Assembly (NCBI GenBank): GCA_017442855.1
Contig: JAFSPM010000026.1
Location: forward strand, 62,001-126,000
Direction of reading: 5' to 3'
DNA: 64,000 nt
Origin: Bacteroidaceae bacterium
GTDB lineage: Bacteria > Bacteroidota > Bacteroidia > Bacteroidales > Bacteroidaceae
Part shown: piece after piece, positions 1 to 64,000 of the stretch
Numbering within the stretch: position 1 is the first letter of the stretch
Layout of the letters: each line of letters opens with the position of its first letter
The notes under the pieces: model-generated
The model's input: the letters and a program-made list of their open reading frames with translations, nothing else
The model's database searches: none
What the model was told of the DNA's origin: nothing
Made by a program: the position numbers and the translations under genes

Positions 1-835
1 CACGCCATCTCACAATCACACCTTGTTCTGGATCGTCATTGCTGTAGTAGTTGAGTGGCATGTTGATGGGTAGTCCCTTGCCTAAGTCGCGACGATACTC
101 AGTGTCCAAAGTCATGGGCGAGTACTCCGAATGTCCAGTTACGAAAAACTCCCTACCACCACGGGCCATCACCATGTGTACGCCTGATACGGTCGACTCA
201 GAGAGCAGTGTCAGTTCGGGAACCTTCAAGATATCCTCCTTGCGAATCTCCGTATGGCGACTGTGTGGTACAAAGAAACGATCGTCGAAACCACGGAAGA
301 TAGGACATAGTGGGTCGAGTGCATAATGCTCAAATACTCCAAACATTTTTTTGTCCAACTGGTACTTGGGCACTCCATAGAAATGATACAAACCTGCCTG
401 AGCAGCCCAACAGATATACAATGTTGATGTGACATGCGTGCGAGCCCAGTCGAAAATGTCCGTAAGCTCATCCCAGTAGGTCACATCTTCATACTCAATC
501 TGTTCTACTGGTGCACCCGTGATTATCATGCCGTCATACTTATGATGGCGCATCTCCTCGAAGTCAGTGTAGAACATTCTCATGTGCTCCACAGGTGTAT
601 TCTTTGAGGTATGGCTCTTGATTTTCATCAACGACAGCTCAATCTGAAGGGGAGAGTTGGAAAGCAGACGTATCAGGTCTGTTTCCGTAGTAATCTTCAG
701 GGGCATCAGGTTCAGCACGACAATACGCAAAGGACGAATATCCTGCGATCCCGCCCTAAGGTCATCCATCACGAATATGTTTTCTTTCTTCAGCAGATCT
801 ACTGCCGGCAATGTCTTGGGTATATTAAGAGGCAT
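1..835 (-). CDS. metA: Homoserine O-acetyltransferase (MetA family), 3' end cut by the window edge
   Basis: Activates homoserine in methionine biosynthesis. The 278 visible residues start MPLNIPKTLP, and the expected length is about 305, so only the C-terminal tail is missing. The nucleophile is Cys142 in LYICWAAQAG, and the catalytic His lies in TGHSEYSP. Residue 111 is Glu (TGAPVEQIEY). In this family Glu111 goes with acetyl-CoA use and Gly111 (E. coli) with succinyl-CoA, so I infer O-acetylation despite the usual 'succinyltransferase' label. A TACCTTTG -7 box lies about 25 bp upstream of the start. Family assignment is firm; the acyl specificity is inferred from one residue. Confidence 0.95.
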   Translation of the reverse strand, partial: MPLNIPKTLPAVDLLKKENIFVMDDLRAGSQDIRPLRIVVLNLMPLKITTETDLIRLLSNSPLQIELSLMKIKSHTSKNTPVEHMRMFYTDFEEMRHHKYDGMIITGAPVEQIEYEDVTYWDELTDIFDWARTHVTSTLYICWAAQAGLYHFYGVPKYQLDKKMFGVFEHYALDPLCPIFRGFDDRFFVPHSRHTEIRKEDILKVPELTLLSESTVSGVHMVMARGGREFFVTGHSEYSPMTLDTEYRRDLGKGLPINMPLNYYSNDDPEQGVIVRWR

Positions 836-858
836 AGTTCATTTGCTTTATTTGATTG

Positions 859-894
859 CAAAGGTACGTTTTTTTATTTTATTTCTTATCTTTG
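859..894. promoter_or_regulatory. Divergent promoter boxes for metA and the TSCPD gene
   Basis: On the minus strand TACCTTTG (complement of 859-866) faces metA. On the plus strand TATCTTTG (887-894) faces the TSCPD gene. Both fit the Bacteroidetes -7 consensus TAnnTTTG. No riboswitch-like structure was seen between the genes. Confidence 0.7.
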
Positions 895-921
895 CACCAT
901 AATAAAAATACTATCACCATT

Positions 922-1170
922 ATGGCACATTATTCTTTCATCCCTCAAGGCGTTTGTTCTCAGCGTATCGACTTCGATATAGAAGAAGGCAAGTTGCACA
1001 ATGTTGTATTCACCAAAGGTTGTCCAGGCAATCTTAAGGCTATCCCCAAACTCGTAGAGGGTGCAGATGCTAAATGGGTAGCTGATACCCTTCGTGGCAA
1101 TACTTGTGGTGACAAACCCACCTCTTGTGCTGATCAGTTTGCCAACGCCATTGACCAGGCATTGCAGTAA
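922..1170 (+). CDS. TSCPD domain protein (TIGR03905-like)
   Basis: An 82-residue protein beginning MAHYSFIPQG. The ATG at 922 was chosen because it follows the -7 box (887-894) by about 27 bp; a longer upstream frame would start inside the promoter. It carries the Cys-rich TSCPD pattern (FTKGCPGN, then RGNTCGDKPTSCADQ). The same domain occurs at the C terminus of some class II ribonucleotide reductases; as a free protein its function is unknown. It stands alone, divergent from metA and convergent with the SusD gene. Confidence 0.85.
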   Translation: MAHYSFIPQGVCSQRIDFDIEEGKLHNVVFTKGCPGNLKAIPKLVEGADAKWVADTLRGNTCGDKPTSCADQFANAIDQALQ

Positions 1171-1213
1171 AGTTGCTTAGCCGTATCAGACAGTCAGGAA
1201 TCTCTGCAAATGG

Positions 1214-2845
1214 TTATTCGTAGCCGTAGTTTTGGGTGATGTTTGGATTTAAAGTCAGTACATCACCAGGAATGGGGAAGACGGTGGTGAAGCCGCTATC
1301 TTCATTGGGTATTTGCGGACGACTGGAGTAGGGACGTGTAAACTGTCCGAAGCGGATGAGGTCTTGGCGTCGCCAACCTTCCCAGGCTAGTTCTAACTGG
1401 CGTTCTGCCAGGATATTCTCCAAAGTTGCTTTGCGGTAGTCCATATTTGAACGAACTCGTACAGCATTCATCTCTGCGTCACCATCCTGTCCGTTGCGTA
1501 CCTTCGCCTCGCTCTTCATCAATAATACGTCGGCATAGCGGAACAGTACAATGTCGTTGTGCATCAATTTTCCGTCTTTGGTAGAAGTGTAGTCCACTGC
1601 ATATTTTTTCATTCTGGCACCAGCTAACGCTTCGTATTTATCCCCTGTCATGTCTAACTTGATGACTTCTGGATGATAGGTCAGCGGTTCACCGTTCTGC
1701 ATAATGACGGGGTTGCCCTCATTGTCATATACCGTACCATAATAATAGGTGGAACCCAAACGAATATCCCATTTCTCATCATCGAAAAAACCGAATGTTT
1801 CCAGTGCCTCTATAGTGGCACTTGCTCCGTTTTCCCCACTCATGCCGTAAATTCCTGCATGACGGTAGTGATAAGAGCGGAACAGGTTCTGCATCTGGTT
1901 AGTATAGAAGCTCGGATCCATCGGAATTGTGAAAATATTCTCTATGGAAGTCTCGTTATGTACGCTAAAGCAATTTTCCATATTATCTTCAAGACCATAG
2001 CCAAAATAGGATAGTTCGTCGCAGTAGGCGATACATGCTTCCCAAGCGTTTAGCCTCTTACCATTTACCTCGATGAAAATGTCTTTACCTGGAGTACGTA
2101 CTTCGTCTGTCCAATTTTCATCACAAAAGACCTCTGCATTGAGGCAAATCTTTGCCAATAGAAACAGGGCAACAGGTTCGGTTATACGGCCATAGAAGTC
2201 GCCTAAGTAATTGCTTCTTTCGTATGCAAGTAAGGGTAAGGTTTCCTGCAGTTCCGACAACACGAACTTGAACACTTCTGGCCGCGAGCTTTGGTTGACT
2301 TGGCTCATGGGTGTGCTGGATGAAAGTACCAAAGGCACCCGTGCAAACATATCTATCAGGTAATAGTAATACATTGCCCTCAAAGCCCTGACTTCAGCTT
2401 TGAATGCTGTCAGTTGATCAACAGACAATAGTGAGGCGTGGGCATCCAATGTCTCGATAGATCGGTTGCACAAGGCGATGACTTTGTAGAGATATTTCCA
2501 CGTATCGTTCAAAGCACCAGTGCCTGCATCCCAGTCGTGCAGGAAGATTTCCTGCCAGAATCCTCCGTCATACCAGTCGCCACCTCGGGTGGGAATGATG
2601 GCCTCGTCGGTAGTGAAGGTGTTGAAGTCATACACCCCTCGATAGGTTCCTTGCAAACCTTGGCTCTGAGCGTTTCCACCAATGTAGTTATAAAGGGTAG
2701 CCACCGTATTCAGGTAGAGCGATGTGGCATCTTGGTAGGCATATTCCTCTGGCTCTTGGTCCTTGGGCTCCTCATCCAAGAAAGAGTTGCAAGAGGCAAA
2801 GGTCATTATTCCAACTATCAACAATATCTTTTTCATAATCTTCAA
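1214..2845 (-). CDS. RagB/SusD family nutrient-binding outer-membrane lipoprotein
   Basis: A 543-residue surface lipoprotein that would bind glycans or peptides and pass them to the partner SusC channel. It has a lipoprotein signal ending at TFASCNSF, acidic residues after the Cys (DEEPKDQEPEE) as expected for surface export, N-terminal TPR-like helices, and the typical SusD ending (RQLELAWEGWRRQDLIRFGQ, then FPIPGDVL). An internal ATG nine bases downstream is an equally good start. It begins 3 bp after the SusC stop, so the two are co-transcribed. Since that SusC is interrupted, this lipoprotein may lack a working partner. The substrate cannot be read from the sequence; the GH16 gene 6 kb upstream hints at a beta-glucan. 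Confidence 0.93.
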   Translation of the reverse strand: MKIMKKILLIVGIMTFASCNSFLDEEPKDQEPEEYAYQDATSLYLNTVATLYNYIGGNAQSQGLQGTYRGVYDFNTFTTDEAIIPTRGGDWYDGGFWQEIFLHDWDAGTGALNDTWKYLYKVIALCNRSIETLDAHASLLSVDQLTAFKAEVRALRAMYYYYLIDMFARVPLVLSSSTPMSQVNQSSRPEVFKFVLSELQETLPLLAYERSNYLGDFYGRITEPVALFLLAKICLNAEVFCDENWTDEVRTPGKDIFIEVNGKRLNAWEACIAYCDELSYFGYGLEDNMENCFSVHNETSIENIFTIPMDPSFYTNQMQNLFRSYHYRHAGIYGMSGENGASATIEALETFGFFDDEKWDIRLGSTYYYGTVYDNEGNPVIMQNGEPLTYHPEVIKLDMTGDKYEALAGARMKKYAVDYTSTKDGKLMHNDIVLFRYADVLLMKSEAKVRNGQDGDAEMNAVRVRSNMDYRKATLENILAERQLELAWEGWRRQDLIRFGQFTRPYSSRPQIPNEDSGFTTVFPIPGDVLTLNPNITQNYGYE

Positions 2846-2848
2846 TCT

Positions 2849-5554
2849 TTAAAACTGTACACTTAACCCCAACGAATAGGAACGATACACTGGATAGGTG
2901 CGCTTATCGTCCAAGCCTAAGGTGTTGCTCACCACATTGCTGTTAATCATTGGTGTAAGGCCAGAATAACCAGTGATGGTGGCCAGGTTGTTTACCGACA
3001 TGGAAAGGCGCAGGTTGCGTACATAGCGGGTCTTCTTGAGTGGCACGTTCCAACCGATGGTAAGGTAGTCGAAGTTCAGGTAGTCACCTCGCTCTAACCA
3101 GTAGTCAGTAGCGGTCTGGTCATTGATGTTTTTCTGTGTAGCCTCAGGCAAGACATTATAATAAGGTAATGAGCCCAAATTCATATAGGTAAGTGATGTG
3201 CCATTGTATATCTTATGTCCGAAGGCACCGTTCACCTGCAAGGAAATGTCAAAGTCCTTGTAGCGGAAGCTGAAGTTGGAACCTATCAGGACCTTCGGGG
3301 TGGCTTGTCCTGCAATATAGCGGTCGGTTGCCACATCCTTCACTCCGTCGCCATTCAGGTCGGCAATCTCGTAGTTATACATGCCGTCCTCGCCCATAAC
3401 CAAGCCTGTGCAATGGGGTAGGTAAAACACACCCAACGGCTGTCCCACCACTTGATAGACAATGTCGTTATACCCACCGTGAAAGCCTGCTCCGTTCAGA
3501 GTACCGATAGCGGACATGCTGGGAGCAGTCAGGTAATCGTCGCCAAATTGTCCACTTAAGGATACCAGCTTGTTCTGTTGGAAGGCAATATTCACATTCG
3601 CGTTGAAATCAATGTCGCGCTTGTTGATGAGCGAGGCTCCGATGCCTATCTCCAGACCGCTGTTCTTCATTGAACCGATATTGGCCAACAGCTTGTCGTA
3701 AGGGTAGGGAGGCACGGTCACATTGTACATATAAAGCATGTCGGTAGTCTTCGACTTGTAATAGTCGGCTGTTATCACGAAGCGGTTGTTCAGCAAGCCT
3801 AACTCAACACCCATGTTGAAGGTGCTTTTCACCTCCCATTTCAAGTCGGGATTGGCATTGCGGATAATGCCCAACGTAACAGTGGGGGAACCGCTTACGG
3901 GCACTACACCATTGGGCTTTACCAATAGCTCCGAGTTGTAACTGTCTATCGCTCCCAAGTTGCCGCTCAGTCCGTAGCCTAAGCGCAGCTTCAGGTTGCT
4001 CACATAGGGTTTCGCTGGCTGCATGAAAGGTTCGTCGCTGACGACCCATGCCCCGGAGACTGAGGGGAAGAAACCCCATCGGTGGTTCTTGCCTACCTTG
4101 CTCGATGCGTCAGCTCTGGCGTTGATTGTCAGTGAGTAGCGTTCTTTGTAGTTGTAGTTGATGCGCCCCAATAACGAGGTCATGCGTGGATCCTCGTATG
4201 AGGAAGACGTCCCTTCCCATAGTCTCTCGGCACCAGCTTGCAGGTTGTGGTAGCCATAGTCATTGGTCGAAAGGTTCGAGGCGGTGGTATGAAATTCTTT
4301 TTGGGAGGTCTTCTGCACTTCCCCCAAGCCCAACAGGTCGATGTGATGTTGGCCATAGTTGCGTTCATAGCTTATCAGGAAGTTGCCCAGCATGTCTTCC
4401 ACCTTTGTCTCTCCTCGATAAATTTGTCCGTGGCTCCATACATACACTGGCATGAACTGCGACGAGTTCACTACATTGTAAGAATAAGAACCGAAGGCCG
4501 CAATGGATAGGCCGTGACCCAAATCCAACGATGCTTTGATGTGGGTGTTGAAGTGGGCATTGTCCTCATGGTCGAGGATGTCTAACAACGACTCTGGGTG
4601 GTTGATTTGCGATGCATCGGAATACTGGCTCCATGAGCCGTCGTCGTTGCGCCCAGTATGGAAGGTGGGGTTGAACGATGCCGATGAATAGAACAACTTT
4701 TGGTTATCGTGTATGTATTTGTTTTTCTAGAAGTAACCAAACATACCCAAGTCAATGGTCAGGTGGTTGTCGAAGCCCTTCTGCATCACGTCAATCTTCG
4801 CTGTGAAGTTGCGGTTGCCAATGCTTTGGATGATGGCGTTATGGTCTAAAAATTCCAATGAGGCACGAAATGACGACTGCTCTGTGCCACCACCGAAAGC
4901 CACGTGATGGCGATGTACCATGCCCGTTCGTGTGATGGAGGAGGGGAAATCGGAATTGAAGCCGTTATCCACAATGGTCAGTCCCATGCGATTCGTCACA
5001 CTGCGGTAGGTGTTGGCATCCATCATCTCCATATTCTTATAGACACTCTCGAAGCCCACATTGCCGTCATAGCTGATTTGGAAATTGCCAGCTTTCCCTT
5101 TTTTTGTGGCCACTTCGATAACGCCCGATGCGCCTCGGCTACCGTATTGCGCTGTCTCAGAGGCATCTTTCAATATGGTAAAGCTCTCTATATCGCCCGG
5201 ATAGATGCTGCTCAAAGTAGAAAGGTCGCTCTGTACGCCATCAATGATGACCAAGGGGTCGTTGCCACCCGTCAAGGAGGTGGTTCCCCTGACACGCACG
5301 GAACTCAGCATGGCCGCAGTGTTGGTGCCTGACGAGATACTTACACCAGCTGCTTGTCCGCTCAAAGCATCCAGCGAGTTGGTGATGAGACCTTTGTTCA
5401 TGCGGTCTTCGCCCACTTTCTCCACACTACCGCTTAAGGTCTTGGCGTTTCCCCTGGCATATCCCACACTCAGCGTATCAGTATGCTGGTTTTGGGCTGT
5501 AACCCCAAGTGCCAACCCCGATACGAAAATGAATGTCAAAAAAAATCTTTGCAT
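2849..5554 (-). pseudogene. SusC/RagA TonB-dependent transporter interrupted by an in-frame amber codon
   Basis: Two stretches in the same frame together encode a SusC-like outer-membrane transporter of about 900 residues. The first 275 residues hold a signal peptide (ending VTAQ), then the plug domain (ITNSLDALSGQAAGV, VRVRGTTSL, DPLVIIDGVQ, LKDASETAQYGSRGASGVI). A TAG at 4727-4729 (complement) stops the frame. Translation past it continues with KNKYIHDNQKLFYSSASFNP and the full beta-barrel to a C-terminal Phe. No frameshift is needed, so a single nonsense change explains the break. The N-terminal carboxypeptidase-regulatory-like domain of many SusC proteins is absent. Causes could be a true pseudogene, readthrough or a sequencing error. 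Confidence 0.85.
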
Positions 5555-5575
5555 AGCACTGTAAAGTTAACTATG

Positions 5576-5583
5576 CAAAGATA
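5576..5583 (-). promoter_or_regulatory. -7 box upstream of susC
   Basis: TATCTTTG on the minus strand, about 20 bp before the SusC start. The leader contains the hexamer pair GCATAG/CTATGC as an inverted repeat, which could form a small hairpin. This places susC-susD in its own transcription unit. Confidence 0.6.
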
Positions 5584-5604
5584 ATAATAATTATGAAGGA
5601 TAGC

Positions 5605-6855
5605 TTACAAATGCAGCAATCTTTTCATCTGGTCAAATAACAGGGTGTTTTGTATGTTGCCGCCAAACTGGTCTGCACCTGCTCCGTATGCGAAGTAGGG
5701 TACCATCACACCTGAGTGGTTGGCCATACCTGGCATTGTCCATTTGGCTTCAACAATCCCATTAGCGATGTCGCCACCCACAAGAGTCATACCTGATGCC
5801 TCTGGCGAGCCAACAACCAATATCAGGGTTTCACCTTGCTGGTCGGCAAAATCCATCGCACGACCAATGGCCTCGTCTAAATTGATTGCTTCCTCACACA
5901 ACAAGTCAATCTTGCCATTATGTGAGGCACGGTCAGGAAACATGCTGCTGGTCATCAGGAAGAACCCCTTTCCATTCTGTGAAAGCAAGTTCAAGGCTAA
6001 TGAGACTTCATCGGGATACATCGCCTTTTCACGACCATTGGCCAAGTTGGGCATTTGTATCTTATCCGTGAAACCAGCTAACTTGCCGCTTTTCACCTGC
6101 TTGATTTCTTCCCATGAAGAGAGAACTTGATAGCCCTTTTGCTTTAGTTCACCCAGCAGGTCGCGCCCATCGGCACGAGGCACAAAAGTCATTTGAGGAC
6201 CAGCTCCACCTTGTGCTTGTTGGGCATTGTTACCAGCCTGTCTGCCTCCTTGTCCATTAGGGGTGTTGCCTGCCCCTGCGCCAGTAGGAGGACCGAAGCC
6301 TTTGACGCTGTTAGTAAAGAAGCTTTCACCAGCACCAATGAACACGTCCACACCTGTATCGACATATTGGGCCGTTATCTGATCGGTCATCATACGGTTC
6401 TGGGTATGGCCGATGAAAGGTACATTGCTTCCCTCCACCAATGTATTGCTCGATACGATGCCTGTTGCGATACCAGCTTCTTTGGCCAATTCGATGATGT
6501 TCTTCACAGGGTTATTGTCCTTATCAACACCTACGGCACCCTGATGGCTATTTACACCACAGGCTAATGCCGTACAATGCGATGGGGCATCACCGCAGAA
6601 AGTGTCACATGGGTTGGTGGTTATCAGACCTGTATTTGTCATCTTACCCACATTGAGTTTACCACCATTGGCAATAGCTCCTGCTTGCCATTGGGCAACA
6701 CCCATGCCGTCGGAGATAAACAACACGATGTTTTTGGGAGTGGCAGCAAATGCTTTCTTGCCTCTTGGGGCGTTTTCAGCTTGCGTAGCTGCAACGCCTC
6801 CAAAGGCTAAGAAAGGAATACTTCCCAATAATTTTAAAGATTCTCTTCGATTCAT
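5605..6855 (-). CDS. Alkaline-phosphatase-fold protein with a degenerate active site
   Basis: A 416-residue exported protein. The start MNRRESLKLLG resembles a Tat signal (twin Arg). The PhoA fold is clear: ISDGMG (Asp49, E. coli Asp51), the block up to HQGAVGVD, PDRASH (Asp308 and His312, E. coli Asp327 and His331), NHSG (His380, E. coli His412) and a PhoA-like end. My alignment by eye puts Ala90 (GDAPSHCTALACG) at the nucleophilic Ser102, Ser303 at the Mg ligand Glu322, and Pro351-Glu352 at the Zn2 ligands Asp369-His370. One zinc site is thus kept and the rest lost. A Gly/Gln/Asn-rich insert lies at about residues 188-222. It may be a pseudoenzyme, or another residue may serve as nucleophile. 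It lies between the M13 peptidase and susC genes. Confidence 0.8.
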   Translation of the reverse strand: MNRRESLKLLGSIPFLAFGGVAATQAENAPRGKKAFAATPKNIVLFISDGMGVAQWQAGAIANGGKLNVGKMTNTGLITTNPCDTFCGDAPSHCTALACGVNSHQGAVGVDKDNNPVKNIIELAKEAGIATGIVSSNTLVEGSNVPFIGHTQNRMMTDQITAQYVDTGVDVFIGAGESFFTNSVKGFGPPTGAGAGNTPNGQGGRQAGNNAQQAQGGAGPQMTFVPRADGRDLLGELKQKGYQVLSSWEEIKQVKSGKLAGFTDKIQMPNLANGREKAMYPDEVSLALNLLSQNGKGFFLMTSSMFPDRASHNGKIDLLCEEAINLDEAIGRAMDFADQQGETLILVVGSPEASGMTLVGGDIANGIVEAKWTMPGMANHSGVMVPYFAYGAGADQFGGNIQNTLLFDQMKRLLHL

Positions 6856-6871
6856 ATTGTTTAATATCTAA

Positions 6872-8902
6872 TCACCATACATCAGCACGCTTTTCCTTCG
6901 GAATAAACATCGGGTCGGCTTCAGTGATGTTGAATGCTTCGTACCATGCATCAATCTGAGGCAGGGCACCATTTACACGCCAACGTCCTAATGAGTGAAC
7001 ATCGGTCTTGGTACGACGCAGAATCTCCTGGTCGGTGATGTTGTTAGCCCATACACCTGCGAAAGCCAGGAAGAAACGCTGGTCAGCAGTGAAGCCATCC
7101 TTGTCAGGCAGTGGATTATCCTTGGTAGCATTTTTGTAAGCTGTCCAAGCAATCTTCAAACCACCGTGGTCACCAATGTTCTCACCTAATGTCATAGCGC
7201 CATTGCCATAAACGCCAGGAGCTACCTCGATGCTTGAGAAGAAATCGATCAGTACTTGAGCACGCTCCTTGAAGTTCTTGTTGTCTTCCTCACTCCACCA
7301 GCCAGACATGTTACCGTCCTTGTCGAACTGACGGCCAGAATCGTCGAAGCCATGGCTCATTTCGTGACCGATTACCACACCGATACCACCATAGTTGAAG
7401 GCATCGTCAGCATTCATATCGAAGAAAGGAGGCTGGAGGATACCAGCTGGGAAGCAAATCTCATTGGTGGTTGAGCTATAGTAAGCGTTCACCGTCTGCG
7501 GAGTCATGTGCCACTCTGTTGGGTCAACAGGCTTGCCAAACTTGTCAATCTGCTCCTGATATCTCCACAAGCGAGCCACCTTAGAGTTCTCATAGTATGA
7601 CTTCTGTGGGTCAACGGTCAGACCTGAATAGTCTTTCCACTCGTCAGGATAACCAATCTTCACGCGGAAGGTAGCCAACTTAGCCAGTGCCTGCTCCTTG
7701 GTAGCATCGCTCATCCAAGTCAGGGCCTTGATACGCTCGCCCAAAGCTTCCTGTTCGCTCTTCACGAGTTCCACCATGCGAGCCTTTGCCTCAGGTGGGA
7801 AGAATTCCTTCACATACAGCTGACCAATTACTTCGCCCAGTGAACCCTCGGTAGCACGCAATGCACGCTTCCAACGAGGCTCCTGCTGCTGAACACCTGC
7901 CATCACACGACTGTTGAAGTCGAAGCTCTCAGCTACGAAATCATCGCTCAGGTTGTTGGCAGCTGCAGAAATCTGTTTCCACTGCAAGTAGAGAATTTGC
8001 TTGTCAACAGGCAGCTTGTCGATAATCTTTACGGCAGCTGTCATAGCCTCTGGCTGACCAACCACGATTTCCTTCACCTCACCCTGGATGCCCATGAGGT
8101 CGAATATCTTCTGGAAAGGAACAGATGGATACATCTTCTTTACCTCGTCAATGGTCATCTTGTTATAGTTAGCCTCTGGGTCACGCATCTGGGTGCGGCT
8201 ACGGAAGTTGTTAGCCAACTCGTTCTCTACATCCATCACCACGTCGCGAGCCTTCTGTGCCTCAGCCTCGCTGAAGCCAGCCAGCTTGAACATATTCACT
8301 ACGTGCTGCTTGAAAGCCTCACGGATTCTTACGGTATTGTCGTCATTCTCTTTGTAGTAGTCAATCTGACCCAGAGAAAGATTACCCTGACGCAGGCTCA
8401 TGATGTGTGACTTTGAATCTTTGGCATCGGTGCCAACGCCCAAGCTATAATATGCACTCACACCACGCTTGTTCAGCTCAGCCAACAACTCATACACATC
8501 TTTCTGGCTCTTCAGGGCAGCAATCTGTGCCATATCTTCCTTGATAGGATCAGCACCCTCAGCATTCAGGCGCACGCTATCCATTACAAGAGCATACATA
8601 TCACCTACCTTCTGCTCGTTGGTGCCAGTCTCGTGCTGGGTCTTAGCCAACTCCTGTACCATAGTGCTCAGTGCCTCTGATGCACGCTCAGACAACATGT
8701 CGAAGGTAGCAAAGCGAGCCTTGTCACCTGGAAGTGGATGCAGCTTCTGCCAACCACCATTCACATATTGGAAGAAATCGGTACCAGGCTCCTGGGTCTG
8801 GTCCATGTACTCCAGATGCAGACCTGATGTCTGCTCAGGAGTCTGGTTGCAAGCTACCAAAGCGAGGCTTGCCACCATTGTCAATAAATACTTTGCTTTC
8901 AT
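6872..8902 (-). CDS. M13 (neprilysin/PepO) family metalloendopeptidase, lipoprotein
   Basis: A 676-residue zinc endopeptidase of short peptides, anchored as a lipoprotein (LALVACNQTPEQ). It has an N-terminal helical M13 domain from about residue 35 (the PGTDFFQYVNGGW block) and a C-terminal catalytic domain. That domain holds HEMSH at 513-517 (zinc His pair and general base Glu), GENIGDHGG with the third ligand Glu, and the near-terminal RVNGALPQIDAWYEAFN block that is diagnostic of the family. All catalytic elements are present and the length is normal. Its own TACCTTTG box (complement of 8932-8939) sits just after the GH16 stop, so it is probably not dependent on GH16 transcription. Confidence 0.95.
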   Translation of the reverse strand: MKAKYLLTMVASLALVACNQTPEQTSGLHLEYMDQTQEPGTDFFQYVNGGWQKLHPLPGDKARFATFDMLSERASEALSTMVQELAKTQHETGTNEQKVGDMYALVMDSVRLNAEGADPIKEDMAQIAALKSQKDVYELLAELNKRGVSAYYSLGVGTDAKDSKSHIMSLRQGNLSLGQIDYYKENDDNTVRIREAFKQHVVNMFKLAGFSEAEAQKARDVVMDVENELANNFRSRTQMRDPEANYNKMTIDEVKKMYPSVPFQKIFDLMGIQGEVKEIVVGQPEAMTAAVKIIDKLPVDKQILYLQWKQISAAANNLSDDFVAESFDFNSRVMAGVQQQEPRWKRALRATEGSLGEVIGQLYVKEFFPPEAKARMVELVKSEQEALGERIKALTWMSDATKEQALAKLATFRVKIGYPDEWKDYSGLTVDPQKSYYENSKVARLWRYQEQIDKFGKPVDPTEWHMTPQTVNAYYSSTTNEICFPAGILQPPFFDMNADDAFNYGGIGVVIGHEMSHGFDDSGRQFDKDGNMSGWWSEEDNKNFKERAQVLIDFFSSIEVAPGVYGNGAMTLGENIGDHGGLKIAWTAYKNATKDNPLPDKDGFTADQRFFLAFAGVWANNITDQEILRRTKTDVHSLGRWRVNGALPQIDAWYEAFNITEADPMFIPKEKRADVW

Positions 8903-8931
8903 TAATATAACTTTAAATTACTAAAACGGTG

Positions 8932-8939
8932 CAAAGGTA
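8932..8939 (-). promoter_or_regulatory. -7 box of the M13 peptidase gene
   Basis: TACCTTTG on the minus strand, about 30 bp upstream of the peptidase start, in the 41-bp gap after the GH16 gene. Confidence 0.6.
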
Positions 8940-8943
8940 ATAA

Positions 8944-9762
8944 TTATTTTTGGAATACACGAATGTAATCCACTTTCATGGTAATAGGCAGTGCACTTTC
9001 GTCAACACCTTCCATGCCACCCCAGTTGCCGCCCCAAGCCAAGTTGAGGATAGGGTAGAATGCGTAGTGGAATGGCCATTCGTCATGACCTTCTCCCATC
9101 TCTGCCTTAGTAGCAGCCAGTTGTACCTGTCCGTCAACAAAGGTAGTAATAGCCTCTGGCGTCCATTCGCATGCATACACATGCCAACCTTCCTCAGCAT
9201 TCTCGATGTCGAGGTGGTGTGTTATCTGCGTACCTTTCACATGGTTATAGGTCTGTGTGTGCAATGAAGATGATACGTCATTGGGCACTACACCTACTTC
9301 CTCCATGATGTCAATCTCGCCACATTGCGGCCAACGGTATTCACTCTTTACAGGCATCATCCAGAATGCTGGCCACGTGCCTTTACCCTTAGGCAACCAG
9401 ATGCGAGCCTCAAAATAGCCATACTCCCAGCCTGTTTGGCGGTGTGCATATACACGACCAGAATATACCTTGCCGTCAGAGCCAGTGAAGCAATGAATCT
9501 CCAGGTTGCCGTCTTTGATCTCCGTCACTCGCTTGCCGTCGGCTTCACCGTTGCGGTAGTTCTGCAACTCGTTGTTCACCCAGTGGTCATCCTTCACCTC
9601 GTGCATCCATTCGTCACTCAGTTCGCTACCCTCGTTAAACTCATCGTGCCACACCAGCTGATAACCCTCTGGTGCCACGATTTCCATCTCTTCATTTGCT
9701 TTTTTGGTTCCACAAGATGTCATCAGCGCACCTGCCAAACCGAATAATAGTAACTTTCTCAT
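8944..9762 (-). CDS. GH16 family beta-glucanase, lipoprotein
   Basis: A 272-residue secreted lipoprotein (lipobox at LMTSCGTKK). It belongs to the GH16 jelly-roll hydrolases, probably laminarinase or lichenase type. Seen are the LVWHDEFNEG start of the domain, the catalytic motif GEIDIMEEVG with Glu149 (nucleophile), Asp151 and Glu154 (acid/base), and WPAFWMMP and NLAWGGNWGG substrate-cleft segments. The length is that of a single catalytic domain. The next gene, 24 bp upstream, is a CE1-type esterase on the same strand, so the two may be co-expressed for plant or algal glucan use. Whether it cuts beta-1,3 or mixed-linkage glucan cannot be settled here. Confidence 0.92.
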   Translation of the reverse strand: MRKLLLFGLAGALMTSCGTKKANEEMEIVAPEGYQLVWHDEFNEGSELSDEWMHEVKDDHWVNNELQNYRNGEADGKRVTEIKDGNLEIHCFTGSDGKVYSGRVYAHRQTGWEYGYFEARIWLPKGKGTWPAFWMMPVKSEYRWPQCGEIDIMEEVGVVPNDVSSSLHTQTYNHVKGTQITHHLDIENAEEGWHVYACEWTPEAITTFVDGQVQLAATKAEMGEGHDEWPFHYAFYPILNLAWGGNWGGMEGVDESALPITMKVDYIRVFQK

Positions 9763-9786
9763 TATTGATTATAATTAATTTTCAAT

Positions 9787-10968
<1,182 letters not shown>

Positions 10969-10993
10969 TTAAATTGAATTTCGTGTTATGGCT

Positions 10994-11024
10994 TTAAAAC
11001 AGGCGCTGCTTAGAGCAACGCCTG
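10994..11024 (-). terminator. Rho-independent terminator after pheS
   Basis: On the minus strand an 11-bp stem (CAGGCGTTGCT with AGCAGCGCCTG, one G-U pair) with a CTA loop is followed directly by TTTTAAA. It lies about 65 bp past the pheS stop and separates pheS from the esterase gene. Confidence 0.8.
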
Positions 11025-11089
11025 AATAACTATGTTAATCCCCAAACCTTCTTGTCATAATTGGGTAAATGGGTATTTGGGTGTTTGCC

Positions 11090-12127
11090 TTAGTAAGCTG
11101 CCTCGAACTCACGGAGGAAGCGTACATCGTTTTCACTGAAAAGACGGAGGTCGCTTACTTGGTACTTCAGGTTGGCAATACGCTCGATACCCATACCGAA
11201 AGCATAGCCGGTATAAACCTTGCTGTCGATGCCGCATGCATCCAATACGTTAGGATCCACCATACCGCACCCCAGTATCTCTACCCAACCAGTATGCTTG
11301 CAGAAGCCACATCCTTTACCACCACAGATGTTGCAGCTGATATCCATTTCAGCGCTTGGCTCTGTGAAGGGGAAGTAAGAGGGGCGCAGACGAATCTTGG
11401 TGTCGTTGCCGAACATCTCACGGGCAAAGGTCAGCAACACCTGCTTCAGGTCAGTAAATGACACACCCTTGTCGATATACAAACCCTCCACCTGGTGGAA
11501 GAAGCAGTGTGCACGGGCACTGATGGCTTCGTTGCGATAAACACGTCCCGGACAGATTACACGAATAGGAGGTTGTGTCTGCTCCATTACACGTGCCTGT
11601 ACCGAACTGGTGTGTGAACGCAGGATGATATTCTTAATCACATTCTCGTTCTGCTCAACAAAGAAAGTGTCCTGCATATCGCGAGCTGGGTGATCAGCTG
11701 CGAAGTTCAGTTTGGTATATACGTGCAGGTCGTCCTCCACCTCAGGACCTTCTGCCAACTTAAAGCCCATGTGTCCGAAAATATCTATAATTTCGTTCTT
11801 CACAATGGTCAGTGGGTGGCGAGTGCCTAAAGCAGCAGGATAAGCTGTACGGGTCAGGTCGATATCGTCATCTACATTGTCCATACTGTCGAACTGATCC
11901 TTCAGTGCATTGATTTTGTCCTGCACTTGTGCCTTCAGTTCATTGATCTTCATACCCACCTCACGCTTCTGGTCGGCTGCTACCTCACGGAAGTCATTCA
12001 TCAGTCCGCTGATGATGCCTTTCTTACTCAAATACTTGATGCGCAGGGCTTCCAGCTCTTCTAAGTTAGCAGCGTGCATGTCCTGCACACCCTGCAACGT
12101 CTCGTTGATTTTGTCAATTATACTCAT
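11090..12127 (-). CDS. pheS: Phenylalanyl-tRNA synthetase alpha subunit
   Basis: A 345-residue class II aminoacyl-tRNA synthetase subunit that pairs with PheT, encoded outside this window, to charge tRNA-Phe. It has an N-terminal coiled coil (about 1-85), then motif 2 (RNEAISARAHCFFHQVEGLY), FGNDTKIRLRPSYFPFTEPS and motif 3 (GFGMGIERIANLKY type, here FGMGIERIA). Length is normal. It is divergent from the DUF4286-ruvC pair, with a TATCTTTG box (complement of 12159-12166) about 35 bp upstream. Confidence 0.98.
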   Translation of the reverse strand: MSIIDKINETLQGVQDMHAANLEELEALRIKYLSKKGIISGLMNDFREVAADQKREVGMKINELKAQVQDKINALKDQFDSMDNVDDDIDLTRTAYPAALGTRHPLTIVKNEIIDIFGHMGFKLAEGPEVEDDLHVYTKLNFAADHPARDMQDTFFVEQNENVIKNIILRSHTSSVQARVMEQTQPPIRVICPGRVYRNEAISARAHCFFHQVEGLYIDKGVSFTDLKQVLLTFAREMFGNDTKIRLRPSYFPFTEPSAEMDISCNICGGKGCGFCKHTGWVEILGCGMVDPNVLDACGIDSKVYTGYAFGMGIERIANLKYQVSDLRLFSENDVRFLREFEAAY

Positions 12128-12158
12128 TTTTATTTCCTTAATCTTCGATTAACGGTTG

Positions 12159-12186
12159 CAAAGATATATATAATTCATTATTTTTG
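12159..12186. promoter_or_regulatory. Divergent promoter boxes pheS / DUF4286-ruvC
   Basis: TATCTTTG on the minus strand (12159-12166) faces pheS. TATTTTTG on the plus strand (12179-12186) faces the DUF4286 gene, 20 bp before its ATG. Confidence 0.65.
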
Positions 12187-12206
12187 CAAAATAAAAGCGG
12201 CAGATT

Positions 12207-12530
12207 ATGATAGTTTATAACACAACATACCATGTTGACGAGGCTGACGAACAGCTTTTCTTGAACTGGATACATGAATATTACATACCCGAAGTATTGA
12301 AAGACGGCACGTTACGCAATCCCCGTGTGCTAAAGGTGTTGGGCCATCATCACGATGATTGTGAAGACGGACATTGTATGTCGTATGCCGTACAGATGGA
12401 GGCAGACGATACGGCTGCCTTGCATCGTTGGTATCATCAGCAAGGTGTGGCGCTGAACCGAGAGTTGCTGTTGGTGTTTCGACAGCGTGTCTTGGGATTT
12501 CCAACCATGATGGAGGTAGTAGAGCGATGA
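12207..12530 (+). CDS. DUF4286 family protein
   Basis: A 107-residue protein ([15 protein letters not shown] to [10 protein letters not shown]). It matches the small DUF4286 family often found beside ruvC in Bacteroidales; the fold is probably a ferredoxin-like dimer, but no function is known. It contains an acidic/His-rich loop ([13 protein letters not shown]) at about 47-59. Its TGA overlaps the ruvC start (ATGA), so translation is coupled. Confidence 0.8.
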
Positions 12531-13093
12531 GTCCGGTAAAGGAGAAAATTATATTGGGCATCGACCCGGGTACCACCGTGATGGGTTATGGCGTGCTGAA
12601 GGTGGCACAAGGCAAACCTTCGTTGATTGCGATGGGGGTGATTGATTTGCACAAATATGCCAACCACTACCTGAAGTTGGCCAAGATTCACGAAAGGGTA
12701 CTGAGTATCATAGAGAGTTACCTGCCTGACGAGTTGGCTATCGAGGCTCCGTTCTTTGGCAAGAACGTGCAGAGTATGCTCAAGTTAGGCCGTGCCCAGG
12801 GAGTAGCGATGGCGGTGGCCTTAAGTCGTGATATCCCCATCACCGAATATGCGCCATTAAAGATAAAGATGGCGATAACGGGTAATGGTAATGCCTCGAA
12901 AGAGCAGGTGGCAGGCATGTTGCAACGCTTGCTGCATATTGCTGAAGAGGATATGCCGAAATTCCTGGATGCGACTGATGCCTTGGGAGCTGCCTATTGC
13001 CATTTCATGCAGATGGGGGCGCCGAAGGTGGAGAAGGGCTATAAGAGTTGGAAAGATTATGTAACAAAGAATGCAGATAAAGTAGTAAAGTAA
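12527..13093 (+). CDS. ruvC: Holliday junction resolvase RuvC
   Basis: A 188-residue endonuclease that resolves four-way junctions with RuvAB. The start is the ATG overlapping the upstream stop, giving [16 protein letters not shown]; a longer frame would run through DUF4286. The catalytic acids are Asp in GIDPGTT, Glu in LAIEAPFFG, and the Asp pair in [13 protein letters not shown]. Normal length. It forms an operon with DUF4286 and, 13 bp downstream, the pullulanase gene. Confidence 0.97.
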
Positions 13094-13106
13094 TTGAGTT
13101 TTATAT

Positions 13107-15104
13107 ATGAGGTGTTTCTTATTTTGTTTGGTTATGACATGTATGGTAGGATGTAAGGACGCGGGTCGTGTGATGTATGACTCAGTGGACAACTATCCTG
13201 TAAGGCAGGGTAGTATGAGTGAGATGGAATACACACCAGCAAGTACCAGTTTTCATTTATGGAGTCCGAATGCCGACGAAGTGCGAGTGATGTTATACAA
13301 CGAGGCGGAAGGCGGACATGCCTACGAAACTTACCACATGCAGTGGAGCAGCGATGGTACGTGGCATGTGAAGGTGAACCAAGACCTGAAGGGCAAGTTC
13401 TATACCTTTAATGTAAAGGTGAAGGACGAGTGGCAGGGCGATACCCCTGGATTGTTTGCCAAAGCGGTAGGCATCAATGGTAATCGTGGAGCCATTATCG
13501 ATATGGCAGAGACCAACCCAACAGGATGGGAGAACGATCAGAAGCCAGTACTAAAGAGCTTGACAGATGTGGTGGCGTATGAGATGCATCACCGAGATTT
13601 CTCTATTGATGCCAGCTCGGGCATCCAGCACAAAGGACAGTTCCTGGCATTGACGGAACAAAGTACCCAGAGTCCGGAGGGTTTATCTACTGGTATCGAC
13701 CACCTCAGGGAGTTGGGCATTACCCATGTACATCTCTTGCCATCGTACGACTATGCCACAATAGATGAACATACTTTCAAGGACAGTCATTATAACTGGG
13801 GCTACGATCCACAGAACTACAACGTGCCTGATGGCTCGTATTCCACAGATCCTACAAAGCCAGAGACACGCATTATGGAGTTCAAGCAGATGGTACAGGC
13901 CTTGCATCAGGCTGGCATCCGTGTGGTGCTGGATGTGGTGTATAACCATACCTACAATGCTGCTGCCAGTGCTTTCGAGAAGACAGCTCCGGGCTATTTC
14001 TATCGCATGAAACCCGATGGCACCTTTGCCAACGGGTCGGGTTGTGGCAACGAGACTGCAAGCAACCGTCCGATGATGCGTAAGTTTATGGTGGAGAGTG
14101 TGCTCTATTGGATGCGTGAATATCACCTCGATGGCTTTCGTTTCGACCTGATGGGCATTCACGACATCGCCACCATGAACGAGATACGACAAGAGGCGCA
14201 GAAGCTCGACCCACAAGTATTAATATATGGTGAAGGCTGGGCGGCAGAGTCGCCCCAATATGCTGCCGATTCATTGGCAATGAAGGCCAATATATCGAAG
14301 ATGCCAGGCATTGCCGCTTTCAGCGACGAGTTGCGTGATGGCTTGCGTGGTCCTTGGGATGATGACAAGAAAGGCGCATTCCTGGCAGGCTTGCCTGGAC
14401 ACGAGGAGAGTATCAAGTTTGGCATCGTGGGAGCTATCGATCATCCACAGGTACAGATGGAGCAGGTGAACTACAGCAACAAGGCTTGGGCATCAGAGCC
14501 TGTGCAGATGATGAGTTATGTGAGTTGCCACGACGATATGTGTCTGGTGGATAGGTTGCTTACTTCCGTACCAGACTTGAAAGGCAATGATTTGGAGAAG
14601 TTAGATATGCTGGCACAAACGGCAGTGCTGACCTCGCAAGGCATACCTTTCATCTTTGCTGGCGAGGAGGTGATGCGCGACAAGAAGATGGTGCATAACA
14701 GCTTCGAGAGTCCCGATAGTGTAAATGCCATCAATTGGCACAACAAAGCAAAGTATCAATGGGTGTTCAATTATTATAAAGGAATGATAGCCCTGCGCAA
14801 GCACCATCCTGCTTTTCGTTTGGGTAGTGCCGAACTGGTACGTCAGCACCTGGAGTTCCTGTCTGTTGAGGGCAGTGGCGTGGTGGCGTTCCGTCTAAAG
14901 GACCATGCTGGTGGCGATGTGTGGAAACACATTGTTGTGGTGCTGAATGCACGTCGTGAAGTGGCAAAGATAGAGGTGCCAGAGGGCAGGTATGTGGCAG
15001 TGGTGAACAATGGTTTGGTGAATGAAAGTGGACTTGGTTTCCTCTATGGACCTACCTTGTCGGTGGCCCCCGAAAGTGCTTTAATTGTTTATCAGAACGA
15101 ATAA
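13107..15104 (+). CDS. pulA: Type I pullulanase (GH13), lipoprotein
   Basis: A 665-residue debranching enzyme for alpha-1,6 links of pullulan, starch or glycogen. It has a lipoprotein signal (MVGCKDAG), a CBM48-like domain (about 45-135) and a GH13 barrel with the type I signature YNWGYDPQNYNVPDGSY. Conserved regions are VLDVVYNHTY, GFRFDLMG (nucleophile Asp347), IYGEGW (acid Glu376) and SCHDD (Asp476). A C-terminal beta domain ends the protein. Being a lipoprotein, it probably acts at the cell surface. It is shorter than multi-domain pullulanases but complete as a catalytic unit. Confidence 0.94.
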   Translation: MRCFLFCLVMTCMVGCKDAGRVMYDSVDNYPVRQGSMSEMEYTPASTSFHLWSPNADEVRVMLYNEAEGGHAYETYHMQWSSDGTWHVKVNQDLKGKFYTFNVKVKDEWQGDTPGLFAKAVGINGNRGAIIDMAETNPTGWENDQKPVLKSLTDVVAYEMHHRDFSIDASSGIQHKGQFLALTEQSTQSPEGLSTGIDHLRELGITHVHLLPSYDYATIDEHTFKDSHYNWGYDPQNYNVPDGSYSTDPTKPETRIMEFKQMVQALHQAGIRVVLDVVYNHTYNAAASAFEKTAPGYFYRMKPDGTFANGSGCGNETASNRPMMRKFMVESVLYWMREYHLDGFRFDLMGIHDIATMNEIRQEAQKLDPQVLIYGEGWAAESPQYAADSLAMKANISKMPGIAAFSDELRDGLRGPWDDDKKGAFLAGLPGHEESIKFGIVGAIDHPQVQMEQVNYSNKAWASEPVQMMSYVSCHDDMCLVDRLLTSVPDLKGNDLEKLDMLAQTAVLTSQGIPFIFAGEEVMRDKKMVHNSFESPDSVNAINWHNKAKYQWVFNYYKGMIALRKHHPAFRLGSAELVRQHLEFLSVEGSGVVAFRLKDHAGGDVWKHIVVVLNARREVAKIEVPEGRYVAVVNNGLVNESGLGFLYGPTLSVAPESALIVYQNE

Positions 15105-15105
15105 C

Positions 15106-16611
15106 GTGGATGCAATAGTAAAAAATAACGGTAGGTTCTCGTCCATCGTCGAAGGTCCTTGCACTATCAAACTGACGGAGGTGATGCCTCGCATTCCTGA
15201 GGTGCGTATGGCAGAGCCTACCTCTTTGGAAATCAGAAAAGGTGAGCAGGTAGCGATAGTGGGGGAGAACGGCGCCGGTAAGAGTATGCTGGTGGACCTG
15301 ATAATGGGCAAATATCCCCTGCAACAAGGTTCGTTGGAGTATGATTTTTCGCCTTCGCCCTGGAAGGAGGCCTATAAGAATATCAAGCACATTAGTTTCC
15401 GTGACACGTTTGGCAGCTCCGACACCAATTATTATTACCAGCAACGCTGGAACTCCACCGATTTGGAGGAAGTGCCGTTGGTGAAGGACTTGCTGGGCAA
15501 CTACGAGGAGCACGATTTGCAACGCCAGCTGTTTGAGCTGTTTCATGTGGATGAGATGCTGGACAAGCCCATTATCCTGCTGAGCAGTGGCGAGATGCGC
15601 AAGTTCCAGTTGACCAAGATGCTGCTCACCCAACCACGTATCCTGATCTTGGACAATCCCTACATCGGATTGGATGCTGCTACACGCGACTTGCTGACCG
15701 ACTTACTGGAACATTTGGCGGAGCAGGGCATCCAACTGATACTGGTAATGAGCATGATGGACAGTGTGCCCGACTTTATCACCCATGTGGTGACGGTGAA
15801 GGATATGAAGGTAGCTGGTAAGATGACGTTGGCGGAATACAACCAATGGTTTAAGCAGGAACTTGATAATCGTGTTGATGATAGTATCCAATATGCAAGC
15901 ACGATGGTCCTCGCTGTTCCGAGAAATCTCCATTCTCCATTTAAAAAAGAGATAGTTCGCCTAAACAAAGTCAGCATCCGCTATGGCACGCGAACCATTC
16001 TTAAAGACCTCGATTGGGTAGTACGAAAAGGAGAGAAGTGGGCACTGAGTGGCGAGAATGGATGTGGCAAATCAACGCTGCTCAGCATCATCTGTGCCGA
16101 CAATCCGCAAAGCTATGCCTGCGATGTGAGTCTGTTTGGTCAAAAGCGTGGTACTGGTGAGAGCATTTGGGACATTAAGAAACACATAGGCTATGTAAGT
16201 CCGGAGATGCACCGTGCCTACTCGAAGAACCTGCCTGCCATCGACATCGTGGCAAGTGGGTTGCACGATTCCATCGGACTGTATGTACGCCCCAAACCTG
16301 AGCAGCGGGAGATATGCCTGCAATGGATGGAAACTTTCGGTATAGCGCACTTGGCCGACCGTCTGTTCTTGCGGATTAGCGATGGCGAACAGCGTTTGGT
16401 ATTGTTGGCCAGGGCGTTTGTGAAAGACCCCGAATTGCTGATACTCGATGAGCCTTTGCATGGATTGGATACCTTCAACCGTCGCAAAGTGAAGCGCATC
16501 ATTGATGCCTTCTGTGCCCGTCCCGACAAGACACTGATGATGGTCAGCCACTTTGAGAGCGAGTTTCCTTCCTGCATAGACCATCGCCTTCGATTAAAGA
16601 AGAACATATAA
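15106..16611 (+). CDS. Tandem-domain ABC ATPase (ModF/PhrA-like)
   Basis: About 501 residues holding two ATP-binding cassettes and no membrane segment. The Walker A sites are GENGAGKS and GENGCGKST; the second domain has GYVSPEMHRAYS and LLILDEPLHGLD, as in ModF/PhrA proteins. The first signature is LLSSGEMRKFQLTKML and the second RISDGEQRLVLLARA. The start is uncertain: GTG at 15106 follows the pullulanase stop directly, while an ATG at 15085 overlaps it by 20 bp. No molybdate permease is adjacent, so the transport role is unproven. A regulatory or soluble ATPase is also possible. Confidence 0.85.
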   Translation: MDAIVKNNGRFSSIVEGPCTIKLTEVMPRIPEVRMAEPTSLEIRKGEQVAIVGENGAGKSMLVDLIMGKYPLQQGSLEYDFSPSPWKEAYKNIKHISFRDTFGSSDTNYYYQQRWNSTDLEEVPLVKDLLGNYEEHDLQRQLFELFHVDEMLDKPIILLSSGEMRKFQLTKMLLTQPRILILDNPYIGLDAATRDLLTDLLEHLAEQGIQLILVMSMMDSVPDFITHVVTVKDMKVAGKMTLAEYNQWFKQELDNRVDDSIQYASTMVLAVPRNLHSPFKKEIVRLNKVSIRYGTRTILKDLDWVVRKGEKWALSGENGCGKSTLLSIICADNPQSYACDVSLFGQKRGTGESIWDIKKHIGYVSPEMHRAYSKNLPAIDIVASGLHDSIGLYVRPKPEQREICLQWMETFGIAHLADRLFLRISDGEQRLVLLARAFVKDPELLILDEPLHGLDTFNRRKVKRIIDAFCARPDKTLMMVSHFESEFPSCIDHRLRLKKNI

Positions 16612-16647
16612 TTCTCAATTGTCAATTTTTAATTCTCAATTAAAGAA

Positions 16648-17304
16648 ATGGATTACTTGATCAATATAGACTCCGATCTGCTTTTGTGGCTCAATGCAGC
16701 ACATAATGCATTTTTCGACACCTTCATGACGCTCTTCACAGGCAGGTTTATTTGGGTGCCCATGTACCTGGCGCTGGCCTATGTGCTGTTCCGCAACATG
16801 ACACCCAAGCAAGCCACGATGTGCTTGGTGGCAGTCACGCTGGTCATCGTCATTGCCGACCAGATGAGTTCTTCCCTCATCCGCCACGCCGTAGGTCGTT
16901 TGCGCCCTGCTAACCTGGAGAACCCTATCAGTAATATGGTGCACATTGTAGATGGCTACCGAGGGGGCAGATATGGCTTCCCCAGTAGTCATGCCGCCAA
17001 CTCCTTCGGCTTGGCGTTCTTCCTTTTGTACTTGCTCAGACGAAGTCCGATACCCACCTTTATTATATTATGGGCCATTGTCAACTGCTATTCACGTATT
17101 TACTTAGGCGTGCATTACCCAGGCGACATCTTGTGTGGCATGTTGGTGGGCTTGCTGGCAGCTACGTTGGTGTGGTTCATCTATAAGAAGTTGACAAAGC
17201 AGACTTTCTTGCCTGAAGTGAAACAATGGTGGGTGCCGGTGGTGGTGGGCTTGCTTACCATCGTTGGCATATCGCTCTATTCTTACTATGTAATAAATTA
17301 CTAA
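16648..17304 (+). CDS. PAP2-family membrane phosphatase
   Basis: A 218-residue integral membrane protein with about six hydrophobic segments. It carries the lipid phosphatase motif in three parts: VGRLRPAN, GFPSSHAANSFG and SRIYLGVHYPGD. Such proteins remove phosphate from undecaprenyl pyrophosphate or phosphatidylglycerol phosphate, or lipid A. Its position between an ABC ATPase gene and a second PAP2 gene does not single out a substrate. Confidence 0.9.
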   Translation: MDYLINIDSDLLLWLNAAHNAFFDTFMTLFTGRFIWVPMYLALAYVLFRNMTPKQATMCLVAVTLVIVIADQMSSSLIRHAVGRLRPANLENPISNMVHIVDGYRGGRYGFPSSHAANSFGLAFFLLYLLRRSPIPTFIILWAIVNCYSRIYLGVHYPGDILCGMLVGLLAATLVWFIYKKLTKQTFLPEVKQWWVPVVVGLLTIVGISLYSYYVINY

Positions 17305-17317
17305 AAAATTATACGTT

Positions 17318-18139
17318 ATGAAGAAACTTCTCTTTTGCGCAGCATTGATGATAGCTGCAACGAATGTGATGGCACAGGATGCCGCATCAAAGGCACGTGC
17401 TGGAGTATATGACCGTACCACTGCTCCTCAGTATTTCTTTTTGGAAGAAAAGGATGTACCCAGCAGTGTTTATCTGTTGCCCCCTCCTCCCGAACCAGGC
17501 AGTGCCAAGTTTGCTGTTGATGAAGGTCGTTTCAACTGGGGACGCTACCAGCGTTTGCGCCCACGTGGCCAACAAGCTATTGCCGATGCAGATGTAACTC
17601 CCAAGGGCGTAGCAGTGGCTTTCAGCGAAGCCTTCGGCATAGAGCTGAGCGAAGAGAATACCCCTGAAATCTATAAGCTGATGACCAACATGAATGGTGA
17701 TGCCGGTGTATTGAGTGGTGGCGAGGCAAAGGTCTATTACCAGCGCATGCGTCCGTTTGTGTATTTCGGCATAGGTACCAGTGTGCCAGAGGATGAGGCT
17801 GCCTTGGTGAACAACGGTTCTTATCCTTCAGGACATACCGCCATTGGTTGGGCTACAGCCTTGGTACTGGCTGAAATCAATGTAGATCATCAGAACGAAA
17901 TCCTGAAGCGAGGCTATGAGATGGGCGAGAGTCGTGTCATTGCCGGTTATCACTACCAGAGTGATGTGGACAACGGACGTATTGTAGCGGCAGGTGTGGT
18001 AGCTCGCCTCCATGCCGACGAAGGTTTCCAGAAGCAGTTGGAAAAGGCAAAGAAAGAGTTTGCCAAACTGAAGAAAGAAGGCAAGATAGCTCCCTCTACC
18101 TTCTCTTTCACTCCCGATACAAATACCATGAAATATTAA
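17318..18139 (+). CDS. Class A acid phosphatase (PAP2 superfamily, PhoN-like), secreted
   Basis: 273 residues with a cleavable signal peptide (ATNVMAQD). PAP2 motifs are YQRMRPFVYFG, GSYPSGHTAIGWATAL and ESRVIAGYHYQSDVDNGR, the pattern of class A non-specific acid phosphatases in the periplasm. It begins 13 bp after the membrane PAP2 gene and ends 6 bp before the next gene, so all belong to one operon. All three catalytic motifs are intact. Confidence 0.93.
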   Translation: MKKLLFCAALMIAATNVMAQDAASKARAGVYDRTTAPQYFFLEEKDVPSSVYLLPPPPEPGSAKFAVDEGRFNWGRYQRLRPRGQQAIADADVTPKGVAVAFSEAFGIELSEENTPEIYKLMTNMNGDAGVLSGGEAKVYYQRMRPFVYFGIGTSVPEDEAALVNNGSYPSGHTAIGWATALVLAEINVDHQNEILKRGYEMGESRVIAGYHYQSDVDNGRIVAAGVVARLHADEGFQKQLEKAKKEFAKLKKEGKIAPSTFSFTPDTNTMKY

Positions 18140-18145
18140 GACAAT

Positions 18146-19660
18146 ATGAAGATATTTCCTACAGCTGCCATTAAGCAGTTAGATGCCTATACCATTGAGC
18201 ATGAGCCGATAACTTCCATCGATTTGATGGAGCGTGCTGCTCAGGCTATTGCCAACGAGCTGATGAATCAGTGGCCTGATAAGGACGACACCCGCTTTGT
18301 CATCTTTGCAGGTCCTGGCAACAATGGTGGCGATGCCTTGGCAGTGGCTCGTCTGTTGGCCAACAATGGCTACCAACCCGAAGTGTATCTGTTCAATACT
18401 ACAGGCAAGTTGTCGCCAGATTGTGAAGCCAATCGTGACAGACTGACGCAAACCGATGGCGTGGATTTCCATGAGGTAATCACCCAGTTCACACCCCCAA
18501 GGCTTACCGAAGATGATGTGATTATCGACGGCTTGTTTGGTAGTGGACTGAACAAACCACTGAGTGGTGGCTTTGCCTCGCTGGTGAGGTTCATCAATGC
18601 CGCAGGTGCTACGGTGGTCAGCATCGACATCCCCAGTGGTCTGATGGGAGAGGACAACAGCAGTCACAACATGGAGGCTGTGGTAAAGGCCGACTATACC
18701 CTGAGTTTGCAATTCCCCAAGTTGGCTTTCCTCTTTGCCGAGAACGAGCCGTATGTGGGTGCATGGAAGGTGCTCGACATTGGTCTGAGCAAAGAAGCCA
18801 TTCGCCAGACACATACCCCTTACGAGATGGGCGATGTCAGCAAAATGAGGTATCAGCTCAAGATCCGCAGTCGTTTCTCCCACAAAGGCGACTTTGGCAG
18901 GGCATTGCTGGTAGCCGGACAACAAGGTATGGCAGGAGCTTCTGTACTGGCAGCACGTGCTTGTCTGCGTTCAGGTGTAGGACTGCTCACCGTGCATGTG
19001 CCGCTATGCAACAATACCATTGTGCAGACCTCCGTACCAGAGGCCATGACCTCGTTGGATGCTAATGAATGCTGCTTTACCGAGACACCCGATTTGGAGC
19101 CTTATCAGGCCATAGGTGTAGGTCCTGGTTTAGGCAAGGCCGATGTTACCCGACAAGCCCTCTACCACCTGCTTTCCCATAGCAATGTGCCTATGGTGCT
19201 GGATGCCGATGCCTTGAACCTGATAGGGGAGAGTCATAGCTACCTGCGTCGCTTGCCGAAGGGTAGCATCATCACACCCCATCCGGGTGAGATGGATCGC
19301 TTGGTGGGTAAGTGTGCCGATTCCTACGAACGGTTGACACGAGCCATCAACCTGGCACAGACCTGTGGCGTGCATGTAGTACTGAAAGGCGCTTATACCG
19401 CCGTCATCTCGCCCGAAGGCAACTGCTGGTTCAATGTTACCGGCAATCCCGGTATGGCTACCGGAGGCTGTGGCGACGTGCTTACAGGCATCATCCTGTC
19501 GCTGTTGGCACAAGGCTACGATGCCGATACCGCAGCCAAGATGGGCGTATATATACATGGTTTGGCTGGTGATATCGCAGCTCGTGAGAAAGGAGAGATA
19601 GCCCTCACCGCCAGCGATGTGGTGGACTACCTCCCTAAAGCCTGGAAGTTGCTGGAATAA
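18146..19660 (+). CDS. nnrD: Bifunctional NAD(P)H-hydrate epimerase / ADP-dependent NAD(P)HX dehydratase
   Basis: A 504-residue metabolite-repair enzyme that restores damaged hydrated NAD(P)H. The N-terminal epimerase (about 1-215) has FAGPGNNGGDALAVARLL and IDGLFGSGLN. The C-terminal dehydratase (about 225-504) has GVGPGLGKAD, VLDADALNLI, ITPHPGEMDRL and GNPGMATGGCGDVLTG. Both domains are complete (NnrE plus NnrD fusion). It ends immediately before the convergent DUF5715 gene stop. Confidence 0.96.
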   Translation: MKIFPTAAIKQLDAYTIEHEPITSIDLMERAAQAIANELMNQWPDKDDTRFVIFAGPGNNGGDALAVARLLANNGYQPEVYLFNTTGKLSPDCEANRDRLTQTDGVDFHEVITQFTPPRLTEDDVIIDGLFGSGLNKPLSGGFASLVRFINAAGATVVSIDIPSGLMGEDNSSHNMEAVVKADYTLSLQFPKLAFLFAENEPYVGAWKVLDIGLSKEAIRQTHTPYEMGDVSKMRYQLKIRSRFSHKGDFGRALLVAGQQGMAGASVLAARACLRSGVGLLTVHVPLCNNTIVQTSVPEAMTSLDANECCFTETPDLEPYQAIGVGPGLGKADVTRQALYHLLSHSNVPMVLDADALNLIGESHSYLRRLPKGSIITPHPGEMDRLVGKCADSYERLTRAINLAQTCGVHVVLKGAYTAVISPEGNCWFNVTGNPGMATGGCGDVLTGIILSLLAQGYDADTAAKMGVYIHGLAGDIAAREKGEIALTASDVVDYLPKAWKLLE

Positions 19661-20326
19661 TTATCTCGTCGTGATATGGAAGCACCCTTGCTTGCGCTCA
19701 TACTTGATGTAGCAGCGTTTGGCAAGGCGTGCATCACGCAGTACCTCGCTCAGCACCATCTTCAGCGTGTCGGCACCCACCTCCTGCATGGGACGTCCAT
19801 CCTTGTCAGGCACCTGCTCGAAGGTTTTCCAACTGACATCGAAAGTAGTACCATAGCAATGAGTAGAGTTTTCCGTCGCATTGATATTGCTCTTCGACAA
19901 ACTCTTCTGCTGCTCTTGCGAGCGTGTCACCGAAGTCACCACGATACGATAAGGGTTCAGTCCTTTGTTAGTCAGCGAGTCCAGGAAGTTGGCACCAATA
20001 TCGTCTATCAGCTGTGCCGCCTGTGGCACCACGTAAGGTACCGAGTGCGTCAGCTTGTCCAGCTTGTAGTGCTCGTTGCTCTCAATCAATTTCAGTTGCT
20101 TGATGTTGGCAGCATCCTCGGCATCCTTGAATGGCTTCACACCTATGGCTTTGGCAGCAGCCAGCTGTGTGTTGTTGTCATCGGGAAAGTCGCGTTGGTA
20201 ACTGATTACGCCCCTGATGTTATGCGGGTCGTTCATTTTCATTGACATGTCTTTCTTCTTGCAACCAGCCAGCATGCATACGGCTGACATCAACAGGATA
20301 ATTGGCGTAATTTTAGGTAGTTTCAT
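19661..20326 (-). CDS. DUF5715-like lipoprotein with M15-peptidase-like motif
   Basis: 221 residues with a lipoprotein signal (MLAGCKKKD). The core resembles a D-Ala-D-Ala carboxypeptidase of the VanY/M15 type: VTSVTRSQEQQ, then STHCYGTTFDVSW (SxHxxGxxxD zinc pattern), and a terminal CFHITTR His. This suggests a periplasmic peptidoglycan enzyme, but activity is not proven. It is convergent with the NAD(P)HX repair gene and divergent from truA. Confidence 0.75.
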   Translation of the reverse strand: MKLPKITPIILLMSAVCMLAGCKKKDMSMKMNDPHNIRGVISYQRDFPDDNNTQLAAAKAIGVKPFKDAEDAANIKQLKLIESNEHYKLDKLTHSVPYVVPQAAQLIDDIGANFLDSLTNKGLNPYRIVVTSVTRSQEQQKSLSKSNINATENSTHCYGTTFDVSWKTFEQVPDKDGRPMQEVGADTLKMVLSEVLRDARLAKRCYIKYERKQGCFHITTR

Positions 20327-20372
20327 AAATAAGTTATAATTTTGTCACGAAGATAGTACTTATTTTTCAAAT

Positions 20373-21107
20373 ATGCAACGATACTTCCTATATTTGGCCT
20401 ACGATGGCACCAATTATCACGGTTGGCAGATACAGCCCAACGGCGACAGTGTGCAGCAGCAGCTCATGAATGCGTTGCAGACTTTGTTGCGTCGTGAGGT
20501 GGTGGATGTCACTGGTGCAGGGCGCACCGATACAGGCGTACATGCCAAGTTGATGGTAGCCCATTTCGACCACGACGAAGTTATCGACTGCACCCAGCTT
20601 GCCGACAAGCTCAACCGCCTCTTGCCCTCAGACATTAGTGTGTTCAAGGTAGTGCCTGTAGATGCCGAGATGCATGCCCGTTTCAGTGCCAAGTCACGCC
20701 GCTACGAGTACTATGTCACCACCGCCAAGAGCCCTTTCATGCGCCAGTACCGCTACAGGTTGCACAAGGCCCCCGATTTCGACCTGATGAATCAGACGGC
20801 AACGTTGCTGTTGCAGGTAGATGACTTCACCAGCTTCAGCAAACTACACACCGATGTCAAGACCAATATCTGTCATGTCACCCGTGCCGAGTGGAGCCAG
20901 GTAGATGAGGTGACTTGGGTGTTCACTATCCAGGCTGACCGCTTCCTGCGCAACATGGTGCGAGCCGTTGTCGGCACCCTCTTGGAGGTAGGCTATGGCA
21001 AACTCTCTTTGGCAGAGTTCCAACAGGTCATCCAGCAGAAAGACCGTTGCTCAGCCGGCATGTCAGTACCTGCCCAGGGCCTATTCCTGACGGATATTCA
21101 GTACTAA
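20373..21107 (+). CDS. truA: tRNA pseudouridine(38-40) synthase TruA
   Basis: A 244-residue enzyme that makes pseudouridine at tRNA positions 38-40. Seen are [14 protein letters not shown], the catalytic Asp in [18 protein letters not shown] and the [17 protein letters not shown] block. Normal length. A -7-like box (TATTTTTC) lies only a few bases upstream of the ATG, so the leader must be very short. Confidence 0.97.
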
Positions 21108-21114
21108 AATTGTA

Positions 21115-21156
21115 CCCACTTTCCCACTTACCCACTTATGACAGGAAAGGTTTATT
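21115..21156 (+). repeat. Intergenic repeat with TTATGACAGGA core, copy 1
   Basis: Shares the core TTATGACAGGA and C-rich/A-rich flanks with copies near 22383 and 24244. It lies between the convergent truA and ATPase genes. It might act as a terminator or be a small repetitive element. Confidence 0.5.
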
Positions 21157-21160
21157 TCTA

Positions 21161-22297
21161 TTAATACGTCCTGCAAATCCACATTTCAAGGAAACGATCA
21201 GCAACGCTATAAACTTTGGTGCGACCTTCGTCTATGTAGGTTAGAAGTTGTTTATCCAACAATGTGTTTATAACGTACTGAACGGAACTGGTGGATTTGA
21301 GTGCGTGCTTTTTTACAAAAGCGACAGAGGTGACGCCACTGGCTTTACCTTCCTTAGCAATAGCTATCAGCGTTTCTTTTTGCTGGTAGTTGAGCTGGTT
21401 CATTACCGAGGCGAAAGTATGATCTTTTTCATCGAGAATGTCAATCAGCGTCTTTTGTATGTCTTCTGTATCAACAACCTTGTCGGCATCCAGATAAGCA
21501 AAGGCATTGTGAAGGACGTTGTGGACATAATAGGTATGTCCCTCAAAAAGGTCATAGGCAAATGATGCCGCTTCGGGTGTAATCTTCCGATTGGCTTTTG
21601 TAAACTGTTCTTGGGCAAAACCTATATATATATCCTTGTGGATGCAATCGAGGTAAATCTGCTCAGCACTGTTGTAGAAAGGCTTTGCTGTAGAGCTGAA
21701 CATGTTTTCCAGAATATGGCGGTTACTGCCGGCATAGATAAAGAGGCAATTGTTCAACTTTTGGATATGCGTGCGGAGTATGGCTTCCACATTCTTTTCT
21801 GGATACTTGATGATTTGCTGAAACTCGTCAATGGCAAAGATACATGGTTTGTCTGCCTGCTCCAAATAGTGGAAAATTTCATCAAGTGTCAGCTCGGGAC
21901 TATGGATGTCGCCAAGTTTTATGTCGAATGTGGGAGTACTATTTATTGGATCATAGCCAAAACTGCCCTTCACGGAGTGTAATCCTGCGAGGAATTTGTC
22001 GATTGCCGCTTTTCCCTTTGGTACCAGAACAGAATAAATTTCCTTACTGAGAAATAACACCAACTCGTGCAAACTGGTGGTGGAATAAATATCCGTATAG
22101 AAAGTATAGTAATTGTCCTTGATAGACGGTTGCTCAAAAACGTGACGTACTAACTGTGTTTTACCCATTCTTCGGGGCGAGGTAAGCAAGATATGCGCCT
22201 TGTTTTCCAGTGTGCGCACCATCCACGTTGTTTCTTTCTTCCTGTCACAAAAATAGGGTTCAGGAATGATACCGGTAATGTAAAAGGGATTCTCCAT
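21161..22297 (-). CDS. AAA/STAND-type ATPase (ATPase_2-like), AT-rich
   Basis: 378 residues from MENPFYITG; a longer frame starts inside the promoter. Walker A is SPRRMGKTQLV, followed by the FAIDEFQQI Walker B and a C-terminal winged-helix-like region. This is the Bacteroidetes ATPase family with an FxDR segment and sometimes a nuclease domain; here no C-terminal nuclease is seen. Its function is unknown; relatives have been linked to stress or defence. The gene is AT-rich relative to neighbours and is bracketed by two copies of the TTATGACAGGA repeat, which suggests it arrived as a unit. Confidence 0.8.
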   Translation of the reverse strand: MENPFYITGIIPEPYFCDRKKETTWMVRTLENKAHILLTSPRRMGKTQLVRHVFEQPSIKDNYYTFYTDIYSTTSLHELVLFLSKEIYSVLVPKGKAAIDKFLAGLHSVKGSFGYDPINSTPTFDIKLGDIHSPELTLDEIFHYLEQADKPCIFAIDEFQQIIKYPEKNVEAILRTHIQKLNNCLFIYAGSNRHILENMFSSTAKPFYNSAEQIYLDCIHKDIYIGFAQEQFTKANRKITPEAASFAYDLFEGHTYYVHNVLHNAFAYLDADKVVDTEDIQKTLIDILDEKDHTFASVMNQLNYQQKETLIAIAKEGKASGVTSVAFVKKHALKSTSSVQYVINTLLDKQLLTYIDEGRTKVYSVADRFLEMWICRTY

Positions 22298-22314
22298 ATT
22301 GCTGTTATTTCGTG

Positions 22315-22369
22315 CAAAGATAAGTACAATAATCCGATTATACAAATTCTATTATAGAAATTCTATAAT
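22315..22369 (-). promoter_or_regulatory. Promoter and palindromic operator of the ATPase gene
   Basis: On the minus strand TTTG (22343-22346) and TATCTTTG (22315-22322) are separated by 20 bp, a full Bacteroidetes promoter. Directly upstream, 22351-22369 is a 9-bp inverted repeat with a 1-bp centre (ATTATAGAA-A-TTCTATAAT), which is well placed for a regulator. Confidence 0.7.
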
Positions 22370-22382
22370 TGGTTTTTATTTA

Positions 22383-22430
22383 GAAAACCCTCAAATGCTC
22401 ATATACCCTATTATGACAGGATGGGTTTTG
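22383..22430 (+). repeat. Intergenic repeat with TTATGACAGGA core, copy 2
   Basis: AAAACCCTCAAATGCTCA, then TTATGACAGGA, then GGGTTTT. The AAAACCC and GGGTTTT ends are complementary. Nearly the same as copy 3. The rest of the gap up to 22581 is AT-rich, with a TATATTTG box at 22553-22560 for the next gene. Confidence 0.55.
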
Positions 22431-22581
22431 TAAATTCTTTTTCATCGTTTCATTACGAGCTTGGAGGTGTTTATTAAGAAACTTTAACAAAAATAATTCA
22501 TTTTCTTATGCAATGTTTCGGGTTCGCTGCATTTAAGGGGCAAAAGATAAGTTATATTTGTGAATTAATCTAAGTTGAGCG

Positions 22582-23112
22582 ATGAAAGCAAAGTTGTTAT
22601 TAATTGGTATAATGGCTGTTTGTCTAAGCAGTTGTTCAAAAGATACCAAAGAAGAGGTAATGCCTTTATTAGACATTGAAGAAATCAGTGGTGTTTGGTA
22701 TTTTGAGGAGGAATATACGTCAGAAAACACGAAGAATCATGGCGAACCGTTTCATATGGGAGATGTTAGTACCCGTTCAGAAGGGGAACAGGTGAATATG
22801 CTCTATCAGACGATTGAGATAGGGCATGATGGCAACTTTGTTTGGCAAAAGAAATACTATTACCCCAATAGATGGCTCAACGATAAAGAAACGTGGGGTG
22901 AAGAAACAACTGTTTATGAAATGAAAGGGAAAATAGAGCGTACTGAGAAAGGTCTGTCGTTTTTCTCAATAAATTCGACTGATATAGGTTTTATTGGCAG
23001 AGAGTTTACCTATGAACTATCAGCTGACCGCAAACTACTGATTCTTCATCCAGGAGGGGCTAATGCCTCGCAGAATTCGCTCATTTATTCACTGCATTTC
23101 TATAAAAAGTAG
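22582..23112 (+). CDS. Hypothetical lipoprotein, lipocalin-like size
   Basis: 176 residues beginning MKAKLLLIGIMAVCLSSCSK with a clear lipobox (LSSC). After it comes a WYFEEEYT segment and beta-rich sequence, as in small lipocalin-like proteins of Bacteroidales, but I do not recognise the family. AT-rich. A TATATTTG box sits about 20 bp upstream. It is followed by a second small lipoprotein of similar design. Confidence 0.75.
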   Translation: MKAKLLLIGIMAVCLSSCSKDTKEEVMPLLDIEEISGVWYFEEEYTSENTKNHGEPFHMGDVSTRSEGEQVNMLYQTIEIGHDGNFVWQKKYYYPNRWLNDKETWGEETTVYEMKGKIERTEKGLSFFSINSTDIGFIGREFTYELSADRKLLILHPGGANASQNSLIYSLHFYKK

Positions 23113-23173
23113 CAGTCTTTTCAAAATAAGAAATATCTTTATGGTGTTTATGGACAATAAACAAATCAGTATT

Positions 23174-23662
23174 ATGAAAAAGTATTTATTATTCTTGGTT
23201 TTTCCATTGTTAGTGGCTTGTTCGACTGATAAAGATGAACCTATAGTAACTATTTGTCCTAAAGATGCTGTATTTATCGGTACTTGGGAAGTGACCGATA
23301 TCAGCAATGTGGATAAAGTTGCTCCAGTGAAATGGGATAATTGGAAGGATTATTATGGCCGCATTTTTATTGCGTTTAATGATGATTACACGTGTGATAC
23401 TTATTATATAGGAGCTTCTAAGGAAATTGCGGAATCAACACTGCCAAAGTTTCCGTATATTTATTCCCAATTCGTTTTTAATGGAATTGATAAGATTTTC
23501 TGTAGTAATCCTGAATACCAAGAAATACCCAATGCTGTACTCGTCGTAAAAGTATATACAGGAAACATCATGGAGGTGGTTCTGGAAGATGGACAATATT
23601 GTATGCTGAGCAGTTATTCTAAACCTCAATTGTATTTGAAGCTCAAAAGACAATCATTTTAG
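23174..23662 (+). CDS. Hypothetical lipoprotein
   Basis: 162 residues from MKKYLLFLVFPLLVACSTDK. This start was chosen because the lipoprotein signal begins there; the open frame runs further upstream over the previous gene. It contains FIGTWEVTDISN, like the opening strand of lipocalin-like domains, and a mostly beta pattern. No family was recognised. It lies 62 bp after the previous lipoprotein gene and is likely expressed with it. Confidence 0.75.
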   Translation: MKKYLLFLVFPLLVACSTDKDEPIVTICPKDAVFIGTWEVTDISNVDKVAPVKWDNWKDYYGRIFIAFNDDYTCDTYYIGASKEIAESTLPKFPYIYSQFVFNGIDKIFCSNPEYQEIPNAVLVVKVYTGNIMEVVLEDGQYCMLSSYSKPQLYLKLKRQSF

Positions 23663-23688
23663 AATTAAACTTTAAATTAAATAAAAAC

Positions 23689-24242
23689 ATGAAAGCAAGG
23701 ATTCTTTTAGTAAGCATGGTAACTACGCTCTGCTTGTGGAGTTGTAGTGACAAAAACAATGTGATTGACGAGCCGGAAATCCCATTGCAGATAGAACCAG
23801 AGCCAGTGTCTCAACCTGAGACTCGCCATAGTTATACGCCTGTGCAGCTGGATAACACCCAGCAGGCAATCAACATCAAGTTGCAGGAATTTTCATGGAA
23901 GTTATTCAAAGAAGTATATGCTAACCGCGAGTCAGGCACCAACCTGATGATATCTCCCATCAGCCTGGAGGTAGATTTGGGTATGTTTATCAATGGCTTG
24001 GAGGGTGAAACCTTAAAGGAAGTGCTCAAGACCATGGGACTGGAGAGCTACACCAAGGAGCATCTCAGAAGACTTTCTTCCTGATGGATGAGGTGGGTGC
24101 TGAGGCTGCTGCTGTTACAGATATTGCTGGCTTTACAAGTGTTCCGAGACCTGTAACCATTCGTCTTGACCGCCCGTTTTTCTATGCCATTGTCGAGAGT
24201 AACACCCAGTGTCCGCTCTTCATTGGCTACTACGGCAACTGA
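23689..24242 (+). pseudogene. Serpin with large internal deletion
   Basis: The first 131 codons encode a lipoprotein signal (CLWSCSDKN), a Pro/Glu linker and the serpin N-terminus (NLMISPISLEVDLGMFINGL). The frame stops at 24084. In the +2 frame from 24066, 58 residues match a serpin C-terminus: the reactive-loop hinge DEVGAEAAAVTD, then RLDRPFFYAI and the final FIGYYGN. About 200-250 central residues are missing, and the junction is out of frame. An intact ancestor would have been a secreted protease inhibitor. The product is very unlikely to fold. Confidence 0.85.
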
Positions 24243-24243
24243 C

Positions 24244-24295
24244 CCAAAACCCTCAAATGCTCAAATTGTCAATTATGACAGGAAGGTTTTAGGGT
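24244..24295 (+). repeat. Intergenic repeat with TTATGACAGGA core, copy 3
   Basis: Begins AAAACCCTCAAATGCTCA like copy 2 and has the same TTATGACAGGA core followed by AGGTTTTAGGG. It fills the gap between the serpin remnant and the convergent hypothetical gene. Confidence 0.55.
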
Positions 24296-24610
24296 TCAGT
24301 ATTGGTCATAAAACTCAATGTTATACTCCTCGCTGACTTCAAAGTCGTTGTGATAGCCATCGTCATACTTGTAGATAATACGCAGACCGCGATAGACGGA
24401 AGGTACCTTCAGCGTGTCTAACAGATGCCAACGGGGAGGACCATAGTCGTAGGATTCCCTGTCGAGGATGATAACGTTGGAAACGTAATCGAAGTAATAG
24501 TAACCACCACCGATGCACTGGTCACCTGGCTTCAGCAAGTGCTTGTGCAGGTTGACCATGCCGAGACGAAGATAGCCGTCCATGGTGATGATAAACTTGG
24601 GCTGTGTCAT
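24296..24610 (-). CDS. Hypothetical protein
   Basis: 104 residues starting MTQPKFIITMDGYLRLGMVN, without signal peptide or membrane segment, rich in Tyr and Asp (RIIYKYDDGYHNDFEVSEEY). It looks like a small conserved Bacteroidales protein that I cannot name. It is divergent from the RidA-like gene. Confidence 0.65.
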   Translation of the reverse strand: MTQPKFIITMDGYLRLGMVNLHKHLLKPGDQCIGGGYYYFDYVSNVIILDRESYDYGPPRWHLLDTLKVPSVYRGLRIIYKYDDGYHNDFEVSEEYNIEFYDQY

Positions 24611-24720
24611 TTCTTCTATGTCTTACTGTTTATATGGCAAAGATAGTACATTTAAGTCATTTTTCATCATTTCGGCATGAGATTGACGAAGTTGACAAAA
24701 AAATGATTATCTTTGCAGCC

Positions 24721-25857
24721 ATGAAAAAGATAGAATTTAACAAAGCTTGGGTGGAGCTGACGGCGTTTAAGCCTGTGAGTGGGGTAGCGGAGTATAACAT
24801 GATGGTGCATGTAAAGGATGCTACGCTGACCTACCAGGAGCAGGTGGAGGCCTTGCTAGATGCATATAGTGCGGCACTGCAACAGTTGCCGGGAGCGGTG
24901 GCGGTGTTTAAGCGTTATTTCATGAGTGATGCCGCTAACCAACTGGATATGTTGCTGGCTACCACTACCGAGGGTACCGACTGTGCCCTGTCGATGGTGC
25001 AGCAGGCTCCGCTGGATGGCACGAAGATTGCCATGTGGGCGTATCTGATGACGGATGTGCATGCCAAGGCACTGAGCAACGGATTGTTTGAGGCGAAGCA
25101 TGGTGCCTACCGTCACTTGTGGGCGGGCAGTAACAACAACCATGCGGCTACATCGGAATACCAGATGCGACTGTTGCTGAATGAGTATGTGATGAACCTG
25201 ATGCAGGAGGGTTGCACGCTGGCCGACAATTGTTTGCGTACGTGGATTTTCGTGCAGAACATTGACAATAACTATGCGGGGGTGGTGAAGGCGCGCAATG
25301 AGGTGTTTATGACGCAGAACCTTACCTCGGAGACGCATTTCATTGCGAGTACGGGCATTGGTGGACGTATGGCCGACCCTAAGGTGTTGGTGCAGCTGGA
25401 TGCCTACGCGGTGGATGGCATCAGCAAGGAGCAGGTGCACTACCTCTATGCACGCACGCACTTGAACCCTACGTATGAATATGGGGTGAGCTTCGAGCGT
25501 GGTACGTACATCGACTATGGCGACCGCCGCCATGTGCTGATATCGGGTACTGCCAGCATCAACAACAAGGGTGAGATTATGTATCCTGGCGATGTGCGCC
25601 AACAGACGCGCCGCTTGTGGGAGAACGTAGAGGCGCTGCTGGCCGAGGCTGGGTGTACCTACGACGAGGCGCAACAGATGATTGTGTATCTGCGTGATAT
25701 TTCCGACTATAGCGTGGTGAAGGCGTTGTTTGACGAACGATTCCCTGACAAACCTAAGGTGTTTGTAAATGCGCCTGTATGTCGCTCGGGTTGGTTGGTA
25801 GAGATGGAGTGTATGGCGGTGAAGGCGCAGACGGATGAGCGCTTTGCTGCTCTCTAA
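24721..25857 (+). CDS. RidA-like (YjgF/YER057c/UK114) domain protein, two-domain
   Basis: 378 residues. The C-terminal part (about 250-378) is a RidA domain ending [16 protein letters not shown], with the Arg before the terminal strand as in active imine deaminases. The N-terminal half is a second, more divergent domain of similar fold, as in FkbO/Hyg5-like proteins. ATG 24721 lies only 5 bp after the -7 box TATCTTTG (24708-24715), so the mRNA is probably leaderless. Substrate unknown. Its stop overlaps the miaA stop on the other strand by 3 bases within CTAA at 25854-25857. Confidence 0.75.
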
Positions 25858-26756
25858 GCGTTTAGCTGAGTATTGATATAAGAGATGATGTCTGTTCGTT
25901 GGTCGGGATGAAACCAGCGGATGGACATATCTTTTTTAAACCAAGTGAGTTGTTTCTTGGCGTAGATACGGGTGTTGCGCTTGATCTTCTCGACGGCTTC
26001 TTCTAAGGTCCATTCGCCATCGAGGTACTTGAATAGTTCTTTGTAGCCAACAGTGTTGAGCGAGTTGAAATGGCGATAAGGATATACCTTCCTGGCTTCT
26101 TCCAGCATGCCTTCCTGCATCATCTGATCTACGCGCTGGTTGATGCGGTTGAACAGTTCGCTGCGTTCCCGGTTTAATCCTATCTTGATGATGTTGAAGG
26201 GACGTTCTGCTGTCTTGCGCTGACGGAATGAGGTGAAGGTCTTGCCCGTCATGTAGCAGATCTCGAGGGCGTGGATGATGCGCTTGTGGTTCTTCAGGTC
26301 AACAATGGCGTAGTATTCAGGGTCCAGCATCTTGAGTTCGCGCTGAATGCCTTCCAAGCCCACTTCTTCATAGCGTTGCCACACCATAGCTCGGGTGTCG
26401 GCATCCACAGTGGGTATGTCGTCCATACCTTGGCATACGGCATCGATATACATCATAGAACCTCCTGTAAGGAGCGCCACATCTTGTTGTTGGAAAAGGA
26501 TGTCGAGCAAAGACAGTACCTCGTCGGCATATTGCGCCGCACTGTAGTAGTCGGATAGCTGCAAGGTGCCCACGAAATGGTGCTGCACACGTGCCAGCTG
26601 TTCGGGGGTAGGGGCGGCAGTACCTATCTTCAGGTCGGCATAAAGTTGCCTCGAATCTGCAGAGATAGTGCTGGTGTGCAACTGTTCCGCCAATTCGAGG
26701 CTGATATCTGTCTTGCCTACTGCCGTAGGGCCCAAAAGTACTACTAATGTCTTCAA
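25854..26756 (-). CDS. miaA: tRNA dimethylallyltransferase MiaA
   Basis: A 300-residue enzyme that adds the dimethylallyl group to A37 of UNN-reading tRNAs. Walker A is [28 protein letters not shown] and the [10 protein letters not shown]-terminal block are diagnostic. Normal length. It ends tail-to-tail with the RidA-like gene, and its start lies 4 bp from the pRiA4b-ORF3 stop, so it heads the distal part of the lpx-linked minus-strand run. Confidence 0.96.
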
Positions 26757-26759
26757 CGC

Positions 26760-27332
26760 TCAATAGATGTCGCTGCCATCGTAGGAGTCGCCTCCGATAA
26801 TGCCATCCAGACCTTCGTAGCCCTCGGCATCAATCTCGTCGGAGTTATACCCCTGATCGCCATAGAAATCTTCTCCTAAGTCGTCGGAACCTGCCGTCAG
26901 CTTCTTCTCCATCTCGTCGAAGTCCATGGTCTGTGCCGGTGCTTCGCCACGACTCTTAGTGCATACGGGTTCGTCGAGATCCTTGCCTGTGATGACCTCC
27001 ATGAGCTTGATGAAGAAGCAGCGGTCGGTCATATAGTCGAACACATAGATGAGCTTCTGGTAGGAGTCTTCATCCACCAGTTTGCCAATGCGTGTCTTTG
27101 ACATGATATAGCTGTCGGTATCGGAGTCAGTATCCATCTCTTCGAGTGTCACCTCGATGTCTTTGTTCCATTCGTCGTCGCAAACGAAGAAGGAAGCCAA
27201 CTCACCCTCCTTGAAATCTACTGCCTTGATGATGGCCTTGTGGAAATCCAGAAATGTTGCATCTGGGTCGATTTGAATCTCACGCAGGAAATTATCAACC
27301 TCGTCGGATATGATTGTAAAACGATATACCAT
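26760..27332 (-). CDS. pRiA4b ORF-3-like (IS1096 passenger TnpR-family) protein
   Basis: 190 residues from MVYRFTIISDEVDNFLREI; the longer frame upstream begins in lpxA. The N-terminal about 150 residues match the pRiA4b ORF-3 family, despite that family's transposon-derived name a common housekeeping-type protein in Bacteroidales. The C-terminal tail is strongly acidic and Gly/Tyr rich. It lies between lpxA and miaA in a tight run. Molecular function unknown. Confidence 0.8.
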   Translation of the reverse strand: MVYRFTIISDEVDNFLREIQIDPDATFLDFHKAIIKAVDFKEGELASFFVCDDEWNKDIEVTLEEMDTDSDTDSYIMSKTRIGKLVDEDSYQKLIYVFDYMTDRCFFIKLMEVITGKDLDEPVCTKSRGEAPAQTMDFDEMEKKLTAGSDDLGEDFYGDQGYNSDEIDAEGYEGLDGIIGGDSYDGSDIY

Positions 27333-27351
27333 AGTATAATAATTATTAAAG

Positions 27352-28131
27352 TTAACCAGTAATAATGCCACGCTTTGAGGCACGCGTAAAGTCAACGATA
27401 TACTTGATTTCAGGAGTCATCTCCATCTCTGCTTCTATCTTCTGCAGAGCGTTGGTAACATTCAGTCCGCTCTGGTAGATGATGCGGTAGGCATTGTGAA
27501 TCTGTTCGATGGTCTCGTTGGAGAAGCCTCGGCGACGCAGGCCCACGATGTTGATGCCGCAATAGATGGTAGGCTCACGACCTGCAATGATGTAAGGAGG
27601 GATGTCTTTTGAGAAACGGCAACCGCCTTGTATCATGACATAGCCACCGATGCGGCAGAACTGATGCACCAGCACTACGGCACTGATGATGGCATTGTCG
27701 TCAATCTCCACCTCACCAGCCAGTTTGGTAGAGTTGCCGATGATGATGCCGCTACCCACCACACAGTCGTGTGCCACATGCATGTTCTCCATCAGGAGGT
27801 TGTTGCTGCCCACTATCGTCTCGCCTCTGGAAGCTGTGCCTCGACTGATGGTGACGTTCTCGCGTATGCTGTTGTTATTGCCTATGATGGCTACGGAGTC
27901 TTCGCCTTTGAACTTCAGATCCTGGGGTAACGTGCTGATGCTGCAACCTGGGAAGAAAGTGTTGCCGTCGCCAATGCGAGCACCATAGTGGATAGAAACA
28001 TTGTTCATCAGCACATTGTTGTTGCCTATCTCCACACCTTTGTCGATGAAGCAGAAAGGACCTATCTGGTTGCCATCACCCAGTTTGGCTGATGGGTCAA
28101 TATATGCCAATGGACTAATCTGATTGCTCAT
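27352..28131 (-). CDS. lpxA: UDP-N-acetylglucosamine acyltransferase LpxA
   Basis: A 259-residue left-handed beta-helix enzyme for the first step of lipid A synthesis. Hexapeptide repeats run from IDPSAKLGDGNQIGPF, with the catalytic His in the VHIGAR-like segment (here NVSIHYGARIG) and HDCVVGSG. Typical length and C-terminal helical domain. It lies 12 bp after lpxC-fabZ in the Bacteroidales order lpxD-lpxC/fabZ-lpxA. Confidence 0.97.
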   Translation of the reverse strand: MSNQISPLAYIDPSAKLGDGNQIGPFCFIDKGVEIGNNNVLMNNVSIHYGARIGDGNTFFPGCSISTLPQDLKFKGEDSVAIIGNNNSIRENVTISRGTASRGETIVGSNNLLMENMHVAHDCVVGSGIIIGNSTKLAGEVEIDDNAIISAVVLVHQFCRIGGYVMIQGGCRFSKDIPPYIIAGREPTIYCGINIVGLRRRGFSNETIEQIHNAYRIIYQSGLNVTNALQKIEAEMEMTPEIKYIVDFTRASKRGIITG

Positions 28132-28143
28132 AACTATTCTTGT

Positions 28144-29529
28144 TTACTTGTTTTTTACTACTTGTGCCATCACTTCTGCTTCGCACACCTCATCTTCACC
28201 TACGAAGGCATAGCCTCGCATGGTGGTGAGGCCACGGTGCAGTGGCTGTATCATCTCTATCTTGAATACCAGTGTGTCGCCTGGCACCACTTTCTTGCGG
28301 AACTTTACATTGTTAATCTTCAATACATAGGTAGAGTAATGCTCCAACTCATCCACCTGGTTCAGTACCAGCAAGCCACCTGTCTGTGCCATTGCTTCCA
28401 CTAACAATACACCAGGCATGACGGGCTCCAATGGGAAATGGCCTTGGAAGTAGGGCTCATTGCCTGTGATGTTCTTTACACCCACGATATAGTCAGGACC
28501 AATCTCCACAATCTTATCTACCAGCAACATGGGGTAGCGGTGGGGAATGAGCTGACGTATCTTATTGACATCCATCAACGGTGGGGTGTTGACATCGTAT
28601 TTTGGTGCCTGTACGCTGTGCAGTCTGATCTGACGACGCATCTCACGGGCAAACTTGTTGTTTACGGTATGTCCAGGACGGGTAGCGATGATACGGCCCT
28701 TGATAGGTTTGCCTATCAGCGCCATATCGCCTATGAGGTCGAGCAGCTTATGGCGTGCACACTCGTTAGGCCATACCAACGGCTTGTGCATGATATAGCC
28801 TAATTGGGTGGCATCCATACGGGGAACACCCATCACATCAGCTAACTGATCATATTTATCTTGCGTCATCTGACGTTCGTAGATTACAATGGCATTGTCA
28901 AGGTCACCTCCCTTGATGAGTCCCAGTTGCAGCAGGGGTTCAATTTCGCGTACGAAGACGAATGTACGTGCCTTTGCCACCTCGTTCTTGAACAGATTCA
29001 TGTCTTCGAGGGTGGCATATTGGTTAGGCAATATGGTAGAATCGTAGGAGATGAGAACATTGATACTGAACTCGTCGTCAGGCAACACAATGATGGAAGA
29101 GCCAGTCTTCTCGTTGCGGAATTCTATCTTTGATTTAATTATAAAATAGTCTTTTACGGAATTTTGTTCAATGGTTCCTACGCGGTCTATGCCTTCGATG
29201 AAATATTCAGCACTACCGTCTAAGATGGGGAACTCTGGACCATCGACCTGTATGAGGCAGTTGTCAATACCAGAAGCATAGAGGGCTGCCAAACCGTGTT
29301 CTACGGTGCTGACCTTCACTCCGTTTTTATTGAGTACGGTGCCTCGGGTAGTTTCTGTTACGTTTTCGGCGATGGCATCGATGATGGGTTGTCCTTCCAT
29401 ATCGATACGCTGAATCTTATAGCCATAATTTTCGGGAGCGGGGTTAAAGGTTACTGTAAGCTGCAAGCCTGTGTGCAACCCTTTGCCGCTAAGTGAGAAA
29501 CTGTCTTTCAGTGTTTTCTGTTTCAACAT
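28144..29529 (-). CDS. lpxC: Fusion of LpxC deacetylase and FabZ dehydratase
   Basis: 461 residues combining lipid A deacetylase and fatty-acid dehydratase. LpxC part (about 1-300): GLHTGLQLTVTFNPAP, the zinc-site STVEHGLAAL with His, and HKLLDLIGDMALIG. FabZ part (about 315-461): LIPHRYPMLLVDKI (catalytic His) and GHFPLEPVMPGVLLVEAMAQ (catalytic Glu). This fusion is characteristic of Bacteroidetes and links lipid A with acyl-chain supply. It is 1 bp from lpxD. Confidence 0.97.
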   Translation of the reverse strand: MLKQKTLKDSFSLSGKGLHTGLQLTVTFNPAPENYGYKIQRIDMEGQPIIDAIAENVTETTRGTVLNKNGVKVSTVEHGLAALYASGIDNCLIQVDGPEFPILDGSAEYFIEGIDRVGTIEQNSVKDYFIIKSKIEFRNEKTGSSIIVLPDDEFSINVLISYDSTILPNQYATLEDMNLFKNEVAKARTFVFVREIEPLLQLGLIKGGDLDNAIVIYERQMTQDKYDQLADVMGVPRMDATQLGYIMHKPLVWPNECARHKLLDLIGDMALIGKPIKGRIIATRPGHTVNNKFAREMRRQIRLHSVQAPKYDVNTPPLMDVNKIRQLIPHRYPMLLVDKIVEIGPDYIVGVKNITGNEPYFQGHFPLEPVMPGVLLVEAMAQTGGLLVLNQVDELEHYSTYVLKINNVKFRKKVVPGDTLVFKIEMIQPLHRGLTTMRGYAFVGEDEVCEAEVMAQVVKNK

Positions 29530-29530
29530 C

Positions 29531-30571
29531 TTATTGTGTTTTGTCTTTTTTTAGTTCGTCTAATTCTTTACGTAAAGCGTTAAGCTCTCTATACATATCG
29601 GGCAATTTTTTCAAAAGGACCTGCACCTTGAACCATCCCTTGTCTTCAATAGGTACAGTACCCATAGCAGTCTTGCCGTCTGGAATGGAGCTGATAGCCC
29701 CCGATTGCGGACCTAGTGTCACGTGGTTGCCTATCTTAAGGTGACCAGATATACCTACCTGGCCAGCCATGACACACCATTCGCCCATCTTGGTAGAACC
29801 AGCTATGCCTGTTTGTGCTGCCATAACAGTGTTGGGGCCAACTTCTACATTGTGAGCTATCTGAATCAGGTTGTCGAGTTTTACTCCCTTATGTACGATG
29901 GTAGAACCCATAGTGGCACGGTCAACACATGTGTTGGCACCAATCTCCACATCATCCTCAAGGATGACATTGCCAATCTGAGGAATCTTTTCGTATCCAT
30001 TAGGAGTAGGTGCGAAGCCGAAACCGTCGCCTCCAATCACCACACCTGAATGCAGTGTCACACGGTTGCCTAACTGACAATCGTGATAGATGTTAACTCC
30101 TGAGTAGATGAGGCAGCCCTCACCTATACGTGCGTTCTTGCCTACGTAAGTGTGCGGATATATCTGTGTGTTATTGCCAATTACCACGCCTTCGTCTATC
30201 ACAGCATAGGCTCCAATAAATACATCCTTACCTATTTTGGCACTCTCGGCAACAACTGCTGTATCGGCAACACCCTTGCTCTTTGGCTTACTCTGCTCGT
30301 AGAGCGTCATCAGTCTGGCCAGGGTTTCGTAGGCATTATCTACCTTGATAAGGGTAGCTTTGATGGGCTTCTCTGGCACAAAATCACGGTTGACCAACAC
30401 AATGCTGGCCTCGGTGTCATAAATGTATGGTGCATATTTAGGGTTGGCGAGGAAGGTGATGCTGCCAGGTTTGCCCTCTTCTATCTTGGCAAAGGTATTG
30501 ACGGTGGCGTTGGCATCTCCTACAATTTCGCCTTGTACAAATGCGGCAATTTGTTGTGCTGAAAAGTCCAT
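29531..30571 (-). CDS. lpxD: UDP-3-O-(3-hydroxyacyl)glucosamine N-acyltransferase LpxD
   Basis: A 346-residue acyltransferase of the third lipid A step. An N-terminal uridine-binding domain (about 1-100) is followed by a hexapeptide beta-helix; the catalytic His is in [21 protein letters not shown] is the conserved LpxD loop. A C-terminal Lys/Leu-rich helix ([14 protein letters not shown]) could be a trimer coiled coil. First gene of the lpx run; the 96-bp gap to pyrF shows no clear promoter. Confidence 0.97.
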
Positions 30572-30667
30572 AATGAATAGTCAATTATTAATTTGGCTAC
30601 AAAAATACTGCCTTTTTTTGATATTTACTGCATCCAGATAACATAAAAAATGTTCAATTTTCCTAAA

Positions 30668-31492
30668 TCAAGCTATTTCCAGTAGCTGCTTTGCCATTTG
30701 TTGCTGCAAATCTTTGGATGCTTGGCGTGCTGCTTCGGCAAAGGCAGGGGTGTTGTCGGCATAGATGATGCTGCGACTGGAGTTGACAATCAATCCACAC
30801 TGACTGTTCATGCCATACTTGCAAACCTCTTCCAGCGAACCGCCTTGGGCACCTACACCTGGCACCAACAGGAAATGGTGGGGAACTATCTTGCGGATAT
30901 CTTCGAATGCCTTTCCTTGAGTAGCTCCTACCACATACATGAGTTGATCGGCATCTGCCCATTCCTGCGACTTGCGCAATACTTTCTCGAACAGGCGTTC
31001 GCCCTCGGTGTCGGTAGTGAGCTGGAAATCGTGTGAACCCTTGTTGCTGGTAAGCGCCAATAGGATGACCCACTTGCCTTCATATCCCAGGAAAGGCTTC
31101 ACGCTGTCTTCACCCATATAGGGGGCAACGGTAACAGCATCGACCCTTCCTTCTTCGAAAAAGCAGCGGGCATACATAGCAGAGGTATTACCTATGTCGC
31201 CGCGCTTGGCATCAGCGATGATGAGCTGGTCGGGATAATTGTCATTGATATAGTTAACGGTCTTCTCGAAAGCCACCCAGCCCTTGACACCCATGCACTC
31301 ATAAAAAGCCAGATTGGGCTTGTAGGCGATGCATAGGTCGGCAGTAGCATCGATAATAGCCTTGTTAAATGCAAAGATTGGGTCGTCGTCTTGCAACAGG
31401 TGCTGGGGAATCTTCTTGATGTCGGTGTCCAGGCCTACGCACAGGAACGACTGCTTACGTTTGATATTCTCAAATAATTGTTCTCGATTCAT
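30668..31492 (-). CDS. pyrF: Orotidine 5'-phosphate decarboxylase, PyrF type 2
   Basis: 274 residues from [14 protein letters not shown]; this start lies 4 bp after the DUF4153 gene stop, while the longer frame overlaps it. It makes UMP from OMP. Seen are [13 protein letters not shown], the catalytic block [14 protein letters not shown] (Lys and Asp residues) and [11 protein letters not shown]. The size and motif spacing fit the type 2 (archaeal/Bacteroidetes) family. Confidence 0.96.
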
Positions 31493-31496
31493 ATCA

Positions 31497-33350
31497 TTAT
31501 TCTTCGTTTGTTTCTTCGTCTTCAAAATTCAATGGTGCATTCTTGAATGCTGCATCACGCAAGAAGAGCAGACCTTCCAGGTGCAGGTCTTTCTTATCTG
31601 GAACTATTTCGGTATCGTCATCACCGTTGTCCTTTTCGGCATTTGACTCCACTTCGAAGTACCATATCAGTAGGGTACCTTCATTGTTTTCAACAGTAAA
31701 AGGTTGTTGTTTGCTCTCATCGGCAGCAATCTCTTGCAGTTGTCTGAATGGAATGCCAAATCGGGTAAAATAGAGCAAGGTGTCTTGCGAATAGATGATA
31801 TCCATATACAGTGTACTATCCGAAGCAAGTACCTGTTCGCGTTGCCACTCGTCTATCTGCATCACCTTCTGGAAGTTGCCTTGTGGCAGTGAAGCCATTT
31901 CCTCTCGCATATTGGCGAAAGGTGATTCGATGGTAGCTGGGTCAACAGGCTCTGAATCGGTGTCGAATGGTTCAATCGGTCCTTCGTAATATGGGTTGGT
32001 ATGCAAATCTACCAATCCGTCGAGCCATCGGTTCACCAACGAGTCACCCTGGAGATCGTATTTCAGATAACTTAGCTTACCTTTCAGTACGTCGGCATCG
32101 TGCTTATCCATTGTCTGGATAAGACTGTCGAAACGAGTATAATCCAAAGGCAGTTGCACACCAATACGCTGGAAGATACCATCCACTTGTCTGGTCAACA
32201 AACGACGGTTGGTAGCTGTCATGTTCCAAGGACCTACTGACGCAAAAAAGAATACCAGTACGAATGATATCAATATCCACACAATGCGTTTACCCTGTTT
32301 GAGCCATAGATAGATGCTCACTACATAGCACCAGATATTGAACAACAGTACATAGGCACGAGCTACTGTAAAGCCGTAGTCGGAGATGCGACGACAAATG
32401 CCCACCGTCATCAGTACCAACAATGGCAATGCCAAGATAGCCAACCATCGTACTAGTTTTTTATCGAATGGCTTATCATCCTGCAAGAGAAGGGGATAGA
32501 CAAGTGTGGTGATAAACAACATCCCTACCATCATGGTGGTAACCAACCAAACCACCCCACCGCTAGGCAATTTCCAAGTAAAGAGAATCTTGAGCAGATA
32601 GAAATAGAGGGTGATGAGATAAGCTGCCTGTAAAGGTACGAACAGTCCATGCACCACCATTCGTCCAAAATCGTTCATCCGATTTACATTGGTGTTATGC
32701 TTTGCTTCTCCTTTGGGCACTTGCATCATCAGTAAGATGACATTGATGGTGAACATGCAGATGATTACCATAGAGAGATAGAGTTCATCGGGAATGGCTA
32801 AGTCGAACAGCTCCTGAATGCCCCACAGCAGTAATTCGATGCCACCCAATAAGATGCCACTTACCAGTGTGGTTTGCAGTGCACTGATAATAATGTTCCA
32901 ACTGAAGTTCCATGACTCTATATCGGTTTTCTTTCCCAAGAAGGATAGGAAGAAAATGGATGACTTAAACAGAAACAGTGTAGCTATTAACCCAATAACA
33001 AGCTCCATACCAAAGCTGTCTTGTCCTTGTTGCGCAATGATGACGCAGTAAAGCAACCAGCATATTTGAGCTATAAGATGAATGATGCGGACCCGTTTCC
33101 GGTTTGTTTGTTCTTCACTCCATAGATGCAGAGAAACTCCCAACAGCAAAGCCGTAGGGGGGTAGAACATGATGATGAATAACAACGCATCGCTATTGGG
33201 TACCAAATCGGAATTCCATAATAGTGTCAAAGCGATGACGGTATAGATGAAGGTGAACAGCAGTGCGACAGGAAATCTTTTTCCTACCGCTTCAAATCGT
33301 TCTGAAAATCCCTTGAATGATAAACTCTCTATCCACTTCATAATCTTCAA
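31497..33350 (-). CDS. DUF4153 membrane protein
   Basis: 617 residues. The N-terminal about 370 hold some ten hydrophobic segments ([18 protein letters not shown] and others); the C-terminal about 240 are soluble and probably extracytoplasmic ([15 protein letters not shown]). This fits the DUF4153 family, of unknown function. An ATG nine bases downstream is an alternative start. It lies between prfA and pyrF in a minus-strand run. Confidence 0.85.
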
Positions 33351-33377
33351 TTCTTACTAATATAGTTTCTTCAATAG

Positions 33378-34490
33378 CTACAGCTCACTCTCTTTCATGC
33401 GTTCTGCATTTTCTGCCACGATAAGGTGGTCGATACAGTCTTGTATGTCGCCGTCCATAAATGCCGGTAAGTTGTAGATGGTATAGTTGATGCGATGGTC
33501 GGTGATGCGTCCCTGCGGATAGTTGTAGGTACGAATCTTAGCAGACCTGTCGCCAGTAGATACCATCGTCTTGCGCTTGGCAGCGATATCGTCAACATAC
33601 TTCTGGTGTTCCTTGTCGTAGATGAAGGAACGCAGACGAGCCAACGCACGTTCCTTGTTCTTAGGCTGATCACGTGTTTCTGTACACTCTATCAAGATTT
33701 CCTCTACAATGCCTGTGTTGGGGTTCTTCCAGTTATAGCGCAAGCGCACACCTGATTCCACCTTGTTGACATTCTGACCTCCAGCACCACTGCTTCGGAA
33801 AGTATCCCAACGGATTTCTCCCTCGTTGATGCTCACCTCAAAAGGCTCAGCCTCTGGGAGAACTGCTACAGATGCTGCTGAGGTATGCACACGTCCTTGT
33901 GTTTCTGTCACAGGCACACGTTGTACACGATGTACTCCTGATTCATATTTCAAGGTGCCATAAACACTTTCGCCTGTAATGGGACAGATAATTTCCTTAA
34001 ATCCACCCACTGCACCTTCGCTGGCACTGGATATTTCCATTTTCCAGCCCTTGCTCTCGCAATACTTGGAATACATGCGGAAAAGGTCTCCAGCAAACAA
34101 AGCAGCTTCATCGCCTCCTGTTCCTCCACGAATCTCAAGAATGGCATTGCGGCTATCCATAGGGTCGGCAGGTATCAGCATCAATTTGATTTCTTCCTCT
34201 AACTGGGGTTGGCGCTCCTGACAGATAGTCAGTTCTTCACGAGCCATCTCCTTCATTTCAGCATCATCTTCGTTGGTGATGATGTCTTTTGCCTCGTCAA
34301 TGCGCCCCAATAACTCTTGATATTCCTTACGGGCTGTCATCAGTCGCTCCAACTCCTTGTATTCCTTGGTGAGCTTGACGTAACGTTCCTGGTCAGCTAT
34401 CACACTTGGGTCGGTTATTAATGTGGAAACCTCGTCAAACCTCGGTGCCAAACCATCTAATTTCTCTAATATATTGTTTTTGTCGCTCAA
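33378..34490 (-). CDS. prfA: Peptide chain release factor 1
   Basis: 370 residues recognising UAA and UAG. The peptidyl-hydrolysis motif GAGGQNVNK and RVPVTETQGRVHTSAASVAV are present; the PxT-type anticodon-like region lies in the same segment (PVTETQGR). Normal length. An intact RF1 argues against amber suppression as the normal way to read the TAG in the susC gene. Confidence 0.97.
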   Translation of the reverse strand: MSDKNNILEKLDGLAPRFDEVSTLITDPSVIADQERYVKLTKEYKELERLMTARKEYQELLGRIDEAKDIITNEDDAEMKEMAREELTICQERQPQLEEEIKLMLIPADPMDSRNAILEIRGGTGGDEAALFAGDLFRMYSKYCESKGWKMEISSASEGAVGGFKEIICPITGESVYGTLKYESGVHRVQRVPVTETQGRVHTSAASVAVLPEAEPFEVSINEGEIRWDTFRSSGAGGQNVNKVESGVRLRYNWKNPNTGIVEEILIECTETRDQPKNKERALARLRSFIYDKEHQKYVDDIAAKRKTMVSTGDRSAKIRTYNYPQGRITDHRINYTIYNLPAFMDGDIQDCIDHLIVAENAERMKESEL

Positions 34491-34542
34491 AGTTCAAATA
34501 TTAATTGTCTATGGTTAATTTGGTAATGCAAGTTGTTGTTCG

Positions 34543-35712
34543 TTAATATACAAACTCGCCGAACTCACTTCTAATAATCAGCTCCTTGTGATCACTCGCT
34601 TCAATGTGTCCCACTACTTGGGCATCGATATTGAAGCTCTTAGATATTGCTATCACCTCGTCAGCATATTCTTTTGGCAGATATACCTCGTAGCGATGTC
34701 CCATGTTGAATACCTTATACATTTCTTGCCAGTCTGTACCGCTCTGCTCGTGGATGGTCTTGAACAAAGGAGGCACTGGGAACATATTATCTTTAATTAC
34801 GCGGCAGTTGTCACCCACAAAATGCAGCACTTTGGTTTGAGCTCCACCAGAACAATGTACCATACCATGAATCTGAGGGCGCAGTGCATCGAGCAGCTTC
34901 TTTACTACTGGTGCATAAGTACGGGTAGGAGAAAGAACAAGTTTGCCAGCATTCAGCGGACTGTTCTCAACTGCATCTGTCAGTTTCAGTCCTCCGCAAT
35001 ACACTAATTCTTCAGGTACCGCTTTGTCGTAGCTCTCAGGATATTTCTCAGCCAAGTATTTGCTGAATACATCATGGCGGGCGGATGTTAACCCATTGCT
35101 GCCCATACCTCCATTGTATTCGTGTTCATACGTAGCTTGCCCGAAAGATGCCAATCCTACAATTACATCGCCAGGACGGATATTGGCATTGTCAATCACA
35201 TCACTGCGCTTCATGCGGCAAGTAACTGTTGAGTCAACAATGATGGTACGAACCAAATCACCCACATCAGCAGTCTCGCCTCCAGTAGCGTAAGCACCTA
35301 CGCCCATCTCTCTTAATTCAGCCAACAACTCGTCGGTACCGTTGATGATAGCAGAAATCACTTCTCCTGGTACCAATAGCTTGTTGCGCCCAATGGTAGA
35401 TGATACAAGAATGTTATCTGTTGCACCCACACACAACAGGTCGTCGATGTTCATGATCAGTGCATCTTGGGCAATACCTTTCCACACACTGAGATCACCC
35501 GTTTCTTTCCAGTAAAGGTAGGCCAGCGACGACTTGGTGCCAGCTCCATCGGCATGCATGATGTTGCAATACTCGGGGTCACCACCTAAAATATCTGGGA
35601 TTATCTTGCAGAAAGCTTTGGGATAGATGCCCTTGTCAATGTTCTTAATAGCGTTGTGAACATCTTCCTTAGCAGCACTTACGCCTCTCATCATGTATCT
35701 TTGTTTGTCCAT
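34543..35712 (-). CDS. purM: Phosphoribosylformylglycinamidine cyclo-ligase (PurM)
   Basis: 389 residues from MDKQRYMMRGVSAAKEDVH; the longer frame upstream is intergenic. The AIR synthase of purine synthesis. Visible are HADGAGTKSSLAYLYWKETG, INGTDELLAELREMGV, TGGETADVGDLVRT and HCSGGAQTKVLHF. This is the divergent Bacteroidetes form of PurM. TATCTTTG (complement of 35738-35745) is its -7 box. Confidence 0.93.
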   Translation of the reverse strand: MDKQRYMMRGVSAAKEDVHNAIKNIDKGIYPKAFCKIIPDILGGDPEYCNIMHADGAGTKSSLAYLYWKETGDLSVWKGIAQDALIMNIDDLLCVGATDNILVSSTIGRNKLLVPGEVISAIINGTDELLAELREMGVGAYATGGETADVGDLVRTIIVDSTVTCRMKRSDVIDNANIRPGDVIVGLASFGQATYEHEYNGGMGSNGLTSARHDVFSKYLAEKYPESYDKAVPEELVYCGGLKLTDAVENSPLNAGKLVLSPTRTYAPVVKKLLDALRPQIHGMVHCSGGAQTKVLHFVGDNCRVIKDNMFPVPPLFKTIHEQSGTDWQEMYKVFNMGHRYEVYLPKEYADEVIAISKSFNIDAQVVGHIEASDHKELIIRSEFGEFVY

Positions 35713-35737
35713 ATACCTTTTTTTTATTTTCCCGATG

Positions 35738-35745
35738 CAAAGATA
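35738..35745 (-). promoter_or_regulatory. -7 box of purM
   Basis: TATCTTTG on the minus strand, 25 bp before the start codon. Confidence 0.65.
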
Positions 35746-35837
35746 GTGTAAGTTGAATACAATTCCAAATAAGCACCTTGTTTGTTTGTTCAAATATATG
35801 GCTGCTTTGCTTCTTCTCCGTTTTTTTCCGCATGTTC

Positions 35838-35994
35838 TCTGCATGTTCTTCGGATGTTCTTCGGATGCATGCATCCCAATGCCGTGCGCTCCACATACGC
35901 CATTCATAGTATGATATCCGAAGCACATCCGAGGTGCATATGAGCTGCATGCGTAGCATCACCGAATCAAGTCCGAATCTTTTCATTATCTTTA
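35838..35994 (+). promoter_or_regulatory. Repeat-rich control region upstream of the recombinase
   Basis: The 318-bp gap between purM and the recombinase has no gene. It holds two direct copies of TGTTCTTCGGA in tandem ending in a perfect 14-bp palindrome GGATGCATGCATCC (35863-35876), further GCATG and CCGA words to about 35960, and a TATCTTTA -7-like box at 35987-35994 for the recombinase. These could be binding sites for a regulator or for the recombinase itself. Confidence 0.45.
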
Positions 35995-36030
35995 CCCGAA
36001 AGATTGTCTAACGTTTAAAGAATAAAGATT

Positions 36031-37269
36031 ATGGGAAAGAGTAAGAAAAAATGGGGTGCCCAAGCCAAGGGCAAGGCAGCTGACAGGTTGGATGGAGTTA
36101 ATTGTACTGCAAGAAACACCAGTGGCAATAACGATTTCTTCGCCCTGTGCGAGGGGATGATGCACTGGCGGGTGCATGTACGTAGTGGTAATAATGCTCC
36201 ATGCTGTGGGGTGAAGACCGCCATCAACCGCCGTACCGCCCTCAACCACCTGAGAAACTTCGTGCGTCTTCAGTGGGGTACCGGCATCTTGCCCGTCGGG
36301 CAGGTCACGCCCCGCCTGATGCAGCAGTTCGAAGCCTACCTGTTAACGGCAAGACCGGCTTTGCATCCAGCCTTAAGCCAGAATTCCGTCGCCCTCTACA
36401 TGCGTTCGCTCAGTGCGCTCTACACCCTGGCGTGCAGTCAGCAGCACATCAAGGGCAGGCAACCTTTCGCCGCGGTGTTTACAGGCAACACGGTTTCCAA
36501 GAAGGGTAGGAGCCTCACCGAGGAGGAGATGGCCATGGTGGTTGCCTACCAACCCAAGCCCCGAAAACGACAGCCTGCACATGCTGCAAGGGCCCTCGCT
36601 GAGACAGGACGGGGCAGAGCAAGGGCAGACAGTTGTCAGGAGCAAGCGGCCACTTCGCCCCAAGGCAAGTCTCGCAAGCATTGGGAACAGCTGGCACATC
36701 ACCTGTTCCTGCTGTCGTTCTATTTCTGCGGCATGCCGCTTGCCGACCTGCTGCACCTCAGGCGCCACCAGGTTGACCTGGAGCTGAAGCGGCTGGTCTA
36801 TCAGCGTCACAAGACGGGCGAGGGCACCCAGCTCGCCATCTGTCCCGAGGCACAGAAAATCCTTCAACTATATATAAAAAAGGAGATGCGGCCCGATGAA
36901 TATGTCTTCCCGGTATTGACCGGCAGCTGTGGCGACAGCTTCAGTCAGTACCAGGCAGCCATGAGCGCCTGCAACCGTGCCCTGCACCGCATAGGCGCGC
37001 GTCTCAGGCTGCACATCCGCCTCACCACCTACGTGGCACGCCACAGCTGGGCCAACATCGCCTGCCACAACTACCACATCCATACCTCTGTCATCTCATT
37101 AGCATTGGCGCACAAGTCTGAAAAGACCACACATCACTACCTCGACCGTGCCGATTATGCCGACCTTCGCCAGGCACAGAGCCTGTTCATGGACGGATTC
37201 AGGAAGAAGTGCGGAAAAAAGTCTCACTTGCATGAAAGATGCAAAAAATACCCTCCTATTTACATATAG
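36031..37269 (+). CDS. Tyrosine recombinase beside an invertible promoter
   Basis: 412 residues: a basic N-terminus (MGKSKKKWGAQAKGK), a SAM-like core-binding domain (about 70-150), then the catalytic domain. Active-site candidates are Lys in RHKTGEG, Arg337 in TTYVARHSW (Tyr334 replaces the usual His), His361 in ALAHKSEKTT and nucleophile Tyr370 in HHYLDR. The usual first catalytic Arg (RGM in many Bacteroides invertases) is Cys233 (FYFCGMPLADLL). Its last codons and stop lie inside the left inverted repeat of the switch at 37253-37423. It most likely inverts that segment, though a trans-acting enzyme could do so instead. Confidence 0.88.
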   Translation: MGKSKKKWGAQAKGKAADRLDGVNCTARNTSGNNDFFALCEGMMHWRVHVRSGNNAPCCGVKTAINRRTALNHLRNFVRLQWGTGILPVGQVTPRLMQQFEAYLLTARPALHPALSQNSVALYMRSLSALYTLACSQQHIKGRQPFAAVFTGNTVSKKGRSLTEEEMAMVVAYQPKPRKRQPAHAARALAETGRGRARADSCQEQAATSPQGKSRKHWEQLAHHLFLLSFYFCGMPLADLLHLRRHQVDLELKRLVYQRHKTGEGTQLAICPEAQKILQLYIKKEMRPDEYVFPVLTGSCGDSFSQYQAAMSACNRALHRIGARLRLHIRLTTYVARHSWANIACHNYHIHTSVISLALAHKSEKTTHHYLDRADYADLRQAQSLFMDGFRKKCGKKSHLHERCKKYPPIYI

Positions 37270-37275
37270 GAGGCA
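37253..37275 (+). repeat. Left inverted repeat of the switch
   Basis: 23 bp, exact reverse complement of 37401-37423. It overlaps the last codons and stop of the recombinase; because the two repeats are identical in opposite sense, inversion leaves the reading frame unchanged. Confidence 0.95.
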
Positions 37276-37356
37276 TGGAAACGAACGAATACGAGTGGGT
37301 GAAATGTTAAAAAATCAGGTTAAATGATAACCACATGCGATTTTTTTGCAAAAAGA

Positions 37357-37388
37357 TTAGGTTACTATGTAAAAACTACTTAAATTTG
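37357..37388 (+). promoter_or_regulatory. Promoter inside the invertible segment
   Basis: TTAG (37357-37360, one mismatch to TTTG), a 20-bp spacer, then TAAATTTG (37381-37388), a perfect match to TAnnTTTG. It faces the DUF3868 gene at 37505. Confidence 0.7.
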
Positions 37389-37400
37389 TGATGTTGAAAT

Positions 37401-37423
37401 TGCCTCCTATATGTAAATAGGAG
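37401..37423 (-). repeat. Right inverted repeat of the switch
   Basis: Exact reverse complement of 37253-37275. It is followed by the 5' leader of the pilus operon. Confidence 0.95.
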
Positions 37424-37443
37424 TATAAGTTTACCCCCCAGGC

Positions 37444-37474
37444 TTGCCTATACCATATTATATATTATAGGCAA
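37444..37474 (+). promoter_or_regulatory. Hairpin in the pilus operon leader
   Basis: TTGCCTATA (37444-37452) and TATAGGCAA (37466-37474) are perfect complements around an AT-rich 13-nt loop, 30 bp before the DUF3868 start. No T-run follows, so it is more likely an mRNA-stability or translation element than a terminator. Confidence 0.5.
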
Positions 37475-37504
37475 TGCCTGATTGGAAGGATATAGAGAAT
37501 AGTA

Positions 37505-39067
37505 ATGAAACGAAAGAATGTAAGGCGAGCGATCCTATTATCGCTAATGTTGACGTTGCTGCTGTTATGCAGTCTGCCACTTGGCATGTTGGCCCAGGTT
37601 TCCTACAAGGGGCAGCTGCATGTGGGCAATGCCTCCTTTACCGTGCAAGGCACCCTTTTGCGTGTGCGTATGTCTGTAAGCTACGACCGCGACCTGCTGA
37701 ACCGTGGCGAGACGCTGGTGTTCACCCCCGTGCTCAAGGATGCCAAGCAGCAGCAGGAGCTGTCATCGGTAGTCATCGTGGGTAAGGGAAACGGCAATCG
37801 TGTGCGTGGCAACTATGCCGTGGCGGTGGCAGGTAACGGTAAGGGCAAGTATTTCTTCGACTATGATGCCACCATTCCTTACAGCGACTGGATGCAGGAT
37901 GCGGCGATGTACGTGGAGAGTGAGGAACGCGATTCCTCCGGCAAGGCGCATGTCTTTGAAGACCGTGTGTTCACATCCCTCCGCATCAGCGATGCTCCGC
38001 TATCCACCAATGACAATGTCATTTATAGTTCTGATGCCACCTCTGCCTCACGTACTCTCCGTGAGGTGGGCGAGGTGGTTGCGCCTGTTTCTAACCAATC
38101 GTCTATGGGTGGAAACGGCAACACAAGCGTGAATGGCACGAATAACAACAGGCGCGCGCAGAAAGAGTGGGTGCAGGTGCTGGAGCCTGCGCGCTATCCG
38201 GAGAACGAGCTGACGGTCAAGGGTGTGATAGCCCTCGACGATGAGCGCCACCTGTTGCTGCTGTCAAACAAGAAATTCAACGCTGCCATCGCAGACGAGA
38301 TATATAAACAGCTTTCCGATTTTCTACAAGTTCCCGGCACTTCGTTAAGCCGTCTCACACTGAGCGGCTACGGGGCGCCTGTGGGCAACTACCGCAGTAA
38401 CGAGTTGCAATCCACCGCACGTGCCATGGAGCTGAAAGCCTACCTGCTGACCATGCAGGGTCAGGCGCCGGCCTCCGTCAACATATCCTGGGTGGCTGAG
38501 GACTGGGAGGGCATACGCGACATCATTGCCTTGTCCGACCTCCGTCTGAAGGACGCTGCCATCGACATCATCAGGAATGTGGAGATAGCCGCCGGCCGTG
38601 AGAAGCAGGTCAGGATGCTCGATGGCGGACTGCTCTATTCGCGTCTGCAACAGATAGTGTTCCCCCAGGTGTGCCGCCTGGAATATACGGCGGTGATGAG
38701 CCGCGATGCCGCCATCTCGCCCGACACGCCTGCCAACGCCCTGTCATTGACCGACATCTGGCGCACGGCACAGGGCTTCGAGAAAGGCAGCGACGACTAT
38801 AACGACCTGCTGGACCTGGCGGCACGTCTCTATCCGGGCAACGGGGTGGCATGCATCAATGCCGCCGGCGTGGCGCTGATGCGTGGCGACCTCAACCGCG
38901 CGGCTGAGCTGCTCAGCGGCTTCGAGACCGACCCGCGTGCGTACAACAACTACGGTGTGCTGCACTTCCTCAAGGGCGACAAGGACAAGGCCGAGGTCTA
39001 TCTGATGATGGCGGAGGCCAACGAGGTGCCGGAGGCGACTACGGTGCTCAATGAGATTGATAATTGA
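37505..39067 (+). CDS. DUF3868-domain pilus-locus protein with TPR-like C-terminus
   Basis: 520 residues with a signal peptide (LPLGMLAQ). The N-terminal DUF3868 domain (about 30-165; GQLHVGNASFTVQGTLLRV, YDRDLLNRGE) is shared with the protein at 40406. The middle carries a peptidoglycan-binding OmpA-like stretch (LTLSGYGAPVGNYRSNELQS, about 265-320), and the end has TPR-like helices (ACINAAGVALMRGDLNRAAE). DUF3868 proteins occur in Bacteroidales fimbrial operons; I infer a periplasmic or outer-membrane anchoring role. First gene after the invertible promoter. Confidence 0.8.
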   Translation: MKRKNVRRAILLSLMLTLLLLCSLPLGMLAQVSYKGQLHVGNASFTVQGTLLRVRMSVSYDRDLLNRGETLVFTPVLKDAKQQQELSSVVIVGKGNGNRVRGNYAVAVAGNGKGKYFFDYDATIPYSDWMQDAAMYVESEERDSSGKAHVFEDRVFTSLRISDAPLSTNDNVIYSSDATSASRTLREVGEVVAPVSNQSSMGGNGNTSVNGTNNNRRAQKEWVQVLEPARYPENELTVKGVIALDDERHLLLLSNKKFNAAIADEIYKQLSDFLQVPGTSLSRLTLSGYGAPVGNYRSNELQSTARAMELKAYLLTMQGQAPASVNISWVAEDWEGIRDIIALSDLRLKDAAIDIIRNVEIAAGREKQVRMLDGGLLYSRLQQIVFPQVCRLEYTAVMSRDAAISPDTPANALSLTDIWRTAQGFEKGSDDYNDLLDLAARLYPGNGVACINAAGVALMRGDLNRAAELLSGFETDPRAYNNYGVLHFLKGDKDKAEVYLMMAEANEVPEATTVLNEIDN

Positions 39068-39310
39068 TATTAAGAACCCCTCAGTCACTACGTGACAGCT
39101 CCCCTTGAAAAGAGGAGCAGCTTAGGGCAGTGATTAATTGATAATTGATATTAAGAACCCCTCAGTCACTACGTGACAGCTCCCCTTGAAAAGAGGAGCA
39201 GCTTAGGGCAGTGATTAATTAATAATTGATATTAAGAACCCCTCAGTCACTACGTGACAGCTCCCCTTGAAAAGAGGAGCAGCTTAGGGCAGTGATTAAT
39301 TAATAATTGA
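39062..39310 (+). repeat. Three tandem copies of an 81-bp palindromic element
   Basis: Units start TAAGAACCCC at 39071, 39152 and 39233, exactly 81 bp apart and nearly identical. Each contains TCACTACGTGA (palindrome) and a GCTCC...GGAGC stem, typical of repetitive extragenic elements in this group. They fill the gap between the first two pilus genes, and the last copy runs into the next start codon. Confidence 0.9.
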
Positions 39311-39312
39311 TA

Positions 39313-40374
39313 ATGAAGAATAGTAATAACATATTGAGGAGACCGTCTTTGTTCAGGCAATATGAATTATCTGCCTATGGGATATGCAGGAAATTATCCA
39401 TTATCCATTATCCCATTATGTTGTTGCTTCTGGCAACGTCATTGACCAGCTGCCAGAAAGAGCTGTGCTATGACCACAGTCATGGCGAGGGGCACCAGCC
39501 GCTCACCGTGCGGTTCGACTGGTCATCCGCCACCGACGCATCACCCTCCGAGATGTCGCTCATGGTGTTTGCCGGCACCTCGCAGCCCGTGCGTTTCCAG
39601 TTTGCCGGAAAGTCGGGAGGGGCACTCTCACTGGCGGCCGGTAACTATCGGTTCATCGGCTTCAACAGCGACATGGAGATGGCATGGCAGGGCAATACGT
39701 GGAACGAGTTTGAGATCTACTCGCAGTCCACCACCCTCAATACCTTCTCCCGCATGTTCGCCACCACCCGTAACGTGCCCAAGACCCGCGGCACGGAAGG
39801 CCAGGATGTGATTTATGAGCCCGACGCTTTGTGGACCAGTGCAGCCGCCGGCGTGGAGATGAGCGAGCAGACCTACGGACAGACGGTGCGGATGCCGATG
39901 CAGGAGGCCACCTACGTCTATACGTTCACGGTGAATGATGTGGATAACCTCAGCCATGTGTCAGCCGTCACCGCCACCCTCTCAGGCATGTCGAAAGGCT
40001 GGCTGCCGGCTGCCGGTATGCCGTCTGACAACGAGGCCATCATACCGTTCGTGATGGAGAAGACTGCCGACGGGGGCAGCACCCTCAAAGGCGCGGTGCG
40101 CACCTTCGGCCATTGTCCCGACCACGGCGTGGATGACCTGTACGACCACTTTCTGGTGTTGTACTGTGAGATGGATAACGGAGCCAGGTATTACTATACC
40201 TACGACGTGAGCGATGCCATGCATGACGACGACCACCTGATTGACGGTACGGGCGAGACGGAAGTACCCATTGTCTTGGAGGGATTGCCCCTCCCTAACG
40301 CCATCACCAACGGCAGCGGCTTCCAGCCCGATGTCACGGTGTGGAACGAGGTAAATATAGGGATTGACCTTTGA
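39313..40374 (+). CDS. DUF5119-like pilus lipoprotein
   Basis: 353 residues from the ATG at 39313. A long N-terminus precedes a lipobox (LATSLTSCQKELC). Body features such as VRFDWSSATDASPSEMSLMV and the AGNYRFIGFNSD segment fit DUF5119, related to Mfa2-like anchor subunits. I infer an anchor or accessory pilin. A second member of the family begins at 63023. Confidence 0.75.
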   Translation: MKNSNNILRRPSLFRQYELSAYGICRKLSIIHYPIMLLLLATSLTSCQKELCYDHSHGEGHQPLTVRFDWSSATDASPSEMSLMVFAGTSQPVRFQFAGKSGGALSLAAGNYRFIGFNSDMEMAWQGNTWNEFEIYSQSTTLNTFSRMFATTRNVPKTRGTEGQDVIYEPDALWTSAAAGVEMSEQTYGQTVRMPMQEATYVYTFTVNDVDNLSHVSAVTATLSGMSKGWLPAAGMPSDNEAIIPFVMEKTADGGSTLKGAVRTFGHCPDHGVDDLYDHFLVLYCEMDNGARYYYTYDVSDAMHDDDHLIDGTGETEVPIVLEGLPLPNAITNGSGFQPDVTVWNEVNIGIDL

Positions 40375-40405
40375 TTAATTGATAATTGATAATTTGTAAT
40401 TGATA

Positions 40406-41635
40406 ATGAAGAAGTTAATAACCATATTGGTGTTGCTGCTGCTGCCTTCAGCACAGCTGCTGACAATGGCACAGGAGACGATAGTGCCTGAGGAACAGGA
40501 GACAGGCAGGCAGAAGCAGAAGGACGAGAAGGTGTTCTACAAGGGACAGGCTCACGTGAGCAGGGTGTTGCTGTATCGCGACGGGCAGGGCAAGGTACAC
40601 TTAGAGATGCGTGTCACCTACAGCACAGACCTGCTGAACCGTGGCGAGAAACTGTACGTGAGTCCGCAACTGCGTGACGGCGACGAGCGCCTCACCTTCG
40701 CCCCGATGGTGTTCGACGGCAAGAGCAAGAGGTGGCGCGTGCGTAACAGCGATGTCATCGTGGTGGCTGACGAGGCCTACGGTAACTTCCATTTCGACAT
40801 CCATTACGTGGGCACCTACCTGCAGTGGATGCGTGGCTCATCGCTGGCGTTCCTTTCCGAGGAAATCGTGAGTGGCGGCGTTCGCAACCACTTTACCGAC
40901 CTGCTGTTCGACAACCTGCAGGTTCCCCTGCGCAGTGAGGGCGAGAAGATACAGCCCCTCGTAGCCGGAAGCAGCGAGGCGTTCACACAGCCCGCCCCTG
41001 TGGCAACGCAGACCGTCCCCGAACAGGCGGCCAAGCCTGCCAAGGCACCGAAGGAGAAGAAAGTAAAGCTGGCGAAAGCTCCCAAGGAGAAGCTGGCGAA
41101 AGCCAAGTCTGAACCGGAAACGGGTGGTCGTTTCCACCTTCGTACCAACTTACTTTACGATATTGCCCTGCTCCCCAATGTGGGCTTGGAACTCGGCGTC
41201 AGTCCCAAGGTGTCAGTGGTGCTGAATGCTGGCGGCAACTGGATCAAGAACGACCATAAGCACTGGTACTGGCGTGTGCTCACTGCCGATGTCGAGGGTC
41301 GCTACTGGTTAGGCAAGCGTCCGTCCTACAACGGCTTTCAGCACAGGGGGCACCATGTAGGCATCTACGGTGCTGTCTATCGCTACGACATCGAGTTCGG
41401 CCACAAGGGTCAGATGGGCGATTTCGCCTATGGCGCTGGTTTCAGCTACGGCTACTCGTTCCCTATAGGCCGCAGGCTCAGCCTGGACATGGCGTTGGGC
41501 GTGGGCTACATCGGCGGCAAGTACAAGGAATACGAGCCACAGGACGACTGCTACGTTTGGCTGGCCGACAAGCAGCGACACTACTTCGGGCCTACCAAAG
41601 CGGAGGTAACGTTGGTTTGGCACTTAGGTAAATAA
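40406..41635 (+). CDS. DUF3868 + DUF3575 outer-membrane protein of the pilus locus
   Basis: 409 residues with a signal peptide. The N-terminal DUF3868-like domain (about 45-170; GQAHVSRVLLYRDG, TYSTDLLNRGE) resembles the 37505 product. A Lys/Ala/Pro-rich linker (about 205-240; AKPAKAPKEKKVKLAKAPKE) leads to a C-terminal DUF3575 beta-barrel (FHLRTNLLYDIALLPNVGLE to the end). Probably sits in the outer membrane at the pilus base. ATG 40406 was preferred to the TTG two codons upstream. Confidence 0.85.
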   Translation: MKKLITILVLLLLPSAQLLTMAQETIVPEEQETGRQKQKDEKVFYKGQAHVSRVLLYRDGQGKVHLEMRVTYSTDLLNRGEKLYVSPQLRDGDERLTFAPMVFDGKSKRWRVRNSDVIVVADEAYGNFHFDIHYVGTYLQWMRGSSLAFLSEEIVSGGVRNHFTDLLFDNLQVPLRSEGEKIQPLVAGSSEAFTQPAPVATQTVPEQAAKPAKAPKEKKVKLAKAPKEKLAKAKSEPETGGRFHLRTNLLYDIALLPNVGLELGVSPKVSVVLNAGGNWIKNDHKHWYWRVLTADVEGRYWLGKRPSYNGFQHRGHHVGIYGAVYRYDIEFGHKGQMGDFAYGAGFSYGYSFPIGRRLSLDMALGVGYIGGKYKEYEPQDDCYVWLADKQRHYFGPTKAEVTLVWHLGK

Positions 41636-41716
41636 TTGATAATTGATAATTGATTAGAGTGAATATTATTCCAAAAAGGGATATTTATTATTGTTTAACT
41701 AAAATTTCTAAGTATT

Positions 41717-42898
41717 ATGAAGAAATTTATGTATTTGCTGCCAGTTGCCGCTTTGGCAATGGCAAGCTGCTCGAACAGCGATGACCCCATTGCTGAACAG
41801 AGTTCTCCCAAGCTGGCATCTGCCGACCAGCTGCTGATCCGTCCCGCCATCGGCGGCGCCAGCACACGTGTGGCCACAGCCTTCGACGCTACCGCTTTGC
41901 AGGCTGCCGGTTTCAGCATGATCATGACCGGTAGTTTCGTGAATGATGACGGTGGCAAGCCGGGCACCACCGCCTATGACACATCCGGCACAAAGACCGT
42001 TAACTACGCTGGCGGCGCATGGTCACTGTCTGACGCTACTGCCGCTCTCTGGTGGGGCGATGCCACCACCAAGGCCACATTTGCCGCTTACGCTCCTGCC
42101 GGTGCCACCATCGGCTCTGAGGTGGAGATACCTACCGCCTTGGCTACCCAGCAAGACTATATCGTGGCTTACAACGAGGGTGTGAAGGCCGACTTCAAGA
42201 GCGGTGTGCCATTGAACTTCCAGCACGTCACCTCACAGGTGGTTATCAAGGCAAAGAACCTGGCTACCAGCGATGTTACCATCAAGGTGAAGGGCACCCG
42301 CATGGTGAACCTGGTATCCAAGGGCACGCTCTCACTGCCTACCGTAGCTACCAACGGCGACTTCAGCTGGGACAGTTACACCCCTTGGGCTTTGGGTACC
42401 TCTACAGCCACCTATTCAGGCTCTGAGGCTGCCGAGGTTACACTGGAGGAGTCAAATGCCCAGGAGATTGGCCAGCCTTTGTACCTGCTGCCACAGCAGC
42501 TGACAGCCGCTACTTACACCTCAACAGGCACAGAGGATTGGGCAACCGACGTTACAGGCAATGCCATCGCCTTCCTGATCCAAGTGAAAGATGCCTCAAA
42601 TTCAGCGATCTATCCAGCCGTTCAAACCGCTGGTACCGAGTACGCTTGGGCATACGTGCCAGTTGACACCAACTGGGAGCCGGGCAAGAAGTACATCTAT
42701 ACCATCAACTTCACCAAGGACGCTTACGGTAAGGTGGATCCTAACCAGGAAGATGGAACTGATGATCCTACAGATGACGGTGACCCAGGTACAGACGATC
42801 CAGAACCAGGCGAGGAGATTGCTGAGGACAACGTACAGCTGACCTTCACCGTTACCGTTGAGGACTGGACCGAGATGTCTGAGTCAAAGAACCTCTAA
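41717..42898 (+). CDS. Fimbrillin family lipoprotein, likely major pilin
   Basis: 393 residues with lipobox LAMASCSNSDD. The fimbrillin (Mfa-like) fold has two transthyretin-like beta domains; N-terminal ISTRV-type processing segment (ASTRVATAFDATAL) suits cleavage by an Arg-specific protease before assembly. The C-terminus, after an Asp/Pro/Gly-rich tract (about 346-370), ends LTFTVTVEDWTEMSESKNL, the expected final strand region. It is first of five consecutive fimbrillins and is followed by a hairpin, so it may be the most abundant. Confidence 0.85.
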   Translation: MKKFMYLLPVAALAMASCSNSDDPIAEQSSPKLASADQLLIRPAIGGASTRVATAFDATALQAAGFSMIMTGSFVNDDGGKPGTTAYDTSGTKTVNYAGGAWSLSDATAALWWGDATTKATFAAYAPAGATIGSEVEIPTALATQQDYIVAYNEGVKADFKSGVPLNFQHVTSQVVIKAKNLATSDVTIKVKGTRMVNLVSKGTLSLPTVATNGDFSWDSYTPWALGTSTATYSGSEAAEVTLEESNAQEIGQPLYLLPQQLTAATYTSTGTEDWATDVTGNAIAFLIQVKDASNSAIYPAVQTAGTEYAWAYVPVDTNWEPGKKYIYTINFTKDAYGKVDPNQEDGTDDPTDDGDPGTDDPEPGEEIAEDNVQLTFTVTVEDWTEMSESKNL

Positions 42899-42980
42899 TA
42901 TGGGATGACAGAACGGTTTCCTTGGCGGGCTTTGGCCTGTCAAAGTGACAACCTGCAAGTTTATGAGAATCTGAACAATG

Positions 42981-43017
42981 GGGTGCCGCCTGCGGCGCCG
43001 GCCTGTGGCGGCATCCC
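42981..43017 (+). promoter_or_regulatory. GC-rich hairpin after the first fimbrillin gene
   Basis: GGGTGCCGCC pairs with GGCGGCATCCC (one bulge) and is followed only by TTT. It could act as a partial terminator or a 3' RNA stabiliser between the first and later pilins. Confidence 0.5.
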
Positions 43018-43059
43018 TTTACATAGAGAAAGACAGGACAATTAAACGTTCAACCGAAC

Positions 43060-44232
43060 ATGACCAACCATATAATAAGATATGGACTGCTGTTGCTGTG
43101 GCTGCCCGTGATGGCCGCCTGCTCAGCCGACAGTGTGGTGACGGCTGACTCTGCCACTGACAGCGGACAGGCATTCGTCAACGGCGACGAGCTGCCCATC
43201 AGCTATGCCGTGAGCGAGGAGGCGGTGACGCGTGCCGAGACATTGGGCGGCGACTTCCGCGTGTGCGCCTGGATGTATGACGGTTCCACGGCCGCTGAAC
43301 CTTACAACAATGGCGAGGAGGAGCTGTGGGTGGGCTCACAAATACTCGAAGACCGCTACCGTGGTGAGACGGTGAGCGAGAACGCCGGTGTGTGGAGCAC
43401 CGAGGCCATGCACTACTGGCCCCGCAGTTGGTTCAACGTGGATTTCTACGCCACCTATCCAACCACCTTGCCCGACATCTACGTCATCACAGACGACAGC
43501 GACCCCGAAAACACCTATACCTACAAGGGCATCACGCAGACCCTCACCCCCGGCAAGGCGGTGACCGACATGCTCTACGACTTCAGGACCACCAACAGGG
43601 ACGCGTCCGACAACGGGGCGGTGAGCCTCTCCTTCAAGCACGCCCTCTCGAAGGTGTCGTTCGTGGGCGTGACCACCAACGCGGGCTGGCACGTACAGGT
43701 GAGTGCCATGAGCCTGCACAACATCTGTTCCACCGGCACGTTCGACATCAAGGGTGGTGAGTGGAACGCCGCCAGCCTGGGCGGCAAGACCACCTATACA
43801 CTGCCGCTTGCCGGCACCGGCACCGTCAGCTTCGACGATGAGAGCGATGACGCCACGGCCCTCACGGCCACAGGCACGCCACTGATGCTGATAGGCCAGC
43901 GGCTCACGGCGTGGGACACGGCCAGCACCATAGCCGTGAACGATGCTTCCGATGGCCCCAAGGGCAGCTATCTGCAGCTTACCTGCCTGATTTATAGTAC
44001 GGCCAATGGCGGCATAGAACCCATATTGCCTGCCAACGGCACCCCTACTGAGATATACGTGCCGCTGACCAACGGCACCGACGGCTGGCAGCCGGGCAAG
44101 CACTATACCTATACCCTCAACTTCGGCGGGGGCTATGATGCCGAAGGCAATGTAAACATCGTACCGGTAACGATGACCACCACGGTGGCCGACTGGGAGG
44201 AAGGCACCACCACCAACGGAGTGGCAGAGTGA
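43060..44232 (+). CDS. Fimbrillin family lipoprotein
   Basis: 390 residues; lipobox PVMAACSADS. Fimbrillin features: EEAVTRAETLGGDFRVCAWM, KHALSKVSFVGVT, and VTMTTTVADWEEG near the end. Notably GC-rich. Minor pilin or tip-complex subunit by position. Confidence 0.85.
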   Translation: MTNHIIRYGLLLLWLPVMAACSADSVVTADSATDSGQAFVNGDELPISYAVSEEAVTRAETLGGDFRVCAWMYDGSTAAEPYNNGEEELWVGSQILEDRYRGETVSENAGVWSTEAMHYWPRSWFNVDFYATYPTTLPDIYVITDDSDPENTYTYKGITQTLTPGKAVTDMLYDFRTTNRDASDNGAVSLSFKHALSKVSFVGVTTNAGWHVQVSAMSLHNICSTGTFDIKGGEWNAASLGGKTTYTLPLAGTGTVSFDDESDDATALTATGTPLMLIGQRLTAWDTASTIAVNDASDGPKGSYLQLTCLIYSTANGGIEPILPANGTPTEIYVPLTNGTDGWQPGKHYTYTLNFGGGYDAEGNVNIVPVTMTTTVADWEEGTTTNGVAE

Positions 44233-44379
44233 TGAAGACTGAAAACAACCTACGGGCCTTGTGTCCGCCTGACATATATGAACGACGAGCCATGTGTTCC
44301 GCCAACCAGGAGGGGGATGCCCTCAGGGGGGTACGGAGAGTATGACAAAGATTATTGTATAACTTAAAAATAAAGAATT

Positions 44380-45600
44380 ATGAAAAAGCGTTACTACCTT
44401 TTAGCTGCTTTGGCAACAGTATTGTTTGCCTGCAACAAAGACGTCACCCTGCTCACGCCTGATGAAGTGGGCAAGGTAGCTGTGGTGGACGACACCAACC
44501 CGGCGAAGGAAGACGAGGGCGACCCCGAAGAGGCTACCGACCCCGTTGAAACCACCGACCCTGTAGAGAATACCGAGGTGGGCGATGCCACCGAAGACCT
44601 CGTGCCCATCCTTCTCGGCACCAGCTTCTCGGCCGATGCCGCCACCACCCGTACGGAGAGCACTACTTATCAGGCTACCGAGCTGATTGATGGCAGTGCT
44701 GTGGGAGTATATATTTATAAGACTGGGAATAAAGATAAGGATACTGACAGTTATGGCTATCATAATATAGCTTATACATCTAACAGTATATCTGAAGCTG
44801 GTGATTTAAGTTTGGTTACAGCTGCTGACCAGCCATATTATCCTTCTTTGAAGACACAGAAGATTGATATCTATGCTTTCTCACCTCGTTCTATTACAAC
44901 CGCAACTACTAAATTGTCTGAGCAGGCTGCTGTAAGTTTTAACATAACTGCAGACCAGTCTACAGATGCAAACTATAAAGCGAGTGACTTCATTTGGGGG
45001 GCAAACACCAGTACGGTAAATGCGGAATCCAACAGAAACTCCAAAGTGGCAGTTCCGTTGCAACACATGGGCAGCAAGATTATCGTCAACCTGCGCGAGG
45101 GTCATGGCATGGCTGGCAAGCTGGCAGGTGCCGACGTGCAGATAAAAGGCCAGATAGAAGGAACTGTAAATCTGACCACAGGAGCGATGACAGGAGGAGG
45201 AACAGATGCCGCTGTTTATTTGGCAAAGACATTGGCAAGTGGTACAACAACCGCACCAACAGGCTTTGTTCTGGATCCAACTAATTATTCTTCAGAAGAC
45301 GCCCTTGACCATAAGTTCTATTCATGTGCCGGAATTATCTATCCAGCAGTGGTGAATAATAGTGCAACCGATAATTTTGAGTTTATCACCATTACCTTGG
45401 CTGATGGTACTTCCGGTACAACGGGTGGTACGCAGTATAAATATAAAGTTTCTGGTAAGATTCCCAATGATACTGGTTTCGAAGCCGGCAAGGTATATAC
45501 CTATAACATCACCGTCAACGCCACTGGTATTGACCTGACCACCACCATCACAAACTGGGATAGCTCACCAAGTGCAGTTGCTGGCAACGCCACTTTCTGA
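44380..45600 (+). CDS. Fimbrillin family lipoprotein with mosaic base composition
   Basis: 406 residues; lipobox TVLFACNKD. An acidic Asp/Glu/Pro tract (about 30-75), then fimbrillin features (TTRTESTTYQATELIDGSA, LQHMGSKIIVNLREG, ITVNATGIDLTTTITNWDSS). GC-rich ends and a GC-rich middle alternate with AT-rich blocks at about 44690-45000 and 45170-45480, which suggests segmental exchange with other pilin genes. Confidence 0.85.
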   Translation: MKKRYYLLAALATVLFACNKDVTLLTPDEVGKVAVVDDTNPAKEDEGDPEEATDPVETTDPVENTEVGDATEDLVPILLGTSFSADAATTRTESTTYQATELIDGSAVGVYIYKTGNKDKDTDSYGYHNIAYTSNSISEAGDLSLVTAADQPYYPSLKTQKIDIYAFSPRSITTATTKLSEQAAVSFNITADQSTDANYKASDFIWGANTSTVNAESNRNSKVAVPLQHMGSKIIVNLREGHGMAGKLAGADVQIKGQIEGTVNLTTGAMTGGGTDAAVYLAKTLASGTTTAPTGFVLDPTNYSSEDALDHKFYSCAGIIYPAVVNNSATDNFEFITITLADGTSGTTGGTQYKYKVSGKIPNDTGFEAGKVYTYNITVNATGIDLTTTITNWDSSPSAVAGNATF

Positions 45601-45652
45601 TGCCATAGGCACAGATACCAAGCAAGTGATACGTTTTTTTAAACTTATTGAT

Positions 45653-46864
45653 ATGAACAGACAGCTGTATTTGACTGGATGCGTGTTGCTGACGGCACTG
45701 GCAGGCTGCTCGGTGGACGACCACGAGCTGCAATATCCCGACGGCACCCCAAGCGCTACCCGTTGCGAGATACTGCTCAGCACCACCAACCTTGAGGTGC
45801 AACAGGCACAGACTCGCAGCGAAGGTCGGCAGTCAGGCGTTTCTGCTGCCTCCAACTATGGGTTGGCAGGTGGCGCACTGCCACAAGGGGCTTCCACCCG
45901 CACGGAGCAGTTTGACAGCGACGAGACGGTATATGTCTGGGCAGATGAGGTGAGCACCAGCGGCACAGCCGTCTATGCCGACATACAGGCGTGGGCGCTG
46001 ACGGCTGACGGCAGCGGCGGCCTTACGGGTGGCAGCCGCTACTTTCCAGCCAACGGCAGCCACAGCCTCGACTTCTACGCCCTGCATGGCAACCTCAGCA
46101 GTGTGCCTACGGGTGCCTTGGGCAGCTATACCCACACGGTGGACAACGTGCAGACCGCCCCGGCGAGCCGCCAGACCAGCGACCTGCTCTATGCCACCAA
46201 CCAGGGGGTGTCGGCCAGCGGAGGCTCGTGGGTGGCAGGCCGTTATGTCAAGGAGGTGCCGCTCAACTTCAAGCACCTGCTGGCCAAGGTCAAGGTGGCC
46301 ATCACGGCCGATGTGCCGTCTGACCTCGACGACTGCACCCTGTTCTTCAACGACGGGGGTGGTACGCTCAGGGTAACACCCGGCAAGGTGGCGCCCGCCA
46401 CGCTGACCGACCCCGATGTGTGCGCGGCCATGCTGGGCACCCACTCGCCGGTGAGCGTGCAGATGGCGGTAGAGCAGGTGACCAGTTTCTCCACCACCCC
46501 TGAGAGCTATGGCGAGGCCATCGTGGTGCCGCAGGCTTACAGCGGCAGGGCTATGATATCGGTCCGCCTGTCGGGTGGGGGCGTGCTGTCGTTCAAGCCT
46601 TCCAGCATCACGTTGCAGGCAGGCAAGGAATACACCTTCCACGTGACGGTGGACAGCAACGGCGAGCTGCGCGTCACCTATATCCTCAACCCGTGGGGAG
46701 AGGGCAGCATTGAGGTTGATCCCGAGCCTGAGGTGTTGGCTGGCGCCACCATCCTCAACCCGTGGGGTACTGGTGTGATAGAGCACGAGACACCTGAGGA
46801 CATCGATGCCGCCAATGGTGACATCAACGATTGGGGGGCAGGCAGCAATGGCAATGACTCCTGA
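45653..46864 (+). CDS. Fimbrillin family lipoprotein
   Basis: 403 residues from MNRQLYLTGCVLLTALAGCS; the longer frame overlaps the previous gene. Fimbrillin core (FKHLLAKVKVAITADVPSD, ITLQAGKEYTFHVTVDSNGE). The C-terminus carries two near-copies of the sequence ILNPWGEG/ILNPWGTG, about 23 residues apart, each a likely terminal strand. Minor pilin by position. Confidence 0.85.
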   Translation: MNRQLYLTGCVLLTALAGCSVDDHELQYPDGTPSATRCEILLSTTNLEVQQAQTRSEGRQSGVSAASNYGLAGGALPQGASTRTEQFDSDETVYVWADEVSTSGTAVYADIQAWALTADGSGGLTGGSRYFPANGSHSLDFYALHGNLSSVPTGALGSYTHTVDNVQTAPASRQTSDLLYATNQGVSASGGSWVAGRYVKEVPLNFKHLLAKVKVAITADVPSDLDDCTLFFNDGGGTLRVTPGKVAPATLTDPDVCAAMLGTHSPVSVQMAVEQVTSFSTTPESYGEAIVVPQAYSGRAMISVRLSGGGVLSFKPSSITLQAGKEYTFHVTVDSNGELRVTYILNPWGEGSIEVDPEPEVLAGATILNPWGTGVIEHETPEDIDAANGDINDWGAGSNGNDS

Positions 46865-46895
46865 AATGTATGAGTAACAAAATAACACTATAATT

Positions 46896-48023
46896 ATGGA
46901 AAAAATGACAAGATCTTTTCGTGTACGGCTGAAATGGGTGGCCTGTGCGCTGTTGCTGCCAATCACGGTGGCGTGTAGCCACGACGAGGTGCTGGACGCT
47001 CCCGAGGTGGCGAAGGCAGATGTTACACCCACACCGCCCGACCCGTCAGGTCAGGACAATGGCGAGGCTGTGACCGCTGATATGCTGACCTTGCGATACA
47101 GCACGGGCAGCGCCGACACCCGTGCCGACGCGCCGGCTGCCGCCACCGCCGACTTGCAGCAGGCAGAGTTTGCCACAGGGCAGGTGGTGGACGTGTATCT
47201 GAAGGACGTGATTGTTAATGAAGCTGCCGACAAGATCAGCAGTTTCATTACCTTGCAGTGTACTGCCACAAGCGGCTCTAACAACCTTACATTGCCAGGT
47301 ACATACAAGATAGGCAGTGGCTCGGCAACCACATTGACCAAGCTCACCTATCCCTATACGGGCGACTATCCCACCGCCTATGGCGTAAAACCTACAGGCA
47401 CTGATGTTACAGGAAGTTTCACGGTGCAGACCAACCAGAAGACGGAGGTCAACTACTTAGCCAGCGACCTGGTGTTCAGTGCCCAGAAGACTTTCCTACA
47501 GACATCAGGGGCGCTTGAGATGGAGTTCAACCACATGCTCTGCAAGATTGTGGTGAACGTCACGGCTGCCGCCGATGCCGGCTATACCAACGATCAGCTG
47601 GCAGCTGCCGAGGTGGTGGTGAAAGCTTATCCCACCGTTTCATTGACCCCATTGTTGAGCGGCACAGGTGTGCTGACGTATAGCAATACAGATGTTAGTA
47701 GCGGTACACGTAGCAACATCCAGTGCCTGGCTGGTGGAGCCTGCATCATACCGCCCCAGCGCTATGCACAAGATGATGTGTTCATTAGCGTTACCGTGCG
47801 CGGACAGGAGTTCACTACTGTCATGAGCGGCACCAAGACTTTCGAGCCTGGCTTGTGCTACACCTACACGGTGGCGGTAAGTGCCGACACCACAACTCCT
47901 GCCACAGCAACGTTGACCAGCATTACCAACTGGGGCAGCAATGAGAATGTGAATGTAACATCCAATGGTGGTACTAACAGTGGCTATGCCTTTATCAACA
48001 ATGAATTGAATATTAAAAAATAG
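46896..48023 (+). CDS. Fimbrillin family lipoprotein
   Basis: 375 residues; lipobox ITVACSHDE. Fimbrillin features: LRYSTGSADTRADAPAA, FNHMLCKIVVNVTAAADAG, CLAGGACIIPPQRYAQDD, and SITNWGSNENVNVTS near the end. It lies 3 bp before the DGR target gene, so it is translated in step with it and is the probable subtip partner. Confidence 0.85.
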   Translation: MEKMTRSFRVRLKWVACALLLPITVACSHDEVLDAPEVAKADVTPTPPDPSGQDNGEAVTADMLTLRYSTGSADTRADAPAAATADLQQAEFATGQVVDVYLKDVIVNEAADKISSFITLQCTATSGSNNLTLPGTYKIGSGSATTLTKLTYPYTGDYPTAYGVKPTGTDVTGSFTVQTNQKTEVNYLASDLVFSAQKTFLQTSGALEMEFNHMLCKIVVNVTAAADAGYTNDQLAAAEVVVKAYPTVSLTPLLSGTGVLTYSNTDVSSGTRSNIQCLAGGACIIPPQRYAQDDVFISVTVRGQEFTTVMSGTKTFEPGLCYTYTVAVSADTTTPATATLTSITNWGSNENVNVTSNGGTNSGYAFINNELNIKK

Positions 48024-48026
48024 AAT

Positions 48027-50405
48027 ATGGATATGGAAAGAAACAAATTAATCCGACTTTTCGCCTTGTTGCCTTTGGCCACAGTGCTGACCATGTGTAC
48101 CGACGACATGGCTGAACGAGGTCTTGGCTATGGCGAGGCCCATACGCCTATTGCCCTCAACGTGGCATTTGATCAGTCAGAGAAGGCTGACACCAGGGCT
48201 GCTGATGGTTTGCAGAACACTGGTTTTCTGCCTACTTATCAATTCCTTCGCCTGTTTGCTGACCAGAATGACGATAATTATACTCAATACGAAACTACCT
48301 ATAAACCAACGGCCGCTACCACCATTGCCGTGCAGAGTGGCGCTGCGGTGCCCTATTTCAAGGCTGGTGGAACGGCTGTTAATGTGTATGGCTGGTATCC
48401 CGCCTTGGACAACAATAAAAGCTTTACGGTGCAGGATGACCAAAGTACACAAGACAACTATGTGAAGAGCGATCTGCTATTGGCCAACAAAGTGCAGAGC
48501 ACACGTAATCTTGGCACAGGTGTTGTAACGCCGGCTACCCTAACATTCAGTCACGTGATGTCGAAGATTGTACTGAATGTTACGGCTGGCGACGGTGTCA
48601 CGGTCAATAACGTGAGGTTGGCCGGTGTGAAGAAAACCGTTGCCATCAATGATGCTACAAAGACAGCGCTGACATTAGGCTCCGCATCAGGCGATGCTGG
48701 CGAGGTGACTGTTCATAGCACATCATTCACAAGCAGCAGTGGTAAGCAAACCATGGCGGCTGTTATCCCTCCGCAGAGTGTAAGCGGCGACTTCATTAAA
48801 GTGAATGTCGCGGTAGGTGGCAGCTCAAGAGATGTCACCTTCGCCTTGGGTGAAGCCAAAACTTTGGCTACCAACCAGACCTACACGCTGACGCTGACCG
48901 TGAACAAGCAGAACATTGGTGCCACGCTTACCATTTCTGGTTGGACAGCATCCTCATCTGCCGTCGATATTGCACCTTCCACCGAGGGCGGAGGCGGTCT
49001 TCTCAGCCTTGACGAAAACATTTTTGATACCACTTATAGCACAACAAGCCCCACACTAAATGTTACTGCTACAACAGATTGCTCATCTGTACAAGCTACG
49101 AGCACCAATACCGGTGTGGCAACCGTATCTGTTAGTGGTAAAGTAACCACCATCACAGCTGTTCATGCAGGAACTGCCAAGGTGGTAATCTCGGAAGTGG
49201 GAGGTGATGATTTCGGCGTGGTGGAGGTCACCGTCAACAAGGCCACCACTGCCGTTGCTACTGCACCGACTAAGAAAAGTGGTCTTAACTATAACACAAG
49301 TGCTCAGGCATTGATAAATGCTGGTACCGCGACCAATGGTACAATACAATATAGTACGGATGGTAGCAGTTATGATACTACTATACCTACAGGTACCAAT
49401 GCTGGCAATTATAATGTTTGGTATAAGGTGGTGGCCCCGAACGCAACTGATTATACAGGTGATACCGATCCTGTAAAACTTGAGAATATCAATATTGCCA
49501 AGATAGCGAATACAGTGTCTGTAAGCCCCACTTCTTTGACGATTGGAGGTGTTAGTGGTACGAATTCTGCAACCGTCAGCCGTAATGGTGATGGCACAAT
49601 TACCATTAATACCAGTAATTCAAGTGCAGCATCTGCTACTGAAATTAATCAGAATACAGGTGTTGTAACTGTTACTGGTGGTGGTACTGCTGGAAATGCC
49701 GAGCTTACCATCAGTGTGGCAGAGGGTACTAATTATTTAGCAGCTACTAATGCGGCTACTATAAATGTCACCACAGTTGCCGATCCTGGTGTTCCTGCTG
49801 CAGATGTTACATCTACTAACATTAGCTTAGGATGGTATCTGGCTAAGAATGGTAAGGTATATGAAAACAAGTCAGATGCTGATGGTATTGGAACAGGTGC
49901 CGTTGCTGCAATTGCTTATATCGGTACTTTGGATAAGTATTTCGATAAGTTCTTAGCTATTGCCTTGGAGGATGCGGCAGCTAGCTATGCAAATTGGAGC
50001 ACTCAATTAACTGCTGTAAATACTTGGGCCGGAACTCACGCTGTAACTATTGGTAGTACTACTTATAATACAGGAACAACTGGAAGTTCTAAATATGATA
50101 CGGTTTCTTCATCATTTACTTCTGTAACTGCAGCTCAAACTCCGCCAGCATCATTATTGAAGGGTTGGCGTATGCCGAGTATGACTGATATCAACGCAGC
50201 CGTTAATGGTCTTGGTGCTGGCAATTACGCAACATTGCGTGACTGGTTCAGTACTCATGGTGGTACTAACATGCAGTCCAACTACTATTGGAGTAGTTCG
50301 GAGCTCAGTAGCAGCAGCGCTTGGCGCAGGCTCTTCAGTAGCGGTAATTGGTACGACGTCAGTAAGACGGGCAATTACTATGTTCGCGCAGTGTTCGCAT
50401 ATTAA
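48027..50405 (+). CDS. DGR-diversified pilus tip adhesin (fimbrillin N-terminus, Ig-like repeats, C-terminal variable domain)
   Basis: 792 residues. An N-terminal fimbrillin region (about 1-320; HVMSKIVLNVTAGDGV, LTLTVNKQNIGATLTISGW) is followed by bacterial Ig-like segments (about 330-590; VSPTSLTIGGVSGTNSATVS). The C-terminal about 190 residues (from ISLGWYLAKNGKVYENKSDA) contain LLKGWRMPSMTDINAAV and end in the variable repeat, YYWSSSELSSSSAWRRLF to VRAVFAY. This is the C-type-lectin-like arrangement of DGR targets, with the hypervariable part at the extreme C-terminus as the retroelement requires. N-terminal pilin plus C-terminal variable lectin implies a tip adhesin. Last gene of the switch-controlled run. 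Confidence 0.88.
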   Translation: MDMERNKLIRLFALLPLATVLTMCTDDMAERGLGYGEAHTPIALNVAFDQSEKADTRAADGLQNTGFLPTYQFLRLFADQNDDNYTQYETTYKPTAATTIAVQSGAAVPYFKAGGTAVNVYGWYPALDNNKSFTVQDDQSTQDNYVKSDLLLANKVQSTRNLGTGVVTPATLTFSHVMSKIVLNVTAGDGVTVNNVRLAGVKKTVAINDATKTALTLGSASGDAGEVTVHSTSFTSSSGKQTMAAVIPPQSVSGDFIKVNVAVGGSSRDVTFALGEAKTLATNQTYTLTLTVNKQNIGATLTISGWTASSSAVDIAPSTEGGGGLLSLDENIFDTTYSTTSPTLNVTATTDCSSVQATSTNTGVATVSVSGKVTTITAVHAGTAKVVISEVGGDDFGVVEVTVNKATTAVATAPTKKSGLNYNTSAQALINAGTATNGTIQYSTDGSSYDTTIPTGTNAGNYNVWYKVVAPNATDYTGDTDPVKLENINIAKIANTVSVSPTSLTIGGVSGTNSATVSRNGDGTITINTSNSSAASATEINQNTGVVTVTGGGTAGNAELTISVAEGTNYLAATNAATINVTTVADPGVPAADVTSTNISLGWYLAKNGKVYENKSDADGIGTGAVAAIAYIGTLDKYFDKFLAIALEDAAASYANWSTQLTAVNTWAGTHAVTIGSTTYNTGTTGSSKYDTVSSSFTSVTAAQTPPASLLKGWRMPSMTDINAAVNGLGAGNYATLRDWFSTHGGTNMQSNYYWSSSELSSSSAWRRLFSSGNWYDVSKTGNYYVRAVFAY
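50274..50402 (+). repeat. DGR variable repeat (VR)
   Basis: 43 codons, CAG to TAT, directly before the stop. Compared with TR2, of equal length, I count 21 differences: 19 fall on template adenines (for example AAC to TAC, CTC, CGC, GTC, GGC) and two do not (a template G matched by A where TR1 has A, and one C to T). The last 24 bases before the TAA are unchanged and form the homing-initiation segment. Confidence 0.96.
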
Positions 50406-50438
50406 CCTCTTTATCTCTTCACCTCTTCACCTCTTAAG

Positions 50439-50474
50439 CGGCATCGGGTCGCATGATAAAACGACCCGATGCCG
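50439..50474. other. Hairpin/cruciform downstream of the VR
   Basis: A perfect 13-bp stem, CGGCATCGGGTCG (50439-50451) with CGACCCGATGCCG (50462-50474), and a 10-nt loop, starting 36 bp after the VR. No T-run follows on the plus strand. DGRs often need such a structure next to the VR for efficient homing. Confidence 0.8.
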
Positions 50475-50548
50475 TCAGGGAGCAAGAGCGCGGTGGTAAT
50501 ATAAAACGAGCCGTACGTAAGAGCGGATCGTAAGCGCAACAGAATAGA

Positions 50549-50669
50549 GTTCCCTTGTTGGAAACACCCAGTTCCTCGGTAGGGAACAGGCAATTCCCAA
50601 GTAGGGAACAATCCAAAGGAGATATTTTAATCCCTCGTGAGGGAGAAAATAACCTAACGTAGGGAAGAA
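50549..50669. repeat. Cluster of small palindromes
   Basis: Five neighbouring imperfect palindromes built on TTCCC/GGGAA, among them GTTCCTCGGTAGGGAAC, ATTCCCAAGTAGGGAAC and AATCCCTCGTGAGGGAG, spaced about 20-35 bp apart between the VR hairpin and the first TR unit. Role unknown. Confidence 0.6.
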
Positions 50670-50768
50670 AATAAGAGCTCTTTGAAATAATTTGCAACAG
50701 AATCCGTCCGATGCATTAGCAATACATATAGAATTCTTCTCGTCGAATCTTTCGGCTTGAAGGTGGTA

Positions 50769-51099
50769 TTCGCTTGCGAGAGTCCTGCCGGTCATGGCTT
50801 GCAGGAGTGAGCAGTATCATTTTTGATATGGGTCACCGACTGGACGATTTTTTTATTGAGCATTGAACATTGAGCATTGAACATTAAACTTCGTTCTAAT
50901 CTTAATTTCATAATTCAATCAACAAATTTCGTTTAGTAAAGACAAAATGGTGGCTAAAGCAGTCCAACAACTATTGGAGTAGTTCGGAGAACAGTAGCAA
51001 TAGCAGCAACGCTTGGAACAGGAACTTCAATAACGGTAATTGGAACAACAACAATAAGACGAACAACAACAACTATGTTCGCGCAGTGTTCGCATATCG
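50769..51099 (+). repeat. DGR template unit 1
   Basis: Leader of about 190 bp (TTCGCTTGCGAGAG, a TCCTGC/GCAGGA stem, several ATTGAACATT words) followed by TR1 at 50960-51097. The leader is almost identical to that at 51281-51465, differing by a 7-bp repeat and one T. Confidence 0.9.
50960..51097 (+). repeat. DGR template repeat TR1
   Basis: 138 bp, rich in AAC/AAT codons. It is 9 bp longer than TR2 and the VR (an extra AATAGC and an extra AAC). It has AAC at the codon where TR2 has GAC and the VR has AGC. Confidence 0.92.
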
Positions 51100-51280
51100 G
51101 AAAGATGCAGATAACTAAATTTTGTGTCGAGCGGGTATTTCTGTTGTTTATTATACGGGTGAATGTCCTGATAGCTTCGCCCGTAGCAAGAGGTTGAATG
51201 AATCAACCTAATGATCTATGACTTATTGAAACAGGGAATTGAAATAGGATATTCCGGCTTAAGAATATATATATATGTAC
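51100..51280. other. Spacer between the two template units
   Basis: Not coding. Contains two hairpins: ACGGGTGA/TCGCCCGT and AGGTTGA/TCAACCT, then a TATATATATA tract. Confidence 0.5.
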
Positions 51281-51596
51281 TTCGCTTGCGAGAGTCCTGC
51301 CGGTCATGGCTTGCAGGAGTGAGCAGTATCATTTTTTGATATGGGTCACCGACTGGACGATTTTTTTATTGAGCATTGAACATTGAACATTAAACTTCGT
51401 TCTAATCTTAATTTCATAATTCAATCAACAAATTTCGTTTAGTAAAGACAAAATGGTGGCTAAAGCAGTCCAACAACTATTGGAGTAGTTCGGAGAACAA
51501 TAGCAGCAACGCTTGGAACAGGAACTTCAATGACGGTAATTGGAACAACAACAATAAGACGAACAACAACTATGTTCGCGCAGTGTTCGCATATCG
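51281..51596 (+). repeat. DGR template unit 2
   Basis: Second copy of the leader plus TR2 (51466-51594). The two units are in direct orientation about 510 bp apart. From here to 51882 the sequence is non-coding apart from the repeat fragment at 51762. Confidence 0.9.
51466..51594 (+). repeat. DGR template repeat TR2
   Basis: 129 bp, the same length as the VR, with 48 adenines by my count and 16 AAC/AAT codons. A-to-N change at the first two positions of AAY codons cannot create stop codons. It ends in the same 24-bp segment as the VR. Confidence 0.95.
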
Positions 51597-51761
51597 AAAG
51601 GATACTTGATATTGAAATTAGCAGATCTGTCCTTAAAGTCCGAAATATCTCATGATAGTGTTCATGATTCATTTCATGCCTATAGTCTATTTCTTTCCCC
51701 TGTTACAATAAGCCATAAAAACACAAGGGAACCACTTCCCCTGTGCACAAAGGCGCCAGGA

Positions 51762-51811
51762 GCCAACCCCTCCTGCCGCCACGATGCCAAGCCAAGTGGC
51801 AAGGCACAATG
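51762..51811 (+). repeat. Fragment of the cassette-array spacer repeat upstream of the DGR enzymes
   Basis: CCGCCACGATGCCAAGCC and AAGGCACAAT resemble the 5' part of the spacers at 57111, 58321, 59279 and 60128. The DGR enzyme genes are therefore bordered by this repeat family on both sides (next copy at 54167). Confidence 0.6.
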
Positions 51812-51882
51812 ATTTATGATGTGATAATATATATGGATTTTTGCGTCAAGGCAAAAGGAAAGAAGAAAATAAACAATATGCT

Positions 51883-52506
51883 ATGACAGAAAAAGAGGTT
51901 TTGGAGAAACAGGAGGAGAACGGCCAGCAGGAGTACTACCTGATACTGATAGGCTCGTTCTTGCATGCCTACGGGCAAGGGGCTTTTGCCCTGGCAAGGG
52001 CTACAGGCTACAAGGTGAAGCGCAAGCACCGCAAGTTGGGCGAGGTGCTGACGGCCGGCTTCCCCGCTACCCGCATAGACCAGGTGATGGAGAAGATTGT
52101 GGCGGCAGGGGGTGAGGCAGCGCCCTTGGAGGACGGCAAGACCTGGCTGTTCAAAGGCATTGACGGCACGCCCGACGAGAGCATGATTGCAGAACCCGAC
52201 TGGAAAGCCTTGCCTCCCAATCACTCCCTGTTTTACAATGGCGAGGTTGGCTTGCCTGTCAGGAATGTGGTGCCGGAAGCCGTCAGAGAGGCATTCCCTC
52301 CAAGCTCCTCCCCATGTAAAGGGGAGGTGTCCGAAGGATGCTCTACCTATAGCTCCTCCCCATGTAAAGGGGAGGTGTCCGAAGGACGGAGGGGTAATGA
52401 CTTTCACTGGCTGGCCGATGCCCTGCGCAACTTCAACCTCTCGGCAGCAACGCCCTTGGAAGCCATGATGTTTGTCGGTGACTTGCAGGTGAAGCTAAAA
52501 GACTAA
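51883..52506 (+). CDS. DGR accessory protein, MutS N-terminal-like (MSL type)
   Basis: 207 residues from MTEKEVLEKQEENGQQEYY. The first about 100 resemble the MutS mismatch-recognition domain (YLILIGSFLHAYGQGAFALA, then LTAGFPATRIDQVMEKIVAA), without any MutS ATPase. MutS-like accessory proteins are one of the known DGR accessory classes. Residues about 141-171 are encoded by two in-frame copies of a palindromic repeat (SSSPCKGEVSEG twice). The C-terminus (DFHWLADALRNFNL) resumes normal sequence. It is 3 bp before avd. Confidence 0.75.
   Translation: MTEKEVLEKQEENGQQEYYLILIGSFLHAYGQGAFALARATGYKVKRKHRKLGEVLTAGFPATRIDQVMEKIVAAGGEAAPLEDGKTWLFKGIDGTPDESMIAEPDWKALPPNHSLFYNGEVGLPVRNVVPEAVREAFPPSSSPCKGEVSEGCSTYSSSPCKGEVSEGRRGNDFHWLADALRNFNLSAATPLEAMMFVGDLQVKLKD
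52303..52396 (+). repeat. Two palindromic repeats inserted in frame in the MSL gene
   Basis: Two copies, 48 bp apart, of AGCTCCTCCCCATGTAAA plus GGGGAGGTGTCCGAAGGA. The CTCCCC/GGGGAG arms are complementary. The 48-bp period keeps the reading frame. Confidence 0.9.
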
Positions 52507-52509
52507 AAG

Positions 52510-52860
52510 ATGGCACTGAGTGAGGAACTTCCGATATATAAGTCTGCCTACGACCTATTAGAGAAGATGATTGAGCTGGCAAAAGAACTGCCGAAGTTTT
52601 ACCGCTATACATTAGGTACACGCATGGTGGATTTGAACCTTGACATACTGGGACAGATTTACCGCGCCAACATGAGCAAGGAGAAGCGCAGGGAGGCGCT
52701 GGGCGAGTTGTTGATCAGCTACCGCCAGCTGCAGATGCTGCTGCGTGTGTGCTACAGGGATAAAGCCTTCTCGACGGGCCGCTACGCTATGTATATCCAG
52801 CTGTTAGACACCATAGGCAAGCAGGCTACGGCGTGGAAAAACAAGATAGTTGAGAATTGA
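52510..52860 (+). CDS. avd: DGR accessory variability determinant (Avd), four-helix bundle
   Basis: 116 residues, all helical, beginning MALSEELPIYKSAYDLLEKM with the family-typical IYRANMSKEKRREALGELLI centre and basic surface. Avd forms a barrel-shaped pentamer that binds the reverse transcriptase and template RNA and is needed for mutagenic cDNA synthesis. Related to the 23S rRNA intervening-sequence proteins; its place directly before the RT settles the assignment. Confidence 0.93.
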   Translation: MALSEELPIYKSAYDLLEKMIELAKELPKFYRYTLGTRMVDLNLDILGQIYRANMSKEKRREALGELLISYRQLQMLLRVCYRDKAFSTGRYAMYIQLLDTIGKQATAWKNKIVEN

Positions 52861-52877
52861 GAATTGACAATTGAGAA

Positions 52878-54149
52878 TTGAATGTTCAATCTTCAATCTT
52901 CAATGTGGAAGAGACAGGCGGCATCAGTCTGGAGCAAGTCATTGAGGCGTTCTACGACTGCCTGAAACGTAAGCGGGGCACTGTCAACGCGCAGGAGTTC
53001 GAGTATGACTACGAGAGCAACTGCATAGATCTTTGGAAAGAAATAAACAACGGAACCTACGAGCCAAGACGCTCGATAGCTTTCGTGATAGACCATCCCG
53101 TGAAGCGGGAGATCTTTGCCGCCGACTTCAGGGACCGTGTGGTACACCACCTGATAGCCCGGCAGATATACCCCTTGTTGGAGCGGCAGTTCCTGGTGGA
53201 CAGCTACTCTACGCAGAAAGGCAAGGGAACGCTCTTTGGAATAAAACGTGTGGAACAGCACGTCAAGGCATGCAGCGAGAACTACACCAAGGACTGCTGG
53301 ATACTGAAGCTCGACATCAGCGGCTACTTCATGAGCATCGACAAGCAGCTGCTGTATGACTGCATCAAGCGGTTCTTGGATGATAGGTATAAGGATGCCG
53401 ACAAGGCCATATTGCTTTATCTGCTGCGCAAGACCATCTTCAACCGCCCCGAAAAGGACTGCATCTTGAAGGTGCCCCACTGGCGGTGGAAGGGCTTGCC
53501 CAAGAACAAGAGCCTGTTTGGCACCGACGGCAAGAAGGGCCTGCCTATAGGCAACCTCACCAGTCAGCTTTTAGCGCTGCTGTTCCTCGACGAGTTGGAC
53601 CACCTGATAACCGAGCAGTGGGGCGTGCCGCACTACGGCCGCTATGTGGATGACATGGTACTGGTGCATGAGTCGAGAGACTACCTTTTAGAGGTGAAAG
53701 AGATGATAGAGGCATGGCTGAATGAGCATGGCCTGAAGCTGCATCCCAAGAAGGTGTACTTGCAGCACTACACCAAGGGCGTGATGTTTGTGGGCGGCAT
53801 GATAAAGCCAGGGCGCAAATACATCTCCAAGCGCACGGTGGGAAAGATGTTCGCCAAGATCAACCGCTTCAACCGCATGTTCGAGAGCGGTGAGCCGGTG
53901 ACCAGTGAGCAGATAGACAACTTGATGGCTACCATGAACAGCTATTTGGGCATGATGAGGCACTACGCCAGCTACAACCTCTTCCACCGTGTACTGAAGA
54001 GGATGAACAACCACTGGTTCAAGTATGTATATGTGGAGCAGCGCAGTGGACGCCGCTACAAGATGGCGAAGATGGATAACAACATCCGTTCGCTGTGTGA
54101 AAGCCTGAACATGGTCTCATCGTATGAGAACCTGAGCATGGCAGCATAA
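52878..54149 (+). CDS. DGR reverse transcriptase
   Basis: About 423 residues counted from a TTG at 52878; a GTG at 52905 is an equally possible start, and no in-frame ATG is near. RT motifs: WILKLDISGYFMSI (motif A), LPIGNLTSQ at 222-230 (the IGxxxSQ form that marks DGR enzymes), YVDDM with catalytic Asp258 and Asp259, and LHPKK. It copies the TR RNA with errors at adenines to rewrite the VR of the tip adhesin. No maturase or endonuclease domain, so it is not a group II intron. It ends 18 bp before the first spacer repeat of the cassette array. Confidence 0.97.
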   Translation: MNVQSSIFNVEETGGISLEQVIEAFYDCLKRKRGTVNAQEFEYDYESNCIDLWKEINNGTYEPRRSIAFVIDHPVKREIFAADFRDRVVHHLIARQIYPLLERQFLVDSYSTQKGKGTLFGIKRVEQHVKACSENYTKDCWILKLDISGYFMSIDKQLLYDCIKRFLDDRYKDADKAILLYLLRKTIFNRPEKDCILKVPHWRWKGLPKNKSLFGTDGKKGLPIGNLTSQLLALLFLDELDHLITEQWGVPHYGRYVDDMVLVHESRDYLLEVKEMIEAWLNEHGLKLHPKKVYLQHYTKGVMFVGGMIKPGRKYISKRTVGKMFAKINRFNRMFESGEPVTSEQIDNLMATMNSYLGMMRHYASYNLFHRVLKRMNNHWFKYVYVEQRSGRRYKMAKMDNNIRSLCESLNMVSSYENLSMAA

Positions 54150-54166
54150 AGGATGATATTTCATCC

Positions 54167-54263
54167 ACAACGTTCTTTACATAACAACGGCTACGCCTTG
54201 GCATAGCTTTAAAGCAAGCTTTATGCTCTGCGCTCGGCTTGCACGTTCTTTGACTTATTGACA
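54167..54263 (+). repeat. Array repeat copy R1
   Basis: ACAACGTTCTTTACATAACA to GACTTATTGACA, with an inner imperfect palindrome (CATAGCTT, then AAGCTTTATG). Nearly identical to the copies ending at 57243, 58453 and 60260. Confidence 0.93.
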
Positions 54264-54284
54264 TAAAAAAAGCCGCAAAAAGAT

Positions 54285-54315
54285 TTTGCAGTTACAGATA
54301 TAATGCCTACCTTTG
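54285..54315 (+). promoter_or_regulatory. Cassette 1 promoter
   Basis: TTTG at 54285-54288, at the inner edge of the left terminal repeat, 19-bp spacer, TACCTTTG at 54308-54315. The ATG follows after 5 bp, so the mRNA is probably leaderless. Confidence 0.75.
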
Positions 54316-54320
54316 CCAAT

Positions 54321-54521
54321 ATGAAGAAAAGGAAGGAGAAGTTCGCTGATTTTCTGCTTGACATTGTCAAGTATGTCGTCACTGCCGGCTTGCTGGCGAT
54401 GTGGTTCACCGACCTCCATCAGTGGGAGTGGTATTCATACGTCATACTGGTTGTGGGTGTCGTCGTCTTCCTGCTCTATGGTCTGTTCTTGTATGATGAT
54501 GAGGATAAGGACAGACATTAA
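54321..54521 (+). CDS. Small two-TM membrane protein (DUF6722-like), cassette 1
   Basis: 66 residues from MKKRKEKFADFLLDIVKYVV; an upstream in-frame ATG lies in the promoter. Basic N-terminus, two hydrophobic segments (about 15-32 and 38-58), acidic tail DDEDKDRH. Related to the cassette 6 protein at 60312 (shared KFA-LLDI-KY pattern). I believe this resembles DUF6722. Function unknown. Confidence 0.7.
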   Translation: MKKRKEKFADFLLDIVKYVVTAGLLAMWFTDLHQWEWYSYVILVVGVVVFLLYGLFLYDDEDKDRH

Positions 54522-54548
54522 CATTAACCATTAAAAACTATTAGGATT

Positions 54549-54665
54549 ATGGGAGCAAACATTATTCTAATTTCCCTCATGCTTATAGCCACCGTAGGTT
54601 TTATCTACTTCAAGTATAAGGATTGGAAAGAGGCGAGATACGCCAAGGGGAATAAGGAGTCATAA
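54549..54665 (+). CDS. 38-residue single-TM peptide, cassette 1
   Basis: MGANIILISLMLIATVGFIY is one hydrophobic helix, followed by a charged tail (KYKDWKEARYAKG). It lies 27 bp after the two-TM gene, and the cassette 6 pair has the same order, which supports it being a real gene. It could be a partner of the two-TM protein or a small toxin-like peptide. Confidence 0.65.
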   Translation: MGANIILISLMLIATVGFIYFKYKDWKEARYAKGNKES

Positions 54666-54696
54666 GTAAGCTGTTTTATTATCAGCTCTTTTTGCG

Positions 54697-54731
54697 GCAC
54701 TTCGGTTCATGGCAACCGAGGTGCTTTTTTT
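54697..54731 (+). terminator. Cassette 1 terminator
   Basis: GCACTTCGGTT pairs with the AACCGAGGTGC that ends just before seven T. It overlaps the right terminal repeat (CTTTTTGCGGC at 54688-54698). Confidence 0.9.
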
Positions 54732-54815
54732 GTGTCAATAAGTTGTGGAAGATAAAAGAAAACTGATGAGATGGAAACATAACCTGTTTATTAACGACTT
54801 AATGAATTATGATAT

Positions 54816-57020
54816 ATGGAAACAAGTTATTATGAGAAGATGAATAAAGGATTGCAGTATATAGACGCAATCTTTCAGATAATTTTTGACAAGTCAAATC
54901 ATATGTCATTGTTAGACCCTCGTTATATTTACAGGGGGGTGAGGGGCCATTATTTCACCTCATGCAGGAATATTGACAAATGGGATAATAAGAAACCCCA
55001 ATTACTGAAAGAGCTTAGAGACAATGCCGATAAGAATAGTCCTAGCTATAAAAGGTTTGAGCATGTTATTACTAAACAAGATGTTGACATTACGGATTAT
55101 GAAATCTACACAATTCTGAAGACAAAGTATATTGAGGAAGTAGAAAAGAAGGAGGATGTTAAGGATGGTAAGGTTAGTCCAATTAGCATTCTGAATGACT
55201 ATTTCTCAAGAAGGGAAGCGGTTAATGAGGAGTTCAAAATATATAATGATATGATAAAAGTGATAGCGCCTTATCATATCAAGTCGGGAGCGGCTGTTCG
55301 CTTGGGCAAATCTCTTGAAGAACGTAATCACGTTGACTATATAAACTACCTGCATTATCTGATCAATGATGCCAAACTGCGGTTCAGTGAATACAAGGAA
55401 AAAAATTACTCTGACTTGGAGATACTGGCTGACTTGCAGCATAAGGGCGCAGGGTCGTGCTTAGTGGATTTCAGCACCAACATGTTTATCTCGCTTTGGT
55501 TTGCCGTGCAGCCGGCAGACAATGTGGAAGATGATATTTCCTACCTTTTCTGCTACGATGTGAATCAAGACATGATAGAGAAAGATAACCTATCAACGTT
55601 GAGCGAGAAAGACTATAAGAATAGGACAATAGATGAACTGTTGTTTGAAACCAGAAAGACCAATAAATATACGGGCGATGCGTCATATAAATTTTGGTTA
55701 TGGAGACCGTCATTCTTGAATGAAAGGATAGCCCGCCAAGACAGCATGTTTATTTTCGGGTTAGAGGCTTTCAATCTGAAGGAGCATGGTGTTATAGCAA
55801 TACCTATTTTCCCTAAATGGAAAAAGCCTATCCTTATGGTGTTGGAAACCTTTATGGGACTGAACGAGGCAAGCATTTATTGTGACAGGAACGGATATGC
55901 GCAGGCCAATTCAAAGCTGAAGCCATACGGCAAATTCCCACAGCAGGAAGATGAATCAAAGAAATTGGAGACACAGGAAAAAGGCTGTGAACCAGAGAAA
56001 GACAAAGAAAAAAAGTTGACAATCGACCATTTCCAAATAGGGATGGAATGTTTGCTCAAGTGTGAATACAGCTCTGCCTACCAGTATTTTTGTAGGTATG
56101 AGGACACTCTGGAAAACAAGGACAAAGATGCTAAGCATATTAACAGAAAGAAATCGTCTACTGCTATTGTTGGCAAGAAGGAATTAACTGTTCCTGATGT
56201 TGAAAAATATATGAAGGAAATAGAGTTGCTTTTCTCAAAAGCCTTGTGCTTAAAACACATGGATAAAACGTATCAGGCAATTGTTTACTACGAGAAAGCA
56301 TTGGAAAAGTCAAATATATTAAAGTTTGCATTTGATAAGTATTGTAAAGAGGTAGCAACAGATGTTAGATATGAATCCTATCAAGAGTATTTGAAAAATA
56401 AGCGTCTTAAAATTCTGAATGACTATATCGAATTGCTATATATTGTTGATAAGTATTGGGATGCCTATAGAATAATCAAAGAGAATATTATTTATGAAAA
56501 ACAGTTTGATGCCATTGCCGTTGCACACATGGAGCAGCTGTGGGTGCTTACTATGTTACAAGGGAAAGTAATGCATGTAAAAAATAATGAGAAAATGAGT
56601 ATAAAAGAATTGATCAAGATTGATGAGAATTATGCTATCCTCAAAGAAAATCTTGGCTTTAATAGAATACCATCTGAAGGCTATCCTTTTCTCAATTTGT
56701 TGGAGTGTTATTTTGATAATATTGTAAATATTATTGTAGATAATGTCCAGTATTACAAAATAAACATTGATATTGAAAATAAAATAAAGAAGGTAATAAG
56801 TTTCGTATCAGCAACGCAGAAAGGCAACAAAGACTGCAAGATTGATACAAAAGAAATTATACCAAGTCATTACAGCTGGCAATTCAAACATATGTATAGG
56901 TATATTGAAAAGTTGAAGGATGTGGATAATAACAAGTATCACACCTTGATGGACATGACCTCGAAGCTGCAAGGACTGACCGAGCAGGTGAACAGCTTGC
57001 TTACCATCAAGCCGTATTGA
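54816..57020 (+). CDS. FRG-domain protein with TPR-like C-terminus
   Basis: 734 residues. FRG domain (about 25-370): YIYRGVRGHYFTSC, LQHKGAGSCLVDFSTNMFIS and NERIARQDSMFIF. A charged linker at about 380-405 (EDESKKLETQEKGCEPEKDK) precedes a helical, TPR-like region. FRG domains occur in phage-defence and toxin contexts; their activity is not well defined. The gene is clearly AT-rich compared with the DGR and pilus genes. It lies after cassette 1's terminator, lacks the left terminal repeat of the other units, and shows no obvious -7 box. Confidence 0.8.
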   Translation: METSYYEKMNKGLQYIDAIFQIIFDKSNHMSLLDPRYIYRGVRGHYFTSCRNIDKWDNKKPQLLKELRDNADKNSPSYKRFEHVITKQDVDITDYEIYTILKTKYIEEVEKKEDVKDGKVSPISILNDYFSRREAVNEEFKIYNDMIKVIAPYHIKSGAAVRLGKSLEERNHVDYINYLHYLINDAKLRFSEYKEKNYSDLEILADLQHKGAGSCLVDFSTNMFISLWFAVQPADNVEDDISYLFCYDVNQDMIEKDNLSTLSEKDYKNRTIDELLFETRKTNKYTGDASYKFWLWRPSFLNERIARQDSMFIFGLEAFNLKEHGVIAIPIFPKWKKPILMVLETFMGLNEASIYCDRNGYAQANSKLKPYGKFPQQEDESKKLETQEKGCEPEKDKEKKLTIDHFQIGMECLLKCEYSSAYQYFCRYEDTLENKDKDAKHINRKKSSTAIVGKKELTVPDVEKYMKEIELLFSKALCLKHMDKTYQAIVYYEKALEKSNILKFAFDKYCKEVATDVRYESYQEYLKNKRLKILNDYIELLYIVDKYWDAYRIIKENIIYEKQFDAIAVAHMEQLWVLTMLQGKVMHVKNNEKMSIKELIKIDENYAILKENLGFNRIPSEGYPFLNLLECYFDNIVNIIVDNVQYYKINIDIENKIKKVISFVSATQKGNKDCKIDTKEIIPSHYSWQFKHMYRYIEKLKDVDNNKYHTLMDMTSKLQGLTEQVNSLLTIKPY

Positions 57021-57110
57021 TTGGTAACTTGAAAAAACTTTCCTCTTGTGTAAAAGGGTGGGTGACTGATGACACAGGAGAGATAACAGGCGGTGCAGGG
57101 GGGGTAACCC

Positions 57111-57243
57111 TCCCCACCGCAACAATGCAAGCCGCAAGGCAAGGCACAACGTTCTTTACATAACAACGGCTACGCCTTGGCATAGCTTTAAAGCAAGCTT
57201 TATGCTCTGCGCTCGGCTTGCACGTTCTTTGACTTATTGACAC
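57111..57243 (+). repeat. Array repeat copy R2 with spacer
   Basis: CCGCAACAATGCAAGCCGCA, then the core shared with R1. The 90 bp between the FRG stop and this copy hold no gene. Confidence 0.9.
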
Positions 57244-57247
57244 AAAA

Positions 57248-57465
57248 GCCGCAAAAAGATTTTGTGGAACGAAGGAAAACTCTTATCTTTTGATAAGATA
57301 AGTTGCACCTCAACATAAAAAATAAATGTATTTTGCTTCGCTGAATTTTGTCACGACTCATTATCAAATGCAAGCATTTGTAAATTCGCTGCTCCAAAAT
57401 TTGTTTCTGTGTTCGGTTTGCACTATCTTTGCTGCCGTAAACAATAATTTAATTTTGGATTAACA
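57248..57465 (+). promoter_or_regulatory. Cassette 3 control region
   Basis: Left terminal repeat (57248-57263), CTTATC-TTTT-GATAAG inverted repeat, a 7-bp palindrome CAAATGC-AA-GCATTTG (57365-57380), then promoter TTTG (57400-57403), 20 bp, TATCTTTG (57424-57431). The palindromes are possible autoregulation sites of the cassette. Confidence 0.65.
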
Positions 57466-57642
57466 ATGGAAACGACAGTAAAGAAAAAGATATTGAATAT
57501 CAACTCTGATGCTTTCCTGAAGGCATTCCGTGCTTATAAGCAGCATAAAAGAGAGTGGTATTCCTACATGGACGAGAAATTAGCCAAGGAAGAAGAAGCT
57601 ATTCGTAACAAGCGTGAGACTCTTTATGCTGAGTATGAGTAA
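57466..57642 (+). CDS. Small basic-helical protein, possible antitoxin, cassette 3
   Basis: 58 residues, METTVKKKILNINSDAFLKA to RETLYAEYE, all charged helix. It precedes the 164-residue gene by 2 bp, and its size and place match an antitoxin, but no family was recognised. Confidence 0.65.
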   Translation: METTVKKKILNINSDAFLKAFRAYKQHKREWYSYMDEKLAKEEEAIRNKRETLYAEYE

Positions 57643-57644
57643 AT

Positions 57645-58139
57645 ATGAATGCATTGGATCTTAACAGCATCAGCCGTTTCTCACCCTATAGAGTGTGGAT
57701 GGAGGGCAGTGAATATCGTTTTGAAACCGACCATGGCATTCTCTATGCAGTTGAGTTTATTGAGGAACCGCTATTCAACGACTTGCATGCTTATTGGTTT
57801 GGTCTTTATAACCGCAGTCATGTAGCCTCGCCAGGCGACGTTAAAGTGAGAGCTACTGTAACCTGCATCATAGAAGGTTTTTTCAAAGCTAATCCTGATA
57901 TTTTACTTTATATGTGTGACACTGCCGATGAGCAACAGGCCATGCGTAACCGCCTTTTTCTTCGTTGGTTTAATGCTTATGCAAGGCAACATGATTATTA
58001 TATACGCTCTGAGTTGGTGATTGACAATGGCGAGGAGAATTATATAGCCATTATTGTACAACGTAGTCATCCGGATTTGCAGAGTATTATTAATTTGTTC
58101 GATGATGTCATAAGGCAGTTTCAGGAGAACAAACCTTGA
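57645..58139 (+). CDS. DUF6169-like protein, cassette 3
   Basis: 164 residues beginning MNALDLNSISRFSPYRVWME, with VRATVTCIIEGFFKANPDIL and RNRLFLRWFNAYARQHDYYI. This resembles a Bacteroidales family I recall as DUF6169. In a two-gene cassette it may be the effector of a toxin-antitoxin-like pair; this is an inference from context. Confidence 0.65.
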   Translation: MNALDLNSISRFSPYRVWMEGSEYRFETDHGILYAVEFIEEPLFNDLHAYWFGLYNRSHVASPGDVKVRATVTCIIEGFFKANPDILLYMCDTADEQQAMRNRLFLRWFNAYARQHDYYIRSELVIDNGEENYIAIIVQRSHPDLQSIINLFDDVIRQFQENKP

Positions 58140-58188
58140 TGGCCAAGCTAAAACGAAGCTAATACTATATCAATATATCTTTTTTGCG

Positions 58189-58223
58189 GCACTCTGACTG
58201 AAACCAGTCAGGGTGTTTTTTTT
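58189..58223 (+). terminator. Cassette 3 terminator
   Basis: GCACTCTGACTG pairs with CAGTCAGGGTG, followed by eight T. Overlaps the right terminal repeat. Confidence 0.9.
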
Positions 58224-58320
58224 GTGTCCTTCTGCCACAGGCAGAGGGCAACAGCTTTTGTGTCAATTTAGTTGATAGTTGATAATTGATAATGGATAAT
58301 GGTGGTAGGGGACTAAACCT

Positions 58321-58453
58321 CCCCACCGCCACAACGCCAAGCCGCAAGGCAAGGCACAACGATCTTTACATAACAACGGCTACGCCTTGGCATAGCTTTA
58401 AAGCAAGCTTTATGCTCTGCGCTCGGCTTGCACGTTCTTTGACTTATTGACAC
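58321..58453 (+). repeat. Array repeat copy R3 with spacer
   Basis: CCCCACCGCCACAACGCCAA leads into the core shared with R1 and R2. The rest of the 441-bp gap before 58581 holds the cassette 3 terminator and the cassette 4 promoter (TATCTTTG at 58532-58539). Confidence 0.9.
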
Positions 58454-58580
58454 AAAAGCCGCAAAAAATTGAAGATTGAAGATTGAAGATTAAAAAGCCG
58501 GCAAGGGCTTGGTGGATTACATAATTTGCACTATCTTTGCCATTGATAATTCATATCATTAACAATAAAAAAGAAAGAAA

Positions 58581-58811
58581 ATGGAAACTATTCAATTACG
58601 ACGTGAGGAACTGCTACGTGAAATGAATCCGCTGCTTGACAATGGTGATGCCATGCGTAAAATGACCTCTTTTGTGAGATTGCTGGTCAATGGCGCTAAC
58701 AACCGAGTGGGATGGGCTGACGCTGCTGAAAGGCAACATGCCGAAGGTGGTGACAAACTGACCTGTCCGGATGTCTTTACAGATGAGAGCATGGAGGATT
58801 TGGCATGGTGA
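58581..58811 (+). CDS. Antitoxin of a MazF-type pair, cassette 4
   Basis: 76 residues, METIQLRREELLREMNPLLD to ESMEDLAW, helical, acidic C-terminus as in MazE-like antitoxins that bind MazF with their tail. It overlaps the toxin gene by 7 bp. Confidence 0.8.
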   Translation: METIQLRREELLREMNPLLDNGDAMRKMTSFVRLLVNGANNRVGWADAAERQHAEGGDKLTCPDVFTDESMEDLAW

Positions 58812-59122
58812 GGCAATATGATGTCTATTGGGTTGACCTTAACCCTACCATCGGTGCTGAAATGCAGAAGATAAGACCCTGCGTGGTGGTTAGTCCTGAC
58901 GAACTGAACCAGCACCTGGACACGGTAATCATTGTACCCATCACCTCTGCCATTCATGGTTATCCTTATCGGGTAGGTTGCTACATCATGGGCAAAGAAG
59001 GTGAAATGGCAACAGATCAGATACGTACCATTGACCGTCGAAGACTTAGGATTCGCATTTGTGCCCTCAGCCCGGACGAAATAGCCAAGTTGCAGATTGT
59101 TCTCATGCAGATGTTCTGCTGA
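58805..59122 (+). CDS. MazF/PemK-family endoribonuclease toxin, cassette 4
   Basis: 105 residues. The fold-specific start QYDVYWVDLNPTIGAEMQKI and RPCVVVSPDELN hold the usual Arg; VIIVPITSAIH has the Thr/Ser catalytic segment; and ATDQIRTIDRRRL follows. It cleaves mRNA when free of its antitoxin. Confidence 0.93.
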   Translation: MVRQYDVYWVDLNPTIGAEMQKIRPCVVVSPDELNQHLDTVIIVPITSAIHGYPYRVGCYIMGKEGEMATDQIRTIDRRRLRIRICALSPDEIAKLQIVLMQMFC

Positions 59123-59166
59123 TGGCATTTGTTTTCTAAAGATAATATCTTTTTAACTTTTTTGCG

Positions 59167-59201
59167 GCACTCTGAATAGAAATATTCGGGGTGCTTTTTT
59201 T
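59167..59201 (+). terminator. Cassette 4 terminator
   Basis: GCACTCTGAATA pairs with TATTCGGGGTGC, followed by seven T, and overlaps the right terminal repeat. Confidence 0.9.
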
Positions 59202-59278
59202 GTGGCCTTTGCTGCTGGCAGAGGGCATGGGTTTTTTGTGTCAATTTAATGGATATTAGCGGGGGGCAGCCAACCCCT

Positions 59279-59338
59279 TCCCACCGCCACAACGCCAAGC
59301 CGCAAGGCAAGGCACAGCGTTCAATGACTTATTGACAC
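59279..59338 (+). repeat. Array repeat copy R4, central part deleted
   Basis: Begins CCCCACCGCCACAACGCC type and ends GACTTATTGACA, but the central palindromic part is missing: ...GCGTTCAATGACTT joins the two edges. The outer parts alone still separate two cassettes. Confidence 0.85.
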
Positions 59339-59355
59339 ATTAAGCCGCAAAAGAT

Positions 59356-59386
59356 TTTGCAGGTAAGGGAATTTGTTGTATCTTTG
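59356..59386 (+). promoter_or_regulatory. Cassette 5 promoter
   Basis: TTTG (59356-59359, at the end of the left terminal repeat), 19 bp, TATCTTTG (59379-59386). Confidence 0.8.
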
Positions 59387-59413
59387 CATCAGAATACTGA
59401 AATCATATAAGAT

Positions 59414-59572
59414 ATGTCAATTGAAGAGAAAAGGAAAAACAAAGAGACTAACAGGATTGCCAACTCCGGCAAGACGGCAGTAACGCCATTTCTGAAGTTT
59501 GCTTTGAAATATCAAGGCGCATTCGTGATCAACTCATCTGAGCTGAAGGCACAGCTTATCAATGCCGATTAA
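59414..59572 (+). CDS. Small antitoxin, cassette 5
   Basis: 52 residues, MSIEEKRKNKETNRIANSGK to AQLINAD. It overlaps the PIN-domain gene by 11 bp, a typical antitoxin-toxin order. No family was recognised. Confidence 0.7.
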   Translation: MSIEEKRKNKETNRIANSGKTAVTPFLKFALKYQGAFVINSSELKAQLINAD

Positions 59573-59993
59573 GGAAATGCGAATACTTCTTGACACCTGC
59601 GTTATTATTGACTGGTTTACAGATCCTAAGTCTCTTGATAGCAGTGTATGGGATATTTTGAATGACCCAAGCAACAGATTGTTTGTCTGTTCAGAGACTC
59701 CCAAAGAACTGATTGTTCATTTCAACAACAAGGATTTGCTTTCAAAGTACTGGGAGACGGCAGAAGAAATGCTGCTTGCCATGAAAAATGAGGCAATGAT
59801 TGACATCCTACCTGTTACGGAAGCCACGATGTTTACCTACTCCCGACTAATGCTGAACACTGAGATGAACCATCGCGACCCTTCTGACCATGTGATTATC
59901 TCTCATGCCATCACCGAGCACCTGACCTTGCTCAGCAGTGACATGAAATTTCCTTTCTACAGAGACCAAGGACTGGATCTGATAGAATACTAA
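59562..59993 (+). CDS. PIN-domain toxin (VapC-like), cassette 5
   Basis: 143 residues with the PIN acidic residues LLDTCVIIDWF, HRDPSDHVIISHAI and LLSSDMKF. VapC-type ribonucleases cut tRNA or rRNA and are held by a partner antitoxin. ATG 59577 (MRILLDTC) is an alternative start without the overlap. Confidence 0.9.
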   Translation: MPIKEMRILLDTCVIIDWFTDPKSLDSSVWDILNDPSNRLFVCSETPKELIVHFNNKDLLSKYWETAEEMLLAMKNEAMIDILPVTEATMFTYSRLMLNTEMNHRDPSDHVIISHAITEHLTLLSSDMKFPFYRDQGLDLIEY

Positions 59994-60015
59994 TCTTACA
60001 TTAAATCTTCTTGCG

Positions 60016-60048
60016 GCACTCTGAATAGTAATATTCAGGGTGCTTTTT
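60016..60048 (+). terminator. Cassette 5 terminator
   Basis: GCACTCTGAATA pairs with TATTCAGGGTGC, followed by five T, next to the right terminal repeat (60003-60017). Confidence 0.88.
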
Positions 60049-60127
60049 GTTTCCCTTTGCCACAGGCAGAGGGCATGGGTTTTTTGTGTCAATTTAATGG
60101 ATATTAGCGGGGGGCAGCCAACCCCTT

Positions 60128-60260
60128 CCCATCGCCACAACGCCAAGCCGCAAGGCAAGGCACAGCGTTCTTTACATAACAACGGCTACGCCTTGGCATA
60201 GCTTTAAAGCAAGCTTTATGCTCTGCGCTCGGCTTGCACGTTCTTTGACTTATTGACACA
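60128..60260 (+). repeat. Array repeat copy R5 with spacer
   Basis: Same core as R1 to R3, complete. The 318-bp gap before 60312 consists of the terminator, a spacer almost identical to that after cassette 4 (GGATATTAGCGGGGGGCAGC), this repeat and the cassette 6 promoter. Confidence 0.93.
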
Positions 60261-60275
60261 AAAGCCGCAAAAAGA

Positions 60276-60307
60276 TTTGGTGGTTTTAGAGCCTTTTCGT
60301 ATCTTCG
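60276..60307 (+). promoter_or_regulatory. Cassette 6 promoter
   Basis: TTTG (60276-60279, at the inner edge of the left terminal repeat), 20 bp, TATCTTCG (60300-60307), ATG 4 bp later. Probably leaderless. Confidence 0.75.
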
Positions 60308-60311
60308 CACC

Positions 60312-60527
60312 ATGAACAGAAGTAAGAAACGAAAAGATAAGTTTGCCAACTGGCTTTTGGATATTGCAAAATATATCACAACGGCAGTTATTATTTCTTC
60401 TATTTTTGAAGGGATAGGCAATAAATTATATTTACTGATTGTGGGTATTGCTGTAGTAGGCGCCTCTTTAGGTTGGGGTATGTTGCTGATACAAGACGAT
60501 GACCCACCTAAAAAGAAGAAAGGGTAA
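60312..60527 (+). CDS. Small two-TM membrane protein (DUF6722-like), cassette 6
   Basis: 71 residues, MNRSKKRKDKFANWLLDIAK, two hydrophobic segments (about 18-33, 38-58), then QDDDPPKKKKG. A paralogue of the cassette 1 protein at 54321. Confidence 0.72.
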   Translation: MNRSKKRKDKFANWLLDIAKYITTAVIISSIFEGIGNKLYLLIVGIAVVGASLGWGMLLIQDDDPPKKKKG

Positions 60528-60531
60528 GTGT

Positions 60532-60636
60532 ATGAATGTAGCTATTGGAATGATGCTTTTTATCTTTGTGATTGCTAACGTAGGTGGCATATATTTCTAC
60601 CTGCAAGGTCGTAAATTTGACCATCAAACAGAATAG
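60532..60636 (+). CDS. 34-residue single-TM peptide, cassette 6
   Basis: MNVAIGMMLFIFVIANVGGI is one hydrophobic helix, followed by a polar tail ending FDHQTE. It lies 4 bp after the two-TM gene, in the same order as in cassette 1. Confidence 0.65.
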   Translation: MNVAIGMMLFIFVIANVGGIYFYLQGRKFDHQTE

Positions 60637-60670
60637 TATTCCTTTAATTTATAGGGATAATCTTCTTGCG

Positions 60671-60705
60671 GCACTCTGACTGAAACCAGTCAGGGTGCTT
60701 TTTTT
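60671..60705 (+). terminator. Cassette 6 terminator
   Basis: GCACTCTGACTG pairs with CAGTCAGGGTGC, followed by seven T. The hairpin arms are the same as those of cassette 3. No further array repeat follows. Confidence 0.9.
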
Positions 60706-60834
60706 GTGTCCTTCTGCCATGAGCAGAGGGCAACAGCTTTTGTGTCAGTACTGTTTTGAGGTAACGTTATTTGATGAACAAAGAGAAAGAAACAAGAAAA
60801 AAAATTGAAGACGTTAAGAAACATATTGACCTTG

Positions 60835-62997
60835 ATGGCCTGCACAAAGGCGACGCTTTTTGTGCTGCTGTGCCTGCTGGCAACGAACGCCACAGCACAG
60901 GACACCGCCCTTTCAAGCACTCCTGCACAGGTAGAGGCATTGCCACAGGACACCGCCCTTTCAAGCACTCCTGCACAGTTAGAGGCATTGCCACAGGACA
61001 CTGCCCTTTTAAGCTCCCCCTCTGAGATAGAGGGGGTGGCACGTAGTGCCGGGGGAGTATTGGGCGTGCGTCGGAGCCGGCTGGCACAGGTTGCCCCCAC
61101 TGGCACTCCTGCACAGGTAGAGGCATTGCCACAGGACACTGCCCTTTTAAGCTCCCCCTCTGAGATAGAGGGGGTGGCACGTAGTGCCGGGGGAGTATTG
61201 GGGGCGAAGCAGATGACCGACACCCTTGAGATACGCTTCGGTCTTGACAGCGTAATGATCAACATGGGGTTCGACGGCAACCAGCAGCGATGGACCATCT
61301 TTGAACGCAACTTCATGCAGCGCTTCGGAGGCATGAACCCCTTAGGCGTGACCATAGACATCTATTCGGGAGCGTCGCCCGAGGGCACCGTAGAGCACAA
61401 CCGTTGGTTAGGGCAGGAGCGAGGCGAGAGCATCCGTCAGTTGATAGAGCAACGCCTGAGTGGACGTGTGGGATATATTGTCATTCATAACGAGGCAGCA
61501 CGCTGGCAAGGTCTGTTTGAAGCCGTGGAGGCGAGCAATGAAACCTGGCGCGATGAGGTGTTGAGCATCATCCGCCAGCCCGCCTCCATCAACGAGAACG
61601 GGCGTGACCGCCGCGAATGGAAGTTGCGCCGCATGCAGGACGGCAAGGTGTGGGAGCGGCTGGTGGCCGACTACCTGCCCCCTTTGCGCAGCGGTGCCTC
61701 TGCCATTGTGAGCTGGCGTCCCGAGAACGTGACCGCCGGTCGTGACACCATCGTGGTGATCGACACGGTGTACGTGGTGCAGCCCGTGGTGACCAGGCTG
61801 GACCCTACCGACACCGAGCTGGTGGAGGCGGTAGCCGAGGCGAAGCCCGTGGAACGCTACCCCGTGTGGCTGGTACGCTCGAACTTGCTGTTCCTCGCCA
61901 CCGGCACGCCTAATGTCCAGCTGGAATGGTCGTTGGGCCACAAAGACCGCTGGAGCCTGAACATGGAGGGCATGTGGTCGTGGTGGACGTTTGCCCGCAA
62001 CGCCTACGCCAACGAGATAATCTACGGCAGCGTGGAGCTGCGCCACTGGTTAGGCCGCCGCTACCGCCACCACACGCTGGAGGGCTGGCACATAGGCTTG
62101 GGCATCGGTGGCGGCTACGGCGATGTGGAGTGGAAGAGCCGGGGCTACCAGGCCGAGGTGTATTCGGGCTTTGTCAACATAGGCTGGCAGGGGCGTTTCG
62201 GCAAGCGCAAGCAGTGGGCCATCGACATGGGCATCGGGCTGGGCTACGCCTACGTGCCGTGGCGACGCTACCGGGGCAGCCGCATCGAGCCAGAGGGGCA
62301 CGAGGAACAGTACGACGACCACCTGATGTGGCAGGAGACCAACCGCACGCACTGGATAGGCACGCCTCACGTGAACATCTCGATAGGCTATGTGTTCCCC
62401 CAGCGTGACGCCCAGTGGAAACGCAACAAGGCAATCCTTCGCGACACCGAGCGCAACGGGCGCCTGCATTACCGCGACAGCATCCGTGCCCGTGAGCGTT
62501 TCGTGAGCGACAGCCTGCACACGGCCGGTCGCCAGCGCAGGATGGAGATAGTGATGATGCCGAAGAGCGACGAGCGCAAGGCCGCCTTCGACGCCTACTA
62601 TGCGGAAAAGAAACAGGCGAAGGCCGAGAAGAAGGAGCAGAGGAGGCAGGAGAAGGCGAACGAAAAACTGGCAAAGCGGCAGGCCAAAGAGGCCAGAAAG
62701 CAGCTGCGGCAGCAACTGAAGGAGGAGAGGGCGCGGTACCAGGCGGAGCAGGAACGGCAGCGTGAGCTGTCCCGCTCTCCCGAGGGACGTGCCGCCATGG
62801 AGCAGCAGAAGGCGGATGCGAAGGCAGCCAAGCGGCAGCAGAAAGCCGAGGCCAAGGCCGCCAAGAGGCAGGCCAAGTTGGAGAGGAGGGCTTCCCGCAT
62901 CAAGGCCCGCATCGAGGCCCGCCAGCGTCGCAACGAGCAGCGCCTGCAGCGTGACATGCAACAGAATGACTCGAAATACAAGAGAACCGAGAATTGA
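60835..62997 (+). CDS. OmpA-like / DUF3575 outer-membrane protein with coiled-coil tail
   Basis: About 720 residues from MACTKATLFVLLCLLATNAT (signal peptide); a TTG 30 bp upstream is possible. A repeat region follows (TALSSTPAQVEALPQD units and two in-frame palindromic repeats SSPSEIEGVARSAGG), then an OmpA-like domain (about 135-250; IDIYSGASPEGTVEHNRWLG), a DUF3575 barrel (about 350-530; LVRSNLLFLATGTPNVQLEW) and a long Lys/Ala/Arg/Glu-rich coiled coil (about 590-710). It resembles the pilus-base protein at 40406 and likely opens a second pilus locus. Confidence 0.8.
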   Translation: MACTKATLFVLLCLLATNATAQDTALSSTPAQVEALPQDTALSSTPAQLEALPQDTALLSSPSEIEGVARSAGGVLGVRRSRLAQVAPTGTPAQVEALPQDTALLSSPSEIEGVARSAGGVLGAKQMTDTLEIRFGLDSVMINMGFDGNQQRWTIFERNFMQRFGGMNPLGVTIDIYSGASPEGTVEHNRWLGQERGESIRQLIEQRLSGRVGYIVIHNEAARWQGLFEAVEASNETWRDEVLSIIRQPASINENGRDRREWKLRRMQDGKVWERLVADYLPPLRSGASAIVSWRPENVTAGRDTIVVIDTVYVVQPVVTRLDPTDTELVEAVAEAKPVERYPVWLVRSNLLFLATGTPNVQLEWSLGHKDRWSLNMEGMWSWWTFARNAYANEIIYGSVELRHWLGRRYRHHTLEGWHIGLGIGGGYGDVEWKSRGYQAEVYSGFVNIGWQGRFGKRKQWAIDMGIGLGYAYVPWRRYRGSRIEPEGHEEQYDDHLMWQETNRTHWIGTPHVNISIGYVFPQRDAQWKRNKAILRDTERNGRLHYRDSIRARERFVSDSLHTAGRQRRMEIVMMPKSDERKAAFDAYYAEKKQAKAEKKEQRRQEKANEKLAKRQAKEARKQLRQQLKEERARYQAEQERQRELSRSPEGRAAMEQQKADAKAAKRQQKAEAKAAKRQAKLERRASRIKARIEARQRRNEQRLQRDMQQNDSKYKRTEN
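60898..61205 (+). repeat. Nested in-frame repeats in the OmpA-like gene
   Basis: A 48-bp unit (CAGGACACCGCCCTTTCAAG start) is repeated from 60898. A palindromic element AGCTCCCCCTCTGAGATAGA plus GGGGGTGGCACGTAGTGCC occurs at 61012 and again at 61150, 138 bp apart, within a direct repeat of about 100 bp. All periods are multiples of three. Confidence 0.9.
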
Positions 62998-63022
62998 TGC
63001 AAAGCATTAGTAATGATAATAT

Positions 63023-64000
63023 ATGAATGGACGACAGAAAAATAGGGTTTCGACGGCAGTTTTCAGACTGCTGTACGTCATAGGCTTCACGTTGTACTTA
63101 GGCGTGATGGCATGGCTGCTGTCAGGCTGCGAGCGCCGTGAGCTGTACGTCTATGGCGACAATTTCCAGTCGGTGGAGCTGGAGGTGAACTGGCGCAAGT
63201 ACGCCGACAGGGATCCCGACGGCATGACGGTGTGGTTCTACCCCTTGGGCGGCGACCCGTTGGAGAAGCCCTACCGCACGACCACTGCCAGCGTGCGGAA
63301 ACAGAGCCTCTACCTGCCGGGCGGCTTGTATAACGGCGTGGTGGTTGACTACAGCCCCGAGGAGTACTCGCGCCAGCGGTTCGTGGATATGGACGAGCTG
63401 TTCAGCGCCCGTGTCGAGGCGACCCCTGCCACCTACCAGCCCGACTCTATGACGGTGACCGGCGAGGGTGTGCCTGCCGGCCTGAGCGACGAGGTGAATG
63501 CGCTGCTCTATGGCGACGGGGCCTGGACGGTGAAACATGAGGGCCGTACGTCCGGGAAGGGTGGTAGCGGCTATTACATGGTGTCGAGCCAGCCCGAGCA
63601 GATGGGGTTAGACACCCTGAGCAGGGTGCTGGTCGAGCGCAGTGCCTATGGCGACTATGTGCCACTGGCGGAGAAGGACAGCTACCAGAGCCAGATAAAC
63701 GTGATGACGCTTCATGCAGAGCCCCAGACCATCGTGTGGCATGTCCGCGTGCGTGTGTATGTCAGCGACGGATTCAACTACCTGTGGCAGACACCTGCCA
63801 GCATCACGGGTCTTGCCGACGGTCATTACCTGGCCGTTGACAGGAACACCGACACGCCCTGCATGATAGGCATAGACGACTGGGAGACAATCCGTACGGG
63901 CGAGAACAGCGGCTACCTGCAGACCACCTTCACCACCTTCGGCCTCCGTCCTGGGAGCGTCAAGGGCGGCATTAAGCATAAGGTGTCCGCAGGACGGAGG
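63023..64000 (+). CDS. DUF5119-like lipoprotein, cut by the window end
   Basis: 326 codons are visible and the frame is open at the edge. MNGRQKNRVSTAVFRLLYVI is a long hydrophobic signal ending in lipobox LLSGCERRE; the body (VELEVNWRKYADRDPDGMTV, YLPGGLYNGVVVDYS) fits DUF5119, as in the protein at 39313. The last nine visible codons (HKVSAGRR type) come from a palindromic repeat like that in the MSL gene. Second gene of the downstream pilus locus. Confidence 0.75.
   Translation, partial: MNGRQKNRVSTAVFRLLYVIGFTLYLGVMAWLLSGCERRELYVYGDNFQSVELEVNWRKYADRDPDGMTVWFYPLGGDPLEKPYRTTTASVRKQSLYLPGGLYNGVVVDYSPEEYSRQRFVDMDELFSARVEATPATYQPDSMTVTGEGVPAGLSDEVNALLYGDGAWTVKHEGRTSGKGGSGYYMVSSQPEQMGLDTLSRVLVERSAYGDYVPLAEKDSYQSQINVMTLHAEPQTIVWHVRVRVYVSDGFNYLWQTPASITGLADGHYLAVDRNTDTPCMIGIDDWETIRTGENSGYLQTTFTTFGLRPGSVKGGIKHKVSAGRR

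Follow-up and report, generated by a model that had tools for sequence, protein, structure and literature searches.

In the diversity-generating retroelement (DGR) described here, each of the two template repeats (TRs) is preceded by a predicted structured leader RNA, segments of which are complementary to the 5' border and the 3' end of the TR that follows. The element is located in a Bacteroides-type genome, within a window (the whole stretch of DNA analysed) of 64,000 nt from a Bacteroidaceae bacterium (GCA_017442855.1, contig JAFSPM010000026.1, positions 62,001-126,000 of the forward strand). The choice of start and stop in DGR copying has been worked out so far for one phage element, and a leader of this kind would provide a simple sequence-based start/stop rule, readable from genome sequence of any source.

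The DGR and its target gene

The locus is a DGR because it combines adenine-specific differences between the variable repeat (VR) and the TRs with an Avd protein and a reverse transcriptase (RT) on the DGR side of the tree. The earlier note had proposed a complete DGR aimed at a pilus tip protein, and we found the adenine-biased VR/TR pair, Avd, the DGR-side RT, the VR hairpin, two TRs and a fimbrillin-type target at the following positions.

48027..50405, + strand: target gene, 792 aa, fimbrillin-like, with a C-terminal Lcl_C-like domain containing the VR (ORF and Pfam)
50273..50402, + strand: VR (repeat comparison with the TRs)
50439..50474, + strand: GC-rich hairpin 3' of the VR, with a perfect 13-bp stem and a 10-nt loop, 36 nt after the VR
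50959..51097, + strand: TR1, encoding 3 residues more than TR2
51465..51594, + strand: TR2, equal in length to the VR
51841..52506, + strand: accessory ORF, MutS domain I-like below the cut-off, ATG start at 51884
52510..52860, + strand: avd (Pfam bAvd, PHROG)
52878..54149, + strand: DGR RT, 423 aa (profile matches, tree)

The target matches Pfam Mfa_like_1 at 96.1 bits (cut-off 27) and Lcl_C at 22.2 bits, under the cut-off of 34.9. Its C-terminal VR, together with the excerpted text of PMC12632263, suggests a pilus tip protein with a C-type lectin fold. The same excerpts, citing Macadangdang et al. 2024, describe type V tip pilins of Bacteroides that are diversified by DGRs; since DGRs against such pilins are already published, the element belongs to a known kind. 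It shares with them the host group, the fimbrillin-type target and the RT/Avd/TR/VR set, and differs from the excerpted description in having two TR cassettes.

Aligned without gaps over 130 positions, the VR and TR2 show 21 differences, 19 of which fall on TR2 adenines, exactly as had been counted before; substitutions thus affect 19 of 48 adenines versus 2 of 82 other bases (Fisher p 4.5e-8). The changed adenines occupy first (9) and second (10) codon positions and no third position. The two exceptions are G51532 of TR2, which is A in both TR1 and the VR, and C51567, which is C in both TRs and T in the VR. TR1 carries in-frame insertions of 6 nt and 3 nt relative to TR2, and the compared segment comprises 43 codons at the TR2 length or 46 at the TR1 length.

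Both RT motifs named earlier, IGNLTSQ and YVDD, are present, the latter read from the translation because the motif regex first matched an earlier FLDD. The RT matches the PHROG RT at 331.7 bits, and its best PDB sequence is 8ub7_A (E 4e-24), a 328-aa RT that we take, judging by length, to be that of BPP-1. The earlier note had named grouping with group II intron or retron enzymes as evidence against a DGR. In a 37-row tree that took in two group II intron RTs and no retrons, the window RT falls with the BPP-1 bRT on the DGR side, apart from the intron RTs (100/100); it does not group with ltrA, lacks the QGxxxSP motif and reaches 103 of 300 bits for group II intron RTs in NCBIfam. Retrons were compared by NCBIfam scores only (St85, 52 bits versus a family cut-off of 235). 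Avd matches Pfam bAvd at 50.6 bits (cut-off 40), the PHROG 'Avd protein of DGR' at E 5e-25, and NCBIfam DivGenRetAVD at 56.4 bits, under the cut-off of 80. The accessory ORF is also present, but the MutS-like character ascribed to it finds a weak match in Pfam MutS_I (19.9 bits versus a cut-off of 20.6; 20.3 bits for its paralogue on C31, another contig of this genome).

The set of parts had further been called unusual. It is less so than had been supposed, since the gene order recurs at a second locus on C31; the unusual part of the locus is the structured leader before each TR, which was absent from that claim. The window DGR resembles that of BPP-1 (AY029185) in adenine mutagenesis, Avd, a DGR RT and a hairpin after the VR, while its 10-nt hairpin loop differs from the 4-nt GRNA loop of phage DGR hairpins described in the excerpts of PMC3240598.

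Leader RNAs and their predicted pairing with the template repeats

The leader segments and their predicted partners are as follows.

50770..50843, + strand: leader 1 core, with P1, P2 (CATG tetraloop at 50793-50796), J, P4 and the 5' strand of P5 (R1/R2 matches, covariation)
50820..50830, + strand: J of leader 1, 11-nt complementarity to 51093-51103
50832..50837, + strand: P4 5' strand of leader 1, complementary to 50949-50954
50949..50954, + strand: P4 3' strand of leader 1, immediately 5' of TR1
51093..51103, + strand: TR1 3' end and flank, J partner of leader 1 (complementarity)
51282..51356, + strand: leader 2 core (R1/R2 matches)
51332..51343, + strand: J of leader 2, 12-nt complementarity to 51590-51601
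51345..51350, + strand: P4 5' strand of leader 2, complementary to 51455-51460
51455..51460, + strand: P4 3' strand of leader 2, immediately 5' of TR2
51590..51601, + strand: TR2 3' end and flank, J partner of leader 2 (complementarity)

Across 22 leaders, 99.1% of the 214 cells of the P2 hairpin are paired, with a covariation score of 0.766 versus 0.235 for shuffled and at most 0.126 for slid alignments. Leaders folded alone are no more stable than their shuffles (z -0.30 to -1.35). An H-type pseudoknot joining the loop of P2 to the leader 3' end (columns 20-23/67-70) was considered first, with 100% of cells paired, and then rejected: those 3' bases form much better pairs as P4 with the 5' border of the TR, where compensatory changes are also seen.

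Pairing of leaders with their own TRs was assessed by partner permutation, with strands chosen automatically in the anchored P4, J, 21-locus and both ten-locus tests. In the anchored P4 test, the anchor was present in 24 of 42 TRs and none of 20,000 permutations scored as well; scores were low for L109 and L012. The separate J test likewise had 0/20,000 permutations as good. Over 21 loci, leaving out L012 and L110 (no anchor in the J test), J paired with the TR end at z 6.5 and P4 with the TR start at z 7.9, each with 0/20,000 permutations as good, and dereplication to 16 loci gave z 5.5 and 6.9, respectively. The control windows of the 21 loci yielded no excess, either for J (z -0.4, -2.5 and -1.0 against TR start, mid-TR and downstream) or for P4 (z -0.3, 0.9 and -1.2 against TR end, mid-TR and downstream).

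Ten loci outside the R2 model training, anchored by RT-7/R1/R2 matches, gave 76/50,000 for J against the TR end, and three to five of them had no convincing J stem there. Ten further loci, located by R2, gave 2/50,000 for J against the end and 139/50,000 for P4 against the start, with all six control comparisons staying within z -1.1 to 0.2; J and P4 are near-identical among many of these loci, so the effective n is smaller than 10, and L192 is the contig of L014, which already belongs to the other set. These ten came from 18 loci, without L183 (the L012 training contig), without L189, L191, L193, L194 and L199 (no TR call) and without L195 and L198 (partial model matches). Unconstrained folds of seven cassettes (WIN1 left out) recovered the J:TR-end pairing in four, P4 in five and both in two. 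MT836212 (L175) has a leader match yet neither pairing. An unanchored search for leader:TR-start stems was too wide to discriminate (native 18.0 versus swapped 16.7, sd 2.7). The leader:TR alignment contains compensatory changes on both helix sides, although the strands were here chosen by eye, so that the shuffles of this analysis overstate the signal.

Outside the window genome, 14 of the 18 order-level R2 matches have an RT or an adenine-biased TR/VR pair, the others being L189 (with an ltrA-like RT match), L191, L194 and L199. R1 matches of ~24 bits in G169, G443 and G337 were taken as false, with no RT nearby and no R2 match. One further genome (G184) has a leader match of 30-36 bits and no RT was found there. 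A pattern search of viral contigs for the window-type leader gave no matches. R2 does locate a leader at the avd end, before the TR, in the Bacuni F2/F4 phage DGR, and in F4 this leader is accompanied by a 10-bp J stem; as described in the excerpts of PMC8143477, these elements differ from the window in their phage host, single TR and lack of an annotated MutS-like ORF.

The only Rfam relative of the leader, a distant one, is RT-7 (RF03028). By eye, its consensus shows the same helix order and the same position beside an RT, with a CAAG-type hairpin loop and a P4-like closing helix; in DGR loci within the genus it stops where the TR begins. P1-P2 of RT-7 leaders is matched by R2 with 14.6-26 bits. 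RT-7 itself gave no gathering match in the window, and the DGR locus there remained without a match even when E values as high as 1 were allowed; the best RT-7 match among the relatives was 26.4 bits in G063, versus a cut-off of 116.8. The literature searched contained no description of a 5' TR leader or of RT-7 in DGRs, and an earlier description may exist.

A model for template copying and its alternatives

It is quite probable that the locus is an adenine-mutagenic DGR whose leader pairs with both TR ends, sets cDNA start and stop, and forms with its TR a duplicable cassette. Leader and TR would fold into a closed loop bound by RT and Avd. By analogy with BPP-1 (excerpts of PMC12875486), cDNA synthesis would start at the J:TR-3'-end duplex, and the P4/P5 stems at the TR 5' border would stop it. 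The cDNA may then enter the VR on the side of the GC hairpin, and adenine-mutagenic reverse transcription would thereby rewrite the 3' end of the fimbrillin-type gene. As all control elements lie 5' of the TR, leader plus TR would form an independent unit open to duplication, and the two such units here would give rise to VR loops of 43 or 46 codons, the present VR having presumably been last written from a template of TR2's length.

It is quite possible, however, that TR1 and TR2 are functionally equal, one of them being a degenerating copy that contributes nothing to length diversity: the leader+TR cassettes are near-identical, and the single VR found in this 80%-complete genome has TR2's length. 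Yet both cassettes keep the full leader:TR complementarity, and inside the TR they are distinguished only by a pair of in-frame codon indels and a single base. That the locus is a relic of a formerly working DGR, now inactive, seems unlikely given that the RT, Avd and target ORFs are all open and both leaders intact, even though the RT of the C31 paralogue contains an in-frame TGA and one adenine common to TR1 and the VR is lost in TR2. A very improbable reading is that the complementarity is a by-product of shared ancestry or A/T-rich composition and the leader merely a promoter or 5' UTR; the leaders found in the window, on C31 and in G063 are indeed close relatives, and A and T predominate in several J segments, but the permutations preserve composition, the control windows lack any excess and the compensatory changes affect both helix sides.

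If leaders do set start and stop, the rule would predict which template a leader serves, find DGRs from RNA alone and explain template duplication as cassettes; the cassette would also allow extra templates to be brought into a laboratory DGR diversifier.

Two possible layouts of the template RNA

The BPP-1 TR is adjoined by a YANG-tetraloop hairpin, as the window TRs are by the leader hairpin. In the excerpts of PMC12875486, the folded control RNA of BPP-1 lies 3' of the TR (spacer) and a terminating motif lies 5', in avd, whereas all control RNA detected in the window is 5' of the TR, with no YANG hairpin within 150 nt 3' of TR1 or TR2. Phage Lagaffe, like BPP-1, has a leader-like hairpin 3' of the TR. 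DGR template RNAs might therefore exist in two circularly permuted layouts, with the RT/Avd-binding domain 5' in most sampled loci and 3' in BPP-1/Lagaffe, a possibility that we regard as somewhat doubtful. In the 5' layout, the domain would pair with both TR ends and hold cDNA start and stop side by side. Such a layout would make leader plus TR portable, so one RT could serve several templates of differing loop length, perhaps including those of a neighbouring DGR such as that on C31.

We lowered our confidence in the permuted layouts because of 3' hairpins in other TRs, R2 misses and a long-branch warning. The R2 covariance model with filters off did not find the BPP-1 spacer (best 5.4 bits, elsewhere), R2 found no leader in Lagaffe, phPA-G, Magia, BS-TP1 or the Segatella plasmid DGR, and BPP-1 and Lagaffe are possibly joined by long branches in the RT tree. 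Hairpins 5' of the TR are significant in 30 of 49 TRs, that of L008a being a different hairpin from the leader's. Those 3' of the TR are significant at 0.05 in seven of the 49 (BPP-1, Lagaffe, L042, L124, L129, L134 and L143). The 3' hairpin of L129 resembles a second leader.

The retroelement and its two templates

The window carries a diversity-generating retroelement (DGR) in a source genome of 2.76 Mb that is 80% complete. Its parts, and the other DGRs of this genome, are:

48027-54149: window DGR
50273-50402: variable repeat (VR)
50770-50843 and 51282-51356: cores of leaders 1 and 2
50959-51097 and 51465-51594: template repeats TR1 and TR2
51841-52506: MutS-like ORF
L042, G000:C31:50000-66000: paralogous DGR, with its reverse transcriptase (RT) at 8593-9855
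L043/L166, G000:C27: third DGR, TR 3085-3274, VR 4703-4892, RT-7-class leader (45.8 bits)

The VR forms the 3' end of a fimbrillin-like gene (792-aa product), the last in a run of five adjacent ORFs with Mfa_like_1 matches (Pfam), and the RT, Avd and a weakly matching MutS-I-like ORF are located after the templates. The adenine bias reported in the earlier note was reproduced, with 19 of 21 VR/TR2 differences on template adenines, and all 19 fall at codon positions 1 or 2. In a tree, the RT clusters with 34 other DGR-side RTs, including that of BPP-1, separately from two ltrA proteins, in agreement with the note's assignment. The element is an additional member of the pilin-targeting Bacteroides DGRs.

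TR1 and TR2 lie in tandem units spaced by ~510 nt and differ internally by one base change and by 6-nt and 3-nt in-frame insertions, so that the compared segment encodes 46 residues in TR1 and 43 in TR2. The VR has the length of TR2 and carries at 51532 the A of TR1, where TR2 has G; either this mutable adenine seems to have disappeared from TR2 since the VR was written, or the VR has a mosaic origin. Searching the whole genome with TR1 gave four places, namely TR1, TR2, the window VR and the TR of the C31 DGR. The latter has its parts in the same order and adenines at all 14 sites differing between VR and TR, and its RT is interrupted by an in-frame TGA; the window RT might act in trans on this DGR; alternatively, the TGA might reflect a misassembly. 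In the C27 DGR, 19 of 21 VR/TR differences are on A.

Around these parts, a pyrimidine-rich track with a period of roughly 9 nt (50403-50438) runs from the VR stop codon to the downstream hairpin, with similar tracks 3' of the VR in several relatives. Within the MutS-like ORF, a REP-like inverted repeat of 36 bp occurs in frame as two identical copies (52303-52338 and 52351-52386), and the DGR is followed downstream by a gene for a protein with an FRG domain and a weakly matching TPR (54816-57020).

A leader RNA complementary to both template ends

Leader identity between C14, the window contig, and C31 is 93%, while the RT proteins share only 72%, and the element was found again 5' of TRs in other DGRs. 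In an alignment of 22 leaders, helix P2 is a hairpin with a YANG-type tetraloop, paired in 99.1% of 214 cells, with a covariation of 0.766 (shuffled, 0.235; slid, at most 0.126). Among 21 leaders tabulated by eye, GG directly precedes P4 in all 21 and the P4-P5 gap is 1 nt in 18 of 20. Isolated leaders folded no better than shuffled sequences. The P5 arm of both window leaders holds an A/T-rich insert (50849-50932 and 51362-51438), part of which, of the ATTGAGCATTGAACATTGA type, matches many dispersed places across the genus.

First, P4 is complementary to the bases immediately 5' of the TR (0 of 20,000 permutations; 24 anchored of 42 loci, the P4 strand being located solely from its motif). 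Second, J, the 20 nt preceding GG-P4, is complementary to the TR 3' end and the first flanking bases (0 of 20,000; 19 anchored of 21 loci), also at 0 of 20,000 in 14 dereplicated loci. Across the 21 loci and controls, a fit was confined to the TR end for J and to the TR start for P4. The J test gave 76 of 50,000 at ten further loci outside the R2 covariance model of the leader; at ten R2-located loci from genomes of the order, J gave 2 and P4 139 of 50,000, and six control comparisons there gave values near zero. The J stems in the window span 11 nt for TR1 and 12 nt for TR2. Some of the loci sampled depart from the pairing pattern. These comparisons argue strongly for a predicted leader:TR pairing in the window-type RNA layout and point indirectly to its putative function. 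The RNA layout of the window DGR appears to be a new variant.

Association with DGRs and relation to known RNAs

A scan of the genus (158 genomes) with R2 produced 20 matches, 16 of them with E <0.001. Of these 16, 14 have a DGR RT no more than ~2.5 kb away (in one case a fragment at a contig end); the match on G063:C2 has an A-biased TR/VR pair and that on G063:C76 a TR-like match only. At the level of the order, 393 genomes yielded 18 matches outside the source genome, one (L183) on a training contig: 11 have a DGR-like RT within 1.5-kb flanks (12 if one ltrA-like protein is counted), 13 an A-biased TR/VR pair and 14 either.

No Rfam family reached its own cut-off within the window; in a relative, RT-7 (RF03028) scored 26.4 bits against a cut-off of 116.8. 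RT-7 appears to be the leader for another branch of DGR templates, because its matches within the genus in G022, G058, G129 and G000:C27 end where the called TRs start and its consensus has the helix order of the window-type leader. These likenesses suggest that R2-type leaders and RT-7 form one superfamily. An Rfam scan of twelve DGR loci (E up to 1) gave RT-7 in L115 only.

In BPP-1, the 3' spacer is described as folding, recruiting bRT-Avd (bRT, the BPP-1 RT) and priming, with termination by a motif 5' of the TR (PMC12875486). The window has a leader 5' of each TR; a YANG hairpin lies 17 nt 3' of the TR in BPP-1 (p 0, 100 shuffles) and 29 nt 3' in Lagaffe (p 0.01, 100 shuffles), and neither of these two elements has a significant one 5' of its TR. 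A permuted layout, with the control RNA 3' of the TR, is only a proposal, since 3' hairpins are present at other loci too and R2 detected neither spacer.

Leader-TR cassettes at other loci

In a hand-made list of 31 loci drawn from model matches, seven have two or three leaders, including the window, L008, L013, L020 and loci in G087 and G095 found with RT-7. In L008, both TRs match a single VR; in L013, L020, G087 and G095, a TR with a VR was established for at most some of the leaders. Multiple TRs as such have been published (PMC6642488, PMC4891356). G095 contigs C20, C22, C25, C35, C38, C43 and C100 carry ten RT-7-type leader matches, against three RT matches in the genome; given the contig breaks, the cassettes are at most candidate orphans. 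At L129 (G047:C51), a second leader-like hairpin lies 85 nt 3' of the TR, suggesting a further tandem cassette.
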